In this document: one piece after another, positions 1 through 64,000 of the stretch
Layout: each line of letters begins with the position of its first letter
Position numbering within the stretch: the stretch's first letter is position 1
NCBI RefSeq assembly: GCF_001465345.1
Contig: NZ_CP013655.1
Span: 1,035,791-1,099,790 of the forward strand
DNA length: 64,000 nucleotides
Direction: 5' to 3'
From: Enterococcus rotai
GTDB taxonomy: Bacteria; Bacillota; Bacilli; Lactobacillales; Enterococcaceae
The notes under the pieces: generated by a model
Seen by the model: the letters and a program-made list of their open reading frames with translations, nothing else
What the model was told of the DNA's origin: nothing
Database searches by the model: none
Translations under genes and position numbers: made by a program

Positions 1-431
1 GCGCCATGTTAGATTATGACATCCATGCGAAAAATGGCTCAATGTACAATACACCACCAACCTACAGCATCTATATGGCAAAACTTGTCTTTGAATGGAT
101 CAAAGAACAAGGTGGCGTTCGTCAAATGGAAAAACAGAATAAAGAAAAAGCAGCGATTTTATATGATGCCATCGACTCATCTACACTATTTTCTTCACCT
201 GTAACGCCTAAAGACCGTTCAATCAACAATATTCCATTCATTACAGGAAGCGATGAACTAGATAAAAAATTCAACCAAGAAGCCTTAGCAGCAGGTTTTG
301 AAAACTTAAAAGGTCACCGTTCTGTAGGTGGTATGCGCGCTAGTTTATATAACGCCTTTCCTAAAGAGGGTGTTATAGCTTTAGTTGATTTGATGAAAAA
401 ATTTGAAGCAGAAAACGGAGGCACAAAATAG
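1..431 (+). CDS. serC: Phosphoserine aminotransferase, C-terminal part (5' end outside window)
   Basis: The reading frame is open from the first base and ends with TAG at 429-431, so only about the last 142 residues are present. SerC transfers an amino group from glutamate to 3-phosphohydroxypyruvate in serine synthesis (PLP enzyme, cytoplasm). The visible part carries the family C-terminal features: the NTPPTY segment, the helix around [15 protein letters not shown] and the [15 protein letters not shown] motif that closes the phosphate pocket. It is followed without a gap by serA, whose ribosome site GGAGG (417-421) lies inside this gene, so the two are almost certainly co-transcribed. The identification rests on these motifs plus the serA neighbour. 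Confidence 0.93.
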
Positions 432-1619
432 ATGTATGATATTAAAACATTCAATGCAATTGCACCTGTTGGTTTAGCTCGTTTTAACGAAGAGAACTTT
501 ACGATCAATCAATCAAATTCTCCTGCTGGAATTATCTTACGCAGTGAAAAACTCCATGATTATGACTTTCCCGCTTCTGTTCTGGCTGTCGCTCGTGCAG
601 GTGCAGGAACGAATAATGTTCCCGTCAAACAATGTACCGAAGACGGTATTGTGGTTTTCAATACTCCAGGAGCCAATGCCAATGCTGTAAAAGAGTTGGT
701 TATTGCCTGCTTGCTTTTATCTGTTCGCCCGATTTTAAAAGGCTCTAATTGGGTTCAAACGTTGACAGGAACAGACACTGAAGAACAAGCCGAAGCACAG
801 AAAAAACAGTTTGCTGGTACTGAATTAGAAGGCAAAAAACTAGGTGTGATCGGTCTTGGCGCGATTGGTGCGATGGTTGCTAACGATGCCTATCGCTTAG
901 GTATGGAAGTGACTGGTTTTGATCCTTTCGTTTCTGTTGATACAGCTTGGAGCATTTCACGCCGTGTTAAACGAGCACAAAGCATGGACGAAGTCTTAAA
1001 AACCTGTGACTTTGTGACGGTTCACGTTCCTTTATCTGAAAATACCCATCATTTGATTGGCAAAAAACAATTAGCACAAATGAAAGAAAATGCTGTTTTG
1101 CTGAACTTTGCTCGTGGTGAATTAGTAGAAACTACTGCTGTGATCGAAGCTCTTGATAATGGAGAAATCAGCAATTTTGTGACTGACTTCGCCGATGAAC
1201 GATTATTACACAATGACAAAATCTTAGTTTTACCTCATCTAGGTGCTTCTACAGAAGAAGCTGAGATCAACTGTGCCAAAATGGCCGCACGTACGTTGAA
1301 AAAATTCTTAGAAACAGGGAATATCAAACGTTCTGTCAATTTTCCAACTGTAGAAATGGCCTTTAATTCACCATTCCGTTTTACGATCGTGCATAGAAAT
1401 GTTCCGAATATGCTGGGACAAATCTCAACAGGAATCGCAAATTTAGAAATCAATATCGATACGATGATCAACCGTAGTCGTGATGATTACGCCTATACGA
1501 TTGTTGATATTGCTGAAACAGATGAAGCAAAAATCAATGCTGCCGCTGAGAAAATTCAAGCTGCTGAAAATATCATCCGTGTACGCACAATCAAAAATAC
1601 TGAGGTGGTGAGCTATTAA
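432..1619 (+). CDS. serA: D-3-phosphoglycerate dehydrogenase
   Basis: 395 residues; catalyses the first step of serine synthesis, NAD-dependent oxidation of 3-phosphoglycerate. The N-terminal half is the substrate domain. The Rossmann signature GVIGLGAIGAMVAN lies near residue 140, followed by the catalytic Arg (NFARGELVE) and the His of LPHLGASTEEAE typical of D-2-hydroxyacid dehydrogenases. The last ~75 residues (from about FTIVHRNVPNMLG) form an ACT domain, the usual serine-feedback site. The ATG directly follows the serC stop and uses GGAGG at 417-421. It overlaps the next gene by one base (TAATG), indicating a translationally coupled three-gene operon. Confidence 0.96.
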   Translation: MYDIKTFNAIAPVGLARFNEENFTINQSNSPAGIILRSEKLHDYDFPASVLAVARAGAGTNNVPVKQCTEDGIVVFNTPGANANAVKELVIACLLLSVRPILKGSNWVQTLTGTDTEEQAEAQKKQFAGTELEGKKLGVIGLGAIGAMVANDAYRLGMEVTGFDPFVSVDTAWSISRRVKRAQSMDEVLKTCDFVTVHVPLSENTHHLIGKKQLAQMKENAVLLNFARGELVETTAVIEALDNGEISNFVTDFADERLLHNDKILVLPHLGASTEEAEINCAKMAARTLKKFLETGNIKRSVNFPTVEMAFNSPFRFTIVHRNVPNMLGQISTGIANLEINIDTMINRSRDDYAYTIVDIAETDEAKINAAAEKIQAAENIIRVRTIKNTEVVSY

Positions 1620-2863
1620 TGGTTATGATTCATCCTTTTAAGAGTATTCGCCCAGCAACTGAATTCAGCGAAAAAATCGCTACATTACCCTATGATGTTT
1701 TGAATTCTGCTGAGGCACGAGAGCTCGGCGCAAATAATCCTTATTCTTATTTGCATATCGATAAAGCAGAAATCGATTTACCAGAGACACTTTCTCCTTA
1801 TGATGATCAAGTTTATGAGAAAGCTGCTAGCAACCTGCAAACTTTTTTGCAAAAACAATGGCTGATACAAGATGACCAGCCGCTTTTATATCTCTATGAG
1901 TTAACAATGAATGGACGTGCTCAAACAGGACTCGTAACGTGTACTTCGATTACTGATTACACGAATGGTAGGATCAAAAAACATGAATTTACCCGTCCAG
2001 AAAAAGAAGTTGACCGCATTCGCCATATTGAAGCTTGTGATGCTAATACTAGCCCGATTTTTCTAACGTATCGCCGAAACGAACAAATCCAAACAGTGAC
2101 AGATGAATGGAAAAAAACGCATAAGCCAGTCTATGATTTTACTAGTTTCCATGAGGTCACTCATCGTGTTTGGCTGATCGATCAATCAGAAGTAATCGAT
2201 CAACTAGTTACAGCTTTTGCCCAAGATGTAGCAGCATTATATATCGCTGATGGTCATCACCGAACAGAATCAGCGGTAAAAGTCGGTCAAAAGAAAAAAG
2301 ATGCCCAACCTAATGCAGCAGACACAGCTGAGTTCAACTACTTTTTATCAGTGATTTTTCCTAAAGAAGAACTGGAGATTTTAGATTACAATCGGGTTGT
2401 CAATGTTCCAATTGAAGCAGATTTCTTTGAACGTCTAAGCGCTAATTTCTCAGTTACAAAAACCGAAACAGGAAAACCTGACCAACCGAAAACGTTCGGT
2501 ATGTATTTAGATGGACAATGGTATACATTGACTGCTAAAGAATCGCTTTTATCTGATGATCCTGTTGATGGTTTAGATGTTTCTTTGCTACAAAATCATG
2601 TATTTGCGGAGATTTTCGACATTCAAGATGTTCGTACCGATAAACGGATCGATTTTGTCGGTGGAATTCGTGGAATGAAAGAATTAGAACAATTAGTTGA
2701 TAGTGGTGAGTGGACAGCAGCTTTTGCTATTTACCCAACTACAATGGATGATTTATTAAATGTGGCCGATGCTGGAAAAATCATGCCACCAAAATCAACG
2801 TGGTTTGAACCAAAATTATTGAGTGGATTATTTGTGCACGACCTAGAGACAAATGACGTATAA
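1619..2863 (+). CDS. DUF1015 family protein in the serine operon
   Basis: 414 residues, belonging to the DUF1015 (COG4198) family, whose biochemical role I do not know to be established. Diagnostic segments are the N-terminal PYDVLNSAEAREL, the central KKHEFTRPEKEVDRIRHIE and the highly conserved IADGHHRTESA near residue 210, which resembles the GxHR loop of ParB/sulfiredoxin-like enzymes. There is no signal peptide or membrane segment, so it is cytoplasmic. It begins on the last base of serA, so it is translated from the same mRNA. No serB phosphatase follows in this window. A role linked to phosphoserine or serine metabolism is inference from position; an ATG two codons later is an alternative start. 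Confidence 0.85.
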   Translation: MVMIHPFKSIRPATEFSEKIATLPYDVLNSAEARELGANNPYSYLHIDKAEIDLPETLSPYDDQVYEKAASNLQTFLQKQWLIQDDQPLLYLYELTMNGRAQTGLVTCTSITDYTNGRIKKHEFTRPEKEVDRIRHIEACDANTSPIFLTYRRNEQIQTVTDEWKKTHKPVYDFTSFHEVTHRVWLIDQSEVIDQLVTAFAQDVAALYIADGHHRTESAVKVGQKKKDAQPNAADTAEFNYFLSVIFPKEELEILDYNRVVNVPIEADFFERLSANFSVTKTETGKPDQPKTFGMYLDGQWYTLTAKESLLSDDPVDGLDVSLLQNHVFAEIFDIQDVRTDKRIDFVGGIRGMKELEQLVDSGEWTAAFAIYPTTMDDLLNVADAGKIMPPKSTWFEPKLLSGLFVHDLETNDV

Positions 2864-2889
2864 AGCTGTAAAATAGAAGAATAAAATCG

Positions 2890-2924
2890 AAGCTTGGACA
2901 AAAGCAAAATTTTTGTCCAAGCTT
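2890..2924 (+). terminator. Hairpin after the serine operon
   Basis: Perfect 14-bp inverted repeat (AAGCTTGGACAAAA and its complement) around a 7-base loop, 26 bases after the DUF1015 stop. It is only weakly followed by T residues, so termination may lean on the U-rich right arm. Confidence 0.7.
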
Positions 2925-3005
2925 TCTTGCAAATAAACGGAAATGGCTAGATAATAGCCTTATGTAAAATACTCTGGAAGAGTTAGGAAATAAGTGAGGT
3001 CAACC

Positions 3006-3800
3006 ATGCGAAAACAATTAAAAGATGCAAAACGAATCGTTATCAAGGTAGGAACAAGTACGTTGATCTACCCCAATGGTAATATTAATTTAAGTGCCAT
3101 TGATCAATTGGCATTCACCTTATCCGATTTGCGCAACCAAGGTAAAGAAATCATCTTAGTCTCTTCTGGTGCGATCGGTGTTGGGTTGAATAAATTAAAC
3201 ATGGACAAACGACCCCCGACCATTCCAGAACAACAAGCAGTAGCGGCAGTTGGGCAAGCGGAGTTGATGAACATTTACAATCAGCGTTTTTTGACTTATA
3301 GCCAGCAAATTGCCCAATTATTATTGACCAGAGATGTAATCGAATATCCTGAAAGCCGCAAAAACGTAACAAACACAATAGAGCAACTCCTAGAAATGGG
3401 CATCATTCCTGTCATCAATGAAAATGACACTGTAGCAATCGACGAATTAGATCATCTAACAAAATTTGGCGACAATGATCAACTATCGGCAATCGTAGCT
3501 CAACTGATACAAGCAGATGCGTTGATCATGTTATCTGATATTGATGGGTTCTTTTCTGATAATCCGAATACTAATAAAGACGCCACACTCTTTTCAGAAA
3601 TCAATGAGATCAACGACGAGCTTTTACAATTAGCAGGTGGCAAAGGCAGCCGCTTTGGAACTGGCGGTATGTACAGTAAATTGAAAGCTGCAGAACGTGT
3701 ACTAGCACATAATGGCGCTATGATTTTAGCAAATGGGCAACAACCTAAGATTATTTTTGATATTTTAAATGGTGAAATGATTGGTACGTTATTTATTTAG
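3006..3800 (+). CDS. proB: Glutamate 5-kinase
   Basis: 264 residues from ATG 3006, which has AGTGAGG as ribosome site. A GTG at 2994 is in frame but overlaps that site, so I reject it as the start. ProB phosphorylates glutamate in proline synthesis. The amino-acid-kinase fold is clear: [10 protein letters not shown] at the N-terminus, [17 protein letters not shown] and the FGDNDQLSA / [13 protein letters not shown] motifs. The protein ends after the kinase domain, so the C-terminal PUA domain of the longer E. coli-type enzyme is missing; short forms like this are common in Lactobacillales. proA follows 22 bases later. Confidence 0.95.
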
Positions 3801-3822
3801 TTCAAAAAAGGAGGAACGTTTC

Positions 3823-5070
3823 ATGACTGATTTAATACAATTAGGCAAACAAGCGAAAGAAACAGCTTATCAACTAGGTTTGATGGACGCAAAAACAAAA
3901 AATGATCTGTTACTGCATATGGCGGATGAGCTAGAAAAAAATACTGCTACAATCTTACTCGAAAATCAGAAAGATTTAGCCACAGCCACAGAAAACGGGA
4001 TTACTGAAACAATGCTTGATCGTTTACGTTTAACTGATGAACGAATTAAAGAAATGGCAGATGGCATCCGTCAAGTTGCAACTTTGCCTGATCCGATCGG
4101 TGAAGTCGATAAAATGTGGAAAAATGAAGATGGCTTGATGATCGGTAAACAACGTGTGCCACTGGGTGTAATCGGCATCATTTATGAATCCCGTCCAAAT
4201 GTGACGACAGATGCAGCAAGTCTTTGTTTTAAAACTGGTAACGCTGTGATTTTACGGGGCGGGAAAGAAGCCTTCTACTCAAATCAAATCCTTGTTACGA
4301 TTTTACAACAAGCCTTAGCACAAAAAGGCGCTTCTCCTTTTGCGATTCAGTTTGTTGATGACACCTCTCGGGAAACGGCGCAAAAATTGATGAAATTAAA
4401 TGATTATTTAGATGTGTTGATTCCTCGTGGTGGTGCTAATTTGATCAAAACAGTCTTAACAACTGCAACTGTTCCAGTGATCGAAACAGGAACTGGCAAT
4501 TGCCATGTTTATATTGATAAAGATGCCCAATTAGAAATGGCTACTAATATAATCGTCAATGCAAAATGCCAACGTCCTTCTGTCTGTAACTCAGCAGAAA
4601 CATTATTGATCCATCAAGATGTGGCGAAGGATTTTCTACCTGTAATCGAAAAAGCATTAAGTGAATATAATGTAGAGCTACGTGCGGATGAACGAGCACT
4701 AGCTATTTTTGAACAATCAATTCCAGCCACTGAAGAAGATTGGGAAACGGAATTCAATGACTTCATTTTAGCCATTAAAGTTGTAGACTCTTTAGAAGAA
4801 GCGATTCATCATATCAATCGCTACAATACCAAACATTCTGAAAGTATCATCAGTGATAATTATTTTGCTACACAACAATTTTTACAGCAAGTTGATGCAG
4901 CAGCCGTTTATGCCAATGCTTCGACACGATTTACAGATGGATTTGTGTTTGGTTTTGGTGCAGAAATCGGTATTAGTACGCAGAAGTTACATGCACGTGG
5001 GCCGATGGGCTTAGCAGAATTAACTTCTACGAAATATATTGTTTATGGTGATGGGCAATATCGAAAGTAA
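3823..5070 (+). CDS. proA: Gamma-glutamyl phosphate reductase
   Basis: 415 residues starting at ATG 3823 behind a strong AAGGAGG (3808-3814); the longer open frame from 3781 runs into proB and is not needed. An aldehyde-dehydrogenase-fold enzyme that reduces gamma-glutamyl phosphate with NADPH to glutamate semialdehyde. Visible signatures are [14 protein letters not shown], the [12 protein letters not shown] nucleotide region and the catalytic-cysteine block [14 protein letters not shown]. It forms a proBA operon; proC is not in the window. Product and length fit the family with no anomaly. Confidence 0.96.
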
Positions 5071-5078
5071 AACTAGTA

Positions 5079-5120
5079 AAAAAATTCCTTAGAGACGATT
5101 GTCTATCTAAGGAATTTTTT
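5079..5120. terminator. Bidirectional terminator between proA and the XRE regulator
   Basis: A 15-bp perfect stem (AAAAAATTCCTTAGA) with a 12-base loop, A-rich on the left and T-rich on the right. It can therefore end transcription from proA and from the converging regulator gene, whose stop codon lies inside the right arm. Confidence 0.8.
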
Positions 5121-5760
5121 CATATTCTTTATTCATTATGTCCCGATACATACCTGGAATAGACTCCCAAGAAACAAAAGATATTCGTCGTACGTAGATT
5201 CCTTTATGTTGTACTAATGCATAGTTTTTTCCTTCAGGCGCTTGACCTCCAGAAAAAGTCAATTTACTTCCACCACCAAAAGGATCGTCCGCTACCCAAA
5301 TATCCTCATAAGGATCTGGGAATTGTAACCCCTCTTTACTTTCTTCATACTTTTTTCCCCCATTATAGGTAACTTTCGTAGGCAAAGTGGCATACCCTAT
5401 TTTCATTTCCATAAATGGATTAAACCGATCTACCCATTGATTTTTATATTGATACACGTTCAAAAAAATCACCGCAACTAGCAAAACGAGAACGGTTGTG
5501 ATCAAGCCATATTTATACACTTTTTTTAACTTTAAATCCGTATCGATTCTTTTTACCATTTTTGAATCTCCTCTCATAAACTCATCTAAAGTAATCCCAA
5601 ACAACTCACTTAGACTTATCAACATGTGCACATCTGGATAAGTACGCCCTGTTTCCCAACTAGAAATCGTTTTGTCAGATACATTCAATTTTTCTGCTAA
5701 ATCTTTTTGTGTCCATTCATTTGTATTCCGATATTTTTTTAATTGCGTTTTTAGTTCCAC
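5107..5760 (-). CDS. XRE-family regulator with a membrane anchor
   Basis: 217 residues from a GTG start (RBS AAGGAG eight bases before). Residues 1-60 form a Cro/CI-type helix-turn-helix (EWTQKDLAEKLNVSDKTISSWETGR). After a basic linker there is one hydrophobic segment at about residues 85-105 (YGLITTVLVLLVAVIFLNVY) and an extracytoplasmic tail of ~110 residues. HTH-TM regulators of this kind are common in Firmicutes, but the ligand of the tail is not recognisable. It is transcribed away from the hisK-like gene across a 300-base divergent region and may autoregulate. Confidence 0.8.
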   Translation of the reverse strand: MELKTQLKKYRNTNEWTQKDLAEKLNVSDKTISSWETGRTYPDVHMLISLSELFGITLDEFMRGDSKMVKRIDTDLKLKKVYKYGLITTVLVLLVAVIFLNVYQYKNQWVDRFNPFMEMKIGYATLPTKVTYNGGKKYEESKEGLQFPDPYEDIWVADDPFGGGSKLTFSGGQAPEGKNYALVQHKGIYVRRISFVSWESIPGMYRDIMNKEYEKIP

Positions 5761-6061
5761 TATCCAAGCTCCTTTCTAACTCTAATTTATAATAAAAAGA
5801 TGCGTTAGACTACCTTGTATTTGTAGAAAGAGGATAATCTAGGTCTCTATATTTTGTAGAATGCTTATATAGCAAGACTTTCCCTTATGTTTATTATATC
5901 AAAGAGAGAGAACTTTTTACGGAGATCTTTTATTCCTATTGCTTATTTTTTACAATCATACTTTCTTCAGATATACATTTAGAATTCCTTTTGATACACT
6001 ATCTATAACTGCGAATGATACAATAGAAAGTTATACACAATTAAAAAAAGGAGGATTTCTC

Positions 6062-6889
6062 ATGAAACGTGATGGTCACACCCACACAGAATTTTGTCCA
6101 CATGGAAAAGTGGAAGATACTGAGCAATTGATTCAACAGGCAATTCGTCTAGGTTTTAAAGAATACTCCATTACAGAACACGCTCCTTTACCTAAGGGTA
6201 TAGAAAAATTTGCAGCGGGAGACCCTGAGGTGTGGAAAACTGCCTCGATGGCTTTAAATGATGTGGATAACTATTTTAAAAGGATGAATCGCTTACGAAA
6301 AAAGTACGCTTCTGACATCATTATTCACATTGGCTTTGAGTTAGATTATTTTTCAGAGTTTGAAGGATGGACCCGTGATTTTTTAGCGGAGTATGGATCT
6401 CAAACTGATGATAGTATTTTATCGGTACACTTTCTTGAAGGGGAAGGTGGATTACGCGGAATTGATTACTCATTTGAAGAATATAAGACAGGTGTTGTTG
6501 ATTATTTAGGGAGTTTCCAAAAGACTCAAAAGTCCTACTATCAAAAGGTTTTAGCCTCTCTAGAAGTTGATTTTGGTCCTTTTAAACCTACACGTTTAGG
6601 TCATATTTCTTTATGCCAAAAATTCGAGCGTTTCTTTGAAGAACCAACTGATTATTCTTTCGAAAATACTGCACTTGTCCACACCCTTTTGACACGTATA
6701 CAGCAGGAAAAATACAGCTTAGATTTAAACACTGCCGGATTTTATAAACAGGGTTATCAACAGAGTTATCCACAGGTGTGGATAACTGAAAAGGCTATCG
6801 AACTAGGCATCCCATTTGTTTATGGGTCTGATACACATTCACTAGCTGATGTTGGGCAAGGATACGAGAAAATTACACAATACCTTTAA
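6062..6889 (+). CDS. hisK: Histidinol-phosphatase-like PHP enzyme
   Basis: 275 residues from ATG 6062, preceded by AAAAAAGGAGG; upstream in-frame codons to 5939 are AT-rich leader. PHP-family metallophosphoesterase: the N-terminal DGHTHTEFCPHG supplies the first metal ligands, ITEHAPLP and HIGFELDYF further ones, and YGSDTHS near the C-terminus the last. The family dephosphorylates histidinol phosphate in histidine synthesis. No other his genes are present, so the substrate here is not proven. The region encoding GYQQSYPQVWIT contains three DnaA-box sequences, and a fourth lies in the terminator loop just downstream. Confidence 0.85.
   Translation: MKRDGHTHTEFCPHGKVEDTEQLIQQAIRLGFKEYSITEHAPLPKGIEKFAAGDPEVWKTASMALNDVDNYFKRMNRLRKKYASDIIIHIGFELDYFSEFEGWTRDFLAEYGSQTDDSILSVHFLEGEGGLRGIDYSFEEYKTGVVDYLGSFQKTQKSYYQKVLASLEVDFGPFKPTRLGHISLCQKFERFFEEPTDYSFENTALVHTLLTRIQQEKYSLDLNTAGFYKQGYQQSYPQVWITEKAIELGIPFVYGSDTHSLADVGQGYEKITQYL
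6754..6785. promoter_or_regulatory. DnaA-box cluster inside the hisK-like gene
   Basis: Within 32 bases lie TTATCAACA (6754-6762, one mismatch), a perfect TTATCCACA (6766-6774) and its perfect reverse complement TGTGGATAA (6777-6785). The last two face each other as a palindrome with a 2-base centre. A further perfect TTATCCACA is at 6913-6921. These match the bacterial DnaA-box consensus TTATNCACA. Function is inferred; no AT-rich unwinding element or dnaA/dnaN gene is adjacent, so this is not the origin itself. Confidence 0.7.
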
Positions 6890-6936
6890 AAAAGAGCAAG
6901 ACTTGTGAAAAGTTATCCACAAATCTTGCTCTTTTT
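6889..6936 (+). terminator. Terminator of hisK-like gene with a DnaA box in its loop
   Basis: A 19-base stem (AAAAAGAGCAAGA... with one G-U pair) overlaps the TAA stop and ends in a run of T. The loop region and right arm hold the perfect DnaA box at 6913-6921. Confidence 0.85.
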
Positions 6937-7183
6937 ACTTAAGTCATCAACTGATGTGTATTGTGTATAAGGTAGTCCTATACTGATTATTTTATAGCAA
7001 TTATTATATGCTTATTTTTTTAAATTACACAAAATAATCCAAAAATACGCTATTACACCTTTTTTTCCTATTGATACCTCTCAAAACCCTTTTAATTTCT
7101 TTAATTTTTTCTTTCTGACAATCAATTTTTCAACGGATATGCTAAACTATATATATTCTATTTATTACGTTGCGAGGTCGATT

Positions 7184-9820
7184 ATGAAGAAAAAAATGCA
7201 AGCATTTATCAAAGAAAACTGGCCTTATATGACCGCCAGCTTTTTTATTCCCTTTTTTGTGATGGTCATTGTTTATTTAAGTATTGGTATTTACCCCGGT
7301 AGTAGCCGAAGTGTGATGGCCAGTGATTCTTTTTCACAATTTTCCAATTTTCACGCTAGTTTTAACAATATGCTACATGGTAAACAAAGTATTTTTTATA
7401 CATGGAATGCATCGTTGGGATTAAACTATCTTTCCCTGATTTCTTATTATCTGGGTGGACTATTTACCCCGCTCGTCCTATTCTTTAAAAACCAAAATAT
7501 CCCAGATGCACTATATCTGATCACCTTACTGAAAATCGGTTCAGCTGGTTTGGCTTTTTGGGTCTTTGCTAAGAACACTTATAAAATGCCTAAGTGGGGA
7601 CATGTCATGCTTAGTGTACCCTATGCTTTGATGTCTTTTGCAACCGCACATTCTGAAATTATCATGTGGTTAGATGCATTTACTTATCTGCCTTTGGTTA
7701 TTCTCGGTATTCATCGTCTGATGGATGAACGAAAACCAACACTGCTATTTGTCAGTTATCTGCTCTTGTTCATTTCCAATTTTTACATGGGCTTTATGAT
7801 TGGTGTGTTCTCATTCTTGTACTTTATCGCTCGAATGTTGACGAATTGGAAAGTATACAAACAACGGATCATTCCTTATGGTCTGACTTCTCTTTTAGCA
7901 GGAGGCGCTTCGATGATTTTAGTGCTGCCCGCTGTTCTTGATTTACGTGCAAATGGCGAAACATTATCTGAAGTCACTCAGTTTAAAACAGAAGCCACTG
8001 CTTTTTGGGATATCGTCATGAAAAACATGATCGGTGTGTATGATACGACCAAATATGGTTCGATTCCGTTTATCTATGTTGGTCTGCTTCCACTAATTTT
8101 CTGTATCTTTTACTTTGTCACAAAGGAAATTCCACGGAAAAACAAATTCTTATTTGGTAGCCTATTTATCATCTTGATTGCTAGCTTTTATATCACGCCG
8201 CTGAACCTATTTTGGCACGGGATGCACGCACCGAATATGTTCTTGTTCCGTTATAGTTTTTTATTTTCTTTCTTAGTGGTTTTATTAGCAGGATACGGCT
8301 TTGAAAAATTTAAAACAGATGATCTCGGCGTCTTAGCAGGTTCTACGATTATGTTGATCGCTATTTTCGCCTTAGCGGAAGGTACAAAAAACGCCACAAG
8401 TTATGACTATGTTCCGATTTCGGCCTTTGTCATTACAGCTTTATTTTTACTCTTGTATCTAGCTAGTATCGTCTTTTATCAACTGAAAAAAATACCGATG
8501 CATTATCTGATTATATTATTGCTGTTGCTCGTCTCAACAGAGGCATTCATCAATACTAATACAATGCTAAAAGGTATTCTCGATGATTGGAACTATGCTT
8601 CACGTAGCCTTTACTCTGAGCCTTATCCATCCATCAAAAAATTAGTGGATAAAACAAAAAAAGAAAATGATTCTTTTTATCGGTTGGAAAACTTAAATCC
8701 TGTTTCTTCTAATGATAGTATTAATTACGGTTACAGCGGAGTCAGTTTGTTTTCTTCTATCCGAAATCGTCATTCTTCTTCTTACTTGAATGACTTAGGT
8801 TTCCGTTCTAGAGGAACTGGTTTGAATATTCGCTACCCTAATAATACGTTGTTAATGGACTCACTTGTTGGAATCAAATACAATATTTCGGAAAGTGATC
8901 CCTTGAAATTTGGCTTTTTCCCAACAGATAAAGCAGATAAATTTTCATTATACGAAAATAGTAATGCGTTGCCATTAGGCTTTTTAGCTGATAAAGATAT
9001 TTATAAAGTCAAACAGCCCGCCAACGATAACTTAACCAGTCAAACGGAGTTATTCAATGCATTATCTGATAAACAAGAAAATTATTTCAAATTTTATCAA
9101 CCAACGATTATTAATAAAACAAATGTTAAAATCGAGCAAAATGCTGGATCAGTAACTTATAGAGAAATTCAAAACAACATTTCTAAAGATATTACTTGGA
9201 CAGTTGATGTACCAGCTAATACTCAAGCGTATCTTAGCTTATTCCCAACAGATTTCGCTCAACTAGAAAGTTCAAGTGCAACGATGTCGGTCAACGGTGT
9301 TAGCCAAAAATCACAAATCAACATTACAGGACAGTATTACAATATCGGCTATTACGATAAACCAACTACTGTTACCTTTACAGTGAGCTTTTATGGCACA
9401 ACAACCGTTAGTTTTATGGAACCTAAAGTTGTCGGTTTAGATACCAAAGCCTTTGAATCATCTGTTCAGGCAATCCAAGCCAAAGGCGCTGATCTAACTG
9501 CTAAAGGACGAAAAGCTGTAGGTACAGTGAACGCTGAGAAAGACCAGGTCCTTTTAACAACGATTCCTTACGATAAAGGCTGGAAAGCGTATGTTGATGG
9601 AAAAAAAGTACCGGTCGAAGCGTTTAAAAAAGCCTTTGTCAGCATTCCAGTAACACAAGGTGAGCATACGATTGAATTTGTTTATCTACCGGAAGGTTTT
9701 ATACCTGGTGCGATTTTGTTTGTTGTTTGTATCGGGGGATTTGTGGTTTATGTACGATTTACGAATAAACCTAAACTCACTTTAGTAAAACCTAAAAAAA
9801 GAAAACGGAAAAAACGTTAA
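7184..9820 (+). CDS. yfhO: YfhO-family multi-spanning membrane protein (first copy)
   Basis: 878 residues from ATG 7184 (GAGG seven bases upstream). Large GT-C-like membrane protein. An N-terminal signal-anchor is followed by the conserved block YLSIGIYPGSSRSVMASDSFSQ, many hydrophobic segments to about residue 470, a long extracytoplasmic domain (~480-840), a final membrane segment and a very basic tail (PKKRKRKKR). In Bacillus and Listeria, YfhO proteins add sugars to teichoic acids from a lipid carrier made by a CsbB-type transferase; no such transferase gene is nearby. A clear paralogue lies at 39474-42080. Expected site of action is the outer face of the membrane. Confidence 0.88.
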   Translation: MKKKMQAFIKENWPYMTASFFIPFFVMVIVYLSIGIYPGSSRSVMASDSFSQFSNFHASFNNMLHGKQSIFYTWNASLGLNYLSLISYYLGGLFTPLVLFFKNQNIPDALYLITLLKIGSAGLAFWVFAKNTYKMPKWGHVMLSVPYALMSFATAHSEIIMWLDAFTYLPLVILGIHRLMDERKPTLLFVSYLLLFISNFYMGFMIGVFSFLYFIARMLTNWKVYKQRIIPYGLTSLLAGGASMILVLPAVLDLRANGETLSEVTQFKTEATAFWDIVMKNMIGVYDTTKYGSIPFIYVGLLPLIFCIFYFVTKEIPRKNKFLFGSLFIILIASFYITPLNLFWHGMHAPNMFLFRYSFLFSFLVVLLAGYGFEKFKTDDLGVLAGSTIMLIAIFALAEGTKNATSYDYVPISAFVITALFLLLYLASIVFYQLKKIPMHYLIILLLLLVSTEAFINTNTMLKGILDDWNYASRSLYSEPYPSIKKLVDKTKKENDSFYRLENLNPVSSNDSINYGYSGVSLFSSIRNRHSSSYLNDLGFRSRGTGLNIRYPNNTLLMDSLVGIKYNISESDPLKFGFFPTDKADKFSLYENSNALPLGFLADKDIYKVKQPANDNLTSQTELFNALSDKQENYFKFYQPTIINKTNVKIEQNAGSVTYREIQNNISKDITWTVDVPANTQAYLSLFPTDFAQLESSSATMSVNGVSQKSQINITGQYYNIGYYDKPTTVTFTVSFYGTTTVSFMEPKVVGLDTKAFESSVQAIQAKGADLTAKGRKAVGTVNAEKDQVLLTTIPYDKGWKAYVDGKKVPVEAFKKAFVSIPVTQGEHTIEFVYLPEGFIPGAILFVVCIGGFVVYVRFTNKPKLTLVKPKKRKRKKR

Positions 9821-9837
9821 AATGATCTTTTGTGAAG

Positions 9838-10121
9838 AGGTTGGGACAGAAGTGTTTAATCCCGAGAACCAAGTAGGTACTGTGCAACATCAGCTCGTAC
9901 CTCGCTGTGTTTTACAGCAATAAGAAAGAATTCACGAAAATTGCCAAGAATCACAGTGAGTTTACGAACTGATGATTCTTGGTACCTACTTGGTGCTCTT
10001 CAAATTTTTGTGAATTCTGGCTTATTTCCGAAGGGATTGCTTCTGCATCTACGGTTCTCGTTTCACTCCGATCCTCGAAGCATGGAGGACCGTTTGCTCC
10101 CACCGTTTATCCGGATTCCAG
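9838..10121. repeat. Structured intergenic repeat, copy 1
   Basis: Non-coding, with several long inverted repeats. ACCAAGTAGGTAC at 9868-9880 pairs with 9982-9994. GAATTCAC at 9928-9935 (extending to 9943) pairs with 10001-10017. CCAAGAATCA at 9944-9953 pairs with 9973-9982. The first two pairs interleave, so they are mutually exclusive or pseudoknotted. Positions 9878-9921 resemble parts of the repeats around dhaQ (18291-18335 reversed, 19569-19606). It begins with GAGGTTGGGACAGAAGT, similar to terminator-linked sequence common in enterococci. Short open frames here look fortuitous. Confidence 0.65.
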
Positions 10122-10169
10122 GTGTCTGGGATATGACTCGAAGAGTTATGTCTCAGGCACTCTTTTTTT
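10122..10169 (+). terminator. Terminator at the end of the structured repeat
   Basis: An 18-base imperfect stem (GTGTCTGGGATATGACTC with GAGTTATGTCTCAGGCAC) around GAA, followed by seven T; it closes the yfhO transcription unit together with the upstream repeat. Confidence 0.75.
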
Positions 10170-10341
10170 ATTACACTGACTTTTTTTATTCTTAACACTT
10201 AGAACAAGCAGATAGGATTGACGAGTAAAAAATCATATATTATCATTAAAATAGGAAAGTAGCCTACTAATCGAAAGTTTAACTATGAAACTATTTTGAA
10301 TTAGCTCAAACATAAACTTATACTAGAATGGAGGACTAGCT

Positions 10342-10632
10342 ATGAACAAAGCAAAACCTATTTCAATTTTTGGTACTAATTTAGCGATAATCATCTATTA
10401 CTTTTTACCAAGAATCCAAATTACAACACTGTCTCCACATTGGAATATGTTTTTTAATTTTAGACCTATTTTGGTAACAATAATTACATTATCTATGTTG
10501 ATGATCACTTTTCAAAAAGCCTATTCTAACAAATGGAAGAGTGTTCATCTAAGTCGAATGGTTACAGGTGCCTATATCTTATTTCTACTAGCTACGCTTT
10601 TCTATTTTATGATGCTTGAATTTGTAGGGTAA
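10342..10632 (+). CDS. Small membrane protein, unknown
   Basis: 96 residues with a good GGAGG site. Three likely membrane segments: about residues 8-24, 37-57 and 73-93. There is no cysteine or charged catalytic motif and I do not recognise a family. It stands alone between the structured repeat and a terminator, with the convergent nucleoside hydrolase downstream. The strong ribosome site and own terminator support it as a real gene. Confidence 0.65.
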   Translation: MNKAKPISIFGTNLAIIIYYFLPRIQITTLSPHWNMFFNFRPILVTIITLSMLMITFQKAYSNKWKSVHLSRMVTGAYILFLLATLFYFMMLEFVG

Positions 10633-10637
10633 ACGCT

Positions 10638-10669
10638 AAAAAAGCAATCGTAATTACGACTGCTTTTTT
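10638..10669. terminator. Bidirectional terminator
   Basis: A 16-base stem with one mismatch (AAAAAAGCAATCGTAA) and almost no loop, T-rich on the right, between the small membrane gene and the converging nucleoside hydrolase gene. Confidence 0.8.
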
Positions 10670-10703
10670 GTATAAGCAACACTTTTATCTTATAGCCTAG
10701 CGA

Positions 10704-11627
10704 TCAATCACACTTCTCAATCGCTTCTATAAACCACTGCCTAAATTGTTCTTCCTCAATATCCACACACACTCGGCAATTAATCTCTTTCCCTAAGTAC
10801 CCAGCCAAATCAACTAAAGTAGCACCAGCAGTCAAGCTACCTTGTGTTTCAATTGCCACATAAGATTCTTTAACCTCAAACATTTCCGGCGCTAATAAAT
10901 AGGCCACAGCACAGCCATCATACATTTTTAATCCTGTATCTAAACTGCCACCACGATATTTGCTAAATAAATGGTCGATCATATCACCTGTTTTATTCAT
11001 TTTCTTGATTCGCATACGATCTTCAGGTAATATTAACGCCTTCTCTCCAACATCTAAGCTTACCATCGTCAATGGAATCTTACTTTCAAATACGATTTTA
11101 GCCGCTTCTGGATCTGCAGCAATATTAAATTCAGATAATATTCCGTAATTTCCTCTCCCCAAAGAACCACCCATGATCACCAGTTCTTCAATTCTCTCCA
11201 CACATTCCGGATAAATTCTAAGTAAAAGAGCAATATTCGTCAGCGGACCGATTCCCACAATCGTTGTTTTTTCTTTAGACTCCATCAAGACTTTATACAT
11301 CTCAAGCACTGCATGATTTTTTGTTAATAGTTCATATTTTGATTCGGGAAATTCATAGCCGTCCATCCCAGTGCTTCCATGAATATCGCTTGCATTGATC
11401 GCTTCACGAAGTAATGGTCGATCTGCTCCGATTGCCACCGGAACTTCTTTCCCCCAAAAAGCGAGCAGTTTAAGTAGATTTTTGGTTACCTTATCTACAC
11501 TGACATTACCAGCAACAGTCGTAAACAATCTAACGTTCAGCCTTTCATCAAAAAGCGCCGCTGCAATTGCTACTGCATCATCGATTCCTGGATCTGTATC
11601 GATAATGATTTTTCTTGTTTTTTTCAC
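10704..11627 (-). CDS. Inosine/uridine-preferring nucleoside hydrolase
   Basis: 307 residues from GTG 11627, chosen because AAGGAAGG (11638-11645) sits 10 bases before it; the frame stays open to 11687 without a ribosome site. Cleaves ribonucleosides to base and ribose in the cytoplasm. The hallmark calcium-binding motif IIIDTDPGIDDA is at residues 7-18, with the NPIGPLTN-like stretch IVGIGPLTNIALLL and the C-terminal metal Asp in YDGCAVAYLL. Length is normal for the family. It appears monocistronic. Confidence 0.92.
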   Translation of the reverse strand: MKKTRKIIIDTDPGIDDAVAIAAALFDERLNVRLFTTVAGNVSVDKVTKNLLKLLAFWGKEVPVAIGADRPLLREAINASDIHGSTGMDGYEFPESKYELLTKNHAVLEMYKVLMESKEKTTIVGIGPLTNIALLLRIYPECVERIEELVIMGGSLGRGNYGILSEFNIAADPEAAKIVFESKIPLTMVSLDVGEKALILPEDRMRIKKMNKTGDMIDHLFSKYRGGSLDTGLKMYDGCAVAYLLAPEMFEVKESYVAIETQGSLTAGATLVDLAGYLGKEINCRVCVDIEEEQFRQWFIEAIEKCD

Positions 11628-11705
11628 GTTACGTAATCCTTCCTTTTCAACTAAAATTATCTGAAAAAGCCTTTCTCCCATGCTCATTTCAGAAAATTAA
11701 AGCTA

Positions 11706-11753
11706 CCCCTTTTTTATAAAAAAGGGGGAAACAGAAAAAGTGCCTGTTTCCCC
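11706..11753 (-). terminator. Two overlapping hairpins upstream of the nucleoside hydrolase gene
   Basis: Read on the minus strand, GGGGAAACAG...CTGTTTCCCC followed by CTTTTTT is a strong terminator for the 110-residue gene. A second hairpin (CCCCTTTTTT/AAAAAAGGGG, 11706-11727) shares its G-run, so the two cannot form fully together. Confidence 0.75.
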
Positions 11754-11766
11754 GCCTTCTTCTATT

Positions 11767-12099
11767 TTAATAATCTAACTGTTTTAAATGCAGCAAAAAT
11801 GATTCCTGCGTTAAACGCTTGATTGTATATAATCGTTCAATTTGTTTCCGAATTTTTTTGTCTTCTTTTGCTGTAGGATCAAAAACATCCATTAACTTGC
11901 TGATACCATATTCCATGATCATACCTGTTCCGCCGCTACCAACTGCAAAACCTAGCATGTCTGTATCGTTTAGTTGCCCCTTTTTGATTTCAGCAATGGT
12001 TTGACTGAAATCACCTTCAACAATAATTTCATCTGTCTTCTTGTCTAATTCCTTTGCTAATTCAGCTTTCGTGCTTACTCTCACTTGCTTACTATTCAT
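11767..12099 (-). CDS. Hypothetical 110-residue protein
   Basis: Has a strong AAAGGAGG site and its own terminator, so it is likely expressed. The N-terminal third is charged and helical (STKAELAKELDKKTDEIIVEGDF). The middle has a Gly-rich, weakly hydrophobic stretch (MLGFAVGSGGTGMIMEYGISKL) and the end is basic. I do not recognise a family and see no signal peptide. It lies downstream of mprF in the same direction but is separated from it by mprF's terminator. Confidence 0.6.
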   Translation of the reverse strand: MNSKQVRVSTKAELAKELDKKTDEIIVEGDFSQTIAEIKKGQLNDTDMLGFAVGSGGTGMIMEYGISKLMDVFDPTAKEDKKIRKQIERLYTIKRLTQESFLLHLKQLDY

Positions 12100-12168
12100 C
12101 CAAAAAAACCTCCTTTTAAATTATTATACGCTATTCACATTTTTTTACTAGTGGGACTTAAGCAGTAC

Positions 12169-12214
12169 AAAAAGGGGGAATGAAACCATTTCTAGCTTCA
12201 TCCTCCCCTCTTTT
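12169..12214 (-). terminator. Terminator of mprF
   Basis: On the minus strand AAAAGAGGGGAGGATGAA pairs, with a few mismatches, with TTCATTCCCCCTTTTT across a ~12-base loop and ends in T; it overlaps the mprF stop codon. Confidence 0.7.
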
Positions 12215-14804
12215 ATGATCTTGTCATGACCTCTTCAACTAGTGAAGCAACTTTGCCTTTACTTCGCTCAATCAATAACGCCAACTGAATAAATGCAAAG
12301 AGCACATTACTTTGTTTTGAATAAGCAAAATATCTGGATTCCCAACTCGTAACATATTGTTCTTTTTCTTTTCTCGTATCTTTGAATCCATACAATTGAT
12401 CGCCATACTTATAAAAAATATTGATCAGACGCTCATTTAAAAATGAGTATTTTGTTTCACCGACATTCGCTAGCGGTGCAGCTCCTAAATTAACCGAGCG
12501 ATAGCCACGATTTTGATAGTCTGTGATAAAATGCGTTAGCATGAAATCTGCAGTATACTTCGGTGCTGATTCACGATATCGAAGCAAATCATAGGACATT
12601 TCACGACCTTGAACAATTGGTTTAGCTGAAATAAAACCGATCACTTCATGTTGCTCATTCCGTAAAACACCTACATCGCTCAACCCTAAGTATTCTTGAT
12701 CAAAATAACCACAGACAAAATTTCTCTCCCGTTGACTACCTAGCCACTCCTCAGACACATGCCCTAGTTCTTGAAACAGCTCAGCTGAAATAGGCTCATG
12801 ATACAGCCTAAATGTATATCCTAAATTCGTTAAATGTTGTAACTCCATCTGATCAGGCGCAAAAGAAATTGAGGCTTTATCTTTACCAGAAAAACATACA
12901 AGCCCTTCTTCACCAGCTTTCATGAAATTAAACCCTAAATCGTGCAGGATCATGGTATATTTTTCGCTAACTCGATAAAATGCCGCTTGATATCCAAGCA
13001 GATCAGCTGCATCCATAAATGCTAGCGTAGCTTCAGCCCACTTCTCTTGATTTCCAACAGGATCAGCCAAAAGAAAACACTTATTGGCTTTGATTTGATA
13101 GGCAAATAAAACTTCATCTTCACCATTTTCTTGATAATAATAATAGGAGTAATTTTTTAAGTACAGTAAATGACTGCCTTCTGTACCTCCATATTTCTCG
13201 ATCAGAGCTGTTAAACGATCTCCTTGATACGGATCACCTAAATGTTTGGACGTCTCTGCCAAGTATTGATAGAGCGTGATCAAACCGATCATCGAAATCC
13301 CTAATCCAATCAAACCAGATAGCCAGACATCATCCGATGGAAATAACAGAAACATGTGAGGAATCGGACCTACTTTATCCGGGTGAGAGCTATAATACCC
13401 CGCTACAGCATAAATAATGAATAAGAAACTGAATAAAATACTATCAACTGTTAATGCACCCCAAGAATAGACAAACTTTTCCCGATAAAACTCTTTTCTT
13501 GCTAAAAAAACGGCGGATAGAATTATCAGATAGACCAGTACCAATTGCCATGAAGCTGTTCTGGAAATGGTATTGATGATCCCAAAAATCAACAAGCCAA
13601 TCGTTGGCCAATAGGCTTTTTTCACTTTCATCGAAATCCCTCTGGCTAGTCCTAATAGTAAAAAACCAATCAGCATATTAAACGTTTGATCTAAAAAATC
13701 AAACGAAAACGGCAATAAAAGTTTAAACAGTCGACTAACATTCGATAGATTTGTGATCGTAGACAATAAAACCATCATGATCCCGGCAAAATAAAGTGCC
13801 GCTACTAAAATAAAGTGTGCCGCTTTTTGTGAAAACATCCGTGGTAAATTATCAAAAAATCGATTGATCTTGATTCCTGTTTGATGAATAAACAAAATAA
13901 TTCCAGTCATAAACGGCAATACGTAATAAAATAAACGATAATAAATCAACCATACAACAGCTGTCGATTGGCTCACACCTAATTGAGATAAACCTAAAAT
14001 CATCAGTACATCAAACGTCCCCATTCCTCCAGGCACCATCGTCAGCATTCCGATCAAAGTAGCGATCACAAACATTGGATAAACAGATATCAATGATACA
14101 TCGACTTGCATCAAAGCCCCCACGCTTAAAAAAACCAACATCGCACCTAGCCATTGCCCCAGTGACGCACCAAACAATAAAAATATTCCTTTCGGAAAAA
14201 AATCTTTAAATAAAGTATATTTTTTTAATTGCGTAAATAGCAATAATGCTGGCGCAATCAAACTTCCAGCAAGTAACCAAACCCAATATTCTCGGAATAA
14301 GCTATCTGGTCGAATAAAAAAAACATCAACAAACGCAATAAACGCTAAAATCGACAGACCAGAAATCATAAATAGAGCCGCTTTAGAGACCGTTGCAACA
14401 ACTTTTTTACGCGGCGTGTCTTTTCCATAAAAATTAGCCCGTAGCGTTGCCCCAACGACACCGCCAAAACCTGCAAGATTATTGATCGTATTGGTGACCC
14501 AAGCAGACACAAACCACTCCCAGCGGTTCATTTTAGGCTTGCCTTGTTCCTCAAGTACACTTACGACCACAAAATCATATAAAAGCATCGGTAAAACACC
14601 GATCAAGCCTGCTGAAATCATGCCGAGAATCCGAAAACGATTCTGTTGTCCCATTGTATGAAAGACATCTTCCCACGTCATGCCCTGCACAATATGGGTT
14701 ACTTGATTCGCTACAAAAATCAGCACAGAACCAAGAAATATTAGTTTTAATAATAAACTATGCTCTTTCATCCAATGAAATAACTGGTCTATTTTGTTTT
14801 TCAT
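12213..14804 (-). CDS. mprF: Phosphatidylglycerol lysyltransferase MprF
   Basis: 863 residues. The N-terminal ~530 residues are a multi-spanning flippase domain (hydrophobic segments from residue 18 onward, including the conserved NTINNLAGFGG and VPGGMGTFD stretches). The C-terminal ~330 residues are the cytosolic DUF2156 aminoacyl-transferase domain (KANKCFLLADPVG, VNLGAAPLAN). The family transfers lysine (or other residues) from aminoacyl-tRNA to phosphatidylglycerol and flips the product, lowering susceptibility to cationic peptides. Enterococcus faecalis is known to have two mprF genes; which this matches cannot be told here. The ribosome site is weak. It is transcribed singly after gldA, 170 bases apart. 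Confidence 0.93.
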   Translation of the reverse strand: MKNKIDQLFHWMKEHSLLLKLIFLGSVLIFVANQVTHIVQGMTWEDVFHTMGQQNRFRILGMISAGLIGVLPMLLYDFVVVSVLEEQGKPKMNRWEWFVSAWVTNTINNLAGFGGVVGATLRANFYGKDTPRKKVVATVSKAALFMISGLSILAFIAFVDVFFIRPDSLFREYWVWLLAGSLIAPALLLFTQLKKYTLFKDFFPKGIFLLFGASLGQWLGAMLVFLSVGALMQVDVSLISVYPMFVIATLIGMLTMVPGGMGTFDVLMILGLSQLGVSQSTAVVWLIYYRLFYYVLPFMTGIILFIHQTGIKINRFFDNLPRMFSQKAAHFILVAALYFAGIMMVLLSTITNLSNVSRLFKLLLPFSFDFLDQTFNMLIGFLLLGLARGISMKVKKAYWPTIGLLIFGIINTISRTASWQLVLVYLIILSAVFLARKEFYREKFVYSWGALTVDSILFSFLFIIYAVAGYYSSHPDKVGPIPHMFLLFPSDDVWLSGLIGLGISMIGLITLYQYLAETSKHLGDPYQGDRLTALIEKYGGTEGSHLLYLKNYSYYYYQENGEDEVLFAYQIKANKCFLLADPVGNQEKWAEATLAFMDAADLLGYQAAFYRVSEKYTMILHDLGFNFMKAGEEGLVCFSGKDKASISFAPDQMELQHLTNLGYTFRLYHEPISAELFQELGHVSEEWLGSQRERNFVCGYFDQEYLGLSDVGVLRNEQHEVIGFISAKPIVQGREMSYDLLRYRESAPKYTADFMLTHFITDYQNRGYRSVNLGAAPLANVGETKYSFLNERLINIFYKYGDQLYGFKDTRKEKEQYVTSWESRYFAYSKQSNVLFAFIQLALLIERSKGKVASLVEEVMTRS

Positions 14805-14974
14805 TTGTTCACCGCTTTTCTTATGATCCAGTTCTATAATGTATTTTCTTTTATATGTTAGCGTATAACGGATTATTTTTCCACTTTAGCTCTTGAAATC
14901 GACTATTTTCTATAAAAATAGCCGCTAAACTTAAATAACTAAGCTCAACGACTACTTCTATCTATTTACTAATA

Positions 14975-16102
14975 CTAATGATTCTTATATTCCGTCCCAA
15001 TTTTATCCGCCACAATAATCGCTGCTTTGACTTGATCCACTGTAATCGGAAATGGCATTGAATGGATCGATTCTTCTGGAATGCAAGATTTTTCAGCGAC
15101 TTCTGTTAGTTCCGCATCTGAAATTTCTTTCACGCCTAAATCTGCTAGACAAACTGGCAGTCCGATCGATAGTGCAAAATCTAATACTTCATATAGTTCA
15201 GCTTTCGGCGCATTTTCTAAAACCAGCTGGCAAATCGTGCTGAATGCTACTTTTTCACCATGAGTTGCGCCATGTGCATCATGTAAAACAGTCAAACCAT
15301 CATGAATCGCATGGATTGCTGCCAGACCCGCACTTTCAAACCCTAAACCTGAAAGTAAGATATTCGCTTCAATAATGTTTTCCAATGCAGGGGTCACCAC
15401 ATTATTATCTGAAGCTTCTTTGGCTTTTAAACCATCTTCCAGAATTGTTTCATAACATAATTTAGCTAAGGCCAACGCTGTATTTGTTCCTTTCGCTGGT
15501 GGACAGACACCTTCTCGTGCGCCACAAGGCAAGCCAGCATTGACATTAGAATATGAATTATGGGTTGCTCTTGCTTCAAAATAAGTAGATAACGCATCAC
15601 CCATACCAGAAACTAAGAAGCGCGTTGGCGCATTCGCAATTACGACTGTATCGATCAACACCACACTTGGACTTTGCACAAAGTAAGCATAATCATCAAA
15701 TTGACCATCTTCTGTATAAAGCACTGCTGAGTGACTTGTTGGCGCATCTGTTGCAACGATCGTAGGCACAATGATCAAGTTATGCCCTTCTGCCACACAT
15801 TTTGCGGTATCGATTGCTTTACCACCGCCAAGACCGATTACACAATCACACTCATTTTCTTCTGCCACTTTTTGTAGACGGGCCACTTCAATACGTGATG
15901 CTTCTCCGTGAAAATTACTTTCAACAAAAGAAATATCAAAGGTTTCAGCTGTTTTATCTAATTTATCTTTTACTCGGTTCACATCATCTGCGTGAGCAAT
16001 CAACAAAGCTTTCTTGCCAAATGTTGTCACAAAATAACCTAAATTCAATAACTCATCTTCACCTTGAACGTATTTCGTTGGACTAATAAACGCTTTTCTC
16101 AT
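14975..16102 (-). CDS. gldA: Glycerol dehydrogenase
   Basis: 375-residue iron/zinc-type alcohol dehydrogenase that oxidises glycerol to dihydroxyacetone with NAD+. Visible features are the NAD loop VIGLGGGKAIDTAK near residue 95, the metal Asp in SGMGDALSTYFEAR and the two metal histidines in AIHAIHDGLTVLHDAHGATHGEKV. It is the last gene of a dhaK-dhaL-dhaM-gldA cluster (28 bases after dhaM). The operon therefore encodes oxidation of glycerol followed by PEP-dependent phosphorylation of dihydroxyacetone to enter glycolysis. Confidence 0.94.
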   Translation of the reverse strand: MRKAFISPTKYVQGEDELLNLGYFVTTFGKKALLIAHADDVNRVKDKLDKTAETFDISFVESNFHGEASRIEVARLQKVAEENECDCVIGLGGGKAIDTAKCVAEGHNLIIVPTIVATDAPTSHSAVLYTEDGQFDDYAYFVQSPSVVLIDTVVIANAPTRFLVSGMGDALSTYFEARATHNSYSNVNAGLPCGAREGVCPPAKGTNTALALAKLCYETILEDGLKAKEASDNNVVTPALENIIEANILLSGLGFESAGLAAIHAIHDGLTVLHDAHGATHGEKVAFSTICQLVLENAPKAELYEVLDFALSIGLPVCLADLGVKEISDAELTEVAEKSCIPEESIHSMPFPITVDQVKAAIIVADKIGTEYKNH

Positions 16103-16130
16103 GTTTGAAAACTCCTATTCTTATCTTATT

Positions 16131-16499
16131 TTATTTTATTTTTAAAGGCGCTAATTGCTCCTTTATGGCATCGATCGGTGTATCTACCTGCAGTAACGCA
16201 GCCGCTGTATAAGCGCTTTCTACTAAAGCCGTATCAAACAAAAGCACTTCTTTTTCTGTCATATCAACCGCCATTTCTAAATTCATTTTGGCACTGCCTA
16301 AATCATAAAATGCGAATAATGTTTCACCTGAATTTTTTTCAAAGGCTTCCATGATTTTTTCAAAAGAAGTACCGACTGCACCATCTTCTAATCCAGCAGC
16401 AACTGTTATCGGGACATCTTTCGCCACTTCTTTGATCAAACGATCAACACCTTCGCCTATTTCCTTAACATGAGAGACTATCACTACACCATTACGCAT
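16131..16499 (-). CDS. dhaM: PTS-dependent dihydroxyacetone kinase, phosphotransferase subunit DhaM
   Basis: 122 residues from ATG 16499 (a GTG three codons upstream lies in the ribosome site). A single EIIA-mannose-like domain: GVVIVSHV places the phosphorylated His at residue 10, and AGLEDGAVGTSF and LFAFYDLGSAKMN are the family loops. HPr hands phosphate to this subunit, which rephosphorylates the ADP bound to DhaL. The short form lacks the HPr and EI-like domains of E. coli DhaM, as in lactococci. It overlaps the dhaL end by 8 bases, implying translational coupling. Confidence 0.92.
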   Translation of the reverse strand: MRNGVVIVSHVKEIGEGVDRLIKEVAKDVPITVAAGLEDGAVGTSFEKIMEAFEKNSGETLFAFYDLGSAKMNLEMAVDMTEKEVLLFDTALVESAYTAAALLQVDTPIDAIKEQLAPLKIK

Positions 16500-17079
16500 C
16501 AAAGACACCCGCTTCCATTAAAGATTGAAAGAAATACATACTGGACATTGCTCCTGGATCGATATGACCGATCGAGCGTTCGCCAACATAAGAAGCACGT
16601 CCTTTGGTTGCAGTGATCTCTTTAGTTGCTTCTACCGCTGATTCCAGTAAGGCTTCTGTTAACATATCCTTTTTGATTGCCTCGATTGCTGGTGCCCATT
16701 CATCCAGCATGGTTTTTTCACCTGGTTTGCTATTTCCACGTTTTTCAATTCCTGCTAAGCCAGCTTCTAAAATAGGTAATACCTCCGAAGTTGTTGCAGC
16801 AGCTTTGGCCATTTCCATCATAGCTGTTCCATAAAGTGGACCTGAAGCCCCGCCAACTTTACTGATCAAAGCCATTGCAGTAAGCTTGAAGACATCTTGC
16901 ACGGTTTGAGGCTCCTTACTTTGCAAACTCTCACTAACAGCCTCCATACCACGTGCCATATTATTACCATGATCCCCATCGCCGATTGGCGTATCCAGCT
17001 CACTTAAGTAATCTTTGTTTTTATCGATTTTTTCTTTGAATAGTTGTAATGATTTTTTTAGATTATCTACTGTAAACAT
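16492..17079 (-). CDS. dhaL: Dihydroxyacetone kinase subunit DhaL (ADP-binding)
   Basis: 195-residue DAK2-fold protein with a strong CGGAGGGG site. The Mg-ADP motif GDGDHGNNMARG is at residues 33-44, GGASGPLYGTA in the middle and GRASYVGERSIGHIDPGA near the end. DhaL permanently holds ADP/ATP as a coenzyme and phosphorylates dihydroxyacetone bound on DhaK. It is the second gene of the operon, 56 bases after dhaK. Confidence 0.94.
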   Translation of the reverse strand: MFTVDNLKKSLQLFKEKIDKNKDYLSELDTPIGDGDHGNNMARGMEAVSESLQSKEPQTVQDVFKLTAMALISKVGGASGPLYGTAMMEMAKAAATTSEVLPILEAGLAGIEKRGNSKPGEKTMLDEWAPAIEAIKKDMLTEALLESAVEATKEITATKGRASYVGERSIGHIDPGAMSSMYFFQSLMEAGVFDA

Positions 17080-17135
17080 TAAAGTCCCCTCCGTTTTTCA
17101 AACTATACGTAACAATACTCAATCTAGATTGACCT

Positions 17136-18119
17136 TTACCAAGCTACTGTATCAACGTCTTCATTCAGCGCTGCTACCCAATCATCTTCTACTTTCAATA
17201 ACGTGACAGAAATTCCGGCCATTTCCAATGAAGTCATATAATTACCAACTTTTGAAAATGAAACCTTTACACCTTCAGCATCTAACAAACTCATTACATC
17301 ATCATAAAAAATGTATTGTTCCATCAAGGGCGTCCCACCTAAACCATTCACTAAAATAGCGAATTGATCTCCTTTATTCCATTGAAACGCTGCTGCTAAT
17401 TTAGAAATCAATTCTTCAGCCATCTCCTTAGATGGTCTAATTTTTTCTCGTTTATAACCTGGTTCACCATGAATACCAACACCAAATTCAATTTCATCAT
17501 CTGCTAATACAAATCCTGGTTTTCCTACTTCAGGAACCGTTGCGCCTGTCAAAGCAACTCCGATTGTTTTTAGATTCTTAACCACGCATTCTCCTAATTC
17601 AACTAATTCTTCTACTGATGCGCCATTACGCGCTGCTGCTCCTAGAATCTTATGAACTAAAACAGTACCTGCTACACCACGTTTCCCTTGAGTGTATGTG
17701 CTGTCTTCAACTGCAATATCATCATCCACAACCACCGTGCCAACTTTGATATCTTCCATTTCAGCTAAATCTTTCGCCATATCAAAGTTCATAATGTCCC
17801 CAGAATAGTTTTTTACGACCATCACAACACCTTGCCCTTGATCGACCGCTTTAATTCCTTCAAAAATCTGATCAGGAGTTGGTGATGTGAATACCTGACC
17901 ACAAACTGCTGCCTGCAACATACCCGAGCCGACAAATCCAGCATGAGCCGGTTCATGACCACTGCCACCACCACTGATCAATGCAACTTGTTTACCAATT
18001 TCCTTTTGTTTTAAAACAAATGTTTCTGGTACTTGCTCGATTATCTCTTGATGAGCACGGACAAATCCCTGCACCATTTCCGGAACTACATTTTGAGCTT
18101 GATTGATAATTTTCTTCAT
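17136..18119 (-). CDS. dhaK: Dihydroxyacetone kinase subunit DhaK (substrate-binding)
   Basis: 327 residues from ATG 18119 behind CAGGAGGG; the frame extends to 18188 without support. Dihydroxyacetone binds covalently through the His of GIHGEPG (residue 217). The glycine-rich loop SGGGSGHEPAHAG (49-61, His55) and NYSGDIMNF (Asp108) supply the remaining active-site residues. First gene of dhaKLM-gldA. Its 5' leader is long (about 260 bases if the predicted promoter is right) and contains the inverted repeat at 18286-18351. Activation by DhaS/DhaQ is suggested by the operator at 18411-18432. Confidence 0.95.
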   Translation of the reverse strand: MKKIINQAQNVVPEMVQGFVRAHQEIIEQVPETFVLKQKEIGKQVALISGGGSGHEPAHAGFVGSGMLQAAVCGQVFTSPTPDQIFEGIKAVDQGQGVVMVVKNYSGDIMNFDMAKDLAEMEDIKVGTVVVDDDIAVEDSTYTQGKRGVAGTVLVHKILGAAARNGASVEELVELGECVVKNLKTIGVALTGATVPEVGKPGFVLADDEIEFGVGIHGEPGYKREKIRPSKEMAEELISKLAAAFQWNKGDQFAILVNGLGGTPLMEQYIFYDDVMSLLDAEGVKVSFSKVGNYMTSLEMAGISVTLLKVEDDWVAALNEDVDTVAW

Positions 18120-18280
18120 GATATTCCCTCCTGTTTTTTCTGTTGTGGCTGAACGAACTTGTTTAGCTTTTATTTTATCTAGCTTCACAAGCTAGTCTCT
18201 CGGAAAAAAGATAAAATCTGAGTGAGGCAAAAAGCGCCACCCTCATATTTTCCTATTTTTCTGTCGAAGTTGGTCGAGCC

Positions 18281-18351
18281 CGCTACGCTTTGCTTTGAAA
18301 CACAGTAAGTGAAATGAACTGATGTTGAAAAGTACAAGGTGTAGCAAAGCG
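18281..18351 (-). repeat. Structured intergenic repeat, copy 2 (reversed)
   Basis: Positions 18291-18335 read on the minus strand align with copy 3 at 19569-19606 (GTAC.TTTC.ACATCA.TTCATTTCACT pattern) and less well with copy 1. A 9-bp inverted repeat CGCTTTGCT/AGCAAAGCG spans 18286-18294 and 18343-18351. It lies in the predicted 5' leader of dhaKLM. Confidence 0.6.
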
Positions 18352-18380
18352 AAACGTTGTTACCAACATTGTATACGTTT

Positions 18381-18409
18381 ACAATACTCGCATATGAAAA
18401 AAGTTGCAA
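18381..18409 (-). promoter_or_regulatory. Predicted dhaK promoter
   Basis: On the minus strand TTGCAA (18404-18409), 17-base spacer, TATTGT (18381-18386). The DhaS-like palindrome ends one base upstream of the -35, the usual position for an activator that contacts RNA polymerase. Confidence 0.55.
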
Positions 18410-18410
18410 C

Positions 18411-18432
18411 GGACAAACAAGTTTATGTGTCC
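18411..18432. promoter_or_regulatory. DhaS-type operator
   Basis: A 22-base near-palindrome; on the minus strand GGACACAT, six bases, GTTTGTCC. The Lactococcus lactis DhaS site, as I remember it, is GGACACATN6ATTTGTCC, so this differs at one position. It sits between dhaK and dhaQ, 93 bases from the dhaQ start and next to the predicted dhaK -35. Confidence 0.75.
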
Positions 18433-18483
18433 GCTTTCATTTTGATTTTTTTCTAAACTATAGTTTTCACTGGAAAGACAGCG

Positions 18484-18489
18484 TATAAT
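18484..18489 (+). promoter_or_regulatory. Possible -10 box of dhaQ
   Basis: Perfect TATAAT 37 bases before the dhaQ ATG; no good -35 is seen at the right distance (TAGTTT at 17 bases), so it may need an activator or be weak. Confidence 0.4.
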
Positions 18490-18525
18490 AGAAACTGATA
18501 TTAATGGAAAAGGAGCAGTGGCTCA

Positions 18526-19518
18526 ATGAAGCAATTAATCAATTCAAGCGGGCATATTCGGCAGCAATTATTAGCTGGTATCATCTATACATATAATGAC
18601 AAATTAAATTGGCAACCTGAAACTGGAATCGTCACTAAAAAAATAATCCCGGAAAATAAAGTGGTCCTGATCAGTGGCGGAGGATGTGGACATGAGCCAG
18701 CTCATATCGGCTATATTGGTGAAAATATGCTGGATTGTGCCGTAATGGGAGCGATCTTTGAGCCACCAACTAGTGGTGAAATCTTACAAGCTATCGAACA
18801 AACTTACAATGGTTGCGGAACCTTGTTGATTATCAAAAACTTTGAAAAGGACTTAGCAAGCTTTCTTGAAGCTGAACGACTAGCCAAAGCAAAAGGGTTG
18901 CTCGTTTCTCATGTCATCGTTGATGACGACTGTTCTATTGAAAGTGGTTCATTTGAAAAGAGACGACGCGGAGTTGCTGGAACTGTTTTTGTTCATAAAA
19001 TTCTCGGAGCGGCAGCTGCTGTTGGCCACTCTTTAGATGAACTGCAAATACTAGGTAAACAACTGATTTCTCAAATCAAAACATTAGGAGTCGCTTTTTC
19101 ACCCGCTTCTCCTATTGGGATGATCCCCCAACAATATGAACTGGCAGAAGACGAAATGTACTTTGGCATTGGCATCCACGGAGAACCTGGTTATCGCATT
19201 GAAACAATGCAATCTTCTGAGCGGATCGCAATCGAGTTAGTGAATAAGCTAAAACAACAATATCCAAGAAACGAATTAAACAAAGCGGCTGTCTTAGTAA
19301 ACGGTTTAGGTGGAATCCCTTTACTTGAGCTGAGTATTTTCATGAATGACGTCCAACAATTATTGGATATTGAAGATATTGAAATAGTTTACAAACGAAT
19401 GGGCAACTTTTTAACCGCCTATAATACTAACGGACTTTCACTAACACTATTAACCGTTACAGAAGAAAAATGGATAGATTATTTAAATGCACCAACTGAT
19501 GCTTTTGGTTGGAAATAA
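18526..19518 (+). CDS. dhaQ: DhaQ, DhaK-like coactivator of the dha operon
   Basis: 330 residues, homologous to DhaK over the full length: SGGGCGHEPAHIG (50-62) and GIHGEPG (His218) are kept, so covalent dihydroxyacetone binding is possible. The DhaK stretch NYSGDIMNF is NFEKDLASF here and there is no dhaL partner on this side. In L. lactis, DhaQ is such a paralogue: with dihydroxyacetone bound it docks on the TetR-like activator DhaS. It is divergent from dhaK, convergent with a TetR gene, and flanked by two inverted copies of an intergenic repeat. A second true kinase subunit is the alternative. Confidence 0.82.
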   Translation: MKQLINSSGHIRQQLLAGIIYTYNDKLNWQPETGIVTKKIIPENKVVLISGGGCGHEPAHIGYIGENMLDCAVMGAIFEPPTSGEILQAIEQTYNGCGTLLIIKNFEKDLASFLEAERLAKAKGLLVSHVIVDDDCSIESGSFEKRRRGVAGTVFVHKILGAAAAVGHSLDELQILGKQLISQIKTLGVAFSPASPIGMIPQQYELAEDEMYFGIGIHGEPGYRIETMQSSERIAIELVNKLKQQYPRNELNKAAVLVNGLGGIPLLELSIFMNDVQQLLDIEDIEIVYKRMGNFLTAYNTNGLSLTLLTVTEEKWIDYLNAPTDAFGWK

Positions 19519-19529
19519 GAAAAGCGGAA

Positions 19530-19720
19530 TGAGGCGTTTAACTCTCATGAAACCAAGTAGGTACCTTTCTACATCAATTCATTTCACTCATTGTGTGTCG
19601 AGGCAATTAGGAATCTGACTAGGAAACGCTTTTTGTTTCATAGTCAGATTATCTATTTTCCTTGAGAGTTGCTTTGTGTAGCTAGATCATAAGAAAGCGG
19701 AATGAACTTCTCAGTCCCAA
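19530..19720 (+). repeat. Structured intergenic repeat, copy 3
   Basis: Contains AACCAAGTAGGTACC (as in copy 1 at 9867), the ACATCA.TTCATTTCAC core shared with copy 2, and nested inverted repeats: AACTCTCA (about 19540) with TGAGAGTT (about 19665), and GACTAGGAAAC with GTTTCATAGTC around a T-rich loop. The sequence GCGGAATGA occurs near both ends. No coding potential. Confidence 0.6.
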
Positions 19721-19722
19721 AC

Positions 19723-19779
19723 AAAAAACAATGAACAAATAATGTAATTTCCATGTATACATTATTGTTCATTGTTTTT
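19723..19779. terminator. Bidirectional terminator between dhaQ and dhaS
   Basis: AAAAACAATGAACAA-TAATGTA pairs with TACATTATTGTTCATTGTTTTT with a single bulge; A/T runs on both sides; overlaps the dhaS stop codon. Confidence 0.8.
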
Positions 19780-20317
19780 CTTCAAATCCCATTAAAAAGG
19801 CAATTTTCATCTGCTCCGCAAATCGATGTGAATCAACCTGACAGCCTTCAATGATCCATTTGCTTGTTAAAGAAACAAAGGCATTTGCATAAAACTCTTC
19901 TAAAAACAAACGATCTGATTCCTTAAGCTCTCCTTCAGATCGGTTTTTAACTACCAGAACTTGGTTGATCAATGCTTTTAAATGCTGTGTATAATATTCT
20001 TGAAATGAATTTTGACCTTCAAATTGTAAAATCCTTCGATAAAAAAGTTGATTTTCCTCAAAATAGATAAAAAGATTCTCTACTATAGTCTGCCACGCCT
20101 CATAAGCAAGGTTATCTTCAATTTTTTCAATTGCCTCTTGCTGGAAAATCCAGTCCACCAATTCATACTTGTCCTGGAAATAGTCATAAAAGGTTTGGCG
20201 ACGCATATGGCTTTCCTGCATGATTTTTGCAATCGTTACTTTTTCAAAACCAATTTGACCAACAAGTTTTTTAAAGATCTTCGCAATTTTCTTTTTTGTA
20301 ATCAATGATCCTGTCAT
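19769..20317 (-). CDS. dhaS: TetR-family regulator, likely DhaS
   Basis: 182 residues with RBS AAAGGTG. The N-terminal TetR helix-turn-helix reads VTIAKIMQESHMRRQTFYDYFQDKYELVDWIF (about residues 26-57), typical of the DhaS/YjdC-type group; the remaining helical domain would dimerise and bind the coactivator. The position beside dhaQ and the DhaS-like palindrome next to the dhaK promoter argue for DhaS, a TetR-fold activator, rather than a repressor. It is transcribed convergently with dhaQ and shares its terminator. Confidence 0.8.
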   Translation of the reverse strand: MTGSLITKKKIAKIFKKLVGQIGFEKVTIAKIMQESHMRRQTFYDYFQDKYELVDWIFQQEAIEKIEDNLAYEAWQTIVENLFIYFEENQLFYRRILQFEGQNSFQEYYTQHLKALINQVLVVKNRSEGELKESDRLFLEEFYANAFVSLTSKWIIEGCQVDSHRFAEQMKIAFLMGFEEKQ

Positions 20318-20466
20318 TTATCTGCACCTTTAATTTCTTTATTACTTTTATTGTACCAGTTAATCAGCATTTAGAAAATCAATGTTTCTAGGTTCAAACA
20401 AACTAAGCTAAAGTTGATTAAATTTTGTCCGCTTTATTCCTTAGAAACTTATAGTACTAAACAAAA

Positions 20467-20498
20467 AACTGAGATCAACTAAATAGTCAATCTCAGTT
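20467..20498 (-). terminator. Terminator of the coiled-coil gene
   Basis: Stem AACTGAGAT/ATCTCAGTT followed on the minus strand by six T, just after the stop at 20505. Confidence 0.8.
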
Positions 20499-20504
20499 CC
20501 TCTT

Positions 20505-22625
20505 CTATGCTCTTCCCCCTTTTTGTCGAGCAAGATATGTTTCCAGATATTCGCTTAATAGTTTATAACCTTCCATTTTTTGTTCCACTTCCTTAGGGCA
20601 ATAAATCCATTTCCCCATAACTTTTCGTTTTTTAGAAAGTACATTTACCTCTTCTAAAAAGTCATTCAGGTCATTGACCAATTGTTGTGTGCTTAATTCA
20701 TTCCCTAATAAAATATCTTTCTTTTCTCGTTCATATACAGAGGCCCATAGATACGGCAGCACTTCAATTTTACGAATATTGGTGTAAAAATCAGCTTTCG
20801 GCATCATCCCTTTATGTCCCATGCCTCGTCCTTGTTGGAAAAACGAATGGATGTCCCACTCTAATTTTTTCAAGCGACGCAAAGATGGCCCTTGCGAGTC
20901 TTGGGCATTATTAAGGTTTTGACTGTAGTTTTCATCCAATGTCCAAGGACTTTTTATTTCTGTTGATTGCGGATGTTTTTCAGAAACTCGGTCCAGCATT
21001 TCTTCGATCGCTAATGTGACTGTTGGTCTTTCTTCTTCAGTAGCCACAATAGATTTCATAGGTCTAGTGGCTTGCAAAAAACTCTCTTTTGATGGGAAAT
21101 CCCGTTTTTCTTGTACTGTTTGAGTTGGTTGTGCTGCTTTAGATACTGGTGGTGCAACTGGTCCAATCATCGAATTGTTTCTCACCACAGGCGTTTGCTC
21201 TTTTTTTGCCGGTGGTGCTGTGACTGTCTGGCGCATTTTTTGTTCTAATTCAGCTATTTTTTGATGTGCTTTGATCAATTGAACATCTACTTTACCAACT
21301 GTTTGAGTTAATTTTTTGATCTCTGTTGCATTTGATTTTAATTGTTCCTGATCTTTTTGATGCTTTTCCGCTAGTTTTTTTGCCGAATCGCTTTTGGTCA
21401 GTCTTACTGTAGGAATTTTTTTCTTTTCTTTTTTGACTGTGGTCAATTCAGTTTCAACCGTGGCCAGTTTTGTTGTTAACTGATCAATGACTTGGTTTAA
21501 CTTAACCATTTCCGATGCTGTCTCTTGTAATTGTCCGTGATCTTTTTCAATTCTAGCCAACGCTTCAGAGTCTGGCTTCGCATCTAAGACAGTTGATTCT
21601 ACTGTAGTCAATTTTTCATTGATTTGTTGTAATTGGCGAGCAATCGTTGTAACTTCCTCACTCGTCGTTGCTAGTTTATCAGCTAATTTATGTTGTTCAG
21701 CAGTTGCTTGCTTCGCTAAAGAAAAATTCAGCTTTGGTCGTTTTTCTTGCTTATTTTCTGCCATGGTCTGGTTTAATTTGGCCACTTGCTGGTCTGACTG
21801 ATTCACTCTTTGCCCCAGTAAATCTATCCGTTTGATCGCTTCTTCTAAGCGCATTTCAACAGTTGGCCCAGATTCTTCTCCTGAACCAAGTGTGATTTTG
21901 AATTTTGGTGGTTGCTTTGGCTTTGGTAGTTTGGCTAACTTATCAGTCACATGTGTTTTAAAGGTTGAAAATTCTTTTGTTAGCTGCGTAATTTTTTCGT
22001 CTACTTTGCTTAATTGTCTCGCATTTTCAGATTCCAATGCCTCTTTTGCGGCAACTTTACTTGGGATTACTTTGACCACGGGCGGCGTTCTTTTATCTTT
22101 CACTGATTGGACTTCTTTGTAGATATCATTCAGATTTTCACTGAATTGATTCATCATCTCTGTTAAAAGTAAGACTTCGCTATTGGTTTCTTGCAATCCT
22201 TTTACCATCTCTATTGGTATCTCCTCAGAAAAACCAGTCATATGCTCTAAGGGCATTTCTGGGACTTCTAAGCTGCTGATCCAAGTACGTAGATCACTGA
22301 TCTGTAATTTGCTGAGTGGATGCGCCAAGGCTAACAGTAGCGTCACATAGACAGCTTTTTGCGTTACCCGCACATAAAGGTTCTTTGCAACGCAATCTTC
22401 AAATTCATGATTGAATTGCTCCGGAAGATCTACTAAGAGAGCTTCGAATTGTTCTGGCTGCTCATAATCAGACGACACCTCAAATTTTCTGATTAGATAG
22501 ACAGAATACTGACTTAATACATCATCCGAATAGAGTTCTTCACCTAAACGGTTAGCTTCGATTTCTTTTCTTAAAAAAACTTTTTTATTCTCTGTTGTAT
22601 TCTTTGTAAGATTCAACTTTTCCAT
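20505..22625 (-). CDS. Large modular coiled-coil protein, unknown function
   Basis: 706 residues, cytoplasmic by appearance (no signal peptide or membrane segment). Residues 1-130 form a compact N-terminal domain, about 140-465 are heptad-rich and coiled coil, 465-565 are Pro/Gln-rich linker, and 565-706 form a second domain with W590, W627 and W673. Short strand-like motifs recur between coils: PPVVKVIP (181), PPKFKITLG (239), RPKLNFSLA (296), IPTVRLTKS (404), and RPTVTLAIE (533); the first three are 57-58 residues apart and the fourth about twice that. I do not recognise a family. It stands alone with its own terminator. Confidence 0.75.
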   Translation of the reverse strand: MEKLNLTKNTTENKKVFLRKEIEANRLGEELYSDDVLSQYSVYLIRKFEVSSDYEQPEQFEALLVDLPEQFNHEFEDCVAKNLYVRVTQKAVYVTLLLALAHPLSKLQISDLRTWISSLEVPEMPLEHMTGFSEEIPIEMVKGLQETNSEVLLLTEMMNQFSENLNDIYKEVQSVKDKRTPPVVKVIPSKVAAKEALESENARQLSKVDEKITQLTKEFSTFKTHVTDKLAKLPKPKQPPKFKITLGSGEESGPTVEMRLEEAIKRIDLLGQRVNQSDQQVAKLNQTMAENKQEKRPKLNFSLAKQATAEQHKLADKLATTSEEVTTIARQLQQINEKLTTVESTVLDAKPDSEALARIEKDHGQLQETASEMVKLNQVIDQLTTKLATVETELTTVKKEKKKIPTVRLTKSDSAKKLAEKHQKDQEQLKSNATEIKKLTQTVGKVDVQLIKAHQKIAELEQKMRQTVTAPPAKKEQTPVVRNNSMIGPVAPPVSKAAQPTQTVQEKRDFPSKESFLQATRPMKSIVATEEERPTVTLAIEEMLDRVSEKHPQSTEIKSPWTLDENYSQNLNNAQDSQGPSLRRLKKLEWDIHSFFQQGRGMGHKGMMPKADFYTNIRKIEVLPYLWASVYEREKKDILLGNELSTQQLVNDLNDFLEEVNVLSKKRKVMGKWIYCPKEVEQKMEGYKLLSEYLETYLARQKGGRA

Positions 22626-23014
22626 ATGTACTAACGGCCCCTTTTTGACTTGTATCTTACCTTTTTATTTACAAACACCCTTTTATCCTCTTTATACTCA
22701 ACGAGGCTGGAACCACCATTTCCCTTGAAAATCAGACCATCAACTTTACGTAAAAGCTGATCAGATCGACTCGGTCATTTATTATCAAAAAAACTTTGTG
22801 GAACCAGTTGATTTGGATTTAAGTAACATCACGTAACTGATGTTCTGATCCCCTCTACGCTTTTTTTAATTCTATGTTTACTATGCTCTTTTTTTGAACA
22901 ATCATTTCTTATTTTACCTTATAAACCACACGAATTGTTTTCATAAAATGTTCTAAAATCGTAAAAAAATGAGAATAACAAGGTCTTAAAAATGTAAATA
23001 AATTTCATTTAAAT
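22626..23014. other. Non-coding interval upstream of the coiled-coil gene
   Basis: No open frame of note. Contains GAGGCTGGAACCACC at about 22703 and a hairpin AACATCA-CGTAAC-TGATGTT at about 22825-22844, followed by a T run at 22860. That makes it look like another degenerate intergenic element with a terminator-like end; similarity to the three repeats is limited to the ACATCA motif. Confidence 0.4.
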
Positions 23015-23058
23015 AAAAAAGATGAACAAAACTAAAAATAGTCTTGTTCATCTTTTTT
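23015..23058. terminator. Terminator of the TMEM175-like gene
   Basis: A 15-bp stem AAAAAAGATGAACAA with its complement across a 14-base loop, T-rich on both strands. Confidence 0.8.
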
Positions 23059-23083
23059 TTATATAGATAAATAAATTTTATAA

Positions 23084-23662
23084 TTATTCCTTGTACTGGT
23101 TTTCAATTCGTCTATCTGGAATAATCCACATGATCAAAATACCAATATTCACAATCAATACAAAATAAGGATGGATCAACCAACCTAATACCAACCCTAG
23201 GATATTTAAGAAAATTGACACATAAGATTTATTATAGCGCTGAAACAATTCACTAAGCGTAGAATCACTGCCATTTGCTCGGATCAACTCTCGAGTCAAG
23301 ACTAAATAAGCAGTGTTTGCTAAAAGGGTCATAATACCGTAAGTCAGCTGAGGAATCAAACTATCAATAAAGTCGCCTACCCAGGCAGTAGCAAATGGAA
23401 CGAGTGTTAGCGTAAAAATAAAAAAATTATTCGCCCACAAGACTCGTCCATCGATTTTACGAACTAATTGAAACATATGATGATGATTATTCCAATAAAT
23501 TGCCAACATCACAAAACTTACTATGTAAATAAATAGTTTTCGTTCAATGCCTGCTAATCCTGCTAAAGTATCTGTATTTGGTTGATGCAATTCTAAAACT
23601 AAAATGGTCATCACGATTGCGATAACTGCATCTGTAAAAGCTTCTACTCTTGATTTTGACAT
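23084..23662 (-). CDS. TMEM175/DUF1211-family potassium channel-like protein
   Basis: 192 residues, RBS GAGGAG. The signature RVEAFTDAVIAIVMTILVLEL at the very N-terminus is the TMEM175 pore helix; five more hydrophobic segments follow, including the conserved YWNNHHHMF stretch. Bacterial TMEM175 proteins form tetrameric potassium channels. The normal FSDxxxAI Ser is Thr here (FTDAV), a small change. Monocistronic; no regulatory partner seen. Confidence 0.88.
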   Translation of the reverse strand: MSKSRVEAFTDAVIAIVMTILVLELHQPNTDTLAGLAGIERKLFIYIVSFVMLAIYWNNHHHMFQLVRKIDGRVLWANNFFIFTLTLVPFATAWVGDFIDSLIPQLTYGIMTLLANTAYLVLTRELIRANGSDSTLSELFQRYNKSYVSIFLNILGLVLGWLIHPYFVLIVNIGILIMWIIPDRRIENQYKE

Positions 23663-23827
23663 GATTTCATCTCCTCGTTTTTATTTTACGTTTTTTTTAA
23701 GCAATTGCAATGAATACGACCAGTCTCAAGTTGGAGAGAAAATCAGCCTAAAGGTGGATTCCTTGAAAAGAGATTCTTGCTATACTTTATTCATAGAGAA
23801 CGAGAGAAAAAAATGGAGGTTTTAACA

Positions 23828-24028
23828 ATGAGACAACGATCAATGCTAATGAATATATTAATGGTAATTGGGTTATTTTTTGTAGGAAGTATTATTTTGA
23901 GTATCGTACTTGGTGTTTTAGGTGGATTATTATGGTTTGCTATCAAGATCATGATTCCTGTGGCAATTGCTGTTTGGTTAGTCCGCATGATTTCAGGTCC
24001 TTCAAACAACCGTCGTAGATACTACTAA
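23828..24028 (+). CDS. Small membrane protein, unknown
   Basis: 66 residues from ATG 23828 with GGAGG at 23815-23819; the longer frame from 23777 lacks a site. Two hydrophobic stretches (about 8-30 and 32-50) separated by a GG turn, then a basic tail NNRRRYY. An extended -10 (TGCTATACT, 23778-23786) precedes it and a strong terminator follows, so it is probably a true short gene. No family recognised. Confidence 0.65.
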   Translation: MRQRSMLMNILMVIGLFFVGSIILSIVLGVLGGLLWFAIKIMIPVAIAVWLVRMISGPSNNRRRYY

Positions 24029-24067
24029 GCACAGAAGCTAGCTCAGCACATCTGCTTTTTTATAAAT

Positions 24068-24109
24068 AAAAAAATCGATTCAGCTCTTTATGAGCTGAAT
24101 CGATTTTTT
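24068..24109. terminator. Bidirectional terminator
   Basis: 18-bp perfect stem (AATCGATTCAGCTC core) with a 5-base loop, A/T tails on both sides, between the small membrane gene and the converging lipoprotein gene. Confidence 0.88.
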
Positions 24110-24112
24110 GTT

Positions 24113-25204
24113 TTATTTGCTTATGTCACCACGGAAGGCTTGTTCAAGGTTATCAAAATAATTGATAGACCCTTTCGTTTGAATCTCCCACTTATCTTCT
24201 TTTTTCTTGATAATCACTTTAAATCCATCACTATAACTATCAATACTTACTGGTTTTGTATTTTTAAAGATTTCAGGAAGCTTATCAAGTTCTGCTTTTT
24301 GAGCAGCCTTACTTCTTTCGTCATAGTCTTGATCTCTATGTGCATCATAATATTCTTTGTTTACGGCTTCCATATCATCTTTCATTTCTTTAAATGATAA
24401 TCCTTCCATATTCACCGTTACTTCCGCTACATCTGGGAAATAAGAAGCTATTTCATACTTAACTGTCGCAACTTTTGCATTGTCTTCTCTAAAGACTTTT
24501 GCTAGTGCTAGGCCTTCTTCGTCGGTTACTTTGTAATCATAGAATTTGTTTTTGATTGCTTTATTAAAGTTTTCATCAAAGTTTTTGACTGCTTCATCAC
24601 GATCGTTGGCTACAAGCTTATTGTAATCTTCATTTTCAGTTGCTAAGAAAACTTCGTCCACAAAAGCAGTTACAGCTTTAGCTGCATCTTCGCTATGATC
24701 TTTATATTTAGAAGCATCAACATCAAGAATAATTGGCTTTGGTTCTTTTTCTACTTCATAAATTCTTGGTTCAAAGTGTAGTTTATATGTTCCTTTTTTC
24801 TCTACTGGAAATACTACATAACCTGTTTTGCTTTTCTTACCTGAAATTTTTTCATAAGAAAGGAGCGGCGTTTTGCTCTCATCTAAATAAAGACTTAGTG
24901 ATTCGATCTTACTATCATCTTCATCGTAAAGCATAATATCTGTTGCACTCATATCCAAGCTTTTATCTGTTTCATTTTTGATTGTTACTTTTAATGCAAG
25001 AAAGCCTTCCCCATCTTCGACTTCTTCTTCTTGTGGAATAACATATTCCCCTTCATCGATCGAAATTGATGCGATTTTCGATTTTGCCGCTTTTGTCTCA
25101 GACTTACTGTCGTCTCCACCTTTTTTAGAAGACCCAGTTCCTCCGCATGCTGCTAATGACACAATAGCAACTGCCGATAACAATACTAATCCTAACTTCT
25201 TCAT
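24113..25204 (-). CDS. Lipoprotein with DUF4352-like and DUF5105-like domains
   Basis: 363 residues from ATG 25204 (GGGGAG nearby). Signal peptide with lipobox VSLAAC at about residues 15-20, then a Gly/Ser/Lys linker, so it is anchored on the outer membrane face. Residues ~45-150 form an Ig-like domain of the DUF4352 type (FLALKVTIKNETDKSLDMS). The C-terminal ~200 residues, with AKAVTAFVDEVFLATENEDY and the DKWEIQTKG end, resemble DUF5105. No enzyme motif. Family assignments are by general pattern and should be treated as likely. Confidence 0.8.
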   Translation of the reverse strand: MKKLGLVLLSAVAIVSLAACGGTGSSKKGGDDSKSETKAAKSKIASISIDEGEYVIPQEEEVEDGEGFLALKVTIKNETDKSLDMSATDIMLYDEDDSKIESLSLYLDESKTPLLSYEKISGKKSKTGYVVFPVEKKGTYKLHFEPRIYEVEKEPKPIILDVDASKYKDHSEDAAKAVTAFVDEVFLATENEDYNKLVANDRDEAVKNFDENFNKAIKNKFYDYKVTDEEGLALAKVFREDNAKVATVKYEIASYFPDVAEVTVNMEGLSFKEMKDDMEAVNKEYYDAHRDQDYDERSKAAQKAELDKLPEIFKNTKPVSIDSYSDGFKVIIKKKEDKWEIQTKGSINYFDNLEQAFRGDISK

Positions 25205-25320
25205 CCCATTCTCCCCTTGAAAGTTATTGAACACTCTTTCCATTTTACTATAGTAACAAGAGCGTTTTATCTCAATCTTCTAAGGATTAATCTAATTTTT
25301 TGAGAATTTCACTATTTATT

Positions 25321-26103
25321 CTATTTTTTTGTATACATTTTATCACTATGCATGCGTAATTGTTCTTCTTTTATATTTTCTATTGCTTGAACTGCGTATA
25401 CTTCACCCTTATGATAATCTTGATGGACTTGTTTAGAAACAGTTAAGAGGTTGGTTTCATGATCACTCCCGTGTTCTGATACAAAAACGAGATGATGGAT
25501 TTCTAGTTGCTGATTACTCGCTGGAATTCTAACACCAAAACGATTCGTCACCGCTAAATCTTCCCCTGTCACTCTGCAGTAAAAACGATCTCTACTGGCA
25601 ATTCTGTATGGTAATGTTGAAACCCCTCTTTTAAAAAATGTGGCTTTACCATAATTTCGACTACACCGATCTGAACAGAAAGATCGACGCCGACCTTCTA
25701 AAGGTTGATTGCACCATTTGCATATGTACTTATCTTCTCTAAAATCAATCGATTCAAAGCCTAGTTTTTCCCCAAAGGCTTTTTCATATTCGTATAGGCT
25801 TAACCAACGTCTTGTATAGGTATCTGATTTTTCTTCTAAACGTAGCTGACTCCCCTTTGCTTGATAACGATATTTATCTGGAATTTCTTCAATACATGCT
25901 TTGATTTCTTTTTTTCTTTCAGGAGAAAAAGCTGAAAACTCATTCGTAGATAATTCACCTATCCCAAATTGCCCAATTATTTTGCATTTAAAACAAATAT
26001 AAAACTGCGGCAACTCTGATGTCTCTTCTGAAAAAAGCAACTCTACTTTTCTTGAACATTTTGGGCAATAGGCTCCTAGATGTTTAAAACGGTGATAATT
26101 CAT
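25321..26103 (-). CDS. HNH-type protein with two zinc-ribbon-like modules
   Basis: 260 residues. An N-terminal CPKC...CFKC pair (residues ~13-40) looks like a zinc ribbon. A second cluster CKWCNQPLEGRRRSFCSDRC follows at ~128-147, and the C-terminus has an HNH-like core: YCRVTGEDL, LEIHHLVF, ETNLLTVSKQVHQDYHKG, where the His pair, Asn and His occupy expected positions. This suggests metal-dependent nucleic-acid binding or cleavage. There is no phage, integrase or toxin gene beside it. The exact family is not recognised; nuclease activity is inference. Confidence 0.7.
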   Translation of the reverse strand: MNYHRFKHLGAYCPKCSRKVELLFSEETSELPQFYICFKCKIIGQFGIGELSTNEFSAFSPERKKEIKACIEEIPDKYRYQAKGSQLRLEEKSDTYTRRWLSLYEYEKAFGEKLGFESIDFREDKYICKWCNQPLEGRRRSFCSDRCSRNYGKATFFKRGVSTLPYRIASRDRFYCRVTGEDLAVTNRFGVRIPASNQQLEIHHLVFVSEHGSDHETNLLTVSKQVHQDYHKGEVYAVQAIENIKEEQLRMHSDKMYTKK

Positions 26104-26151
26104 GTTGTCATTCCTTCATATTTTTTTCTATTATAACGTATTATTTTAAAT

Positions 26152-26195
26152 AAAAAATAGAGGATAGTTTTTTAAGCTACCCTCTACCTTTTATT
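26152..26195 (-). terminator. Terminator of the HdeD-linked operon
   Basis: Stem TAGAGGATAG/CTACCCTCTA (one mismatch) with T run on the minus strand after the 133-residue gene. Confidence 0.72.
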
Positions 26196-26207
26196 TAAAA
26201 TTAACTG

Positions 26208-26609
26208 TTATCCTAATTCTTCTGTTTTCTTAACGATTTTTTTAATTTCATGAATGGCCTTTTTTTGTTCCAAATAGCTTTTCACTTTATTTTCATCGCT
26301 ATCGATTTTGTCCAACGTTTTTTCTAATTTATCAACTTCGGTATTGATTTGATAAACTAATGAATCTTCTTTATCAATCCAATTTTCAGCATCTTCAACT
26401 GCTTTATCATGAGCTTTTTGTTCTTCTTTTTCGATTTTATTTTCTTTGCGAATAATTGATTTTACTTCATGCAATGCTTTTTCTTGTTCAAAAAAATGTT
26501 TGATTTTGCTATCTGTGTCTTCCATCTTTCCAAGAGTCACATCTAACTTGTCCATTTCTTTCCCGATTTTTTCTACTAGTTTTGCTTCTTTTTCTGCATA
26601 ATTTGCCAT
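26208..26609 (-). CDS. Internally duplicated helical protein
   Basis: 133 residues, almost entirely helical and charged, no Cys or Trp cluster. Two halves repeat: KIKHFFEQEKALHEVKSIIRK (about 35-55) and KVKSYLEQKKAIHEIKKIVKK (about 108-128), each preceded by a VxKLExTLxKMxD-like helix. Function unknown. It follows the HdeD-like gene after 18 bases and has a good AAGGAGG site, so the pair is one operon and may act together at the membrane. Confidence 0.7.
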   Translation of the reverse strand: MANYAEKEAKLVEKIGKEMDKLDVTLGKMEDTDSKIKHFFEQEKALHEVKSIIRKENKIEKEEQKAHDKAVEDAENWIDKEDSLVYQINTEVDKLEKTLDKIDSDENKVKSYLEQKKAIHEIKKIVKKTEELG

Positions 26610-26627
26610 ACTTAATTCCTCCTTGTT

Positions 26628-27155
26628 TTATCTAAATGCGTAAACGATATGAGTAATACCAAAAAGCATAAAATAAAATCCAACTAGAAAACTTAGTGTT
26701 AGTGCAGAAGATAAAGGATTCATCAGTAACATGATCCCTAAAATGATCCCCAACACATCCACAACCAAAGTAAACCAGAAATATCCAGTACTAACGGATT
26801 TTGCCAAATCTAAAGCAAATAATCCAAATACAGAGTCTAGAATAAACCAGATTGCAAATATAAATGGTAACGCAGCAACACCGATATTTAAGTTAAATAA
26901 GAAGTAAACCCCAATAATAATATCGATCACACCTAAAATAATTGGTGCATACGCTTTGTATCCAGTTAATTCCTTCATTCTGTTACGGGCAAAAATCTCA
27001 AAGACCCCTTTCAAAATTGCAAATATAGCGAAAACCATCACAATTGCAATCAAGTTGCCTGCTGGATCTTGAAAGGATAATAGCGCGGTTAAAACGAACA
27101 GTATTCCTAAAATCAATGATCCCCAGTCTATCCCTCTTTTGCTTGTTTCATTCAT
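26628..27155 (-). CDS. HdeD/DUF308-family membrane protein
   Basis: 175 residues with six hydrophobic segments arranged as three hairpins, the DUF308 pattern; Gly-rich LILGILFVLTALLSF, APIILGVIDIIIGVYFL and VDVLGIILGIMLLMNP are the repeated first helices. HdeD of E. coli is linked to acid resistance at high cell density; in Firmicutes the role is not settled. First gene of a two-gene operon with the duplicated helical protein, divergent from padR. Confidence 0.85.
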   Translation of the reverse strand: MNETSKRGIDWGSLILGILFVLTALLSFQDPAGNLIAIVMVFAIFAILKGVFEIFARNRMKELTGYKAYAPIILGVIDIIIGVYFLFNLNIGVAALPFIFAIWFILDSVFGLFALDLAKSVSTGYFWFTLVVDVLGIILGIMLLMNPLSSALTLSFLVGFYFMLFGITHIVYAFR

Positions 27156-27330
27156 AATATTCCACTTCTTCCTATCTTATTTCTCTCTACTATTTTATGG
27201 TACTCCTAAAAATTGGTATAGTCAAAAATAAAGTCCTCTAGGTTAAGCTTGTGTATGAATAGAGCAAGTACACCAAGTATTTTTCCTATTTCGATAGTTG
27301 TTAATTTCTAAAAATTGAACAGAATTACCA

Positions 27331-27382
27331 CTATATTGCTTTACAACATAGTATTTCCTTGCTATATTGTATTACAAGATAG
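27331..27382 (+). promoter_or_regulatory. padR promoter embedded in two tandem operators
   Basis: Two 21-base near-palindromes with the same left arm CTATATTG: 27331-27351 (right arm CAACATAG) and 27362-27382 (right arm CAAGATAG), 31 bases apart, about three helical turns. A promoter TTTACA (27340-27345), 17-base spacer, TATATT (27363-27368, with extended TG) spans both. Autorepression by the PadR protein is inferred. Confidence 0.7.
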
Positions 27383-27404
27383 TCGCCCAAAAGGAGGAGT
27401 TCGC

Positions 27405-27734
27405 TTGGATACAACCCAAATGCTAAAAGGTTTACTTGAAGGATGCATCTTAAAAATTATTCAAAAAAAATCCGTTTACGGCTATGAAATGATCACTCTT
27501 CTATCAGAATATGGACTAAATATGGTTAGTGAAGGCAGTATTTACCCAGTCTTGCTAAAATTACAAAAACAACAACTGATCATCGGAGAAATGCATCCTT
27601 CAACAGATGGGCCAAAACGAAAATATTATTCGTTAACATCTGCCGGAAAAACATATCTTCTACAATTTGAAAAACAGTGGTCACTGATCTCCACAGGTGT
27701 TAATAATATTTTAGAAAAAGGAAATGAGGGCTGA
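27405..27734 (+). CDS. PadR-family transcriptional regulator
   Basis: 109 residues from TTG 27405, which has AAGGAGG at the proper distance; the ORF start at 27315 would lie inside the promoter. PadR winged helix: LKGLLEGCILKIIQKKSVYGYEMI, SEGSIYPVLLKLQKQQLI and GPKRKYYSLTSAGK. The short C-terminal helix fits the PadR-s2 subgroup, usually an autorepressor paired with a membrane protein gene. It is followed 2 bases later by such a gene. Start-codon choice is well supported. Confidence 0.9.
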   Translation: MDTTQMLKGLLEGCILKIIQKKSVYGYEMITLLSEYGLNMVSEGSIYPVLLKLQKQQLIIGEMHPSTDGPKRKYYSLTSAGKTYLLQFEKQWSLISTGVNNILEKGNEG

Positions 27735-27736
27735 AA

Positions 27737-28543
27737 ATGAATACCAAAGATATGATCAAACAAAATAACCAATTAAGAAACCAGCTTAATCCAGAAAACA
27801 AGAAATACTATGAAGAGATTCTTGTTTATATCCGTGTAAACGTGAATAAAGATGAACAGCAAACAGAGGAAACTCTCCTAGAAATCTTACAAGATATTTT
27901 GGATGCACAAAAAAATGGGACTTCTGCCAAAGAATTTTTTGGGAAAAATCCGAAAGAAATTAGTGACAATATTCTAGCAGAACTACCAAGTAGCTCTGGA
28001 ACATCTTTAATAAAATTTGTACTGCTGATCTTTGTTTTGCTTCTACAGTTTAATTTAATTACTATTCTTTTAGAGCCTGTGATAGCGATTAGTTTCTTTA
28101 AAACGGGTCTGCCAATTTTATTGTCTGCTGCGGCCATTTTTTTCATCCTTGCCGTGGTGAAATACTACAGCTTTTCCAAAAAGACTAGCTATTCTTTTGC
28201 TCTACTCGCTTTTATTTGTTGGTTAGCGACTTTTTTAGTCCCCATCATTGATACTAGATTGAACGGCATCGGACAAACAATCATCCTTTCCCATCAAACC
28301 TTTGCATTGATTCTCTTGATTTTATCTGGCATTATTTTAGTCGGATATTACTTAGAAAAAAGTAGCTTTTTTGAAATCATCCCTACTGTGATTCTAGCCA
28401 TTTTAGAATTTACTGTTCTGATCGGATTAGTAAACCCAGCTACATTATCATTAGGCAGCAAAGCTATCTTCTCAACACTGCTTCTACTGCTACTATTTGT
28501 CCTGCCTGCCATTCAATTTTATACACAAGAGAAACAAAGCTAG
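27737..28543 (+). CDS. HAAS-domain membrane protein, PadR partner
   Basis: 268 residues. The first ~85 are soluble and helical (NKKYYEEILVYIRV... EETLLEILQDILDAQKNGTSAKEFFG) and match the HAAS/DUF1129-type signalling domain that typically accompanies PadR. The rest has about six membrane segments. The pair probably forms a sensor-regulator unit; the signal is unknown. It is co-transcribed with padR (2-base gap) and closed by a bidirectional terminator. Confidence 0.78.
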   Translation: MNTKDMIKQNNQLRNQLNPENKKYYEEILVYIRVNVNKDEQQTEETLLEILQDILDAQKNGTSAKEFFGKNPKEISDNILAELPSSSGTSLIKFVLLIFVLLLQFNLITILLEPVIAISFFKTGLPILLSAAAIFFILAVVKYYSFSKKTSYSFALLAFICWLATFLVPIIDTRLNGIGQTIILSHQTFALILLILSGIILVGYYLEKSSFFEIIPTVILAILEFTVLIGLVNPATLSLGSKAIFSTLLLLLLFVLPAIQFYTQEKQS

Positions 28544-28551
28544 CTCCAGCT

Positions 28552-28603
28552 AAAAAAACAGCCTAACTCAAAACAAACAAGTTTTGAATTAGGCCGTTTT
28601 TTA
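28552..28603. terminator. Bidirectional terminator
   Basis: Long stem AAAAAACAGCCTAACTCAAAAC with GTTTTGAATTAGGCCGTTTTTT (two mismatches), six-base loop, between the HAAS gene and the converging manO. Confidence 0.82.
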
Positions 28604-28975
28604 TTTTTTCTTGCCAATTGAGCGAAAAGCTCGTTTGATTACATCGAAAAATCCTAAAGATTGCACCATATGATCTGGTGCTACATACTCCTGTATTTCT
28701 CTAAGCACTTTTTTAGGCTGTTTAGAAGAGAACGTAAAGGTCCCATTTTTCTTGGTTTGGATTGCATAACGTGGAATCCATTTTCCTTTAAACATGACAG
28801 AAGCGATCACATAATCAACTTCTTCCCATGGGATTTGGACAAATTTACGGCTATCACGTGAATTGTAAAATTCAAAGCCTTTGTCGCCGATCATAATTTT
28901 TCCATAATCTGTAAGGCCAGTAAAAGCGGTGGCATCTGTTATGAAATCTACTTGTGTATTCAGTGATTGAACCAT
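28601..28975 (-). CDS. manO: DUF956 family protein ManO
   Basis: 124 residues, small soluble DUF956 protein found almost always at the end of mannose-type PTS operons in lactic acid bacteria; it starts MVQSLNTQVDFITDATAFTG and has a conserved GFEFYNSR and QIPWEEVDYVIASVMFKGKWIPRY core. Its molecular role is unclear, and an effect on operon expression has been proposed. It lies 131 bases after the IID gene, with a hairpin between them that may lower its expression. Confidence 0.88.
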   Translation of the reverse strand: MVQSLNTQVDFITDATAFTGLTDYGKIMIGDKGFEFYNSRDSRKFVQIPWEEVDYVIASVMFKGKWIPRYAIQTKKNGTFTFSSKQPKKVLREIQEYVAPDHMVQSLGFFDVIKRAFRSIGKKK

Positions 28976-29055
28976 TTTATCTGCTCCATTTCCTCAGTGA
29001 TTGATACTACTTAACATTATATGTGTTTTTAAACGATTACGCTATGTAAATGAAA

Positions 29056-29087
29056 CTTGGGACAAAACCGACTGGCTTTACCCCAAG
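29056..29087 (-). terminator. Hairpin between IID and manO
   Basis: On the minus strand CTTGGGGTAAAGCC pairs with GGTTTTGTCCCAAG (with G-U pairs) around AGTC, followed by TTTCATTT. A partial terminator or mRNA-processing hairpin within the operon. Confidence 0.5.
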
Positions 29088-29106
29088 CATAAAACGCATA
29101 GATAGA

Positions 29107-30018
29107 TTATAATAATCCGATTACGTGGCCAGCTACACCGACTACGAATAAGCCAAGAATAATAACGATTGGCGATACTTTTTTCTTCAATAACCACATA
29201 CAGAAGAATGTAAGTAGTAACGCTGCTAGTCCAGGAATCAATTGATCCAAGTTATTTTGTAATGTTGTGACTTTCATTGCAGAAAGAGCTTTACCTGAGC
29301 CAACTTCTTCAAAGGCTTTTTGTAGACCTTCGCCATTGATTGGTAGTTTGTCCCATTCAACATACGCGCCTTTATCTAACTTAACCGTAGAAACGATTGG
29401 GATAAACTTGATTGATACCCACCGCTGTACAAGCGCCGCCAGGACGAACATACCGAGGATCGAAGCACCTTTTGTTACATCTTGCAATAATCCGCCTGAA
29501 AGGTCTTCTGTGATCTTAGAACCAGCTTTATAACCGAATTCTTGTGTATACCACATAAATGACCAACGAATTAAGTTCCAAGCGACGAAGAAAATGATTG
29601 GGCCTAAGATATTTCCACCAATTGCCAGTGAAGCACCTAGTGCACCTAACATCGGACGAACAGTAAACCAGAACACTGGATCACCAACACCAGCCAAAGG
29701 TCCCATCATCCCAACTTTAACCCCTTGAATTGCTACATCATCAACAGGAGCGCCATTGGCACGTTCTTCTTCAAGAGCTAATGTTACACCAAGAATTGGG
29801 GAAGCAATGTATGGGTGTGTGTTAAAGAACTCTAAGTGACGTTTTAGTGCAGACGCACGATCTTCTTTTGTTTTATATAATTTTTTGATCGCTGGGATCA
29901 TTGAAAATGCCCAACCACCATTTTGCATACGTTCATAGTTCCAAGAACCTTGGATGAATGTAGAGCGCCATGCAACGGCTAAACGATCTTTTTTTGTTAA
30001 TTCAATTTTTTCTGCCAT
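29107..30018 (-). CDS. manZ: Mannose/glucose PTS, IID component
   Basis: 303 residues; membrane partner of IIC in the mannose-family phosphotransferase that imports and phosphorylates glucose and mannose. Typical features are the early WRSTFIQGSWNYERMQNGGWAFSM, the GVKVGMMGPLAGVGDPVFWFT block and C-terminal membrane helices. The short insertion around residues 215-255 is usual for the lactic acid bacterial group that doubles as a class IIa bacteriocin receptor. It follows IIC after 22 bases. Confidence 0.95.
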   Translation of the reverse strand: MAEKIELTKKDRLAVAWRSTFIQGSWNYERMQNGGWAFSMIPAIKKLYKTKEDRASALKRHLEFFNTHPYIASPILGVTLALEEERANGAPVDDVAIQGVKVGMMGPLAGVGDPVFWFTVRPMLGALGASLAIGGNILGPIIFFVAWNLIRWSFMWYTQEFGYKAGSKITEDLSGGLLQDVTKGASILGMFVLAALVQRWVSIKFIPIVSTVKLDKGAYVEWDKLPINGEGLQKAFEEVGSGKALSAMKVTTLQNNLDQLIPGLAALLLTFFCMWLLKKKVSPIVIILGLFVVGVAGHVIGLL

Positions 30019-30040
30019 GTCTCTTTCTCCTCCTCTTGTT

Positions 30041-30847
30041 TTAATAGTCGTTCAAGATATCGCCCAGTGGATCACCAGTATTGCTTCCACCGCCGCTACC
30101 ATTTGAAGAACCACCCATTTTAGAAAGGTTCAAGTAGATTAACGCTAAAGCTACACCTAAAGCACCAAGTGCAATCAATGTTAATTGAGAAATTGCTGCT
30201 ACAACGAAACCAATGATAAAGAATGGCCATACTTCTTTGGTTGCCATCATGTTGATTACTAATGCGTAACCTACAGCCACAACCATACCACCACCGATAG
30301 CCATACCTTCAGTCAACCATGCTGGCATTGATTCTAATGCTGATTGCACTGTTTCTGCTGGAATGAATAAAAGAGCTGCTGCTGGAATCGCAATACGAAT
30401 CCCTTGCATACATACTGCTAAAATGTGCAACATTTCAATTTTTCTGATATCGCCTTTTTCAGCTGCCGCATCCATCATATGCACGATCGGTACAGCAAGT
30501 GTACGAACGATCATTGTTAAGAAAAGACCTGCTACTGCAAGTGGTACCGCAATCGCGATTGCTGATGGAACACCTTTAACACCTTGTCCGCCTAATACTA
30601 AAATAATTGCTGATGCAACAGATGCCAACGCTGCATCCGGTGCTACTGCGGCTCCGATGTTCGCCCAACCAAGTGCGATCATTTGCAATGTTCCGCCAAG
30701 AACGATCCCAGCTTCCAAGTTACCTGTTACTAAACCGATCAAGGTACATGCCACTAACGGTTGGTGAAATTGAAATTCATCTAGAATTCCTTCCATACCA
30801 GCTAGAAAGGCAACTAAAATTACTAAAATAATTGTTATAATAGACAT
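30041..30847 (-). CDS. manY: Mannose/glucose PTS, IIC component
   Basis: 268 residues, polytopic sugar-channel subunit. N-terminal LAGMEGILDEFQFHQPLVACTLIGLVTG and GGTLQMIALGWANIGAAVAPDAALASVAS are diagnostic of the mannose class. The C-terminal tail is Gly/Ser-rich (GGSSNGSGGGSNTGD) and ends DPLGDILNDY, as in lactic acid bacteria. It sits between IIAB and IID in one operon and acts with them in the membrane. Confidence 0.96.
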   Translation of the reverse strand: MSIITIILVILVAFLAGMEGILDEFQFHQPLVACTLIGLVTGNLEAGIVLGGTLQMIALGWANIGAAVAPDAALASVASAIILVLGGQGVKGVPSAIAIAVPLAVAGLFLTMIVRTLAVPIVHMMDAAAEKGDIRKIEMLHILAVCMQGIRIAIPAAALLFIPAETVQSALESMPAWLTEGMAIGGGMVVAVGYALVINMMATKEVWPFFIIGFVVAAISQLTLIALGALGVALALIYLNLSKMGGSSNGSGGGSNTGDPLGDILNDY

Positions 30848-30880
30848 GATAAGCCTCCTATTTTCATTTGAATTTTTAAC

Positions 30881-31879
30881 TTATTTTGATTTCGCTTCTG
30901 CTAACTCATGTTTTGCTTTTTTCAGGATCTCATCCATATTAGCCTTAGAATCATTTGGAACCTTACGAACGTCAAATTTAACGCCTAAACCTTCCAATTT
31001 TTCAAAAGCATCCACATCTTCTTGTCCCATTGATAATACTTTACTTACTACGACTTTACCGACTGAATGCGCCATAGAACCAACGTTGACTTCTTTGATA
31101 TCTACGCCTGCTTCGACTACTTTTACCACATCTTCTGGGTTTTCAAAAAGCAATAATGCTTTTGTATTCCCAAAACGTGGGTCTTTTGAAATTTCAATCA
31201 TTTTACTGATTGGAATAACATTGGCTTTTACTCCTGGAGGAGCCGCTTGTTCAATCAATTTTTTACGAAGATCATCTTTAGAAACAGCATCTGAAACAAC
31301 AATAATGCGATTTGGTAAAACCGATTTTGTCCAAGCTGTCGCTACTTGTCCATGTAACAAACGAGAATCGACACGTGCTAAAACAAATTTGATTTTGCCA
31401 TCGCCTACTACTGTACCTTCAGGCAATGCACCTTTTGGCTGAGTATCTTCCACAGCAGCTTTTGGTGCCTCAGCAGGTTCTAACTCTTCAGGTTTGATTC
31501 TTACGCCTTCTTTAGCTGTTTCAAGAATATGTGTTGCGATTTCTTGAGCAGAATTCATTGAAAAACGAGATGCATATGCTTCAATCAACATTGGCAAGTT
31601 CAAACCGCTAACGATTGCCCATTTGTCTTTATGTTCTTCAAACAAACTATTCGCTTGGTTAAACGGTGTTCCTCCCCATAAATCGACTAAGAACAATACT
31701 TCGTCTTCTTCATCAAACGTTGCGATTGCTGCTTTTAATTTGGCTTTTAAATCGTCTGGGCCTTCGCTAGGCATCAATACAACTGCTTGTACTTTTTCCT
31801 GTTCGCCAAAAATCATGGAACCGGATTGTAAAATGCCTTGAGCAAACTCCCCATGGCTAGCAATAATAATTCCTACCAT
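30881..31879 (-). CDS. manX: Mannose/glucose PTS, IIAB component
   Basis: 332 residues. IIA domain at 1-~125 with the phosphorylated His9 in [10 protein letters not shown], a Pro/Glu/Ala linker at ~128-155, and IIB from ~163 with phospho-His176 in [14 protein letters not shown]. Takes phosphate from HPr and passes it to the sugar. A second, free IIB protein is encoded 277 bases upstream, the arrangement known from the enterococcal mpt operon. Confidence 0.96.
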
Positions 31880-32156
31880 AATTTGATACCTCCTATATTT
31901 TTTTCAAACTACTTACTAAATCACTAACAGATGAAAACACTGACTAGAATATATAAAAAAGAAAAAATGCATTACTTGCTTTGCGTTTTCAATTACTTCT
32001 TGCGATCTGTCAATTGATTTTCGATGACCACTGTTACTCAACGATACTACGTCAACATTCGATCGATCGGATCACTCCTTCCAATTCTATGCATAAGTTA
32101 CGACAATGAACATCGAGTCAGCCTGTCCCATCATTTATATAGAACCTGAAAAAAAA

Positions 32157-32651
32157 TTATACTAGCTGTTCTTTTTTCAGTAATTCCATCAAATCTACTT
32201 GGTTATCTGCAACCACTTTGCGGATTTCTAATTTAATCCCTTGATCATGTAAATACTTAAATGCAGCAATATCCTCTTCATTAACAGCAACTGCATTTGT
32301 GATCATCCGTTTTCCACTTGTAAAACTCATACCACCAATATTGACAGAGTTAAAGACTACATTCCCTTCAACTACACGTTTGACATCTTCAGGATTTGTG
32401 AACAACAGCATTACTTTTAAATTATCAAAACGCGCATCTGCAAAAGCCTCGATCATTTTATCGACCGTAATAACATTTACTTTTACACCGGGTGGAGCCG
32501 CTTGTACTAACAACGCTTTTCTCAGCGTATCATGAGCAACGGCATCACTAATGACTAAGATTCGGTTTACATTGGTGCTTTTAGTCCAGACAGTCGCTAC
32601 TTGTCCATGGATCAAACGATCATCGATCCGCACTAAACGAATATCCATCAT
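32157..32651 (-). CDS. mptB: Stand-alone mannose-class PTS IIB protein
   Basis: 164 residues with GAAGGAG eight bases before the first of two Met codons. Complete IIB fold: VRIDDRLIHGQVATVWTK with phospho-His15 and the conserved AAPPGVKVNVI. Being the first gene behind the sigma-54 promoter and next to levR, it probably works as a phosphoryl donor to the LevR activator or supplements the IIAB protein; this is inference from known Lactobacillales systems. Confidence 0.92.
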   Translation of the reverse strand: MMDIRLVRIDDRLIHGQVATVWTKSTNVNRILVISDAVAHDTLRKALLVQAAPPGVKVNVITVDKMIEAFADARFDNLKVMLLFTNPEDVKRVVEGNVVFNSVNIGGMSFTSGKRMITNAVAVNEEDIAAFKYLHDQGIKLEIRKVVADNQVDLMELLKKEQLV

Positions 32652-32816
32652 GTCTTGTTCTCCTTCATTACATTAGTTCCTTTAGCACATTCTTAATACT
32701 TTATTAATAAAATACTATGCCCTGACATTTATTGCCAAAATAACGACTAGCAAAATTAGCTAAAGTATTTAAAAATGCTTACGTGACGAACAGATTTCAT
32801 CCGCTGACTTATTTAA

Positions 32817-32832
32817 AGCAAGTTTCGTGCCA
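32817..32832 (-). promoter_or_regulatory. Sigma-54 promoter of the mannose PTS operon
   Basis: On the minus strand TGGCAC-GAAAC-TTGCT, an exact match to the -24/-12 consensus with correct spacing, 166 bases before the first PTS gene. The adjacent levR product is a sigma-54 activator with the GAFTGA motif. Confidence 0.93.
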
Positions 32833-32883
32833 AAAATAGTGTATTGTACATCAAAAGGAAAAACTAAGGGATTATTTAAGAAA

Positions 32884-32928
32884 ATACACAAAGAAGATAC
32901 ACTAAAATAGTGTATCTTCTTTGTGTAT
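32884..32928 (-). terminator. Perfect 21-bp hairpin overlapping the levR stop
   Basis: Two 21-base arms (ATACACAAAGAAGATACACTA and complement, quoted as 20+1: ATACACAAAGAAGATACACT then A) around a 3-base loop, followed by TTTTCTT on the minus strand. The arms encode the last residues of LevR and extend past its stop. Confidence 0.8.
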
Positions 32929-35799
32929 CGACTCTAGTGTATCTTCTGTATTTTGTATTTGATTCAACTGTGTATTTTTAATCAGTTGAATAATATAATA
33001 AATTTCTTCCATTGGTAATTCTAATTTGAATAATTGTTTAAGATATAGTGCCGCTTGCACCACCACGTCATAGCTAGGCTCAGATGTAATTTGTTCTAAT
33101 TCTTCTTGCGTAAGTGTCAATGTATCATGCTGTAGCACTCTTTCCAGCATTCCAGCTAAATGCATGACTAAATTCACATAAAAAGAATAATCCAACTGTA
33201 AATCTAATTTTGTTCGGATGATATCTGCAAACTCCCATAATGGATCGATAATTTTTTTAGGATTGATGAAGGTAAAACTTTCTTCCATGTAATCCATACA
33301 GATTTTTCGGGCAACTGATTCGTCCATTTTCTGAGCTTCCACATAAATCTCACTATCCATCAATAACTGATTGATCACAGATTCAGCTTCACCTGAGAAA
33401 AATGTTTCCATCGGGATAAACGGTGCAGCGATTTTAGGATCAGTGATTCCTGTTGCTGCAATGACGCGATATTCTTCTTGGATCGTCACAAGTTGCTCTT
33501 GCATATCTATAATAGACAACGGCAATACTTCTAATTCCAGGCCTAACTGTGGTGGCACAGAGGCTTCGATCATTTCTTTCATCCGTTTGGCTGTTCCTTC
33601 ACCAGAAGCACAGATCGCAATGATCACACGTTTTTTCCAAGGCGCTAACGGATCTAGCTCTCTTTCTTGATGGATCTCCGCATAACCTTGGAAGTTTTTC
33701 AATGAATCATATAGTGTATCTAACTGTGTATCGATCAATGTTGTTTTTCTGGCAGTTTCTAAAACGATGGGGGTCGTGACCATATCCACCGTACGAACGT
33801 CGATACCCGTTTGCCGTGTGATTTCATCTGAAAAAGTAGCGAGTGAGCCCATATCGACTAGAAGAATCACACCACTGTCTTCATTGACTTCTTTCACTAC
33901 ATTGACAATTTGACGCAGCGCTTCTTTGGGCTGCATTTCTAAAGGCATGTCAACTGCCCTTAAGTTATCAACATTCAACAATTGTGATACAACTTGCACC
34001 ATACTTGTCGCAGTACTTTTCCCATGTGCCGCAACCACGATCCCAATTCGTCCTGCATCTTTGTTTTCCCTCAGTGAAATCAAGAGAACTGCTAAATAAT
34101 AGGTTTCAAATTCTGGGATCTTCATTTGGTAATTGATTTCGATGATTCGTTTGATTTCTTGAGCTGTTTCAAATTCTACTGGATAATCCAACACCATATT
34201 TCTGATATTTTCATTTAATTGATGCTGACGCTCTTCGCCATTTTGGATTCGTTTCAAAAACGAACTAATGTGTAAGCTCATCGCATAAATAAAATTTGAC
34301 TGAAAATTATAATTTAGTTTTTGTTTAGCGAAATTATAAATTTCTTTGGTAACGTCAATAATCCGTTGATCTACGATTTCTGCTAGTTTGTTCTCCGTAT
34401 CAAAAGTAAAACCATGATCTTTATAGAAGGATTTTAAATGGACATTGATATCCGTCGTAATAAAGTTATTGATCACTTCTTGTTCTAAACCATCTGCTTT
34501 TAATAAGGCTGCTTTATCTCCAATGATTTCGTATAAATTATACGGCAATTCATAGGAATCTGACTGAATCGTAACTAACGGTTCATTTGGGGCTACAATC
34601 ATTTGCGGTTCTAAATACTTAGAGAGCTCAGCTAAAGTTTCACGATTACTTGCCAGCTGCATCATACCGTCTTTAATACTGTCTGTCAGCTCATCGATCG
34701 TGATTGCTAGTTCATCTTGGTCAATATGATTTAAAAATCCTCTAGCAGTCACTAACTGAACATTTGATTTTAACTGACCGACATTTCCGTAAGACACACT
34801 GCCGATCAACGCCTTGACCACATCCTCAGATAAAGAAATTTTACGCTGGATTCGTGATGCTTCCATTGAAATCATGACTCTTAACAAATCGATTTTCTCT
34901 TTAGCCGGACGATCAATAAAATTCGGTAACTGAATAATAATCGGAATTCTTCGGACAAAAGTGTTTAGTAAAGATGAGGTTGGATTTTCGGTCGTAGCAC
35001 AAACGATCCGTACATCTGCATGACGATTTTTGACCGTTTCACCAAGTCTTGAATAGGTGCCATGATCCATAAAATAAAAGACCATCTCTTGCCCCTCTGG
35101 CGGTAAACGGTGAACTTCATCAAGAAACAAAATACTCCCATCTGCTTCATGAATGATCCCTTCTTTGGCCTTCGTCGCACCTGTAAATGCGCCTTCAGCA
35201 TAGCCAAAAAGATGAGACATCAATAATTCAGGATTATGAGCATAATCAGCACAGTTAAAAACAACTAATTTTTTATCTGAATCTATCACATGATTTAATA
35301 AGGCAAATTGAAACATTGCATGAGCAAAGTATGTTTTCCCTGATCCAGTTGGTCCTGTAATTAAGCAATTCAACCCTTTTGGTGGATAGAGAATAGCCGC
35401 TTTAGCTTGTTCAACGGGTGTTCTCATACTCCCAGTAGACCCGATCATACCTTTAAAAATATCATCCCCAGCAAATTTTTTCACTGGCTTATGTATCTCT
35501 TCCGAAGTAGATCCCTGACCATTTACTAAACTATTTTCACGGTAACTCATAACAGGTTTAGATAGTGGTTGATACTTAAAAATCGCTTTATCGACATATT
35601 TAACTGGGCGACCATCTGTTTTTTCTAGTAATCCTTCTCGAACGAGCTGATTCAAGTCTTTACTAGCATTCGTTCTTTGGATATCTAATGCTTCTGAAAC
35701 ATCGCCAGTTGTCACTCCACCACCCAATGAAACATCGCTAGGCGTTAAATCTTCCGTCTGTTCTTTTACATAAAGGTAGATACGTTCAATACGCTTCAT
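32902..35799 (-). CDS. levR: Sigma-54-dependent PTS operon activator LevR/ManR (MptR)
   Basis: 965 residues. N-terminal winged helix (1-~70); AAA+ domain with Walker A GPTGSGKT at 149-156, the sigma-54-contact loop GAFTGA at 203-208 and Walker B ILFLDE at 223-228. Then come a PRD (~455-560), a IIA-mannose-like domain with GIVVAAHGKSTA (~585), a IIB-Gat-like domain with ICASGEGTAKRM (~740) and a second PRD (~855-950). Phosphorylation by PTS proteins tunes it. It activates the downstream TGGCAC/TTGCT promoter. Upstream and 3' regions carry repeated TGTATC-type motifs that may bind it. Confidence 0.95.
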   Translation of the reverse strand: MKRIERIYLYVKEQTEDLTPSDVSLGGGVTTGDVSEALDIQRTNASKDLNQLVREGLLEKTDGRPVKYVDKAIFKYQPLSKPVMSYRENSLVNGQGSTSEEIHKPVKKFAGDDIFKGMIGSTGSMRTPVEQAKAAILYPPKGLNCLITGPTGSGKTYFAHAMFQFALLNHVIDSDKKLVVFNCADYAHNPELLMSHLFGYAEGAFTGATKAKEGIIHEADGSILFLDEVHRLPPEGQEMVFYFMDHGTYSRLGETVKNRHADVRIVCATTENPTSSLLNTFVRRIPIIIQLPNFIDRPAKEKIDLLRVMISMEASRIQRKISLSEDVVKALIGSVSYGNVGQLKSNVQLVTARGFLNHIDQDELAITIDELTDSIKDGMMQLASNRETLAELSKYLEPQMIVAPNEPLVTIQSDSYELPYNLYEIIGDKAALLKADGLEQEVINNFITTDINVHLKSFYKDHGFTFDTENKLAEIVDQRIIDVTKEIYNFAKQKLNYNFQSNFIYAMSLHISSFLKRIQNGEERQHQLNENIRNMVLDYPVEFETAQEIKRIIEINYQMKIPEFETYYLAVLLISLRENKDAGRIGIVVAAHGKSTATSMVQVVSQLLNVDNLRAVDMPLEMQPKEALRQIVNVVKEVNEDSGVILLVDMGSLATFSDEITRQTGIDVRTVDMVTTPIVLETARKTTLIDTQLDTLYDSLKNFQGYAEIHQERELDPLAPWKKRVIIAICASGEGTAKRMKEMIEASVPPQLGLELEVLPLSIIDMQEQLVTIQEEYRVIAATGITDPKIAAPFIPMETFFSGEAESVINQLLMDSEIYVEAQKMDESVARKICMDYMEESFTFINPKKIIDPLWEFADIIRTKLDLQLDYSFYVNLVMHLAGMLERVLQHDTLTLTQEELEQITSEPSYDVVVQAALYLKQLFKLELPMEEIYYIIQLIKNTQLNQIQNTEDTLESIHKEDTLF

Positions 35800-35856
35800 T
35801 TTTACGTCTCCTTCCCACTTGAAAACGACATTAGCTTATAAGGCTAGATCATAATA

Positions 35857-35898
35857 AACGATACACTATTTTTATGTGTATCATACAGTGTATCGTTT
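35857..35898. promoter_or_regulatory. Palindrome upstream of levR
   Basis: AAACGATACACT at 35857-35868 and its perfect complement at 35887-35898, with a further GTGTATC in the spacer. The same GATACAC core recurs at the levR 3' end next to the sigma-54 promoter. Probably a regulator site; the protein is unknown. Confidence 0.5.
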
Positions 35899-35928
35899 TA
35901 AAAGTATACTAATAACCTTTTATTAGAA

Positions 35929-35944
35929 TGTTTCACATGAAACA
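35929..35944. promoter_or_regulatory. parS-like centromere site
   Basis: TGTTTCACATGAAACA matches the ParB/Spo0J site TGTTTCACGTGAAACA at 15 of 16 positions; only the centre (CA for CG) differs. It lies between two divergent genes in an origin-proximal region, the usual setting for parS. Confidence 0.6.
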
Positions 35945-36049
35945 AACTTAGACAGAGATGTGAGTGGATATTGATAGGTTGAGATTTCATATTTTTATTA
36001 AACTATGTATAGCAGCTGCGAAAAAGAAAAAAGAAAGAAGGAAATTATT

Positions 36050-37558
36050 ATGGCAAAAATTGGCGATGACTATCCAGCCAAATGGAAAAACTTACCACTG
36101 GACGGTGCAATTGATTCCTGGGGTATGTATACTCGGGAATGTACCTCTTTTGTAGCAAATCGGTTAAGTATTGTGAATAAATTTAATATCACGCGACCAC
36201 CTAGCAATTGGAATGCAAATGTCTGGGGAAACAATGCTCAAAGTATGGGGTATAAAGTAGACAAGAACCCAACTATAGGATCTGTAGCTTGGTGGAATGC
36301 TAAATTTCACGTAGCTTGGGTAGCAGAAATTAGTGGAAGCAATGTTCTAATTGAGGAGTACAATAATCCAGCTGGTTCTGGAAACTATGCAACTAGATGG
36401 ATCGATAAGAATGCCGTAGATGGATATATTCATTTTAAAGACTTAGGTCCACAGATCGATTTATCCAAATATTTCACAAATAATCCAGGTTTTGTCAAGA
36501 CGATTACAGATTGTTCTTATTATACAAACGCGGATTTTACAACAAAAAAAGCAGATGTTCCAAAAGGAACAATTGTCAAAGTGAATGATGTTCAATATTC
36601 AAAAGCTGGTTATCCTCGTTTGAAAACAGACCAAGGATACCTGACAGCAAACAAATCTTATGTACAACAACAAAACATGAATAATTATTTCCTGTCAAAC
36701 CCCAATTTTGTAAAAATAATTACTGATGATTTCTACTATACTTCTGCCGAATTCACCACAAAAAGAGCACCTATAAAAAAAGGCGTAATCGTCAAAGTTT
36801 TAGGTATTGAATTTTCAAAATTCGGCTATCCCCGATTGAAATGTGAGAAAGGCTATTTGTCTGCCAACAAAATTTATGCGCAGCAACAAGATATGAGTAA
36901 CTATTTCACTTCTAATCCAGGTTTTATCAAGATGATTACCAGTGATTTTTACTACACTTCAACTGACTTTTCTGTTCAAAAAGAACCAATCGCAAAAGGT
37001 GTGATGGTCAAAGTTTTAGGTATCGAGTTTTCTGATTGGGGCTACCCTCGTCTAAAATGTGAAAAAGGTTACCTGTCTGCCAACAAAATTTATGTGCAAC
37101 AACAAGATATGAGTAACTATTTCACCTCTAATCCAGGTTTTATCAAGATGATTACCAGTGATTTTTACTACACTTCAACTGACTTTTCTGTTCAAAAAGA
37201 ACCAATCGCAAAAGGTATGATGGTCAAAGTTTTAGGTATTGAATTTTCTGATTGGGGTTATCCTCGTCTAAAATGTGAAAAAGGTTACCTGTCTGCCAAC
37301 AAAATTTATGTGCAACAACAAGATATGAGTAACTATTTCACTTCTAATCCAGGTTTTGTCAAAATAATCACTGATGATTTTTACTATACTTCAACTGATT
37401 TTTCTACTCGATTAGAGCCAATCACTAAAGGCACTGTAGTTGAAGTTCTAGATATTGAATTTTCTGATTGGGGCTATCCTCGCTTGAAATGTGAAAAGGG
37501 ATTTTTATCTGCTAATAAAATTTATGTAGAAAAATTTGAGAACACAACAGAAAAATAG
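36050..37558 (+). CDS. CHAP-domain cell-wall hydrolase with five SH3-like repeats, no signal peptide
   Basis: 502 residues from ATG 36050 (AAGAAGGAAA). Residues 1-~135 are a CHAP amidase/endopeptidase: nucleophile Cys in TRECTSFVANR, His in AKFHVAWV, acidic partner in LIEEYNNP. Then five repeats of about 72 residues (36470, 36686, 36902, 37118, 37334), each containing YY.TS..F, GYPRLK and GYLSANK, of the DUF5776/SH3b wall-binding type. Repeats 3 and 4 differ at one residue. There is no N-terminal signal or membrane segment in either start choice, so export is unexplained; phage-endolysin ancestry or non-classical release are possibilities. Confidence 0.85.
   Translation: MAKIGDDYPAKWKNLPLDGAIDSWGMYTRECTSFVANRLSIVNKFNITRPPSNWNANVWGNNAQSMGYKVDKNPTIGSVAWWNAKFHVAWVAEISGSNVLIEEYNNPAGSGNYATRWIDKNAVDGYIHFKDLGPQIDLSKYFTNNPGFVKTITDCSYYTNADFTTKKADVPKGTIVKVNDVQYSKAGYPRLKTDQGYLTANKSYVQQQNMNNYFLSNPNFVKIITDDFYYTSAEFTTKRAPIKKGVIVKVLGIEFSKFGYPRLKCEKGYLSANKIYAQQQDMSNYFTSNPGFIKMITSDFYYTSTDFSVQKEPIAKGVMVKVLGIEFSDWGYPRLKCEKGYLSANKIYVQQQDMSNYFTSNPGFIKMITSDFYYTSTDFSVQKEPIAKGMMVKVLGIEFSDWGYPRLKCEKGYLSANKIYVQQQDMSNYFTSNPGFVKIITDDFYYTSTDFSTRLEPITKGTVVEVLDIEFSDWGYPRLKCEKGFLSANKIYVEKFENTTEK
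36902..37333 (+). repeat. Near-identical tandem 216-bp units in the CHAP gene
   Basis: Units 36902-37117 and 37118-37333 are nearly identical at DNA level and give proteins differing only Val to Met; flanking units (36686-36901, 37334-~37549) are more diverged, so this pair arose by recent duplication. Confidence 0.85.
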
Positions 37559-37599
37559 TTTGTTTTCCTTCTTCTATTTATAAATATCAATAGATTTCC

Positions 37600-37628
37600 T
37601 TGAAAAATGTGGGTTTCCTCGCTATAAT
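37600..37628 (+). promoter_or_regulatory. Sigma-A promoter of the ABC-F gene
   Basis: TTGAAA (37600-37605), 17-base spacer, perfect TATAAT (37623-37628), 44 bases before the start codon. Confidence 0.85.
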
Positions 37629-37672
37629 GCAGAGAGGTTTAACTATTATTCTATATGAAGTGAGGAAAACAA

Positions 37673-39304
37673 TTGATTACTGTAAATGATGTAAGTTTGC
37701 TATTTTCTGACCGCAAACTTTTTGATGATGTAAATATTAAATTCACACCTGGTAACTGTTATGGTTTAATTGGTGCGAATGGCGCCGGTAAATCAACATT
37801 CTTAAAGATTTTATCTGGCGATATCCAACCAACGACTGGGAATGTTGCTTTAGGTCCTGATGAGCGTTTAGCTATCTTGAAACAAAATCATTTTGATTTT
37901 GAAGACAATACTGTCCTAGAAACAGTTATTATGGGTCACAAACGGTTGTACGAAGTAATGAAAGAAAAAGATGCTGTTTACATGAAAGAAGATTTCACTG
38001 ATGAAGATGGAATCAAAGCGGCTGAACTTGAAGGGGAATTTGCAGAGTTAAACGGTTGGGAAGCTGAACCTGAAGCAGCCGTTTTACTACAAGGCTTGAA
38101 CATTCCTGAAAGTTTGCATGACCAAAAAATGAGTGAATTAACAGCGGGTCAAAAAGTCAAAGTATTGCTTGCTCAATCTCTATTTGGTAAACCTGATGTT
38201 TTACTACTAGATGAGCCGACCAATGGTTTAGACACTCGTTCAATCAATTGGTTAGAAGAATTTTTGATCAACTTTGAAAATACCGTTATCGTCGTTTCCC
38301 ATGACCGTCACTTTTTAAATAAAGTATGTACGCACATGGCCGATCTTGATTTCGGTAAAATCAAATTATATGTTGGGAACTATGATTTCTGGTTAGAATC
38401 GAGCCAATTAGCGGCAAAATTACAATCAAATGCTAACGCTAAAAAAGAAGAACAAATCAAAGAACTACAAGACTTTATCGCTCGGTTCAGTGCGAATGCA
38501 TCGAAATCAAAACAAGCAACTTCTCGTAAAAAAATGTTAGATAAAATTACCTTAGATGATATTCAACCATCATCACGCCGTTACCCATTCGTTGGCTTTA
38601 CACCAGATAGAGAAATCGGAAATGATTTACTCCACGTGGAAAATGTCTCTGTAACGATCGATGGCAAGAAAATTTTAGACAATATTTCTTTCTCTTTAAA
38701 TAACGTTGATAAAGTAGCGTTCATTGCTGATAATGATATCGTTACAACAACATTATTCAAAGTGATCATGGGTGAAATTACACCTGATACAGGTAGTGTC
38801 CGCTGGGGTGTTACAACAACTCAAGCTTACTTACCGAAAGACAATAGCAAAGACTTCGACACTGATTTGACGATTTTAGATTGGTTACGCCAATTTGCAA
38901 GTAAAGAAGAAGATGATAATACGTTCTTACGTGGATTCTTAGGAAGAATGTTATTCTCTGGGGAAGACGTACTGAAATCAGTTAACGTGCTTTCAGGGGG
39001 CGAAAAAGTTCGTGTGATGTTATCTAAATTGATGTTGTCTAAATCAAACGTGCTTGTTCTAGATGATCCAACGAATCACTTGGATTTAGAATCAATCACT
39101 GCTTTGAATGATGGACTAATGGCATTTACTGGTGCAATTTTATTCGCATCACATGACCACCAATTTATTCAAACATTAGCAAATCGCATCATCGCTGTTT
39201 CTGACAAAGGTGTTGTCGATCGTGCGGATACAACTTATGATGAATTCTTAGAAAATAAAGACGTTCAAAAACAATTGGATGAGCTATTTTCTGGTGAGTA
39301 TTAA
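37673..39304 (+). CDS. ABC-F family ATPase (YbiT-like)
   Basis: 543 residues from TTG 37673 (GAGG seven bases before). Two ABC domains without membrane segments: domain 1 has Walker A GLIGANGAGKST, signature ELTAGQKVKV and Walker B VLLLDEPTN. Domain 2 has an intact signature NVLSGGEKVRV and VLVLDDPTNHLD, but its Walker A position reads AFIADNDIVTTT and its Walker B Glu is Asp. As I recall, this degenerate second site is shared by streptococcal and lactococcal homologues. ABC-F proteins act on the ribosomal E site in translation or antibiotic protection; which applies here is unknown. Confidence 0.92.
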   Translation: MITVNDVSLLFSDRKLFDDVNIKFTPGNCYGLIGANGAGKSTFLKILSGDIQPTTGNVALGPDERLAILKQNHFDFEDNTVLETVIMGHKRLYEVMKEKDAVYMKEDFTDEDGIKAAELEGEFAELNGWEAEPEAAVLLQGLNIPESLHDQKMSELTAGQKVKVLLAQSLFGKPDVLLLDEPTNGLDTRSINWLEEFLINFENTVIVVSHDRHFLNKVCTHMADLDFGKIKLYVGNYDFWLESSQLAAKLQSNANAKKEEQIKELQDFIARFSANASKSKQATSRKKMLDKITLDDIQPSSRRYPFVGFTPDREIGNDLLHVENVSVTIDGKKILDNISFSLNNVDKVAFIADNDIVTTTLFKVIMGEITPDTGSVRWGVTTTQAYLPKDNSKDFDTDLTILDWLRQFASKEEDDNTFLRGFLGRMLFSGEDVLKSVNVLSGGEKVRVMLSKLMLSKSNVLVLDDPTNHLDLESITALNDGLMAFTGAILFASHDHQFIQTLANRIIAVSDKGVVDRADTTYDEFLENKDVQKQLDELFSGEY

Positions 39305-39340
39305 GATTATATAACTAGTATAATAAATTATTTTTAATAA

Positions 39341-39416
39341 AAAAAGGCATGAATTATTGAAATGATTCCAAAAGTTTGACTTTTGGGAGTCGGTTCAATA
39401 GTTCATGCCTTTTCTT
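39341..39416. terminator. Terminator between ABC-F and the WxL-operon yfhO
   Basis: Nested hairpins: AAAAAAAGGCATGAA...TTCATGCCTTTTC outside and CCAAAAGTTTGACTTTTGG inside; T-rich on both strands, serving two convergent units. Confidence 0.82.
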
Positions 39417-39473
39417 TTAATCTATATTCCAGATAATTATGGTTGCAAGTTTCTTAACTATCTAAATAGACTA

Positions 39474-42080
39474 TCACTTTCGGCTATTCCTAAACAACAG
39501 ATATAAATATCCAGCAAAAATTATTATACAACAAATTGAAAGTATCATGCCCAACTTAAATCCCTGTGGTAAATACACAAAGTCTATTTGATGTTTCCCT
39601 GATGGAACTGTGATACTCAATACACCATCATTGATTGTACGGATATCCACTTCTTTTCCGTCAATTTTAGCTTTCCAGCCTTTATCAGCCGCAATTGTTG
39701 TAAAAAGCACTTGTTCATTTTCAATAACCACTTCAGCAGTAGCATTTCGTCCAGATACCTTAAATTCTACACCTTTTTGCTGTGCTTTTTTAGTAGCTTC
39801 AGCAAATTTTTCTGTGTTTAAGGTTAACACTTTCGGTTCAAACAATTCTAAATGATCCGCATACTCAAAGACCACTTTTGCAGTGATTTCTTGTGCATTT
39901 TGATAGTTCCCTAAAGAATAATACTGCCCTGTTTTAGCCATTGGTGTGTTTGATTGTTGTTTATCTGTATCTATTTTTACTCTTGTTTGGCTCAAATTCT
40001 CATAGCTTGCAGGTAATAAATCTAAATAGACTTGTGATGCCTCATCTGTTTTAATTTTCCATTCAATTTTGATGGGTTTCTCTTTTTCTTTTGCGTTTAA
40101 AACAAGTAGCTCTTTTCCATATTTTGTTTCTGTCGTTAACTCTGCATTCTCTATATCAATGATTTTGGGAGAACTCGTCTTATAGAATTTTTCGTCCAAA
40201 TCTGAAAGTGCTGATAAAAGTTGTTCTGGATCTGAAGAAACATCTTTTTCATAGACTCTTTCATCGGTTAATACGCCCATTGGTAAAGCATATTGGTTCT
40301 CATACAAATAATTTTGACCTTCTGCTCCAATTTTTTCAAAACCTGCCTTTGATAATGGCTTGTTTGCAATATTGTATTTTATCCCCATCAACGCATCTGT
40401 AATTAACGTATTATTTTGATAATAAATTTGCAAGTTCGTACCCGCTGAGCGAAATCCTAGTGTATTCATGTAATAAGATGAGTGGCGATTTCTAATTGAC
40501 GAAAACATCCCAATACCGCTATATCCATAGCGAAAACTTTCATTATTAGAAATTGCTGTCACGTTTTCTAATCGGTAGAAATTATTACTTTCTTTTTCCG
40601 TCTGTCTGACTAAACTTTGAACAGTTGAATAATCTTCGTTATATAAAGAACGGTTTGTATATCCCCAATCATCATCAATTCCCTTAACTAAATAAGCCGT
40701 ATTGATACTCAGTTCCATGAGAAATATACTTATGAATACACTAATTAAAACGATCCTTTTACTTTTCATTTTATGATGCCAAAAGAACAATGATAAATAA
40801 GCTGCTAAAAATAACACCGTCAAGATAAAAGAAGTATAGCTTAAGTAGTCATATCCGTCACTTTTGGCCGTCACAACACGGACAATCAAAAAAAGGATAA
40901 GTAATCCTAAAATAATATTAACAATCCGCTCAAAATCTTCTTTTTTATAGTTAGACCAACCAAATCCTGCCAACAATAAAATTGTAAACGAAAATAAAAA
41001 GCTAAAACGAAATAAAAACATATTAGGTGCATGAAAGCCATGCCAAAACAAGTTTAAGCCTTCTATATAAAAGCTAAGAACTAATACTAGTAAAAGACTC
41101 CCATAACAAATTTTATTTAAACGTGGTATTTTTTTGGTTGAGAAAAAGAATAAACAAAATATAATTGGCACAAGTCCTACATAAATGAACGGAATTGAGC
41201 CATAACGAGTGGAGTCATAAACACCAATCATATTTTTTATCACTATATCCCACGGTCCCGTTGCAGCAGTTTTTAGCTTGTTGATATCCGTTAATGCCTC
41301 TCCATTCGTTTTCAAATCAATTATTGCCGGTAAAAGTAATACCATCGATGCTCCACCAGCAAGTATGGCTGTAAGCAAATAACTGAAACTTTTCTTTGCA
41401 TACCGTTTCTTATCTGTCAACAACCGTACTATAAAGTACATAAATGAATAGATCCCTACCATGAAACCAATATAATAATTGGAAATGAATAAGAAAAAGT
41501 AACCGACAAATAATAGTGCTGGACGATGGTAATCCATTAATCGATTAATCCCTAAGACAATCAGTGGTAAATAAAGAATGCCATCTAGCCACATAATGAC
41601 TTCTGAATTAGCAATAGTAAAGCCCATTAATGCATAGCTTATACTAAGCATCACATCTCCCCATTTAGGAATATAAAAAGTTCGAGAAGAAAAAAACCAA
41701 AAAGATAAGCCGATACACCCAATTTTCAATAAAGTTAAAAAATAAATAAAATCCGGCATATTTTGATTATCAAAAAAATAAACAAGCGGTGTAAAAATTC
41801 CACCCAAATAGTAACTGATAAAAGAGAAGTAATTTAACCCCAGAGAACCCGACCACGAATATAAAATACTTTTATCACTCTTCATCATTGTATTAAAACT
41901 TGCAAAAAAATTAGAATATTGGCCAAAAGCATCGCTTGCTAAGATACTCAATTTACTTCCTGGATAAATCCCAATTGAAAAATAGATGCAGCCTAAAATT
42001 AGAACAGGCATAATAAAACTTGCAAGTGCATATTTATTAAAACTTATGCCAAGTGAATATTTAGTTTTTAACTGTCTCAT
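39474..42080 (-). CDS. YfhO-family membrane protein (second copy)
   Basis: 868 residues, paralogue of 7184-9820 along its length: same N-terminal YFSIGIYPGSKLSILASDAFGQ block, about a dozen membrane segments to ~470, a large external domain with GYSGIGMFSSIRNRHSSYY and a C-terminal helix and basic tail. Family role is transfer of sugars to teichoic acid-like polymers outside the membrane. It lies 157 bases after the signal-peptidase-like gene, same strand, with no clear terminator between, so it may be the last gene of the WxL operon and could glycosylate surface components. Confidence 0.88.
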   Translation of the reverse strand: MRQLKTKYSLGISFNKYALASFIMPVLILGCIYFSIGIYPGSKLSILASDAFGQYSNFFASFNTMMKSDKSILYSWSGSLGLNYFSFISYYLGGIFTPLVYFFDNQNMPDFIYFLTLLKIGCIGLSFWFFSSRTFYIPKWGDVMLSISYALMGFTIANSEVIMWLDGILYLPLIVLGINRLMDYHRPALLFVGYFFLFISNYYIGFMVGIYSFMYFIVRLLTDKKRYAKKSFSYLLTAILAGGASMVLLLPAIIDLKTNGEALTDINKLKTAATGPWDIVIKNMIGVYDSTRYGSIPFIYVGLVPIIFCLFFFSTKKIPRLNKICYGSLLLVLVLSFYIEGLNLFWHGFHAPNMFLFRFSFLFSFTILLLAGFGWSNYKKEDFERIVNIILGLLILFLIVRVVTAKSDGYDYLSYTSFILTVLFLAAYLSLFFWHHKMKSKRIVLISVFISIFLMELSINTAYLVKGIDDDWGYTNRSLYNEDYSTVQSLVRQTEKESNNFYRLENVTAISNNESFRYGYSGIGMFSSIRNRHSSYYMNTLGFRSAGTNLQIYYQNNTLITDALMGIKYNIANKPLSKAGFEKIGAEGQNYLYENQYALPMGVLTDERVYEKDVSSDPEQLLSALSDLDEKFYKTSSPKIIDIENAELTTETKYGKELLVLNAKEKEKPIKIEWKIKTDEASQVYLDLLPASYENLSQTRVKIDTDKQQSNTPMAKTGQYYSLGNYQNAQEITAKVVFEYADHLELFEPKVLTLNTEKFAEATKKAQQKGVEFKVSGRNATAEVVIENEQVLFTTIAADKGWKAKIDGKEVDIRTINDGVLSITVPSGKHQIDFVYLPQGFKLGMILSICCIIIFAGYLYLLFRNSRK

Positions 42081-42237
42081 TATACTTTTCCTACCCCTTT
42101 AACTAGTAGATTTCCATTCAACTTTCCTATGTGAATCAGAGGCTAATCACAGTCAAATTCTGCCCATTTAATCTGATTACATTGAAAGAAATGAAAGATT
42201 TTTAGAACAATCCTTTTTTACTTTTATACACACTTGA

Positions 42238-42933
42238 TTAGAAACTGGCTAGTTTGTGCAGCGGTAAAATTCTCATCTCAACCGTCCCAATAATGTCTTT
42301 TTCATCCACTAAACCATAGTAACGGGAATCTGTGGAATACGGTCGATTATCTCCTAAAACTAAATATTTACCTCTTGGAATAGTAGCATATTTTACATTT
42401 GGCAATTGTTGTAACTGAAAATCATCCGTTACTAATTCTTCATTTTGTTTGGCGTGATTCAACTGATTCTGTAAAAAACGTTCAACAGTTTCTTGGTGAT
42501 TGATATACAATTGATCATTTTTATATTGAATATGTTCATTGGGAAGACCTATCACTCGTCGAATGGATGTTTCTTGACTATTTGGTAACTTAAAATAGAT
42601 AAGTTTGAATCGCCTGATCGTGCCTAAACGATTCACAAAAACACGATCGCCGTTATTCAAGACAGGCGTCATCCCATACCCTTCTACTTTCGGTAAGGTA
42701 AAAATGGTTAATGAGAGGATCATGAAAAGAAACGATACGATAACCGTTGTTAAAAGTATTTCTTTCCAAAATTCTTTCATTGATTTTGATGTATTTTTTT
42801 TTATAGAAACACGCTTCTTTTTTGTTTTTACTATTTTTTCTTTAGTTGACTTTCTCCGAGTAACCTTTGATTGGGTGCTATCCTTTTTTTGTGGCTTTTT
42901 TTTCAATGTTTTTTTGTTTGACATCTTTATCAT
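42238..42933 (-). CDS. Signal peptidase I homologue lacking catalytic Ser and Lys
   Basis: 231 residues. A long Lys/Arg-rich cytoplasmic tail (1-~52), one membrane helix (58-80), then the S26 fold. At the position of the catalytic Ser the protein reads EGYGMTP: Gly87 instead of Ser. In the box normally VKRVIGLPGD it reads IRRVIGLPNE: Arg125 instead of the catalytic Lys. Other boxes (NNGDRVFVNR, GDNRPYSTDSRYYG at 194-207) are kept. Both catalytic residues are thus lost while the fold is conserved. Streptococcus pyogenes SipA, a pilus-assembly factor, shows the same kind of loss. A non-proteolytic assembly role in the WxL system is inferred. Met4 is an alternative start. Confidence 0.85.
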   Translation of the reverse strand: MIKMSNKKTLKKKPQKKDSTQSKVTRRKSTKEKIVKTKKKRVSIKKNTSKSMKEFWKEILLTTVIVSFLFMILSLTIFTLPKVEGYGMTPVLNNGDRVFVNRLGTIRRFKLIYFKLPNSQETSIRRVIGLPNEHIQYKNDQLYINHQETVERFLQNQLNHAKQNEELVTDDFQLQQLPNVKYATIPRGKYLVLGDNRPYSTDSRYYGLVDEKDIIGTVEMRILPLHKLASF

Positions 42934-42937
42934 CCAC

Positions 42938-43603
42938 TTACTTTTTTTGCTGTAATGCCTGCTCGTTGACTTTGAAGTAGTCGATAATTTTCGTTTGCGT
43001 CACTTGAGTCTTTTGGATTACACTAATATATTCTTCACGCGTTTGTGGGTTTTCGATCATTTCACTACTTTGATTGTTCAAATTTAAACCAAGTTCTTTC
43101 ACTTGATTGTAATAACGTGTCAATAACCGCTGTCCTTCTGTTGTTAACCTGCCATCTGCCCCTCGCATTCCAAAACTAGATAGTTTTGCTGCTAATTCAC
43201 GTAAATTATTTTCAGCTTTCTCAGAATTATTATTTTCACTCAGCGAATTAATTTGATTAATCGTCTCATTGAGTAAGTAATATCCCTGAACAATGCCTTC
43301 TGAATCTCGTTCGCCTAAATTAGTTGCTTGATAATAGCGAGAATAAAAGGCTGTTGAACATAAGCAAAGAGCCAGGACAAAACAAACAATAACGTTACGT
43401 CGTTGTTTTTTTCGCTTTACAGTTGCTTTTTTTATTTTTCGTCTAATTTTTTTTCGTTTGCGTGTATTTTTTGTTTTTATACGTGACAACTGTCCCAATA
43501 GTTTTCCTGTTTTAAGTAGGCTAAAGAAACAAAATAAAGAAAACAATGCAAAGAGGATAGCTCCTGATAATGTAGCAATAAATACCCAGTCTAGTAATAG
43601 CAT
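42938..43603 (-). CDS. WxL-operon membrane protein of unknown function
   Basis: 221 residues, strong AGGAGG. Membrane segment at about 5-30, a very basic loop (TRKRKKIRRKIKKATVKRKKQRR, read in two parts as TRKRKKIRRKIKK and ATVKRKKQRR) at ~46-70, a second segment ~71-86, and an external helical domain of ~130 residues without cysteines. No family recognised. It is tightly packed between the DUF916 gene and the inactive signal peptidase gene, so it likely works with them in anchoring or assembling the WxL proteins. Confidence 0.75.
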   Translation of the reverse strand: MLLLDWVFIATLSGAILFALFSLFCFFSLLKTGKLLGQLSRIKTKNTRKRKKIRRKIKKATVKRKKQRRNVIVCFVLALCLCSTAFYSRYYQATNLGERDSEGIVQGYYLLNETINQINSLSENNNSEKAENNLRELAAKLSSFGMRGADGRLTTEGQRLLTRYYNQVKELGLNLNNQSSEMIENPQTREEYISVIQKTQVTQTKIIDYFKVNEQALQQKK

Positions 43604-43625
43604 TTTTCTATCCTCCTATAAACGC

Positions 43626-44708
43626 TTAACGTTTCTTGCCTTTAGAGACTCTTTTTTTATTTTTAGTATTCTTTTTTTTATTTTTATTCATTGTTCGAAC
43701 AATGAAATAGATAATCAAAATTACAATCAATACTCCAAAGATAATCAGTAGAATCAGTTGCCAATTAATTCGGTTTTCTTGTAATAAGCTGACATCTTCC
43801 TGATTAAACTTATCTGCTTCTTCGTTACTGATTGTAAACTTCTGCTCCCATTCCCACTTTTCACCTGTTTTTGCTGTAACCAATACATGTGCTCGATAAT
43901 CGCCTGGCACCATTTTCTCACCGTTCATTGATACAGGAAACTTTATTTTAGAATTGGGTGCCATACGCATTTTTGTTTGCTTTGTATCATACAAAACTTC
44001 ATCTGATTTTGCGCCCATTACTTGAACATCCACCGTCATATCATCTAAATAAGCAGATTGTGTATTAGAAAAATCAATCATGATCGCGTTACGATAATTT
44101 TTTAAATCTGCATACACCTTATTTAATTTCAAGTCTGGTTTAACTTCTCTATCCGTTTCAGTCAGCAACATTCCAACTAAATAAGCATATTTATTTTTAA
44201 TCATGCCTTCTTGCTTTTCAGATTCCTGATCTCGTTCAATCATGTAAATACCACCAGAAATAACACCATCATATGTAGCTTCTGGCATCGTAATATCAAT
44301 AGGATAATCAACTGTTTGCTTTGGTGGAATCACGACAGATTCTTTTCCTTTCACAATATCTGCAAAATCATATTTTAGAGAGGAATCTTTTTCTAAGCTT
44401 GATGGTCCATTTTCTAATACACCATTGCTGTTTGTTTTTGTGCTGTTTAACCCTACATCTACGGTAACCTCTTTATCAGAGCTATTGCTTAATTGGATTA
44501 CAACCGTTTGTTTTTGACCTGGTGTCATTCTTAAGTCGAAGTAACTTGCTTCTTTATGTTGATTTTCTGGGTAGATTACTTTGTAGCTGAAACCACTGCT
44601 GGCAGCTTCTTCACTACTTTCATTTGCTGAAGCAGCATTCGGCCTACTGATCAGAGTAATCGCTATGTAAAAAATAATAGTAATATAGGCTAAAAATTTT
44701 TTATTCAT
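43626..44708 (-). CDS. DUF916/DUF3324 cell-surface protein (WxL peptidoglycan- and host-binding domains)
   Basis: 360 residues from ATG 44708 (GTG three codons upstream is too close to AAGGA). Signal peptide, then the DUF916 domain (FSYKVIYPENQ... YFDLRMTPGQKQTVVIQLSN), DUF3324 (NKYAYLVGMLLTETD... PDLKLNKVYADLKNYRNAI), a membrane helix at ~318-343 and a very basic cytoplasmic tail. Members hold WxL proteins at the wall and appear once per WxL operon. Confidence 0.93.
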   Translation of the reverse strand: MNKKFLAYITIIFYIAITLISRPNAASANESSEEAASSGFSYKVIYPENQHKEASYFDLRMTPGQKQTVVIQLSNSSDKEVTVDVGLNSTKTNSNGVLENGPSSLEKDSSLKYDFADIVKGKESVVIPPKQTVDYPIDITMPEATYDGVISGGIYMIERDQESEKQEGMIKNKYAYLVGMLLTETDREVKPDLKLNKVYADLKNYRNAIMIDFSNTQSAYLDDMTVDVQVMGAKSDEVLYDTKQTKMRMAPNSKIKFPVSMNGEKMVPGDYRAHVLVTAKTGEKWEWEQKFTISNEEADKFNQEDVSLLQENRINWQLILLIIFGVLIVILIIYFIVRTMNKNKKKNTKNKKRVSKGKKR

Positions 44709-44798
44709 TCTTTTCACGTTCCTTCTTTCAAAGTGAACAGGATCACCATTATTACTTTTTGATGATCCTGCTCAAACTTACTTTTATGCTAATTTATA

Positions 44799-45566
44799 TT
44801 AGCGTGCGTCAGCGATTGTCCAAGTAATTGTTGATGTATATTCACTAGCTGTTGATAATTTGTTATTTGCAGCTGGAATAGAAAGTTTTACAGATTTATC
44901 TGCATTTCCGTCTGCCATTTTACCAAAGACTAAATCAAAACGACCAAATCCTTTATCATCTGCATCTTGATTTACAAATTCAGTAGGAGTCGTTCCATCT
45001 GTTGCTAATACTTGCGTTTTTGCTGCAGCTGTTGGATTAATTTGGCCTGCATCACCTGTTGTTGTTAAGCGAATGTTATCGTAGGTAAGTGTTGCGGCTT
45101 TTAATTCTTTTCCAGCTGTATTTTTGAATGTTGTTGCTTTTGCAGTTAATTTATATTTATTGGGAAGATCATCTGCACGTTCATCTTTAAACGTCACAAA
45201 GTTAGGCATTTCTACAGTATTATCTGCATTATCTTTCTCAGTTGTTTTAAATGTGCTCGCATAGTATTCCCAACCGTTAGCCGTTGGCGTTGTTACTTCG
45301 TTTGTACCAAAATCAAGTGGTGCAATTGATACAACTTTCAATGGGCCATTATCTGGGTTTACTGGTGGTTCTGTAATTTCAGGTCCATCTGTTTCAGGCG
45401 GTGTAACAGTATCTGTTCCAGTACCATCTTGTTTGAATTTAATTTTACCCGTTGAAGAACTTACTTTTGCATCTCCTCCGTCGGCTTTTGCTACTGATGG
45501 TAACGCTAGTCCTACTCCGATTACTGTTAATAATGCTGCTCCGCATAATTTGTGTGTCAATTTCAT
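44799..45566 (-). CDS. WxL-domain surface protein
   Basis: 255 residues, RBS AGGAGG. Signal peptide cleaved after ...PSVAKA (about 28). Residues ~75-255 form the WxL domain: PLDFGTNEV, an N-terminal motif position reading KYKLTAK rather than WxL, and a C-terminal YTSTITWTIADAR. WxL domains bind peptidoglycan non-covalently. The first Trp is lost and the second is WTI. Downstream of it lies the DUF916 gene of the same operon. Confidence 0.92.
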   Translation of the reverse strand: MKLTHKLCGAALLTVIGVGLALPSVAKADGGDAKVSSSTGKIKFKQDGTGTDTVTPPETDGPEITEPPVNPDNGPLKVVSIAPLDFGTNEVTTPTANGWEYYASTFKTTEKDNADNTVEMPNFVTFKDERADDLPNKYKLTAKATTFKNTAGKELKAATLTYDNIRLTTTGDAGQINPTAAAKTQVLATDGTTPTEFVNQDADDKGFGRFDLVFGKMADGNADKSVKLSIPAANNKLSTASEYTSTITWTIADAR

Positions 45567-45596
45567 TCTTGTTTCCTCCTAGGATTTGTTTTAAAT

Positions 45597-46394
45597 TTAT
45601 GGCAACTCGGATAATACCCAAGTTAACACCGTTTCATATTGTACTGGGTCTTTTTTTGTTTTCCCTGGTACGGTTAAAGAGACTGCATTATTTTGATAGA
45701 TTGGCTGATTATTAAAATCAGGATCAAGGATAGGCTGTCCATTTTGATCAATTCTCGGACTGAGTGTGTCTTTGCGTCCTTGTTGGTTATCAATGGTTGC
45801 CCCAAAAATAATTGACCACGTTCCTTCACCTGCCCCAGCTTTTGCTTGTGCCAAGTCGTAAGTTTCGCCAATATTATTAATGTGAATAACCTCTTTTGAC
45901 ACAGTCGGCGCAAAGCTGCTGTCATTAATCGAATTTGTCCACGATTGATCCAATGAAATAACGGCACCTTTTAATTCTTTATTTTTGGTTGTCTCATTTT
46001 TCAACTGTGTTTCTTGTCGGACTTGTAAGGTCCATCCGCTTTTATTTTCACGGTAATCGGATATTTGAACAAAATTCCCTCTTGCACCTGTTCCGTCAAG
46101 AAATAGTTGTGCATTTGCAAAATACGTTTGATCTTTGTCTGAAACTTCATTGCTCCAAAAGTTTAACTTAGGAACAAAATCAAACCTCAGTGGCCCCTCG
46201 GTTGTTGGCGTTGCACCTGGATCAGCAGCCTTATCAGGATGTTCTGGGTCAACAATTTCTTTAGGATACTCACCTGTAAACTTCACTGTACCGCTGCCAG
46301 AGTAACTAGTTGTTTCAGCAGATACACTTAATGATTTAATACTTGTTACTACCATCGCTACAACAATAAGGATAAAAATGCGTTGTTTTTTCAT
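45597..46394 (-). CDS. WxL-domain surface protein
   Basis: 265 residues with signal peptide (to about residue 26, SVSA). A short Pro/Asp-rich region is followed by a WxL domain with both canonical motifs: SGWTLQVRQ near 120 and the C-terminal LTWVLSELP. Secreted, wall-associated; second WxL protein of the operon, 30 bases before the next one. The two WxL proteins share domain type but little sequence, so they are not recent duplicates. Confidence 0.93.
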   Translation of the reverse strand: MKKQRIFILIVVAMVVTSIKSLSVSAETTSYSGSGTVKFTGEYPKEIVDPEHPDKAADPGATPTTEGPLRFDFVPKLNFWSNEVSDKDQTYFANAQLFLDGTGARGNFVQISDYRENKSGWTLQVRQETQLKNETTKNKELKGAVISLDQSWTNSINDSSFAPTVSKEVIHINNIGETYDLAQAKAGAGEGTWSIIFGATIDNQQGRKDTLSPRIDQNGQPILDPDFNNQPIYQNNAVSLTVPGKTKKDPVQYETVLTWVLSELP

Positions 46395-46399
46395 TGATT

Positions 46400-46753
46400 T
46401 TAACGCTCCCTTCTTGCTGATTTTTTTTCCTTTTTCTTTCGTAAAAAAAGAATTAAGACTAAAATAACCAAGATCAAACCACTAATACTTAAACTAGTTT
46501 TGACAAGTTCACCCGTTGAGGGATATCTGCCTTTTGGTTTCGTGACAACTTCTGACTTACTCGTGACCGTCGTTGCAGTTGTATTCGTTGTATTACTTTC
46601 GCTTTCTGAGGTACTAGCTTCATAAAATCCCACGCCAGCTTTTGTTTGTATTTGTCCTATTTCTTCAGCATAAACAGTTGAAAAAGTAGTTAAGCAGAAA
46701 CTTAAGCATAAAATAGAGACAAATAAGAAACGATTTTTTACGATTTTCTTCAT
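46400..46753 (-). CDS. Small sortase-type surface protein with a YPSTG motif
   Basis: 117 residues. Signal peptide ending TVYA (about 29), a Ser/Thr-rich stretch (STSESESNTTNTTATTVTSK), then a sorting signal: GRYPSTGE, hydrophobic helix, RKKKEKKSARRER tail. The motif has Tyr where LPXTG has Leu, so anchoring efficiency or sortase choice may differ. WxL operons usually contain one such short LPXTG protein; its function is unknown. Six bases precede the next gene. Confidence 0.88.
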   Translation of the reverse strand: MKKIVKNRFLFVSILCLSFCLTTFSTVYAEEIGQIQTKAGVGFYEASTSESESNTTNTTATTVTSKSEVVTKPKGRYPSTGELVKTSLSISGLILVILVLILFLRKKKEKKSARRER

Positions 46754-46772
46754 TTATTTCTTCCTCCATCGC

Positions 46773-49700
46773 TTAATATGCTTCTTCTACTCGCCAAATC
46801 AATGTGGTTTCGTATTCTCCAGTCAACTTCACTGCACCAGAAGGGACATCTAGTCGAAGGCCTTGTTTATCTGGTCCCCAAGTTCTTGTGGAGATATCGT
46901 ATTGTCCTGAAGCATCGTGTTTTGTCTGAAGCACATCTTGTGCATCAGTCGATAGTACTTTCTTATCTGAAGCTGTTTGATAGCTTAAAACACCACTTAG
47001 TACATGCGCCGGACTATCTGGCATACTTAGTTCATCTTCAAGTTTTACAGATAACTTCCAGTTATCTAGATTCTTTCTATTATCCCAAATCACTAAAGGT
47101 TGATCGTAAGATGGATTATTATCTTTTGTTCCTTTCCAGCTGACCTCGTGACTGCCAAAATTAATTTCTGTTGGACCAGAATAAATTGACAACGTACCTT
47201 GGAACGTATAAGTGATTGTAGATTCTTCTGTTCCAATAGGCACGGCAGTTTCATTCGTTGGACGTCCAGAATTTTCTAGCAGATAGCGGTCTGCAAGAAC
47301 AGAGTTAATTGCGTCTGTCACCAATTTTTCTTTTGTTAAGTCTATCGTAGAACCTACATTTCCTTTTAAGGTAACATTGTCATGCAAGCTTCCACCTGAT
47401 TCATCAACAAATTGAACTTTGACCGTTTGTTCTGAGAGTTTGACCGTAACCTGAATCACTTTTGTGATATCTGTTGCCAAACCAGAGTCTGCGGCTTTGA
47501 CAGTAAGAACGACTGGATACGTCCCACTCGTCTTGCTTGGAGACAAACCAGCTAAGTCAGTAACTTGAACCTTATCTGTTAAATCTGTATATACGCCATC
47601 TACTATTTTATGGGAAGAAACGTTACTCTGTGATAAAATTTGTGCTTTTAGCTGTGCCTCTGTCATATCCTTAATCGTTTTCGTCTCTAAAGTGATATCT
47701 TGTGCATCAATACCATTTGTTGTTTCATGTACGATTAGCTTAGACGTAACAACTGTTTCGTTTTTCGCATCATCCATTACAATGACTTTAACCTCATGTT
47801 CGCCAACAGTATTAACAAGCGTATCAATTTCACCCAGTGTTTCTGCAGTATATTTATAGGTAAAATTTTGTATCACTGGATTAGTATCTGTGGGATTTTG
47901 AACGAATACACTTGGATTCGGTGTGGTATCTCCTTTTCCAAGATGATACTCTTTAGGCTCTCCCTTTGGTGGTGTGACGTCTAAAACAACTTGGGTTGCA
48001 GTATCTGTTTTACCATCTAAAAAGGAGTAAGCTGTAATGGTTGTTCCTGCTGAAAAATGTTTTCCTTCCGGCAATGTATAGGAATAATTACCAGAAGCAT
48101 CTGCCTGAACAGTAAAATTGTCTGAATATAAGGGATCTTGTCCTGAACTTGTTACTGGGCTTTTCACACTATTTTTAGCTGGATCAATCAATACTCCGAC
48201 ACTATCGACAATTGGTTTATCTGATAACCTGACATATGCACCTGGATTGGTTGTTCCACTGATTGTTGTTGAATCTGTTGAAGAGATATCATCTGTTGCT
48301 TTGCTCAAAATACTGACACTAACATCAGGAATATACTCATACAAAACACGTTGAACATTTTTAGTTGTAAATCCAGTCGTTGAATTTTTAAAGCTCGCTT
48401 CATTTGCCGTCGTTAGAGAAGAGGCTTTTGTGATAGTGGGATTAATTTCGCTATAGTTGATCAGCATGCCATACATTGGTGTCCAACTTCTATTAGGCGA
48501 ACCGTCCAAAACTCCTCTATTCCAGATGTTAACTTTTTGGATATCAACATCTAGCTTTCCAAGGGTTCCTCCAATACGAATCAAGCCTGAATCACCTGCG
48601 TTCATTACAGCTGTTCGTTGTAAGTTAACTCGTAAAGCATCCGCAAATTGGAAAGTTGATCCTTGCGTCGCAAAGCGAATTAGACTTTGAGCTGGATTGG
48701 TACTGTCGCTTGAAATATTGAAAGTCCCTTTTTTATTTACTTTAAACGTTGCATCACCGCTAGCATAAATAATATCCGTTTCAGAGTTGCCCATGCTTGT
48801 TGCCTCTATATTTAAGGCTCCTTCTTCATCAACAATCAATGACGATCCGCCACCCATAGAAATAATACTTCTAGTATCACCAGATCCTCCAGAAGTACGT
48901 CCATCTGATTTAATATTTAGGGCCGCTTTTTTGCCGATTGTTAATTTGGAATTTGCTGAATAAAGATCCAATGAACCCCAATCTGTTTTTCCTTTTGGAG
49001 AATTTAGATTTAAGGTCGCTCCTTCATTCAGCGTAACATTACCATTCGCTACATATAAATTTTGTCCGTACGCTTCTCCCCAATCATTTGATGGTCCCGT
49101 TGTGACGGTCATCGTTGAGTTCTTATCTAAAACCAATGATCCACCATTCATCAACCATATATTTCCAGAATTGATTGTGTTACTTTTAAAAGTGGCATTT
49201 TCCATTAAAGTCAAATTGGATATCTCTAAATTTGCTTGACCCAATGCATTGATTTGCCAATTTGTCCGAAATGGAGACGTGTAGTATTGTGTCATATTAT
49301 TCTCAACAGTACCTGACATATATACTTGTGCGTATGGGGAATGGAGTAATTCTGAACCTGTATCCTTGAGGTTATGGAATGTTAGTTTAGACAGTCTCTG
49401 ATTGTCGGCACTTAAATCTACATAGCTAGTAAATCCATAATAGTTTCCATGGTAAGCAGTTAAGTTTTGCCAAGTAATATCCCAACCATTTGTTCCAGTC
49501 ACTGTGTTGTTATAAAAACCAATCATTAATGATCTGAAATCGATTGTATTATTATTGCCCTCTATAACTAATTTTCTAGCAATCCCAGTTCTAGTCATGT
49601 ACCTAAAGTTAGCAGTAGCATTGGCATTCGATGTTGCACCAGCGCTTATAGAATTTAATGTACCGCTGATACTAGGATCGTCAGGCGTTTCAAACGACTT

Positions 49701-49943
49701 AGTAATACTTATCGCTTTGACACTAGTATCATCTATAGCACGAATCAGTTGCTCCCAGCTTTGTACTTCTCTTATTTCATTACCAGTAAATTGTGTTAAG
49801 TCAACTTCTCCAGTTGCTACGTTTCCTTCAGTAGTTTGTATATCTTCTGCTTTGATTAATGACTGTTTACCTAAAAATCCCAATAGAACAATCATTCCCA
49901 AGAAGATAATTCCTAAGAAAAAAGACTTTTTTCCGATTTTCAT
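46773..49943 (-). CDS. Large WxL-domain beta-helix adhesin
   Basis: 1056 residues, first gene of the operon (RBS AAAGGAGAGGAG). Signal peptide at 1-~32. Residues ~55-540 read as a right-handed parallel beta-helix, with repeated short strands such as LVIEGNNNTIDFRS, GSLVLDKNSTMTV and SSLIVDEEGALNIEA. Ig-like/bacterial adhesion modules follow (~545-660, 660-740, 740-840) and a MucBP-like piece (~840-910). The C-terminal WxL domain has NWKLSVKLEDE and LIWRVEEAY, a WRV variant. A wall-bound adhesin is likely; ligand unknown. Confidence 0.9.
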   Translation of the reverse strand: MKIGKKSFFLGIIFLGMIVLLGFLGKQSLIKAEDIQTTEGNVATGEVDLTQFTGNEIREVQSWEQLIRAIDDTSVKAISITKSFETPDDPSISGTLNSISAGATSNANATANFRYMTRTGIARKLVIEGNNNTIDFRSLMIGFYNNTVTGTNGWDITWQNLTAYHGNYYGFTSYVDLSADNQRLSKLTFHNLKDTGSELLHSPYAQVYMSGTVENNMTQYYTSPFRTNWQINALGQANLEISNLTLMENATFKSNTINSGNIWLMNGGSLVLDKNSTMTVTTGPSNDWGEAYGQNLYVANGNVTLNEGATLNLNSPKGKTDWGSLDLYSANSKLTIGKKAALNIKSDGRTSGGSGDTRSIISMGGGSSLIVDEEGALNIEATSMGNSETDIIYASGDATFKVNKKGTFNISSDSTNPAQSLIRFATQGSTFQFADALRVNLQRTAVMNAGDSGLIRIGGTLGKLDVDIQKVNIWNRGVLDGSPNRSWTPMYGMLINYSEINPTITKASSLTTANEASFKNSTTGFTTKNVQRVLYEYIPDVSVSILSKATDDISSTDSTTISGTTNPGAYVRLSDKPIVDSVGVLIDPAKNSVKSPVTSSGQDPLYSDNFTVQADASGNYSYTLPEGKHFSAGTTITAYSFLDGKTDTATQVVLDVTPPKGEPKEYHLGKGDTTPNPSVFVQNPTDTNPVIQNFTYKYTAETLGEIDTLVNTVGEHEVKVIVMDDAKNETVVTSKLIVHETTNGIDAQDITLETKTIKDMTEAQLKAQILSQSNVSSHKIVDGVYTDLTDKVQVTDLAGLSPSKTSGTYPVVLTVKAADSGLATDITKVIQVTVKLSEQTVKVQFVDESGGSLHDNVTLKGNVGSTIDLTKEKLVTDAINSVLADRYLLENSGRPTNETAVPIGTEESTITYTFQGTLSIYSGPTEINFGSHEVSWKGTKDNNPSYDQPLVIWDNRKNLDNWKLSVKLEDELSMPDSPAHVLSGVLSYQTASDKKVLSTDAQDVLQTKHDASGQYDISTRTWGPDKQGLRLDVPSGAVKLTGEYETTLIWRVEEAY

Positions 49944-50270
49944 TTTTTCTTCAACTCCTCTCCTTTCAAATTTATTTGTACGTTTGTCTTTAGAACGTAC
50001 AATGTATTTCCATTTTCCTTGCTAAGAATATTATTTTTTGATACCTTAAATTATGAGAAAATTAGCTATGTCCGTTTAATCATCGCTTCGACGTTTCCAA
50101 CAGCAAATCGTATGATTGATAATGCTGATTTTCTCTTATTTGCAAAATGTTATTCTTAGCTCAAAAAAATGAAAACTATTATGGTCAATTCTCCGTCACC
50201 GTCATTTCCCTTGTAGAGATAAGTATTCACTCAACAATTTCAACCGCCATGACAGACAGTGTTTGCATTA
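49944..50270 (-). other. Leader region of the WxL operon
   Basis: No gene. An inverted repeat TGTACGTT (49977-49984) / AACGTACA (49994-50001) lies 34 bases before the adhesin start. I find no convincing sigma-A promoter on the minus strand and no strong terminator after the regulator. The operon may therefore need an activator or be read through from the regulator gene. Confidence 0.45.
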
Positions 50271-50981
50271 TCAAATATCCAGCATGTAGCCTTTTGAACG
50301 AACTGTTTTAATATAGGTATGTGACTCGTTATGTTCATCTAACTTTTGGCGCAAATGGAATATCAAGTTACTTATACGATATTTTTTGTAATTTTCATTA
50401 TTTGTCTTTTTCCATACTTCGTTTAGAATTTCTTCATATGTAACCGTCGTCTTACTATGTTTGTAAAGTATTTCTAGTATTTTAAACTCTTGTTTCGTCA
50501 AATAAATCTCTTCTTCATCGCCCAAAAGCACACTAAGGTTCTGGGGAATTAATTTAAACGATGCCCCATTCTTTTTCTTTTTTGAGAAACTTTTGCTGAA
50601 AAAAATTTGTTCTTTCATTTCACCCTTCACAGTACATAAGTTGTTTGAAATAATTAATGCAACTTCATCCAAATTATTAGAGCTATCAAATACCATATTA
50701 GCTCCCAATTCAAGAAATAGTGTACGTTCACTATTTTCTTTTACTTCAGAAAGAATCCATAAAAACTTAGTCGTCTTCTTGCGTATTTCTATCAACAATC
50801 TAAATATCGTTGTACTGCTCAAAATATCATTTTTTTTTATTAAAATAGCATCCAATTCATTTAAGTGACTCACAATATCTTCTTTTTCAAAACATGTTAA
50901 TGAAAGTTCATGATTGTTAAAACTCTTTATTAGTTTACCTTCCTCATCTTTGGGCAAAGATACATAGCCGATTTTGTACAT
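50271..50981 (-). CDS. Atypical winged-helix regulator of the WxL operon
   Basis: 236 residues from ATG 50981 with AAGGAAGAATT before it. C-terminal OmpR-type DNA-binding domain (~135-236): IYLTKQEFKILEILYKHSKTTVTYEEILNEVW and KYRISNLIFHLRQKLDE...RSKGYML. The N-terminal half resembles a receiver fold but lacks the acidic pocket; where the phospho-Asp belongs it reads AILIKKND. It is therefore probably not phosphorylated. Position directly upstream of the WxL operon, and downstream of the invertible segment, suggests it activates the operon. Confidence 0.82.
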   Translation of the reverse strand: MYKIGYVSLPKDEEGKLIKSFNNHELSLTCFEKEDIVSHLNELDAILIKKNDILSSTTIFRLLIEIRKKTTKFLWILSEVKENSERTLFLELGANMVFDSSNNLDEVALIISNNLCTVKGEMKEQIFFSKSFSKKKKNGASFKLIPQNLSVLLGDEEEIYLTKQEFKILEILYKHSKTTVTYEEILNEVWKKTNNENYKKYRISNLIFHLRQKLDEHNESHTYIKTVRSKGYMLDI

Positions 50982-51053
50982 TTTTAATTCTTCCTTTCTG
51001 ATATCAATCAACAAATTCTCTTCTACAACACATTTCTAGTTTGCACATAAATA

Positions 51054-51108
51054 AACAGTTAAAATACTGTTATTAATGGTTCGAACCCTCTATAATGAAA
51101 ATTATAGA
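51054..51108. promoter_or_regulatory. Three short palindromes upstream of the WxL regulator
   Basis: AACAGT-N6-ACTGTT (51054-51071), GGTTCGAACC (51078-51087) and TCTATAAT-GAAA-ATTATAGA (51089-51108). The last contains a minus-strand -10 TATAAT (51101-51106) but no good -35. Possible operator cluster with a weak promoter. Confidence 0.45.
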
Positions 51109-51159
51109 CGATATTTGAACTATCTGATTCTCTCTTTTTGTTCACAGCTTTTCCGTCTT

Positions 51160-51193
51160 TTTATTTCTTATTTCTACGACAAATAAGAAATAA
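51160..51193 (-). repeat. Recombination site, left (inverted repeat IR-L)
   Basis: 34 bases; internally TTATTTCTTATTT, core CTACGAC, AAATAAGAAATAA: 13-bp perfect palindromic arms around a 7-bp asymmetric core. The whole 34 bases recur as exact reverse complement at 52617-52650. Confidence 0.9.
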
Positions 51194-51270
51194 AGTGGGA
51201 TTATTGTTCTACACGACACTTATCTCTTTTTTTGACCATTTCTTTGACGGAGTTATTTAGGTAATACATG

Positions 51271-52389
51271 CTATTGAGCTTTCAGAAATAAATGATCTAT
51301 TGCTGTGATAGCGTTTATCCTGTTTTCTAACAATGAATCAGCATATGTATCCAGAGTCAATTTAATTGAATGATGTCCTAATATTTGGCTCAAGCTCGCT
51401 ATGTCTACTCCTTGTTCCAAACAACGTGTGGCAAAGGTATGTCTTAAAGAATGGAAACGAATGTCTGGAAGTTCTAGTTTATTAACAACTTTTTTAAATC
51501 GATAATTTATCGTTCGTGGCTCCGTTAATCCACCATTACAACAAATCACATACGGCCCTGAAGAATATTTTTGTTTTTCCAGTAAATAGTTTCTAAGGTT
51601 TTCCGCCATAGGAATTATTCGGGCTGAATGATCCGATTTTGGAGAACCTGCTATTACTATGGTTTTTGTTAGTGTTGTACTTTCATTGGTTATTCGGGTG
51701 ATTGTTCTTCTTACTTGAATCAAATTCTTATCAAAGTCAATATCTTCCCATTTTAGACCACTAATTTCTCCAATTCTCATACCTGAATATAATGCTAAAA
51801 AAACAGGGGAGCATTTCTTTTCTGTTAAAGCCAACATTTCAATTTTTCTCTGCTCTTCTAATGTAAGTGCATTTATTTTTTTTGTTGTAGTTTTGGGAAG
51901 AACGATATTGTCACATGGGTTTTGAAGTAAATATCTTTGTTTTACAGCTGAGTTTAAGGTTTTCTTTAAAATATTGAATATATTTTTGATCGTACCAGAA
52001 GCAAAATTCTGCTCAGCAAGGTGATAGACAAACTCTTGAATCGTATCCTGTGTGAGTTTTTGAACTTTTATATCACCTAATTTCGGTAAAATATGACGTT
52101 TGATCAGCCTAGTATAATTTGAGTATGTCGTAGGTTTCACAGTATATCTCATCGTTGTCATCATCCAATTTCCAATGAATTCCTCAAATGTCTCATTATA
52201 ACTAGCAACAGAACAATTGGAGGTAAGGTATCTAGCTTTGACAAATGTTAGCTTTTCTTTTACTTCTGAATACTGTTTGCCATAGATGGAACCATAAATT
52301 ATTTTTTTTTCTGGTGTTCGTTGTTTAATATACCTCCCCTCCCAACGACCATCTTTTCTTTTATAAATATTTTCACCTTTTCTTACCAT
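51271..52389 (-). CDS. Tyrosine site-specific recombinase
   Basis: 372 residues from ATG 52389 (AAAGGA ten bases before; GENIYKRKDGRWEGRY right after it is the usual start). A TTG at 52455 is in frame but lacks support. N-terminal arm-type DNA-binding domain (1-~55), SAM-like core-binding domain (~65-155), catalytic domain with Arg205 (SGMRIGE), Lys251, His313 and Arg316 (HSLRHTF), His339 (LGHH) and nucleophile Tyr349. All catalytic residues are present, so it should be active. It lies inside the 34-bp inverted repeats; no excisionase or phage genes accompany it. Confidence 0.93.
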   Translation of the reverse strand: MVRKGENIYKRKDGRWEGRYIKQRTPEKKIIYGSIYGKQYSEVKEKLTFVKARYLTSNCSVASYNETFEEFIGNWMMTTMRYTVKPTTYSNYTRLIKRHILPKLGDIKVQKLTQDTIQEFVYHLAEQNFASGTIKNIFNILKKTLNSAVKQRYLLQNPCDNIVLPKTTTKKINALTLEEQRKIEMLALTEKKCSPVFLALYSGMRIGEISGLKWEDIDFDKNLIQVRRTITRITNESTTLTKTIVIAGSPKSDHSARIIPMAENLRNYLLEKQKYSSGPYVICCNGGLTEPRTINYRFKKVVNKLELPDIRFHSLRHTFATRCLEQGVDIASLSQILGHHSIKLTLDTYADSLLENRINAITAIDHLFLKAQ

Positions 52390-52526
52390 AGTAAATTGAT
52401 CCTTTCTTGACGATTTTTTTGACGGCTTATCAAAAGATAATTCGATTCCTTTCAAAAAAATTTCTAAAAAAATGTTTTTTTCTCATTTTTTTTAATCTTT
52501 TTTAAAATATTAGATAAAAACGATTA

Positions 52527-52555
52527 TTGACTTTAAGAGATTTCTCAGTTAATAT
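52527..52555 (+). promoter_or_regulatory. Outward promoter inside the invertible segment
   Basis: TTGACT (52527-52532), 17-base spacer, TAATAT (52550-52555), reading right toward IR-R where only the 3' end of an opposite gene lies. After inversion it would read through IR-L into the regulator gene at 50981. Confidence 0.6.
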
Positions 52556-52616
52556 AAATACAAATTTAATTTAATAGATAAATTTAAGTTATTTTTCACA
52601 AATTAATCATTATTTC

Positions 52617-52650
52617 TTATTTCTTATTTGTCGTAGAAATAAGAAATAAA
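52617..52650 (+). repeat. Recombination site, right (inverted repeat IR-R)
   Basis: Exact reverse complement of 51160-51193: arms TTATTTCTTATTT and AAATAAGAAATAA around GTCGTAG. An extra TTATTTC unit precedes it on the left. Confidence 0.9.
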
Positions 52651-52839
52651 TACGGGGTCTATTTTCTCTAATTTTTTAACTATATTTCGTTAATTACATA
52701 TGTATATTGTATACTTATTTTTTTGCACCCTAAATAGATTGAATATTCCATCTATTTAAAAATTGACTATTCAAGAATTTTTTGTTTCACCCGATACAAA
52801 TATTCACTATATTTTTACTTTTTTAAAATCCATGATATT

Positions 52840-52887
52840 GAGTAAAAAGTAACGTCTGAACTCATTATCTATAGCTACTTTTTACTC
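52840..52887. terminator. Terminator of the two-component system
   Basis: GAGTAAAAAGTA (52840-52851) with its perfect complement (52876-52887) across a 24-base loop, after the kinase stop. It also lies in the path of the outward promoter and could stop that transcript. Confidence 0.65.
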
Positions 52888-52909
52888 TAGAATAGTTCCC
52901 TTCGTTTTT

Positions 52910-54256
52910 TTAATTGAGAGGTGGTTCTGCTATACTTATTTTGGTAACAAACAATCCTTCTTCTTGAATTTCAATTGTCAAAGTATACGGAGAATTAGCC
53001 AGCATTGTTTCAACCAGATAAATGCCTAATCCAGTACCACTTATCGAACTAAACGTTGCAAAGGGTTCTCCAATTAATTGCAAGTCAATGTTATTATGTC
53101 CGGATATTTTATTTTTAATCGCTAGGCTATTTTCGGTGACTTTTATGAATATAATACTATCTTCTAATGTATAATTAATTGCATTACTGATTAAATTAGA
53201 AAAAACTTTTTCAATAATTTTTCTGTCTAGTTCCATAAAAAAATCATTTATAAACTCACGGCAGACCGTCAGTTTTTTGTCCTCTAATAGTACATCATAG
53301 TGATGAATAACCTCATTGATGATTTCTATTGAAGACTGTTCTGACTGTTGACTAAGGTTATTTTTTTGACTGATAAATAATATTTCTCTAATTAATTGGT
53401 CTAAATTATTGGTTTGATTATTGATTTCTATCAAAATATCTCGAGTATTTTGTGCTTGATTTAGATTTTCTAATTGATTAACCAATAATTTAGTAGACAT
53501 CAGGGGTGTTTTCATTTCATGTGTCATCCCTTTTAAAAGAGCAGAGTTGTTTGATTCCAGTTTTTTTACAAGTTGAACTTCTTTTTCTAGCTTATTTTGT
53601 GCATACTTTAATTCTGAATAAAGTTCTTTTACTTGTGATTCGATTTCTGCATATTCTTCTAATCTCAAATTTAAATTGAGGTCAACTATTTCATCATTTG
53701 ATACATTCATTTTGGTTAGATCAAATAAAATATCCAATTTTTTTCTTTCACGTTTAAATAAAGAAACATAGATAGTAATAATTACAGCTATACTAAAGGC
53801 AGCTAAAAATAAGACATATGGAACAGACTCCAATATTATATTGCTGATATCTGGAGGCGTTAATTGAATTGGATAACTTATATAAACGTTTAGATCATTC
53901 ACCTTAAATTGCGTAACAATTCCTCTCATAGGCACTAACAGCATATTGAAATCGTAGTTAAATGGTTCTGAATCATTTTGAGGATAAATAATTTTCCCAT
54001 TTGAGTTTGTAATGATTACTCGATAGCCATTAACAACAAAAGGCCTTAGATAGCTATAATCCTTATTAGTTTCAATAATTTCACGTATTTTTACAGTTGT
54101 TCCATCGAATATATCTTGTTGCTCTTTTTCTATTTCTTTCCCTAGATTCAATGTGATGACACCAATCACTATAAAAAATACGATAAAAGACATGATTATT
54201 GAAAGCAAAACGATAACTACTTTAGTTGGCCACTGGATTGGCTTATTCTTTTTCAA
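52910..54256 (-). CDS. Sensor histidine kinase
   Basis: About 448 residues. Start is uncertain: TTG 54256 has AAAGGAG twelve bases before it, while TTG 54268 touches that site. Two membrane helices (~10-35 and ~145-165) bracket an external domain of ~110 residues. Then come a coiled linker, HisKA with the H-box KGMTHEMKTPLM, N-box VFSNLISNAINYT and GTGLGIYLVE of the ATPase domain. Partner of the response regulator upstream, which it overlaps; transmembrane sensing of a cell-envelope or peptide signal is likely given the ABC transporter in the same direction. Confidence 0.9.
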   Translation of the reverse strand: MKKNKPIQWPTKVVIVLLSIIMSFIVFFIVIGVITLNLGKEIEKEQQDIFDGTTVKIREIIETNKDYSYLRPFVVNGYRVIITNSNGKIIYPQNDSEPFNYDFNMLLVPMRGIVTQFKVNDLNVYISYPIQLTPPDISNIILESVPYVLFLAAFSIAVIITIYVSLFKRERKKLDILFDLTKMNVSNDEIVDLNLNLRLEEYAEIESQVKELYSELKYAQNKLEKEVQLVKKLESNNSALLKGMTHEMKTPLMSTKLLVNQLENLNQAQNTRDILIEINNQTNNLDQLIREILFISQKNNLSQQSEQSSIEIINEVIHHYDVLLEDKKLTVCREFINDFFMELDRKIIEKVFSNLISNAINYTLEDSIIFIKVTENSLAIKNKISGHNNIDLQLIGEPFATFSSISGTGLGIYLVETMLANSPYTLTIEIQEEGLFVTKISIAEPPLN

Positions 54257-54911
54257 TTCGGTAGCCAACTCCTTTGAGCGTATCTATCAGATCTTTTCCC
54301 AATTTATTGCGTAGATTTTTAATATGGACATCAATCGTTCTGGAATCAACGTAGTAGTCGTATCCCCAAAGTGCCGTTAAAAATTCATCTCTAGAAAATA
54401 CTTTTCCTTGGTTTAATAACATAGCTTGCAGAATGTCAAATTCTTTTGCAGTCAATGTGATTCTTTCTCCATTTTTCTCTACAATATAGTTACCAATTTC
54501 AATCATAATATTTTTATAGCGTAGTTTTTTAACCGATTTTTGAGCATTTGACTCGATACGTCTCAATATAGCATCAATTTTTAAGAGTAATATATTTACA
54601 GAAAATGGCTTCACAACATAATCATAGATTTTTCGATTATAAAGATTGATTTGCGTAAATTCATCATTCAACGCACTGATAACAATTATAGGGATTTGAT
54701 GAATCTCTAACCTGTCCAAAAATTCTTCTCCGCTCATTTTAGGCAACATCAAATCGAGTAAAATTAAATCATAATTTTTTGATTCAAAAGAAACTAAGGC
54801 AGATTCTGCATCTGGAAAAGCGGACACATCATAGTTTTCTTTTTTTAAACTCAAGCATAAACCTTTTCTAATTTCATCTGTATCCTCTATTAGAAGAATT
54901 GATTTTTTCAT
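54243..54911 (-). CDS. OmpR-family response regulator
   Basis: 222 residues from ATG 54911 (GAGGTGAG). Receiver domain with acidic pocket LIEDTDE, phospho-Asp in YDLILLDLMLP (~residue 52), the Ser/Thr switch in IIVISAL and Lys in YVVKPFS. Winged-helix output with TLTAKEFDILQAMLLNQGKVFSRDEFLTALWG and the usual C-terminal VGYRIEKE. It follows the ABC ATPase gene by 33 bases and overlaps the kinase gene. Likely controls the adjacent ABC transporter. Confidence 0.93.
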   Translation of the reverse strand: MKKSILLIEDTDEIRKGLCLSLKKENYDVSAFPDAESALVSFESKNYDLILLDLMLPKMSGEEFLDRLEIHQIPIIVISALNDEFTQINLYNRKIYDYVVKPFSVNILLLKIDAILRRIESNAQKSVKKLRYKNIMIEIGNYIVEKNGERITLTAKEFDILQAMLLNQGKVFSRDEFLTALWGYDYYVDSRTIDVHIKNLRNKLGKDLIDTLKGVGYRIEKE

Positions 54912-54944
54912 AATTCTCACCTCTATTAAAGGATAGCAAATTAT

Positions 54945-55586
54945 TTAATTTAATTTAAATAATTGGCCTTCTTTAATAGTCAGTACTACATCAGATTGTT
55001 GTTCTATTATGGGATCATGTGTCACAACGATGATACATTTTCCCTTTTCTTTTAATTGTTTAAATAGATTCATCACTTCTTTAGCATTACCTCTATCTAA
55101 ATTTCCTGTTGGTTCATCAGCAATAATCAAGTCCGTATCTAAAGCAACTGCTCTTGCAATCGATACTCTTTGCTGTTGGCCACCCGATAATTGAGCACTT
55201 TTCTTGGTTTGATTCTCTCCTTTAATATCTAACTGATTAAGAATTGTTTGAACAAAAGGAAGAACACTTCTATCTTTTTTCTGATGGATTGCTAAGCCTA
55301 ACTTGATGTTATCAATTGCTGATAAATATGAGACTAAGTTAAAAGATTGAAAAATATAACTGATTGACTTTCTATATTTGACGTAATTACTTACTTCTTT
55401 TTGATTGTAAAAAACCTGTCCTTCTTGGAGAAACTCTAATCCTGATATTACGGAAAGAAACGTTGATTTTCCAACACCAGATACTCCGACAATTGAATAT
55501 ATTTTTCCTTTTTCAAATGAATAGTTAATATTTTTCAATATTGTTTGATCATTATAACAATAAGATAAATTTTTGACTTCAAGCAT
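54945..55586 (-). CDS. ABC transporter ATP-binding protein (MacB/LolD type)
   Basis: 213 residues, RBS GGGAGGAA. Walker A GVSGVGKST near 33, signature LSGGQQQRVSIARA, Walker B LIIADEPTGNLD, switch His in VVTHD. The sequence is typical of ATPases that pair with FtsX-like permeases in export or peptide-sensing systems. The permease gene ends 11 bases upstream. With the downstream two-component system it forms a four-gene block, in outline like the pneumococcal vex/vnc locus though with one permease only. Confidence 0.93.
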   Translation of the reverse strand: MLEVKNLSYCYNDQTILKNINYSFEKGKIYSIVGVSGVGKSTFLSVISGLEFLQEGQVFYNQKEVSNYVKYRKSISYIFQSFNLVSYLSAIDNIKLGLAIHQKKDRSVLPFVQTILNQLDIKGENQTKKSAQLSGGQQQRVSIARAVALDTDLIIADEPTGNLDRGNAKEVMNLFKQLKEKGKCIIVVTHDPIIEQQSDVVLTIKEGQLFKLN

Positions 55587-55597
55587 ATTGTTCCTCC

Positions 55598-57007
55598 CTA
55601 TTCTGTACTAGATAAAATTGATTTTGGACTCTTCTTAAGAATCCTCATTGTTGGAATTGTTGTTGAAAACAGAACAATTCCTAGTAGTATCATGAAAATA
55701 AAGCCTGCTATCTTGATATTTTGCGCTTTATCTTGCTCTTGGATTTGAATTTCTGTATCTAATTTTACACTTGTATCTTCAACATAATTTGGTCCCCGCT
55801 GAACCATTGGCTCTTGTTTACTATCTGAAATTGTTTGTTGCATTTCTTGATTGATCGTTTCAGCTGCAATTGGATTGACGATGAAATTCGAAATACCAGA
55901 TCCAATCATAAAACTAATAACTAATACTGTTGTAACTTCTAAAAACATTTGTAGCAATATTTTAAACTTTGTTTCACCTAAAGCTAAAAGTAGTCCTATT
56001 TCATACTTTCTTTCACGTAATGACAGTAACATGATCAATGAAACGATTACCGCAGCAACTACAAAGATCACCAGTTGTAAAACAGAGAAGATATTCATAA
56101 TTTTATCTATCATGTTACTTATTGTTTTATATTGCTCATAAGTACTATTGAATTTAATAGCTGAAAAATCACCCCCACCTGATTTGATTTCTGAAATAAA
56201 TTTATCCGTATTCATTGGATTTTTTAGTTCGACTTTTACTTTTTCGTAATTCATAATCGGTGAGTTGATACCCTCATCTTGAAATTGAACCTTTTTAGCA
56301 TCATCCAATACTTTTCTTGTAGAATAAAATGTTTCTTTTTCTTTACTTAGATAGACCGATTCATTATCTTCTGTTAATGTATAAACTCCTGAAATTTTTG
56401 CATCCATTTCTTTTTTCGTTTTGTTTTCTTGGAAGCCTGAACTTAGATCTAAATTTAACGAATCACCAACTTTAAGATTATATTCTTTCGCATACTTTTC
56501 TGATACCATTATTGGATTTTCTAAATCAGAATTGTCAGGTAATTTCCCCTCGACCACTTTTATCTTAGTCTTAGCTAAATCTGGGTTAGTGCTATCGAAA
56601 ATTGATAGTTCATTTGTTGGTGTTACGTAACCTTCTGGTACTTGATCTGATACGTTAGTTGATTCATTATTTGAAAATTGTGTACTGACTGCAGCATTAC
56701 TATAGACGGAAAAGTCTTTCACGTATGAGGACTCGCTAATTTTTTTTACTAATTGCTCATCAATATTTTGTTTACCGCTACTTGATCCTCCTCCATACAT
56801 TTCTTTCATCAAAGCATCCAGATCAAGCTCAACTGAAATAACAGGATTCACTTGATCTTTTGTTTCATTTAGTACTTTTTTTAATGAATGTTGAATAGAT
56901 GATCCTGAAACTAAAAAGACTGAAACAACAATAAATAAGACACCTAGAATTATGGTTCTTTTTTTTAAATTGATAATACTTTGAAAAATTCTTTGAAAAA
57001 TACTCAA
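55598..57007 (-). CDS. FtsX-like ABC transporter permease
   Basis: 469 residues from TTG 57007 (AAGGAGG at correct spacing). One N-terminal membrane helix (~17-37), a large external MacB-type periplasmic domain (~40-300, Ser/Gly-rich loop MYGGGSSSGKQ), then three helices (~310-335, ~350-375, ~435-455) of the FtsX domain with MLLSLRERKYEIGLLLALGETK. The C-terminal external loop is short. Works with the ATPase of the next gene. Substrate unknown. Confidence 0.88.
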   Translation of the reverse strand: MSIFQRIFQSIINLKKRTIILGVLFIVVSVFLVSGSSIQHSLKKVLNETKDQVNPVISVELDLDALMKEMYGGGSSSGKQNIDEQLVKKISESSYVKDFSVYSNAAVSTQFSNNESTNVSDQVPEGYVTPTNELSIFDSTNPDLAKTKIKVVEGKLPDNSDLENPIMVSEKYAKEYNLKVGDSLNLDLSSGFQENKTKKEMDAKISGVYTLTEDNESVYLSKEKETFYSTRKVLDDAKKVQFQDEGINSPIMNYEKVKVELKNPMNTDKFISEIKSGGGDFSAIKFNSTYEQYKTISNMIDKIMNIFSVLQLVIFVVAAVIVSLIMLLSLRERKYEIGLLLALGETKFKILLQMFLEVTTVLVISFMIGSGISNFIVNPIAAETINQEMQQTISDSKQEPMVQRGPNYVEDTSVKLDTEIQIQEQDKAQNIKIAGFIFMILLGIVLFSTTIPTMRILKKSPKSILSSTE

Positions 57008-57116
57008 AAGATTACCTCCTTGCTGAATTGATTTTTAGTTTACTTTATCGAAGTGAAGTGTATATGTTTTGTATGTAAAGTTAATGTAAATTCCCGTTTT
57101 TGTATTTTTTATAAAA

Positions 57117-57167
57117 AAATAAAATGATAAGAAAAGTCGATTATCGATTTTTCTTATCATTTTATTT
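57117..57167. terminator. Terminator after the DUF421 gene
   Basis: 19-bp perfect stem (AAATAAAATGATAAGAAAA) with a 13-base loop; separates the DUF3290-DUF421 pair from the ABC/two-component block. Confidence 0.82.
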
Positions 57168-57172
57168 AACTA

Positions 57173-57814
57173 TTATATATCTTGTTCGTATCCATATAAT
57201 TTCAATTTACCTGAGAGATACTCACCTAAATATATTTCATTGATTCCTTTATATTTTTCATTTTGAACCTGCTCATTTAACCATTCAATATCTTTATTAA
57301 TTAATTCCAGCACATCATAGTTTGCTTGACCATCTACAATGATTGGATACCGAATACTTTCATCTCCGAATTCTATCATAGTTAATTGTCCATTTTGTTC
57401 TAAAACAGCTCTTTTTACATTTTCAACTTCATAAATAGCATTCGCTCTTAATTTAAACATCAATTCATTCGCCGAAATGCCACACCTTAGACATTCATTT
57501 ACATCAACTTTTCCATCTTTGATTAAAGTGATTGGTCTACCATCCACAATATACTTTACATATCGATTATGCTCTTTAGCAAACTTAACTGTCAATACAA
57601 GCAACGTCCAAATAATCAATACTAAAACAAACTGCAATACACTAATTGATTCATTATAAATTACACCTCCTATAATTCCACCTAGGACATAATTTTGAAC
57701 CTGATCCATTGCCGAGGAAGGCGCTAGGTTACCTTTCCCCATTAGATTTATCTGAATAATTAAACAAATAATTCCTAAGCCAAGTTTGATAATAATTGGA
57801 CTATATAGTTGCAT
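57173..57814 (-). CDS. DUF421-family membrane protein (YetF-like)
   Basis: 213 residues from ATG 57814 (AAGGAAG; TTG at 57835 precedes the site). Three N-terminal helices (~5-22, ~38-58, ~60-78) followed by the cytoplasmic YetF domain with the conserved VDGRPITLIKDGKVDVNECLRCGISANELMFKLR. Relatives in spore formers are YetF/YdfS. Function not established. Co-transcribed with the DUF3290 gene 22 bases upstream. Confidence 0.87.
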   Translation of the reverse strand: MQLYSPIIIKLGLGIICLIIQINLMGKGNLAPSSAMDQVQNYVLGGIIGGVIYNESISVLQFVLVLIIWTLLVLTVKFAKEHNRYVKYIVDGRPITLIKDGKVDVNECLRCGISANELMFKLRANAIYEVENVKRAVLEQNGQLTMIEFGDESIRYPIIVDGQANYDVLELINKDIEWLNEQVQNEKYKGINEIYLGEYLSGKLKLYGYEQDI

Positions 57815-57836
57815 GATATCTTCCTTTCTATTCAAC

Positions 57837-58280
57837 CTATTGCGTAATTGTAATATTTGGATTCATTAAATGAGCTTCTTCTAAGACATATGAATTTTGA
57901 TCCATACTTAATATCGTCTTGTAGTATTTATCTTTAATTTTTACAAGTGTTCCATCAACTAGTTGAGTTGAACTTACGAGAATCTCTGTTTTGTTTACCC
58001 CTTTTTCTTTTGATATCTGCTTCACAAAATTGACCAGTTGAGACGATTGTGAATTTTTACTTTGATTTTGTGTATAATCGGAATACTGAACACCCAGTAA
58101 AAATAATAGTAGTAAAAAAGTGATTATACTTAAATCGCGATATTTCGTTTGAATCCTATGGCGCATATACAAACTAAACGCAATAATCATTACAATCAAT
58201 GCACCGAAAATAAAAAAATACTTAATATAATCATTGAGATTGGATTGTGATTCCAAGTAATTTATGCCGTAAAAATTCAT
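57837..58280 (-). CDS. DUF3290 family membrane protein
   Basis: 147 residues from ATG 58280 with GGAGGG; the upstream TTG overlaps the site. Two membrane helices (~19-40 and ~50-68) and a C-terminal external domain of ~75 residues (QLVNFVKQISKEKGVNKTEI... ). DUF3290 genes are regularly paired with DUF421 in Lactobacillales, and the same pair is seen here, suggesting one complex. Role unknown. Confidence 0.83.
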   Translation of the reverse strand: MNFYGINYLESQSNLNDYIKYFFIFGALIVMIIAFSLYMRHRIQTKYRDLSIITFLLLLFLLGVQYSDYTQNQSKNSQSSQLVNFVKQISKEKGVNKTEILVSSTQLVDGTLVKIKDKYYKTILSMDQNSYVLEEAHLMNPNITITQ

Positions 58281-58375
58281 TAAAAATCCCTCCAATAAAA
58301 ATTTAATCTTTAAAATATATAGTATTATAATATGCTTTATTGACTCAAAATAAAAGCATACTTACTCATAAAATA

Positions 58376-58410
58376 AAACACCTCGTCACAAAGATCGTAC
58401 TGGGTGTTTT
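58376..58410 (-). terminator. Terminator of degV
   Basis: Minus-strand stem AAAACACCC/GAGGTGTTTT with a T-rich tail, just after the degV stop. Confidence 0.65.
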
Positions 58411-58414
58411 GTTT

Positions 58415-59281
58415 TTATCTCTTTTTTCCTCTTGAAAATACCGCTATACAGCCATTTCCTGTATGACTAGTGATTGTTGGTCCAAGTGGATGTAAACGAA
58501 TTTCTTTGACTTGAACTTTTTCTTCGATCAAAGCTTTGACTTTTTCTGCACTTTCTAAATCGCCAGCATAGGCAATAAATACGGTTTGCTTCAATGGTTC
58601 AACCATTCCTTGAACGGTTTCATCTGCTATTTTTTTCAACGCTTTACCTCGTCCGCGGACTTTGCTGATATTTTGTAGTTTTCCCTGTTCATCCACTACA
58701 ATGATTGGTTTAACGTTCATCAACCCACCGATTGCTGCTGCCGCTTTAGAGATTCGGCCGCCACGTTCCAGATGCTTTAAATCATCCACTGTGACCCACG
58801 AATGCACGGTCATTTTATTTTCCGATAACCATAGTAGGATATCCTCTAAAGAATGACCATCTGCTTTTAATTGGATAGCTTCGCTAACTAGCAAACCTTC
58901 ACCTAAACTAGCTGCTTTCGTGTCTATAACGTAAATTTCAGCGTCATTGTACTCTTCTTTCAATATATCGACAGCTTGCATCGCACTTTGATACGAGCCA
59001 CTTAATCCAGAAGAAAAAGCTAAATACAAGATCGGTGTCTTCTTTTCTACAAAGGGTCTAAAAAATTCAATATAGCGTCCCACATTTACCTGAGAAGTTG
59101 TCGGCATGCCGCCTGTTTTGATTTCTTGTAAAAACCAATCATAATCAAATGTCTTCCCCAAATCATCGACTAATTCTTTCCCATTTAACTGAATCGTCAT
59201 ACTGATAAAATCAACATCGTTTGCTTCTAAATATGTATATGGTAAATCACAACATGAGTCTGTCATTAATTTAAATGTCAT
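58415..59281 (-). CDS. DegV family fatty-acid-binding protein
   Basis: 288 residues, RBS GGGAGG. N-terminal MTDSCCDLP and the GMPTTSQVNVGRYIE, SSGLSGSYQSA and KHLERGGRISKAAAAIGGLMNVKPII motifs define DegV. Family members bind a single fatty acid between two domains; FakB proteins of this family deliver fatty acids to the kinase FakA. No fakA here. Stand-alone gene between two terminators. Confidence 0.92.
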   Translation of the reverse strand: MTFKLMTDSCCDLPYTYLEANDVDFISMTIQLNGKELVDDLGKTFDYDWFLQEIKTGGMPTTSQVNVGRYIEFFRPFVEKKTPILYLAFSSGLSGSYQSAMQAVDILKEEYNDAEIYVIDTKAASLGEGLLVSEAIQLKADGHSLEDILLWLSENKMTVHSWVTVDDLKHLERGGRISKAAAAIGGLMNVKPIIVVDEQGKLQNISKVRGRGKALKKIADETVQGMVEPLKQTVFIAYAGDLESAEKVKALIEEKVQVKEIRLHPLGPTITSHTGNGCIAVFSRGKKR

Positions 59282-59391
59282 TTTTAAGTCCTCCCTAACT
59301 GTTTTTCTATTTTAACACATAATCGATTGTTACTCATGTTTTATTAGAGTAGAATCAGACTAAAAAAGGACATATTTTGGAGAAAGATGAA

Positions 59392-59427
59392 TAAAAAAAC
59401 GAGAGACATTTGATAATTTGTCTCTCG
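59392..59427 (-). terminator. Terminator of purA
   Basis: Minus-strand CGAGAGACAAATTATCAAAT-GTCTCTCG hairpin followed by seven T, 15 bases after the purA stop. Confidence 0.85.
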
Positions 59428-59441
59428 CTTGCTTTTTAAAT

Positions 59442-60734
59442 TTAAATTTGTGCCCAAACGCTTTCTAATACGTTTGTTTGATTACGGTCTGGACCTACTG
59501 AGAATGTTGAAATACGTACACCTACTAATTCAGAAATACGGTGAACATAGTTTCTTGCATTAGCAGGTAGATCGGCTAATGTTTTACATCCAGTGATATC
59601 CTCTGACCAACCTGGTAACTCTTCATAAACCGGTTTACAACGGCTCAATTCCTTCAAGCTAGCTGGATAATGATAAATCAATTCTCCATCTAATTCATAG
59701 GCTGTACAGATTTTTACTGTTTCTAAACCACTTAACACATCGATAGAATTCAATGATAAATTCGTGATTCCTGATACGCGTTTAGAGTGACGCATCACAA
59801 CAGTATCAAACCAACCCACACGACGAGGACGACCTGTTGTAGTCCCATATTCTTTCCCAACTTTACGAATTGTTTCTCCTGTTTCATCATACAATTCTGT
59901 CGGGAATGGTCCGTCACCAACACGTGAAGTGTAAGCTTTACATACACCAACGACTTTATTGATCTTTGAAGGACCAACACCACTACCGATCGTCACGCCT
60001 CCAGCAACTGGATTTGATGATGTCACAAATGGATACGTTCCTTGGTCAATATCCAACATAACGCCTTGAGCACCTTCAAATAAAACACGTTTTCCAGCAT
60101 CTAATGCATCATTTAAAATAACAGAAGTGTCTGTTACGTATTGTTTAATTTGTTGACCATATTCATAGTATTCTTCAAAAATATCTTCAAACGCAATTGG
60201 CTCGCTATCAAACATTTTGACGAATTGACGGTTTTTTTCTTCTAGATTGATTTTCAAGCGTTCTTCAAAGATTTCTTTATCTAATAAATCTGCCACACGA
60301 ATCCCTACACGAGCTGCTTTATCCATGTATGCTGGACCGATCCCTTTGATTGTTGTACCAATTTTATTTTCACCTTTGGCATCTTCTTGCAATTGATCCA
60401 ATTGGATATGATACGGTAAAATCACATGAGCACGGTCAGAGATACGTAAATTATCTGTGGTCACATTGTTATCTTTTAAATACGCTAGCTCTTTTACTAG
60501 TGATTTCGGATTGACTACAACACCATTTCCGATCACACTGATTTTATCTTTGTAAAAGATACCTGAAGGAATCAAGTGTAGTTTATAAGTTACACCATCA
60601 AATTTAATGGTATGACCTGCATTATCTCCGCCTTGATAACGTGCGATGACCTCAGCATTCTCACTTAAGAAATCTGTGATCTTTCCTTTTCCTTCATCGC
60701 CCCACTGCGTTCCGACTACTACAACTGATGACAT
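59442..60734 (-). CDS. purA: Adenylosuccinate synthetase
   Basis: 430 residues; joins IMP and aspartate with GTP in AMP synthesis. The N-terminal [15 protein letters not shown]-loop starts at residue 8; [21 protein letters not shown], the [10 protein letters not shown] loop, [14 protein letters not shown] and the C-terminal STGPDR-like [10 protein letters not shown] follow. Full length. It has a consensus promoter (60771-60799) and its own terminator. Close to dnaB and rplI, as in other enterococci. Confidence 0.97.
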
Positions 60735-60770
60735 TCGAACACCTCGTTCTAAATTATTTTGTCCTGATTT

Positions 60771-60799
60771 ATTGTACCAATAAAACAGAACGCTTTCAA
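60771..60799 (-). promoter_or_regulatory. purA promoter
   Basis: Minus strand TTGAAA (60794-60799), 17-base spacer, TACAAT (60771-60776), 37 bases before the ATG. About 50 bases further upstream, at roughly 60845-60857, AAACACGAACATT resembles the PurR PurBox at 11 of 13 positions. Confidence 0.75.
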
Positions 60800-60908
60800 G
60801 GAAAAATCGAATATTATTTTTTAGAAAATTAAAAAATAAAGCAAAACACGAACATTAATTTAAAAATGGTTTTACATCAGATAAAAAAACGAAAATTTGG
60901 TTATTCCC

Positions 60909-60936
60909 TTGTAAAGAAATTTCATTTTGTTATAAT
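60909..60936 (+). promoter_or_regulatory. Promoter of the GNAT gene
   Basis: TTGTAA (60909-60914), 16-base spacer, TATAAT (60931-60936) with an extended TGT element, 46 bases before the ATG. Confidence 0.75.
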
Positions 60937-60981
60937 CATAAACAATATATTATAAACTTAAGTAGGAGGTACATTCGGGAT

Positions 60982-61530
60982 ATGAAACATTCTTTTTGTT
61001 TGGAGATTGACGAATCTCTATCTTTAGTCCAGCCAACTCTCGAGATGGCTCAGGAACTTTTTGAAGTTGTTGATTCAGATCGGGATCATTTGAGGAGATT
61101 CCTTGATTTTGTGGATTCTTCAACCTCTTTTGAACCACAGGAGCACTATATCAAGATGAAATTAGAAGGCTATATCAAGGGAACAGATCGCTTATTTATT
61201 ATTGCTTTTGATCAGAAAATAATTGGCTGTATTGATTTACATTTTATTGATACTAACAATAAAAAGGCTGAACTTGGTTACTGGCTTCATTCATCTCAAA
61301 CCAACAAAGGTTTTATGACAAAAGTAGTTAAAAAGGTTTGTGCAATTGGGTTTGAAGATATGGGGTTAAATAAATTAAGTATTCGAGCGGATACTGAAAA
61401 TAAAGCAAGTAATGCCGTTGCCCTTAAAAGTGGTTTCTCTTTTGTTGGAACGGATAAAGCAGAAGTTATTATGTATAATGAGTTTAGAGATTTAAATAAA
61501 TATTCTCTTTTAAAGGCCGATTTCAATTAA
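60982..61530 (+). CDS. GNAT-family acetyltransferase (RimJ/RimL-like)
   Basis: 182 residues, RBS AGGAGG. The fold reads through LVQPTLEMAQELFEVVDSDRDHLRRFLDFVD, the acceptor strand IGCIDLHFI, GYWLHSSQTNKGFMTKVVKKVCAIGF (acetyl-CoA loop) and LSIRADTENKASNAVALKSGFSFVG. Related to ribosomal-protein serine N-acetyltransferases; real substrate unknown. It is inserted in opposite orientation between purA and dnaB, with its own promoter and terminator. Confidence 0.9.
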   Translation: MKHSFCLEIDESLSLVQPTLEMAQELFEVVDSDRDHLRRFLDFVDSSTSFEPQEHYIKMKLEGYIKGTDRLFIIAFDQKIIGCIDLHFIDTNNKKAELGYWLHSSQTNKGFMTKVVKKVCAIGFEDMGLNKLSIRADTENKASNAVALKSGFSFVGTDKAEVIMYNEFRDLNKYSLLKADFN

Positions 61531-61579
61531 AAAGATAGCCCAGGTAAGTTTTCAGTAAACACTTACCTGGGCTATCTTT
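61529..61579. terminator. Bidirectional terminator between GNAT and dnaB
   Basis: Perfect 19-bp stem (AAAGATAGCCCAGGTAAGT) with an 11-base loop and T-rich right side, between converging genes. Confidence 0.88.
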
Positions 61580-61593
61580 CTATTTATTCATAC

Positions 61594-62964
61594 TTAGAAT
61601 TCTTCTCTCGGTGATAGTGAAGCGAACTTATTAAATTCTTTAATAAATAACAGTTCGACAGTTCCTCGAGCACCACTCCGGTTTTTCTCGATAATCACTT
61701 CGATCACATTGTCGATTTCTGGCTCTTCACGAGCACCATCCTCGCCTTCTTCCCCACGATCATAGTAATCATCGCGATAAAGAAAAGCTACGATATCCGC
61801 ATCTTGCTCGATCGATCCAGACTCACGAATATCACTTAACACAGGACGTTTATCCTGACGTTGTTCTACACCACGAGATAATTGAGATAAGGCGATAACA
61901 GGAACTTTCAATTCCTTTGCTAGCTTCTTCAATTGACGAGAAATTTCAGATACTTCTTGTTGGCGGCTTTCACGACCCGTTCCTTCAATCAGCTGCAAGT
62001 AATCAATCAAAATCAAACCAAGATTGCCACGTTCTTGTGCTAGTTTACGACATTTCGCGCGAATTTCGGTAATTTTAATACCTGGTGTGTCATCGATATA
62101 GATTTGTGCTCTAGATAAGCTTCCCATTGCAATGATCAGGTTTTGCCACTCTTCTTCTGATAACTGACCAGTCCGTAAGTGTCCCGCTTCAATCGAACCT
62201 TCCGCACAAAGCATCCGGTTAACTAACGATTCCGCCCCCATTTCCAAACTGAAAATAGCAACAGAACGGTCTGTTTTAGTCCCGATATTTTGCGCGATAT
62301 TCAAGGCAAAGGCCGTTTTACCCACGGCTGGACGAGCAGCTAAAATGATTAATTCTTCTGCTTGTAGCCCAGCTGTCATTTTATCTAAGGCTGGATAACC
62401 TGTTGGTAATCCAGTAATGTCTTCATCGTTTTGATACAGTTGGTCAATATTGGCGATTGAAGTGTTCAAGACATCTGCAATCGACAAAAAGCCGCTTCGA
62501 TTTCTTTTTTCTGAAACCTCTAAGATGCTTCGTTCTGCATCATCTAGAATAGTCTCAACATCTTCCCCCTGTTCAAATCCTTTCGTAACAATCTCTGTAG
62601 CAGTTTGAATCAAATTGCGAAGCAATGATTTTTGTTCGACGATTTTTGCATAGTATACAATATTAGCAGCCGTTGGTACAGCTAATGCTAAATCAGATAG
62701 ATAGCTTAATCCCCCCACGTCTTCTAATAGATTTTCTTGTTCCAAGCGATCTTTGATCGTGATCACATCAATTGCTTCATTTCGATCATTCAAGGTAAGC
62801 ATAGTCTGAAAAATCAATTGATGATTACGGCGATAAAAATCTTTTGGTTCTATGTATTCTAAAGCATCGATAATAACCTCAGCATCTAAAAAAACTGACC
62901 CTAAAACGGCCTGCTCTGCTTCCATACTTTGGGGCGGTACTCGATCTTGCCATACTTCATTCAT
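61594..62964 (-). CDS. dnaB: Replicative DNA helicase
   Basis: 456 residues from ATG 62964 (GGAGAG); the frame runs on to 63024 without a site. N-terminal primase-binding domain (RVPPQSMEAEQAVLGSVFL... ), RecA-like domain with Walker A RPAVGKTA at 211-218, Walker B LGLILIDYLQL and the DR-SGSIEQDAD loop that binds DNA. Hexameric helicase of the replication fork (named dnaC in Bacillus). Intact and of normal length; placed next to rplI as in other Firmicutes. Confidence 0.97.
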   Translation of the reverse strand: MNEVWQDRVPPQSMEAEQAVLGSVFLDAEVIIDALEYIEPKDFYRRNHQLIFQTMLTLNDRNEAIDVITIKDRLEQENLLEDVGGLSYLSDLALAVPTAANIVYYAKIVEQKSLLRNLIQTATEIVTKGFEQGEDVETILDDAERSILEVSEKRNRSGFLSIADVLNTSIANIDQLYQNDEDITGLPTGYPALDKMTAGLQAEELIILAARPAVGKTAFALNIAQNIGTKTDRSVAIFSLEMGAESLVNRMLCAEGSIEAGHLRTGQLSEEEWQNLIIAMGSLSRAQIYIDDTPGIKITEIRAKCRKLAQERGNLGLILIDYLQLIEGTGRESRQQEVSEISRQLKKLAKELKVPVIALSQLSRGVEQRQDKRPVLSDIRESGSIEQDADIVAFLYRDDYYDRGEEGEDGAREEPEIDNVIEVIIEKNRSGARGTVELLFIKEFNKFASLSPREEF

Positions 62965-63007
62965 TTTTTTCTCTCCTATAGCTAAAATTACGCTTTTCAG
63001 TCTTTCT

Positions 63008-63037
63008 ATTTTAACAAGAAACAAGCGAAATGTACAA
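63008..63037 (-). promoter_or_regulatory. Possible dnaB promoter
   Basis: Minus strand TTGTAC (63032-63037), 18-base spacer, TAAAAT (63008-63013), 44 bases before the ATG; placed after the rplI terminator, so dnaB needs its own start. Confidence 0.5.
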
Positions 63038-63072
63038 TGACATTATCGTTTCATTTTTGATTGGGAATAAGT

Positions 63073-63100
63073 AAAAAACAGAGGTTAGCCTCTGTTTTTT
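63073..63100 (-). terminator. Terminator of the gdpP-rplI unit
   Basis: Perfect 12-bp stem AAAAAACAGAGG/CCTCTGTTTTTT with a 4-base loop and T tail, six bases after rplI. Confidence 0.88.
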
Positions 63101-63105
63101 ACTCA

Positions 63106-63558
63106 TTATTCTTCTACAACATGAACTTTGATCGTTGCCGTTACTTCATGATGTAATTTAACTGGAACTTTTGTAAAGCCTAGTGAACGAATCGGTTGTG
63201 ATAGTTCTAGCTTACGTTTGTCTAATTTGACCTTATATTGCTTGTTTAAGGCTTCTGCGATTTGTTTTGAAGGAATAGACCCAAAGAGACGCCCATCCTC
63301 TCCAGCCTTCGCTTTAAGCTCTACAACAGTTTCTTCTTTTTCTAGAAATTCTTGCATTTTTTTGGCTTCCGCTAAAATTTCTGCTTCATGTTTATCTTGT
63401 GCTTTCTTTTGCCCAGCTAAAGCACTGATACTCCCTTTATTGGCTTCTTGAGCGTAACCATTTTTGATGAGAAAGTTTTGAGCGTAACCTGTTGGTACTT
63501 CTTTGACTTCTCCCTTTTTCCCTTTACCTTTAACGTCTTGTAAAAAAATAACTTTCAT
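63106..63558 (-). CDS. rplI: 50S ribosomal protein L9
   Basis: 150 residues, RBS AAGGAGG. N-terminal [31 protein letters not shown] is the L9 signature, followed by the long connecting helix (~40-78) and the C-terminal domain ending [20 protein letters not shown]. Binds 23S rRNA at the base of the L1 stalk. It follows gdpP after 35 bases and is likely translated from the same mRNA. Confidence 0.97.
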
Positions 63559-63593
63559 ACTAGTATTCCTCCTTATTTTTAAAGCATAGAAGT

Positions 63594-64000
63594 TTATGGA
63601 GCTGGATCATACATTACATCTATATTTTGTTGGATCACTTTCAGCAGCTGCTCTTTTACCTCAGCCACTGTTACATTTGTTAATTGTACCGCAGCATTCG
63701 TAAAATGACCACCTCCGCCTAAATTTTCCATAATCAGTTGGACGTTGATCGACCCATTACTTCGTGCGCTGATCCCAATTTGCTTATCCGTTCGTTTTGT
63801 TATTACAAAAGCTGCGTTGATGCCCACCATCGATAATAATGTATCTGCCGTTTTCGCTGCAGTCACACTATCATATTCCTTCTCTTCACTACCCGTTACA
63901 ATGACTGTATCAGGTGTAACATACTCACTTTGAGCAATCAAACTGTTCATTTCCAAGTAGCTAGTTAAATCTGAGCTTAATAAATATTGTACTAAAGATG
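63594..64000 (-). CDS. gdpP: Cyclic-di-AMP phosphodiesterase GdpP, C-terminal part (5' end outside window)
   Basis: The frame is open to the window edge; about 135 C-terminal residues are visible. They form the end of the DHH/DHHA1 domain: [56 protein letters not shown], where GGGGH is the DHHA1 substrate motif. GdpP (YybT) is a membrane protein that degrades c-di-AMP. The gdpP-rplI-dnaB order supports the identity. The PAS, GGDEF and DHH parts lie outside. Confidence 0.93.

Follow-up and report, generated by a model that had tools for sequence, protein, structure and literature searches.

The window, the whole 64,000-nt stretch of DNA that was analysed and in whose positions all coordinates are given, contains a compact cassette in which a single gene, encoding a tyrosine recombinase, is enclosed by two 34-nt sites that are 100% complementary, inverted with respect to each other and separated by 1,423 nt (Table 1). 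No cargo or excisionase gene lies between the sites in the window. On the left the cassette is bordered by an orphan winged-helix regulator, the presumed target of a switch, and by a WxL operon that comprises, besides its first gene for a large surface protein, genes for an LPXTG-anchored 117-aa protein, two WxL proteins, a WxL-interacting protein, a 221-aa protein without matches and a signal peptidase. A histidine kinase, a response regulator and an ABC transporter are the neighbours on the right. The cassette as read in the window is referred to below as being in the window orientation.

Table 1. Positions of the cassette, its presumed target genes and the associated sequence elements in the window
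Feature	Position	Strand	Remarks
Rest of WxL operon	42238..46753	-	same strand as large surface protein
Large surface protein	46773..49943	-	1056 aa; first gene of WxL operon; pectate-lyase-like adhesive, MucBP and WxL domains
Winged-helix (Trans_reg_C) orphan regulator	50271..51014	-	presumed switch target; ATG near 50982
TATAAT between regulator and cassette	51091..51096	+	faces cassette
Left recombination site	51160..51193	.	arms around 7-bp core CTACGAC
Candidate arm-type repeat pair	51232..51250	-	3' end of recombinase gene; CCGTCAA, then degenerate GGTCAA; family pattern
Tyrosine recombinase	51271..52389	-	372 aa from ATG at 52389; arm-like N-domain, SAM-like core-binding domain, catalytic domain
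Candidate arm-type repeat pair	52407..52426	-	just upstream of recombinase start; GCCGTCAA ... CGTCAA; family pattern
Outward-facing promoter-like site	52527..52555	+	TTGACT-17-TAATAT, 9 of 12
Right recombination site	52617..52650	.	exact reverse complement of left site

In each site an asymmetric 7-nt core (CTACGAC on the left, GTCGTAG on the right) is framed by inverted arms. The perfect 34-bp inverted repeat described in an earlier, sequence-only reading of this DNA lies exactly where it had been placed and is unique in both the window and the genome: a search for the 13-7-13 pattern with up to three mismatches returned two places in the window, where 0 were expected from 100 shuffles, and two in the 3.75-Mb genome, in each case the cassette's own sites. 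The same reading had seen a 13-bp palindrome split by a 7-bp asymmetric core, a description that stands as to the inverted arms and the core and is refined at the left site, where the arm pairing reaches 14 nt. The right site carries on its inner side, at 52610-52629, an extra arm-like repeat (an overlapping second TTATTTCTTATTT) that the left site lacks.

The recombinase gene is an intact open reading frame (51271-52455, minus strand) with a likely start at 52389, and its product matches the Phage_integrase profile (PF00589) with E = 8e-24. The protein has a catalytic domain with the R-K-H-R-H/W-Y residues of tyrosine recombinases, as had been proposed for the sole gene between the sites; in an alignment with 53 sequences, residues R205, K251, H313, R316, H339 and Y349 (numbered from the 52389 start), which we take to be the six-residue catalytic set of these enzymes, occupy invariant columns. 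At the N-terminus an extra domain of three strands plus a helix is predicted, resembling an arm domain.

Of 105 genomes from the bacterial family, 37, including all 22 of the genus, encode relatives of the recombinase at E <= 1e-60, and the recombinase family is widespread and multi-copy. After identical copies were dropped, a step that also removed the window-like orientation of one assembly discussed below (L164 of G021), the 145 recombinase matches gave 136 distinct loci, which were picked by similarity to the window recombinase and are not a random sample. Inverted sites with a score of at least 17 were present at 97 of the 136 loci, compared with 14 of 1,768 mispaired controls. Counts of promoters and arm repeats refer to the 101 loci with a site score of at least 17 or to the 55 nonredundant loci among them, one of which (L147) has a mis-called start; alignment A1 covers 53 of the 55 (L147 and L166 being left out) and alignment A2 covers 34. 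The sites follow a common plan, with TTTCTTA-like arms and a short core, and vary in sequence between loci; a simple best-palindrome search across the 101 loci assigned a 7-bp core to 35 loci, a 5-bp core to 28 and a 9-bp core to 22. The window's genome encodes nine paralogues, eight of which have inverted sites (scores 19 to 34), all of different sequence; all eight cassettes are in the window-like orientation and are followed by a regulator, with WxL-profile matches near seven of them. Another genome (G004) holds three cassettes with nearly identical sites (L149, L150 and L151), which may cross-talk or may have been duplicated recently. Metagenome-assembled genomes of Lactobacillales and Oscillospiraceae also contain relatives that have both inverted sites and CGTCA repeats (L083, L093, L100 and L108), and the family therefore reaches beyond Enterococcus.

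GCCGTCA repeats lie inside both ends of the cassette, and this arrangement is a regular property of the family. On the recombinase strand, CGTCA occurs inside each end in 54 of the 55 nonredundant loci, compared with 2/55 and 5/55 just outside the ends, and the outermost of these candidate arm repeats keeps a near-fixed distance from the right site (median 58 bp, s.d. 4.0, for the 54 of 55 loci with a copy within 80 bp). The recombinase probably binds the repeats at both ends through its N-terminal domain, as the lambda and Tn916 integrases do. CCGTCA is missing at both ends in 19 of 31 loci with a site score under 15. One group of orthologous related recombinases at a conserved locus (L090, L092, L096, L101, L102, L105, L122, L127, L132, L163 and L169) lacks inverted sites (score 9 to 13); 10 of these 11 loci are without CCGTCA at either end. 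The repeat AGCCGTC, found at 52407-52426 of the window and in relatives, resembles the GCC box, the sequence bound by plant AP2 domains, possibly by coincidence; AP2 domains are also among the weak matches of a model of the recombinase N-domain.

The association with a regulator and with WxL genes extends well beyond the window. A winged-helix regulator, counted as adjacent when correctly oriented and less than 1,200 bp away, adjoins the cassette in 94 of the 136 loci, as judged with a profile that derives from the winged-helix half and picks up ordinary response regulators as well, among them the one at 54243-54920 of the window. Behind the regulator a WxL-profile gene follows on the same strand in 82 of the 94 loci; the other 12 are without one in the available sequence, which in five of them amounts to less than 4 kb. 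Good sites and the regulator go together, with an adjacent regulator in 87 of the 101 loci scoring at least 17 compared with 7 of the 35 without such sites. This genome context upholds the link between cassette and WxL operon first suggested from the window alone, and the regulator would be expected to drive the operon. In 92 of the 94 regulator-adjacent loci the recombinase gene points toward the regulator, and in two (G007 and G021) it points away; given this ratio, inversion may be rare or strongly biased. Next to a cassette on the E. raffinosus plasmid pCX012922 (L176), the place of the regulator and WxL genes is taken by a helix-turn-helix gene together with an accessory Sec operon (SecA2, SecY2, Asp1 and Asp2).

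Comparison of relatives supports inversion of the segment at this locus. The E. ureilyticus locus (L038) is collinear with the window, at 91.6% identity over 7,011 bp, and has its cassette in the window orientation, from which it follows that the window's species is close to E. ureilyticus. The recombinase, its right neighbours (histidine kinase, response regulator and ABC transporter) and its left neighbours (winged-helix regulator and WxL operon) occur together both in E. ureilyticus and in the congener G007. Both flanks of the G007 locus are collinear with the window, and the segment corresponding to 51163-52648 is reversed, at 84% identity over 1,494 bp, with the breakpoints in the sites.

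The strongest evidence for inversion within a strain concerns not the window's own strain but a relative, G021, whose cassette encodes a recombinase 60% identical to that of the window. This genome is assembled as one contig of 3,842,361 bases, whose two terminal 40.1-kb stretches overlap at about 99.9%, and the two overlap copies at the contig ends (L170-L175) hold the homologous cassette in opposite orientations, with 1,560 bp inverted. Turning one copy around between its sites yields the other, without further difference over 4,560 bp; because the half-sites differ at three positions, the crossover can be confined to 14 bp that contain the core, inside a 28-bp site. The overlap probably stems from a circular assembly left untrimmed, in which the cassette survived in both orientations; a true terminal duplication, the less likely alternative, would need a recent inversion as well. 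In a third genome (G013), one contig begins exactly at the left site. Across the site, an identical 70-bp inner end leads into the regulator flank in one contig and into a second, different flank in another. The second flank, whose genes had no match among the other collected loci, is likely the left neighbour of the cassette.

The flipping proposed by the sequence-only reading is thus borne out by an inverted orthologous locus, by both orientations within one assembly and by alternative junctions in another. That reading had named a single orientation in deep population sequencing and across relatives, or loss of the sites from loci that keep the recombinase, as observations that would speak against it; both orientations occur, between G007 and the window and within G021, in a comparison across relatives rather than within the window's strain, and the sites have been retained alongside the recombinase, as in every one of the six closest loci that were compared. 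The enzyme encoded by the cassette would act on the two oppositely oriented core sites and flip the 1.5-kb segment together with its own gene.

What inversion would change is the position of the outward-facing promoter-like site between the recombinase start and the right site. In the window this site is one of 24 such matches over 3.1 kb, compared with 16.1 (s.d. 3.6) in shuffled sequence, and both its -35 and its -10 hexamer are conserved throughout the six closest loci that were compared. With 9 of 12 positions it falls below the cut-off of at least 10 used for the family, so the window does not count towards the 23 of 55 nonredundant loci that have an outward promoter-like site in this interval, a number well above that from shuffles (mean 8.1, max 14); two of the 23 matches overlap arm repeats (L166 and L077). 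Strong matches, scoring at least 11, are found in 11 of 55 loci against a shuffle mean of 1.0 (max 4). The hexamer TTGAC[AT] occurs in the interval in 31 of 55 loci, compared with 15.4 in shuffles (max 23), and in 24 of the 31 the copy nearest the site begins 50 to 100 bp from it. A second promoter-like element lies on the regulator side, outside the cassette and facing it: TATAAT is present on this strand in 28 of 55 loci (shuffle mean 11.1, max 20) compared with 6 of 55 on the opposite strand, and full promoter matches on the cassette-facing strand number 14 of 55 (4.2, max 9). A -35 element is not enriched there (TTGAC[AT] in 7/55 against 6.5), and a test for regulator boxes in the regulator-side region was negative.

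These arrangements suggest how the cassette may work. In the window orientation the recombinase gene points to the regulator and the outward promoter reads away from it, against the end of the kinase gene, so that the regulator and the WxL operon are probably off. Inversion would bring the promoter upstream of the regulator, reading into it, and would turn the WxL surface operon on. That the cassette is a self-contained DNA inversion switch, off in the window orientation and on when inverted, is the reading we consider likely, and enterococci probably use such cassettes to turn surface proteins on and off, the switching of expression being read from the sequence. More speculatively, the regulator-side element could give rise to antisense RNA against the recombinase in the window orientation and to recombinase mRNA after inversion, favouring a return to off; a facing promoter that drives the recombinase in the on state and so shortens that state would explain the ratio of 92 to 2. 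A tentative extension, which we hold to be possible rather than probable, is a self-resetting pulse switch: when off, the recombinase would be silent or under antisense RNA, and when on, both regulator and recombinase would be under active promoters and each on event would be self-limiting, so that many modules, each with a core site of its own and all with arm sites in common, could give an independent, transient and combinatorial display of WxL proteins.

The same layout allows the polarity of the switch to be reversed: transcription running on from the recombinase gene would keep the regulator on in the window orientation, and inversion would turn it off. The recombinase and regulator genes share a direction in the 92 of 94 loci noted above, and the window showed no terminator-like site in the interval between the two, so that the regulator could be expressed by read-through in this orientation as well. 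Promoter-like sites leading into the recombinase slightly exceed shuffles in the nonredundant set (11/55 against a mean of 6.2, max 10), but the excess is small and is absent from the full set (17/101 against 12.6, max 18), strong sites show none (1/55 against 0.3, max 2), and the outward promoter is far more enriched, all of which makes this reversed polarity unlikely.

Two further explanations dispense with a programmed switch. The cassette could be a small self-inserting mobile element made up of a recombinase and terminal inverted repeats, and its wide, multi-copy distribution would fit, as would two E. raffinosus strains in which the L176 cassette is 78% identical between flanks of 98% and 91% identity; cassettes appear, from this comparison, to have been exchanged between strains. 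Yet placement is non-random, with 94 of 136 loci (a set chosen by recombinase similarity) abutting a winged-helix regulator rather than the scattered insertion places of an insertion element, no target duplication is visible by eye outside the sites, and inversion in place is seen in G007 and G021, so that self-insertion is a very improbable account. Even less credit can be given to the proposal that inversion is a by-product of general homologous recombination, without programmed function: inverted repeats can recombine in this way, but the matched site stretches are short (about 17 to 39 bp in the 101 loci), the G021 crossover fell within 14 bp around the core though the half-sites differ at three positions, and the recombinase gene is kept inside the sites. 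An inversion switch that is off in the window orientation thus remains the preferred reading.

Several elements of this reading have precedents. Recombinases are occasionally found within the invertible segment, with Hin named as an example (PMC5903667), a phage tyrosine invertase without an arm domain has been described (PMC6109161), and a recent gut-community survey reports site-specific integrase genes enriched near some inverton groups (PMC11892184); recombinases beside invertons are therefore not new as such. In that survey the median number of invertons per genome was 0 for Bacillus-like Firmicutes (PMC11892184), against which eight candidate switches in the window's genome stand out. 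Among the matches listed, mainly from open-access literature, none dealt with inversion in enterococcal surface loci or upstream of WxL operons, and none gave an earlier description of the cassette family. Phase variation of WxL operons, which serve enterococci as a surface-protein system, was likewise absent from the matches listed. Judged by sequence, the candidate new features are the outward promoter beside one site and the combination of GCCGTCA repeats inside both ends with an arm-domain-like N-terminus. Because the cassettes differ in core sequence and have an arm motif in common, the family may be a natural set of orthogonal invertases, and may offer a direct test of the passage from integrase to inversion switch.

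Set beside known systems, the cassette resembles a lambda/Tn916-type integrase turned invertase more than it resembles Cre-loxP. It differs from the Tn916/Tn1549 and lambda integrases in that the window cassette has no cargo or excisionase gene, and in place of directly repeated att sites around an excisable element its one gene is flanked by inverted sites, which lead to inversion rather than excision. The likeness to loxP and FRT drawn in the sequence-only reading holds for the inverted arms, the asymmetric core and the outcome of inverted sites, which is inversion; it does not extend to the core, of 7 bp here and 8 bp in Cre/loxP and Flp/FRT, nor to the predicted arm-like N-domain and candidate arm repeats, since those systems, with 13-bp arms in loxP, are not known to have arm repeats or an arm domain. 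FimB and FimE are tyrosine recombinases that control surface-related or other variable genes through inverted repeats, as are RecV of C. difficile and PsrA of S. pneumoniae. The recombinase genes of FimB/FimE, RecV and PsrA lie outside the flipped segment and their products are not known to have an arm domain, whereas the cassette gene lies inside the segment and the eight cassettes of the window's genome have eight different site sequences. In the Salmonella Hin flagellar switch an outward promoter drives the adjacent operon in one orientation. There too, the recombinase gene is inside an invertible segment between inverted sites (PMC5903667); Hin, however, is described as a serine recombinase with a Fis-bound enhancer (PMC3798978), whereas the cassette encodes a tyrosine recombinase, has candidate arm repeats and is present in many paralogous copies per genome.
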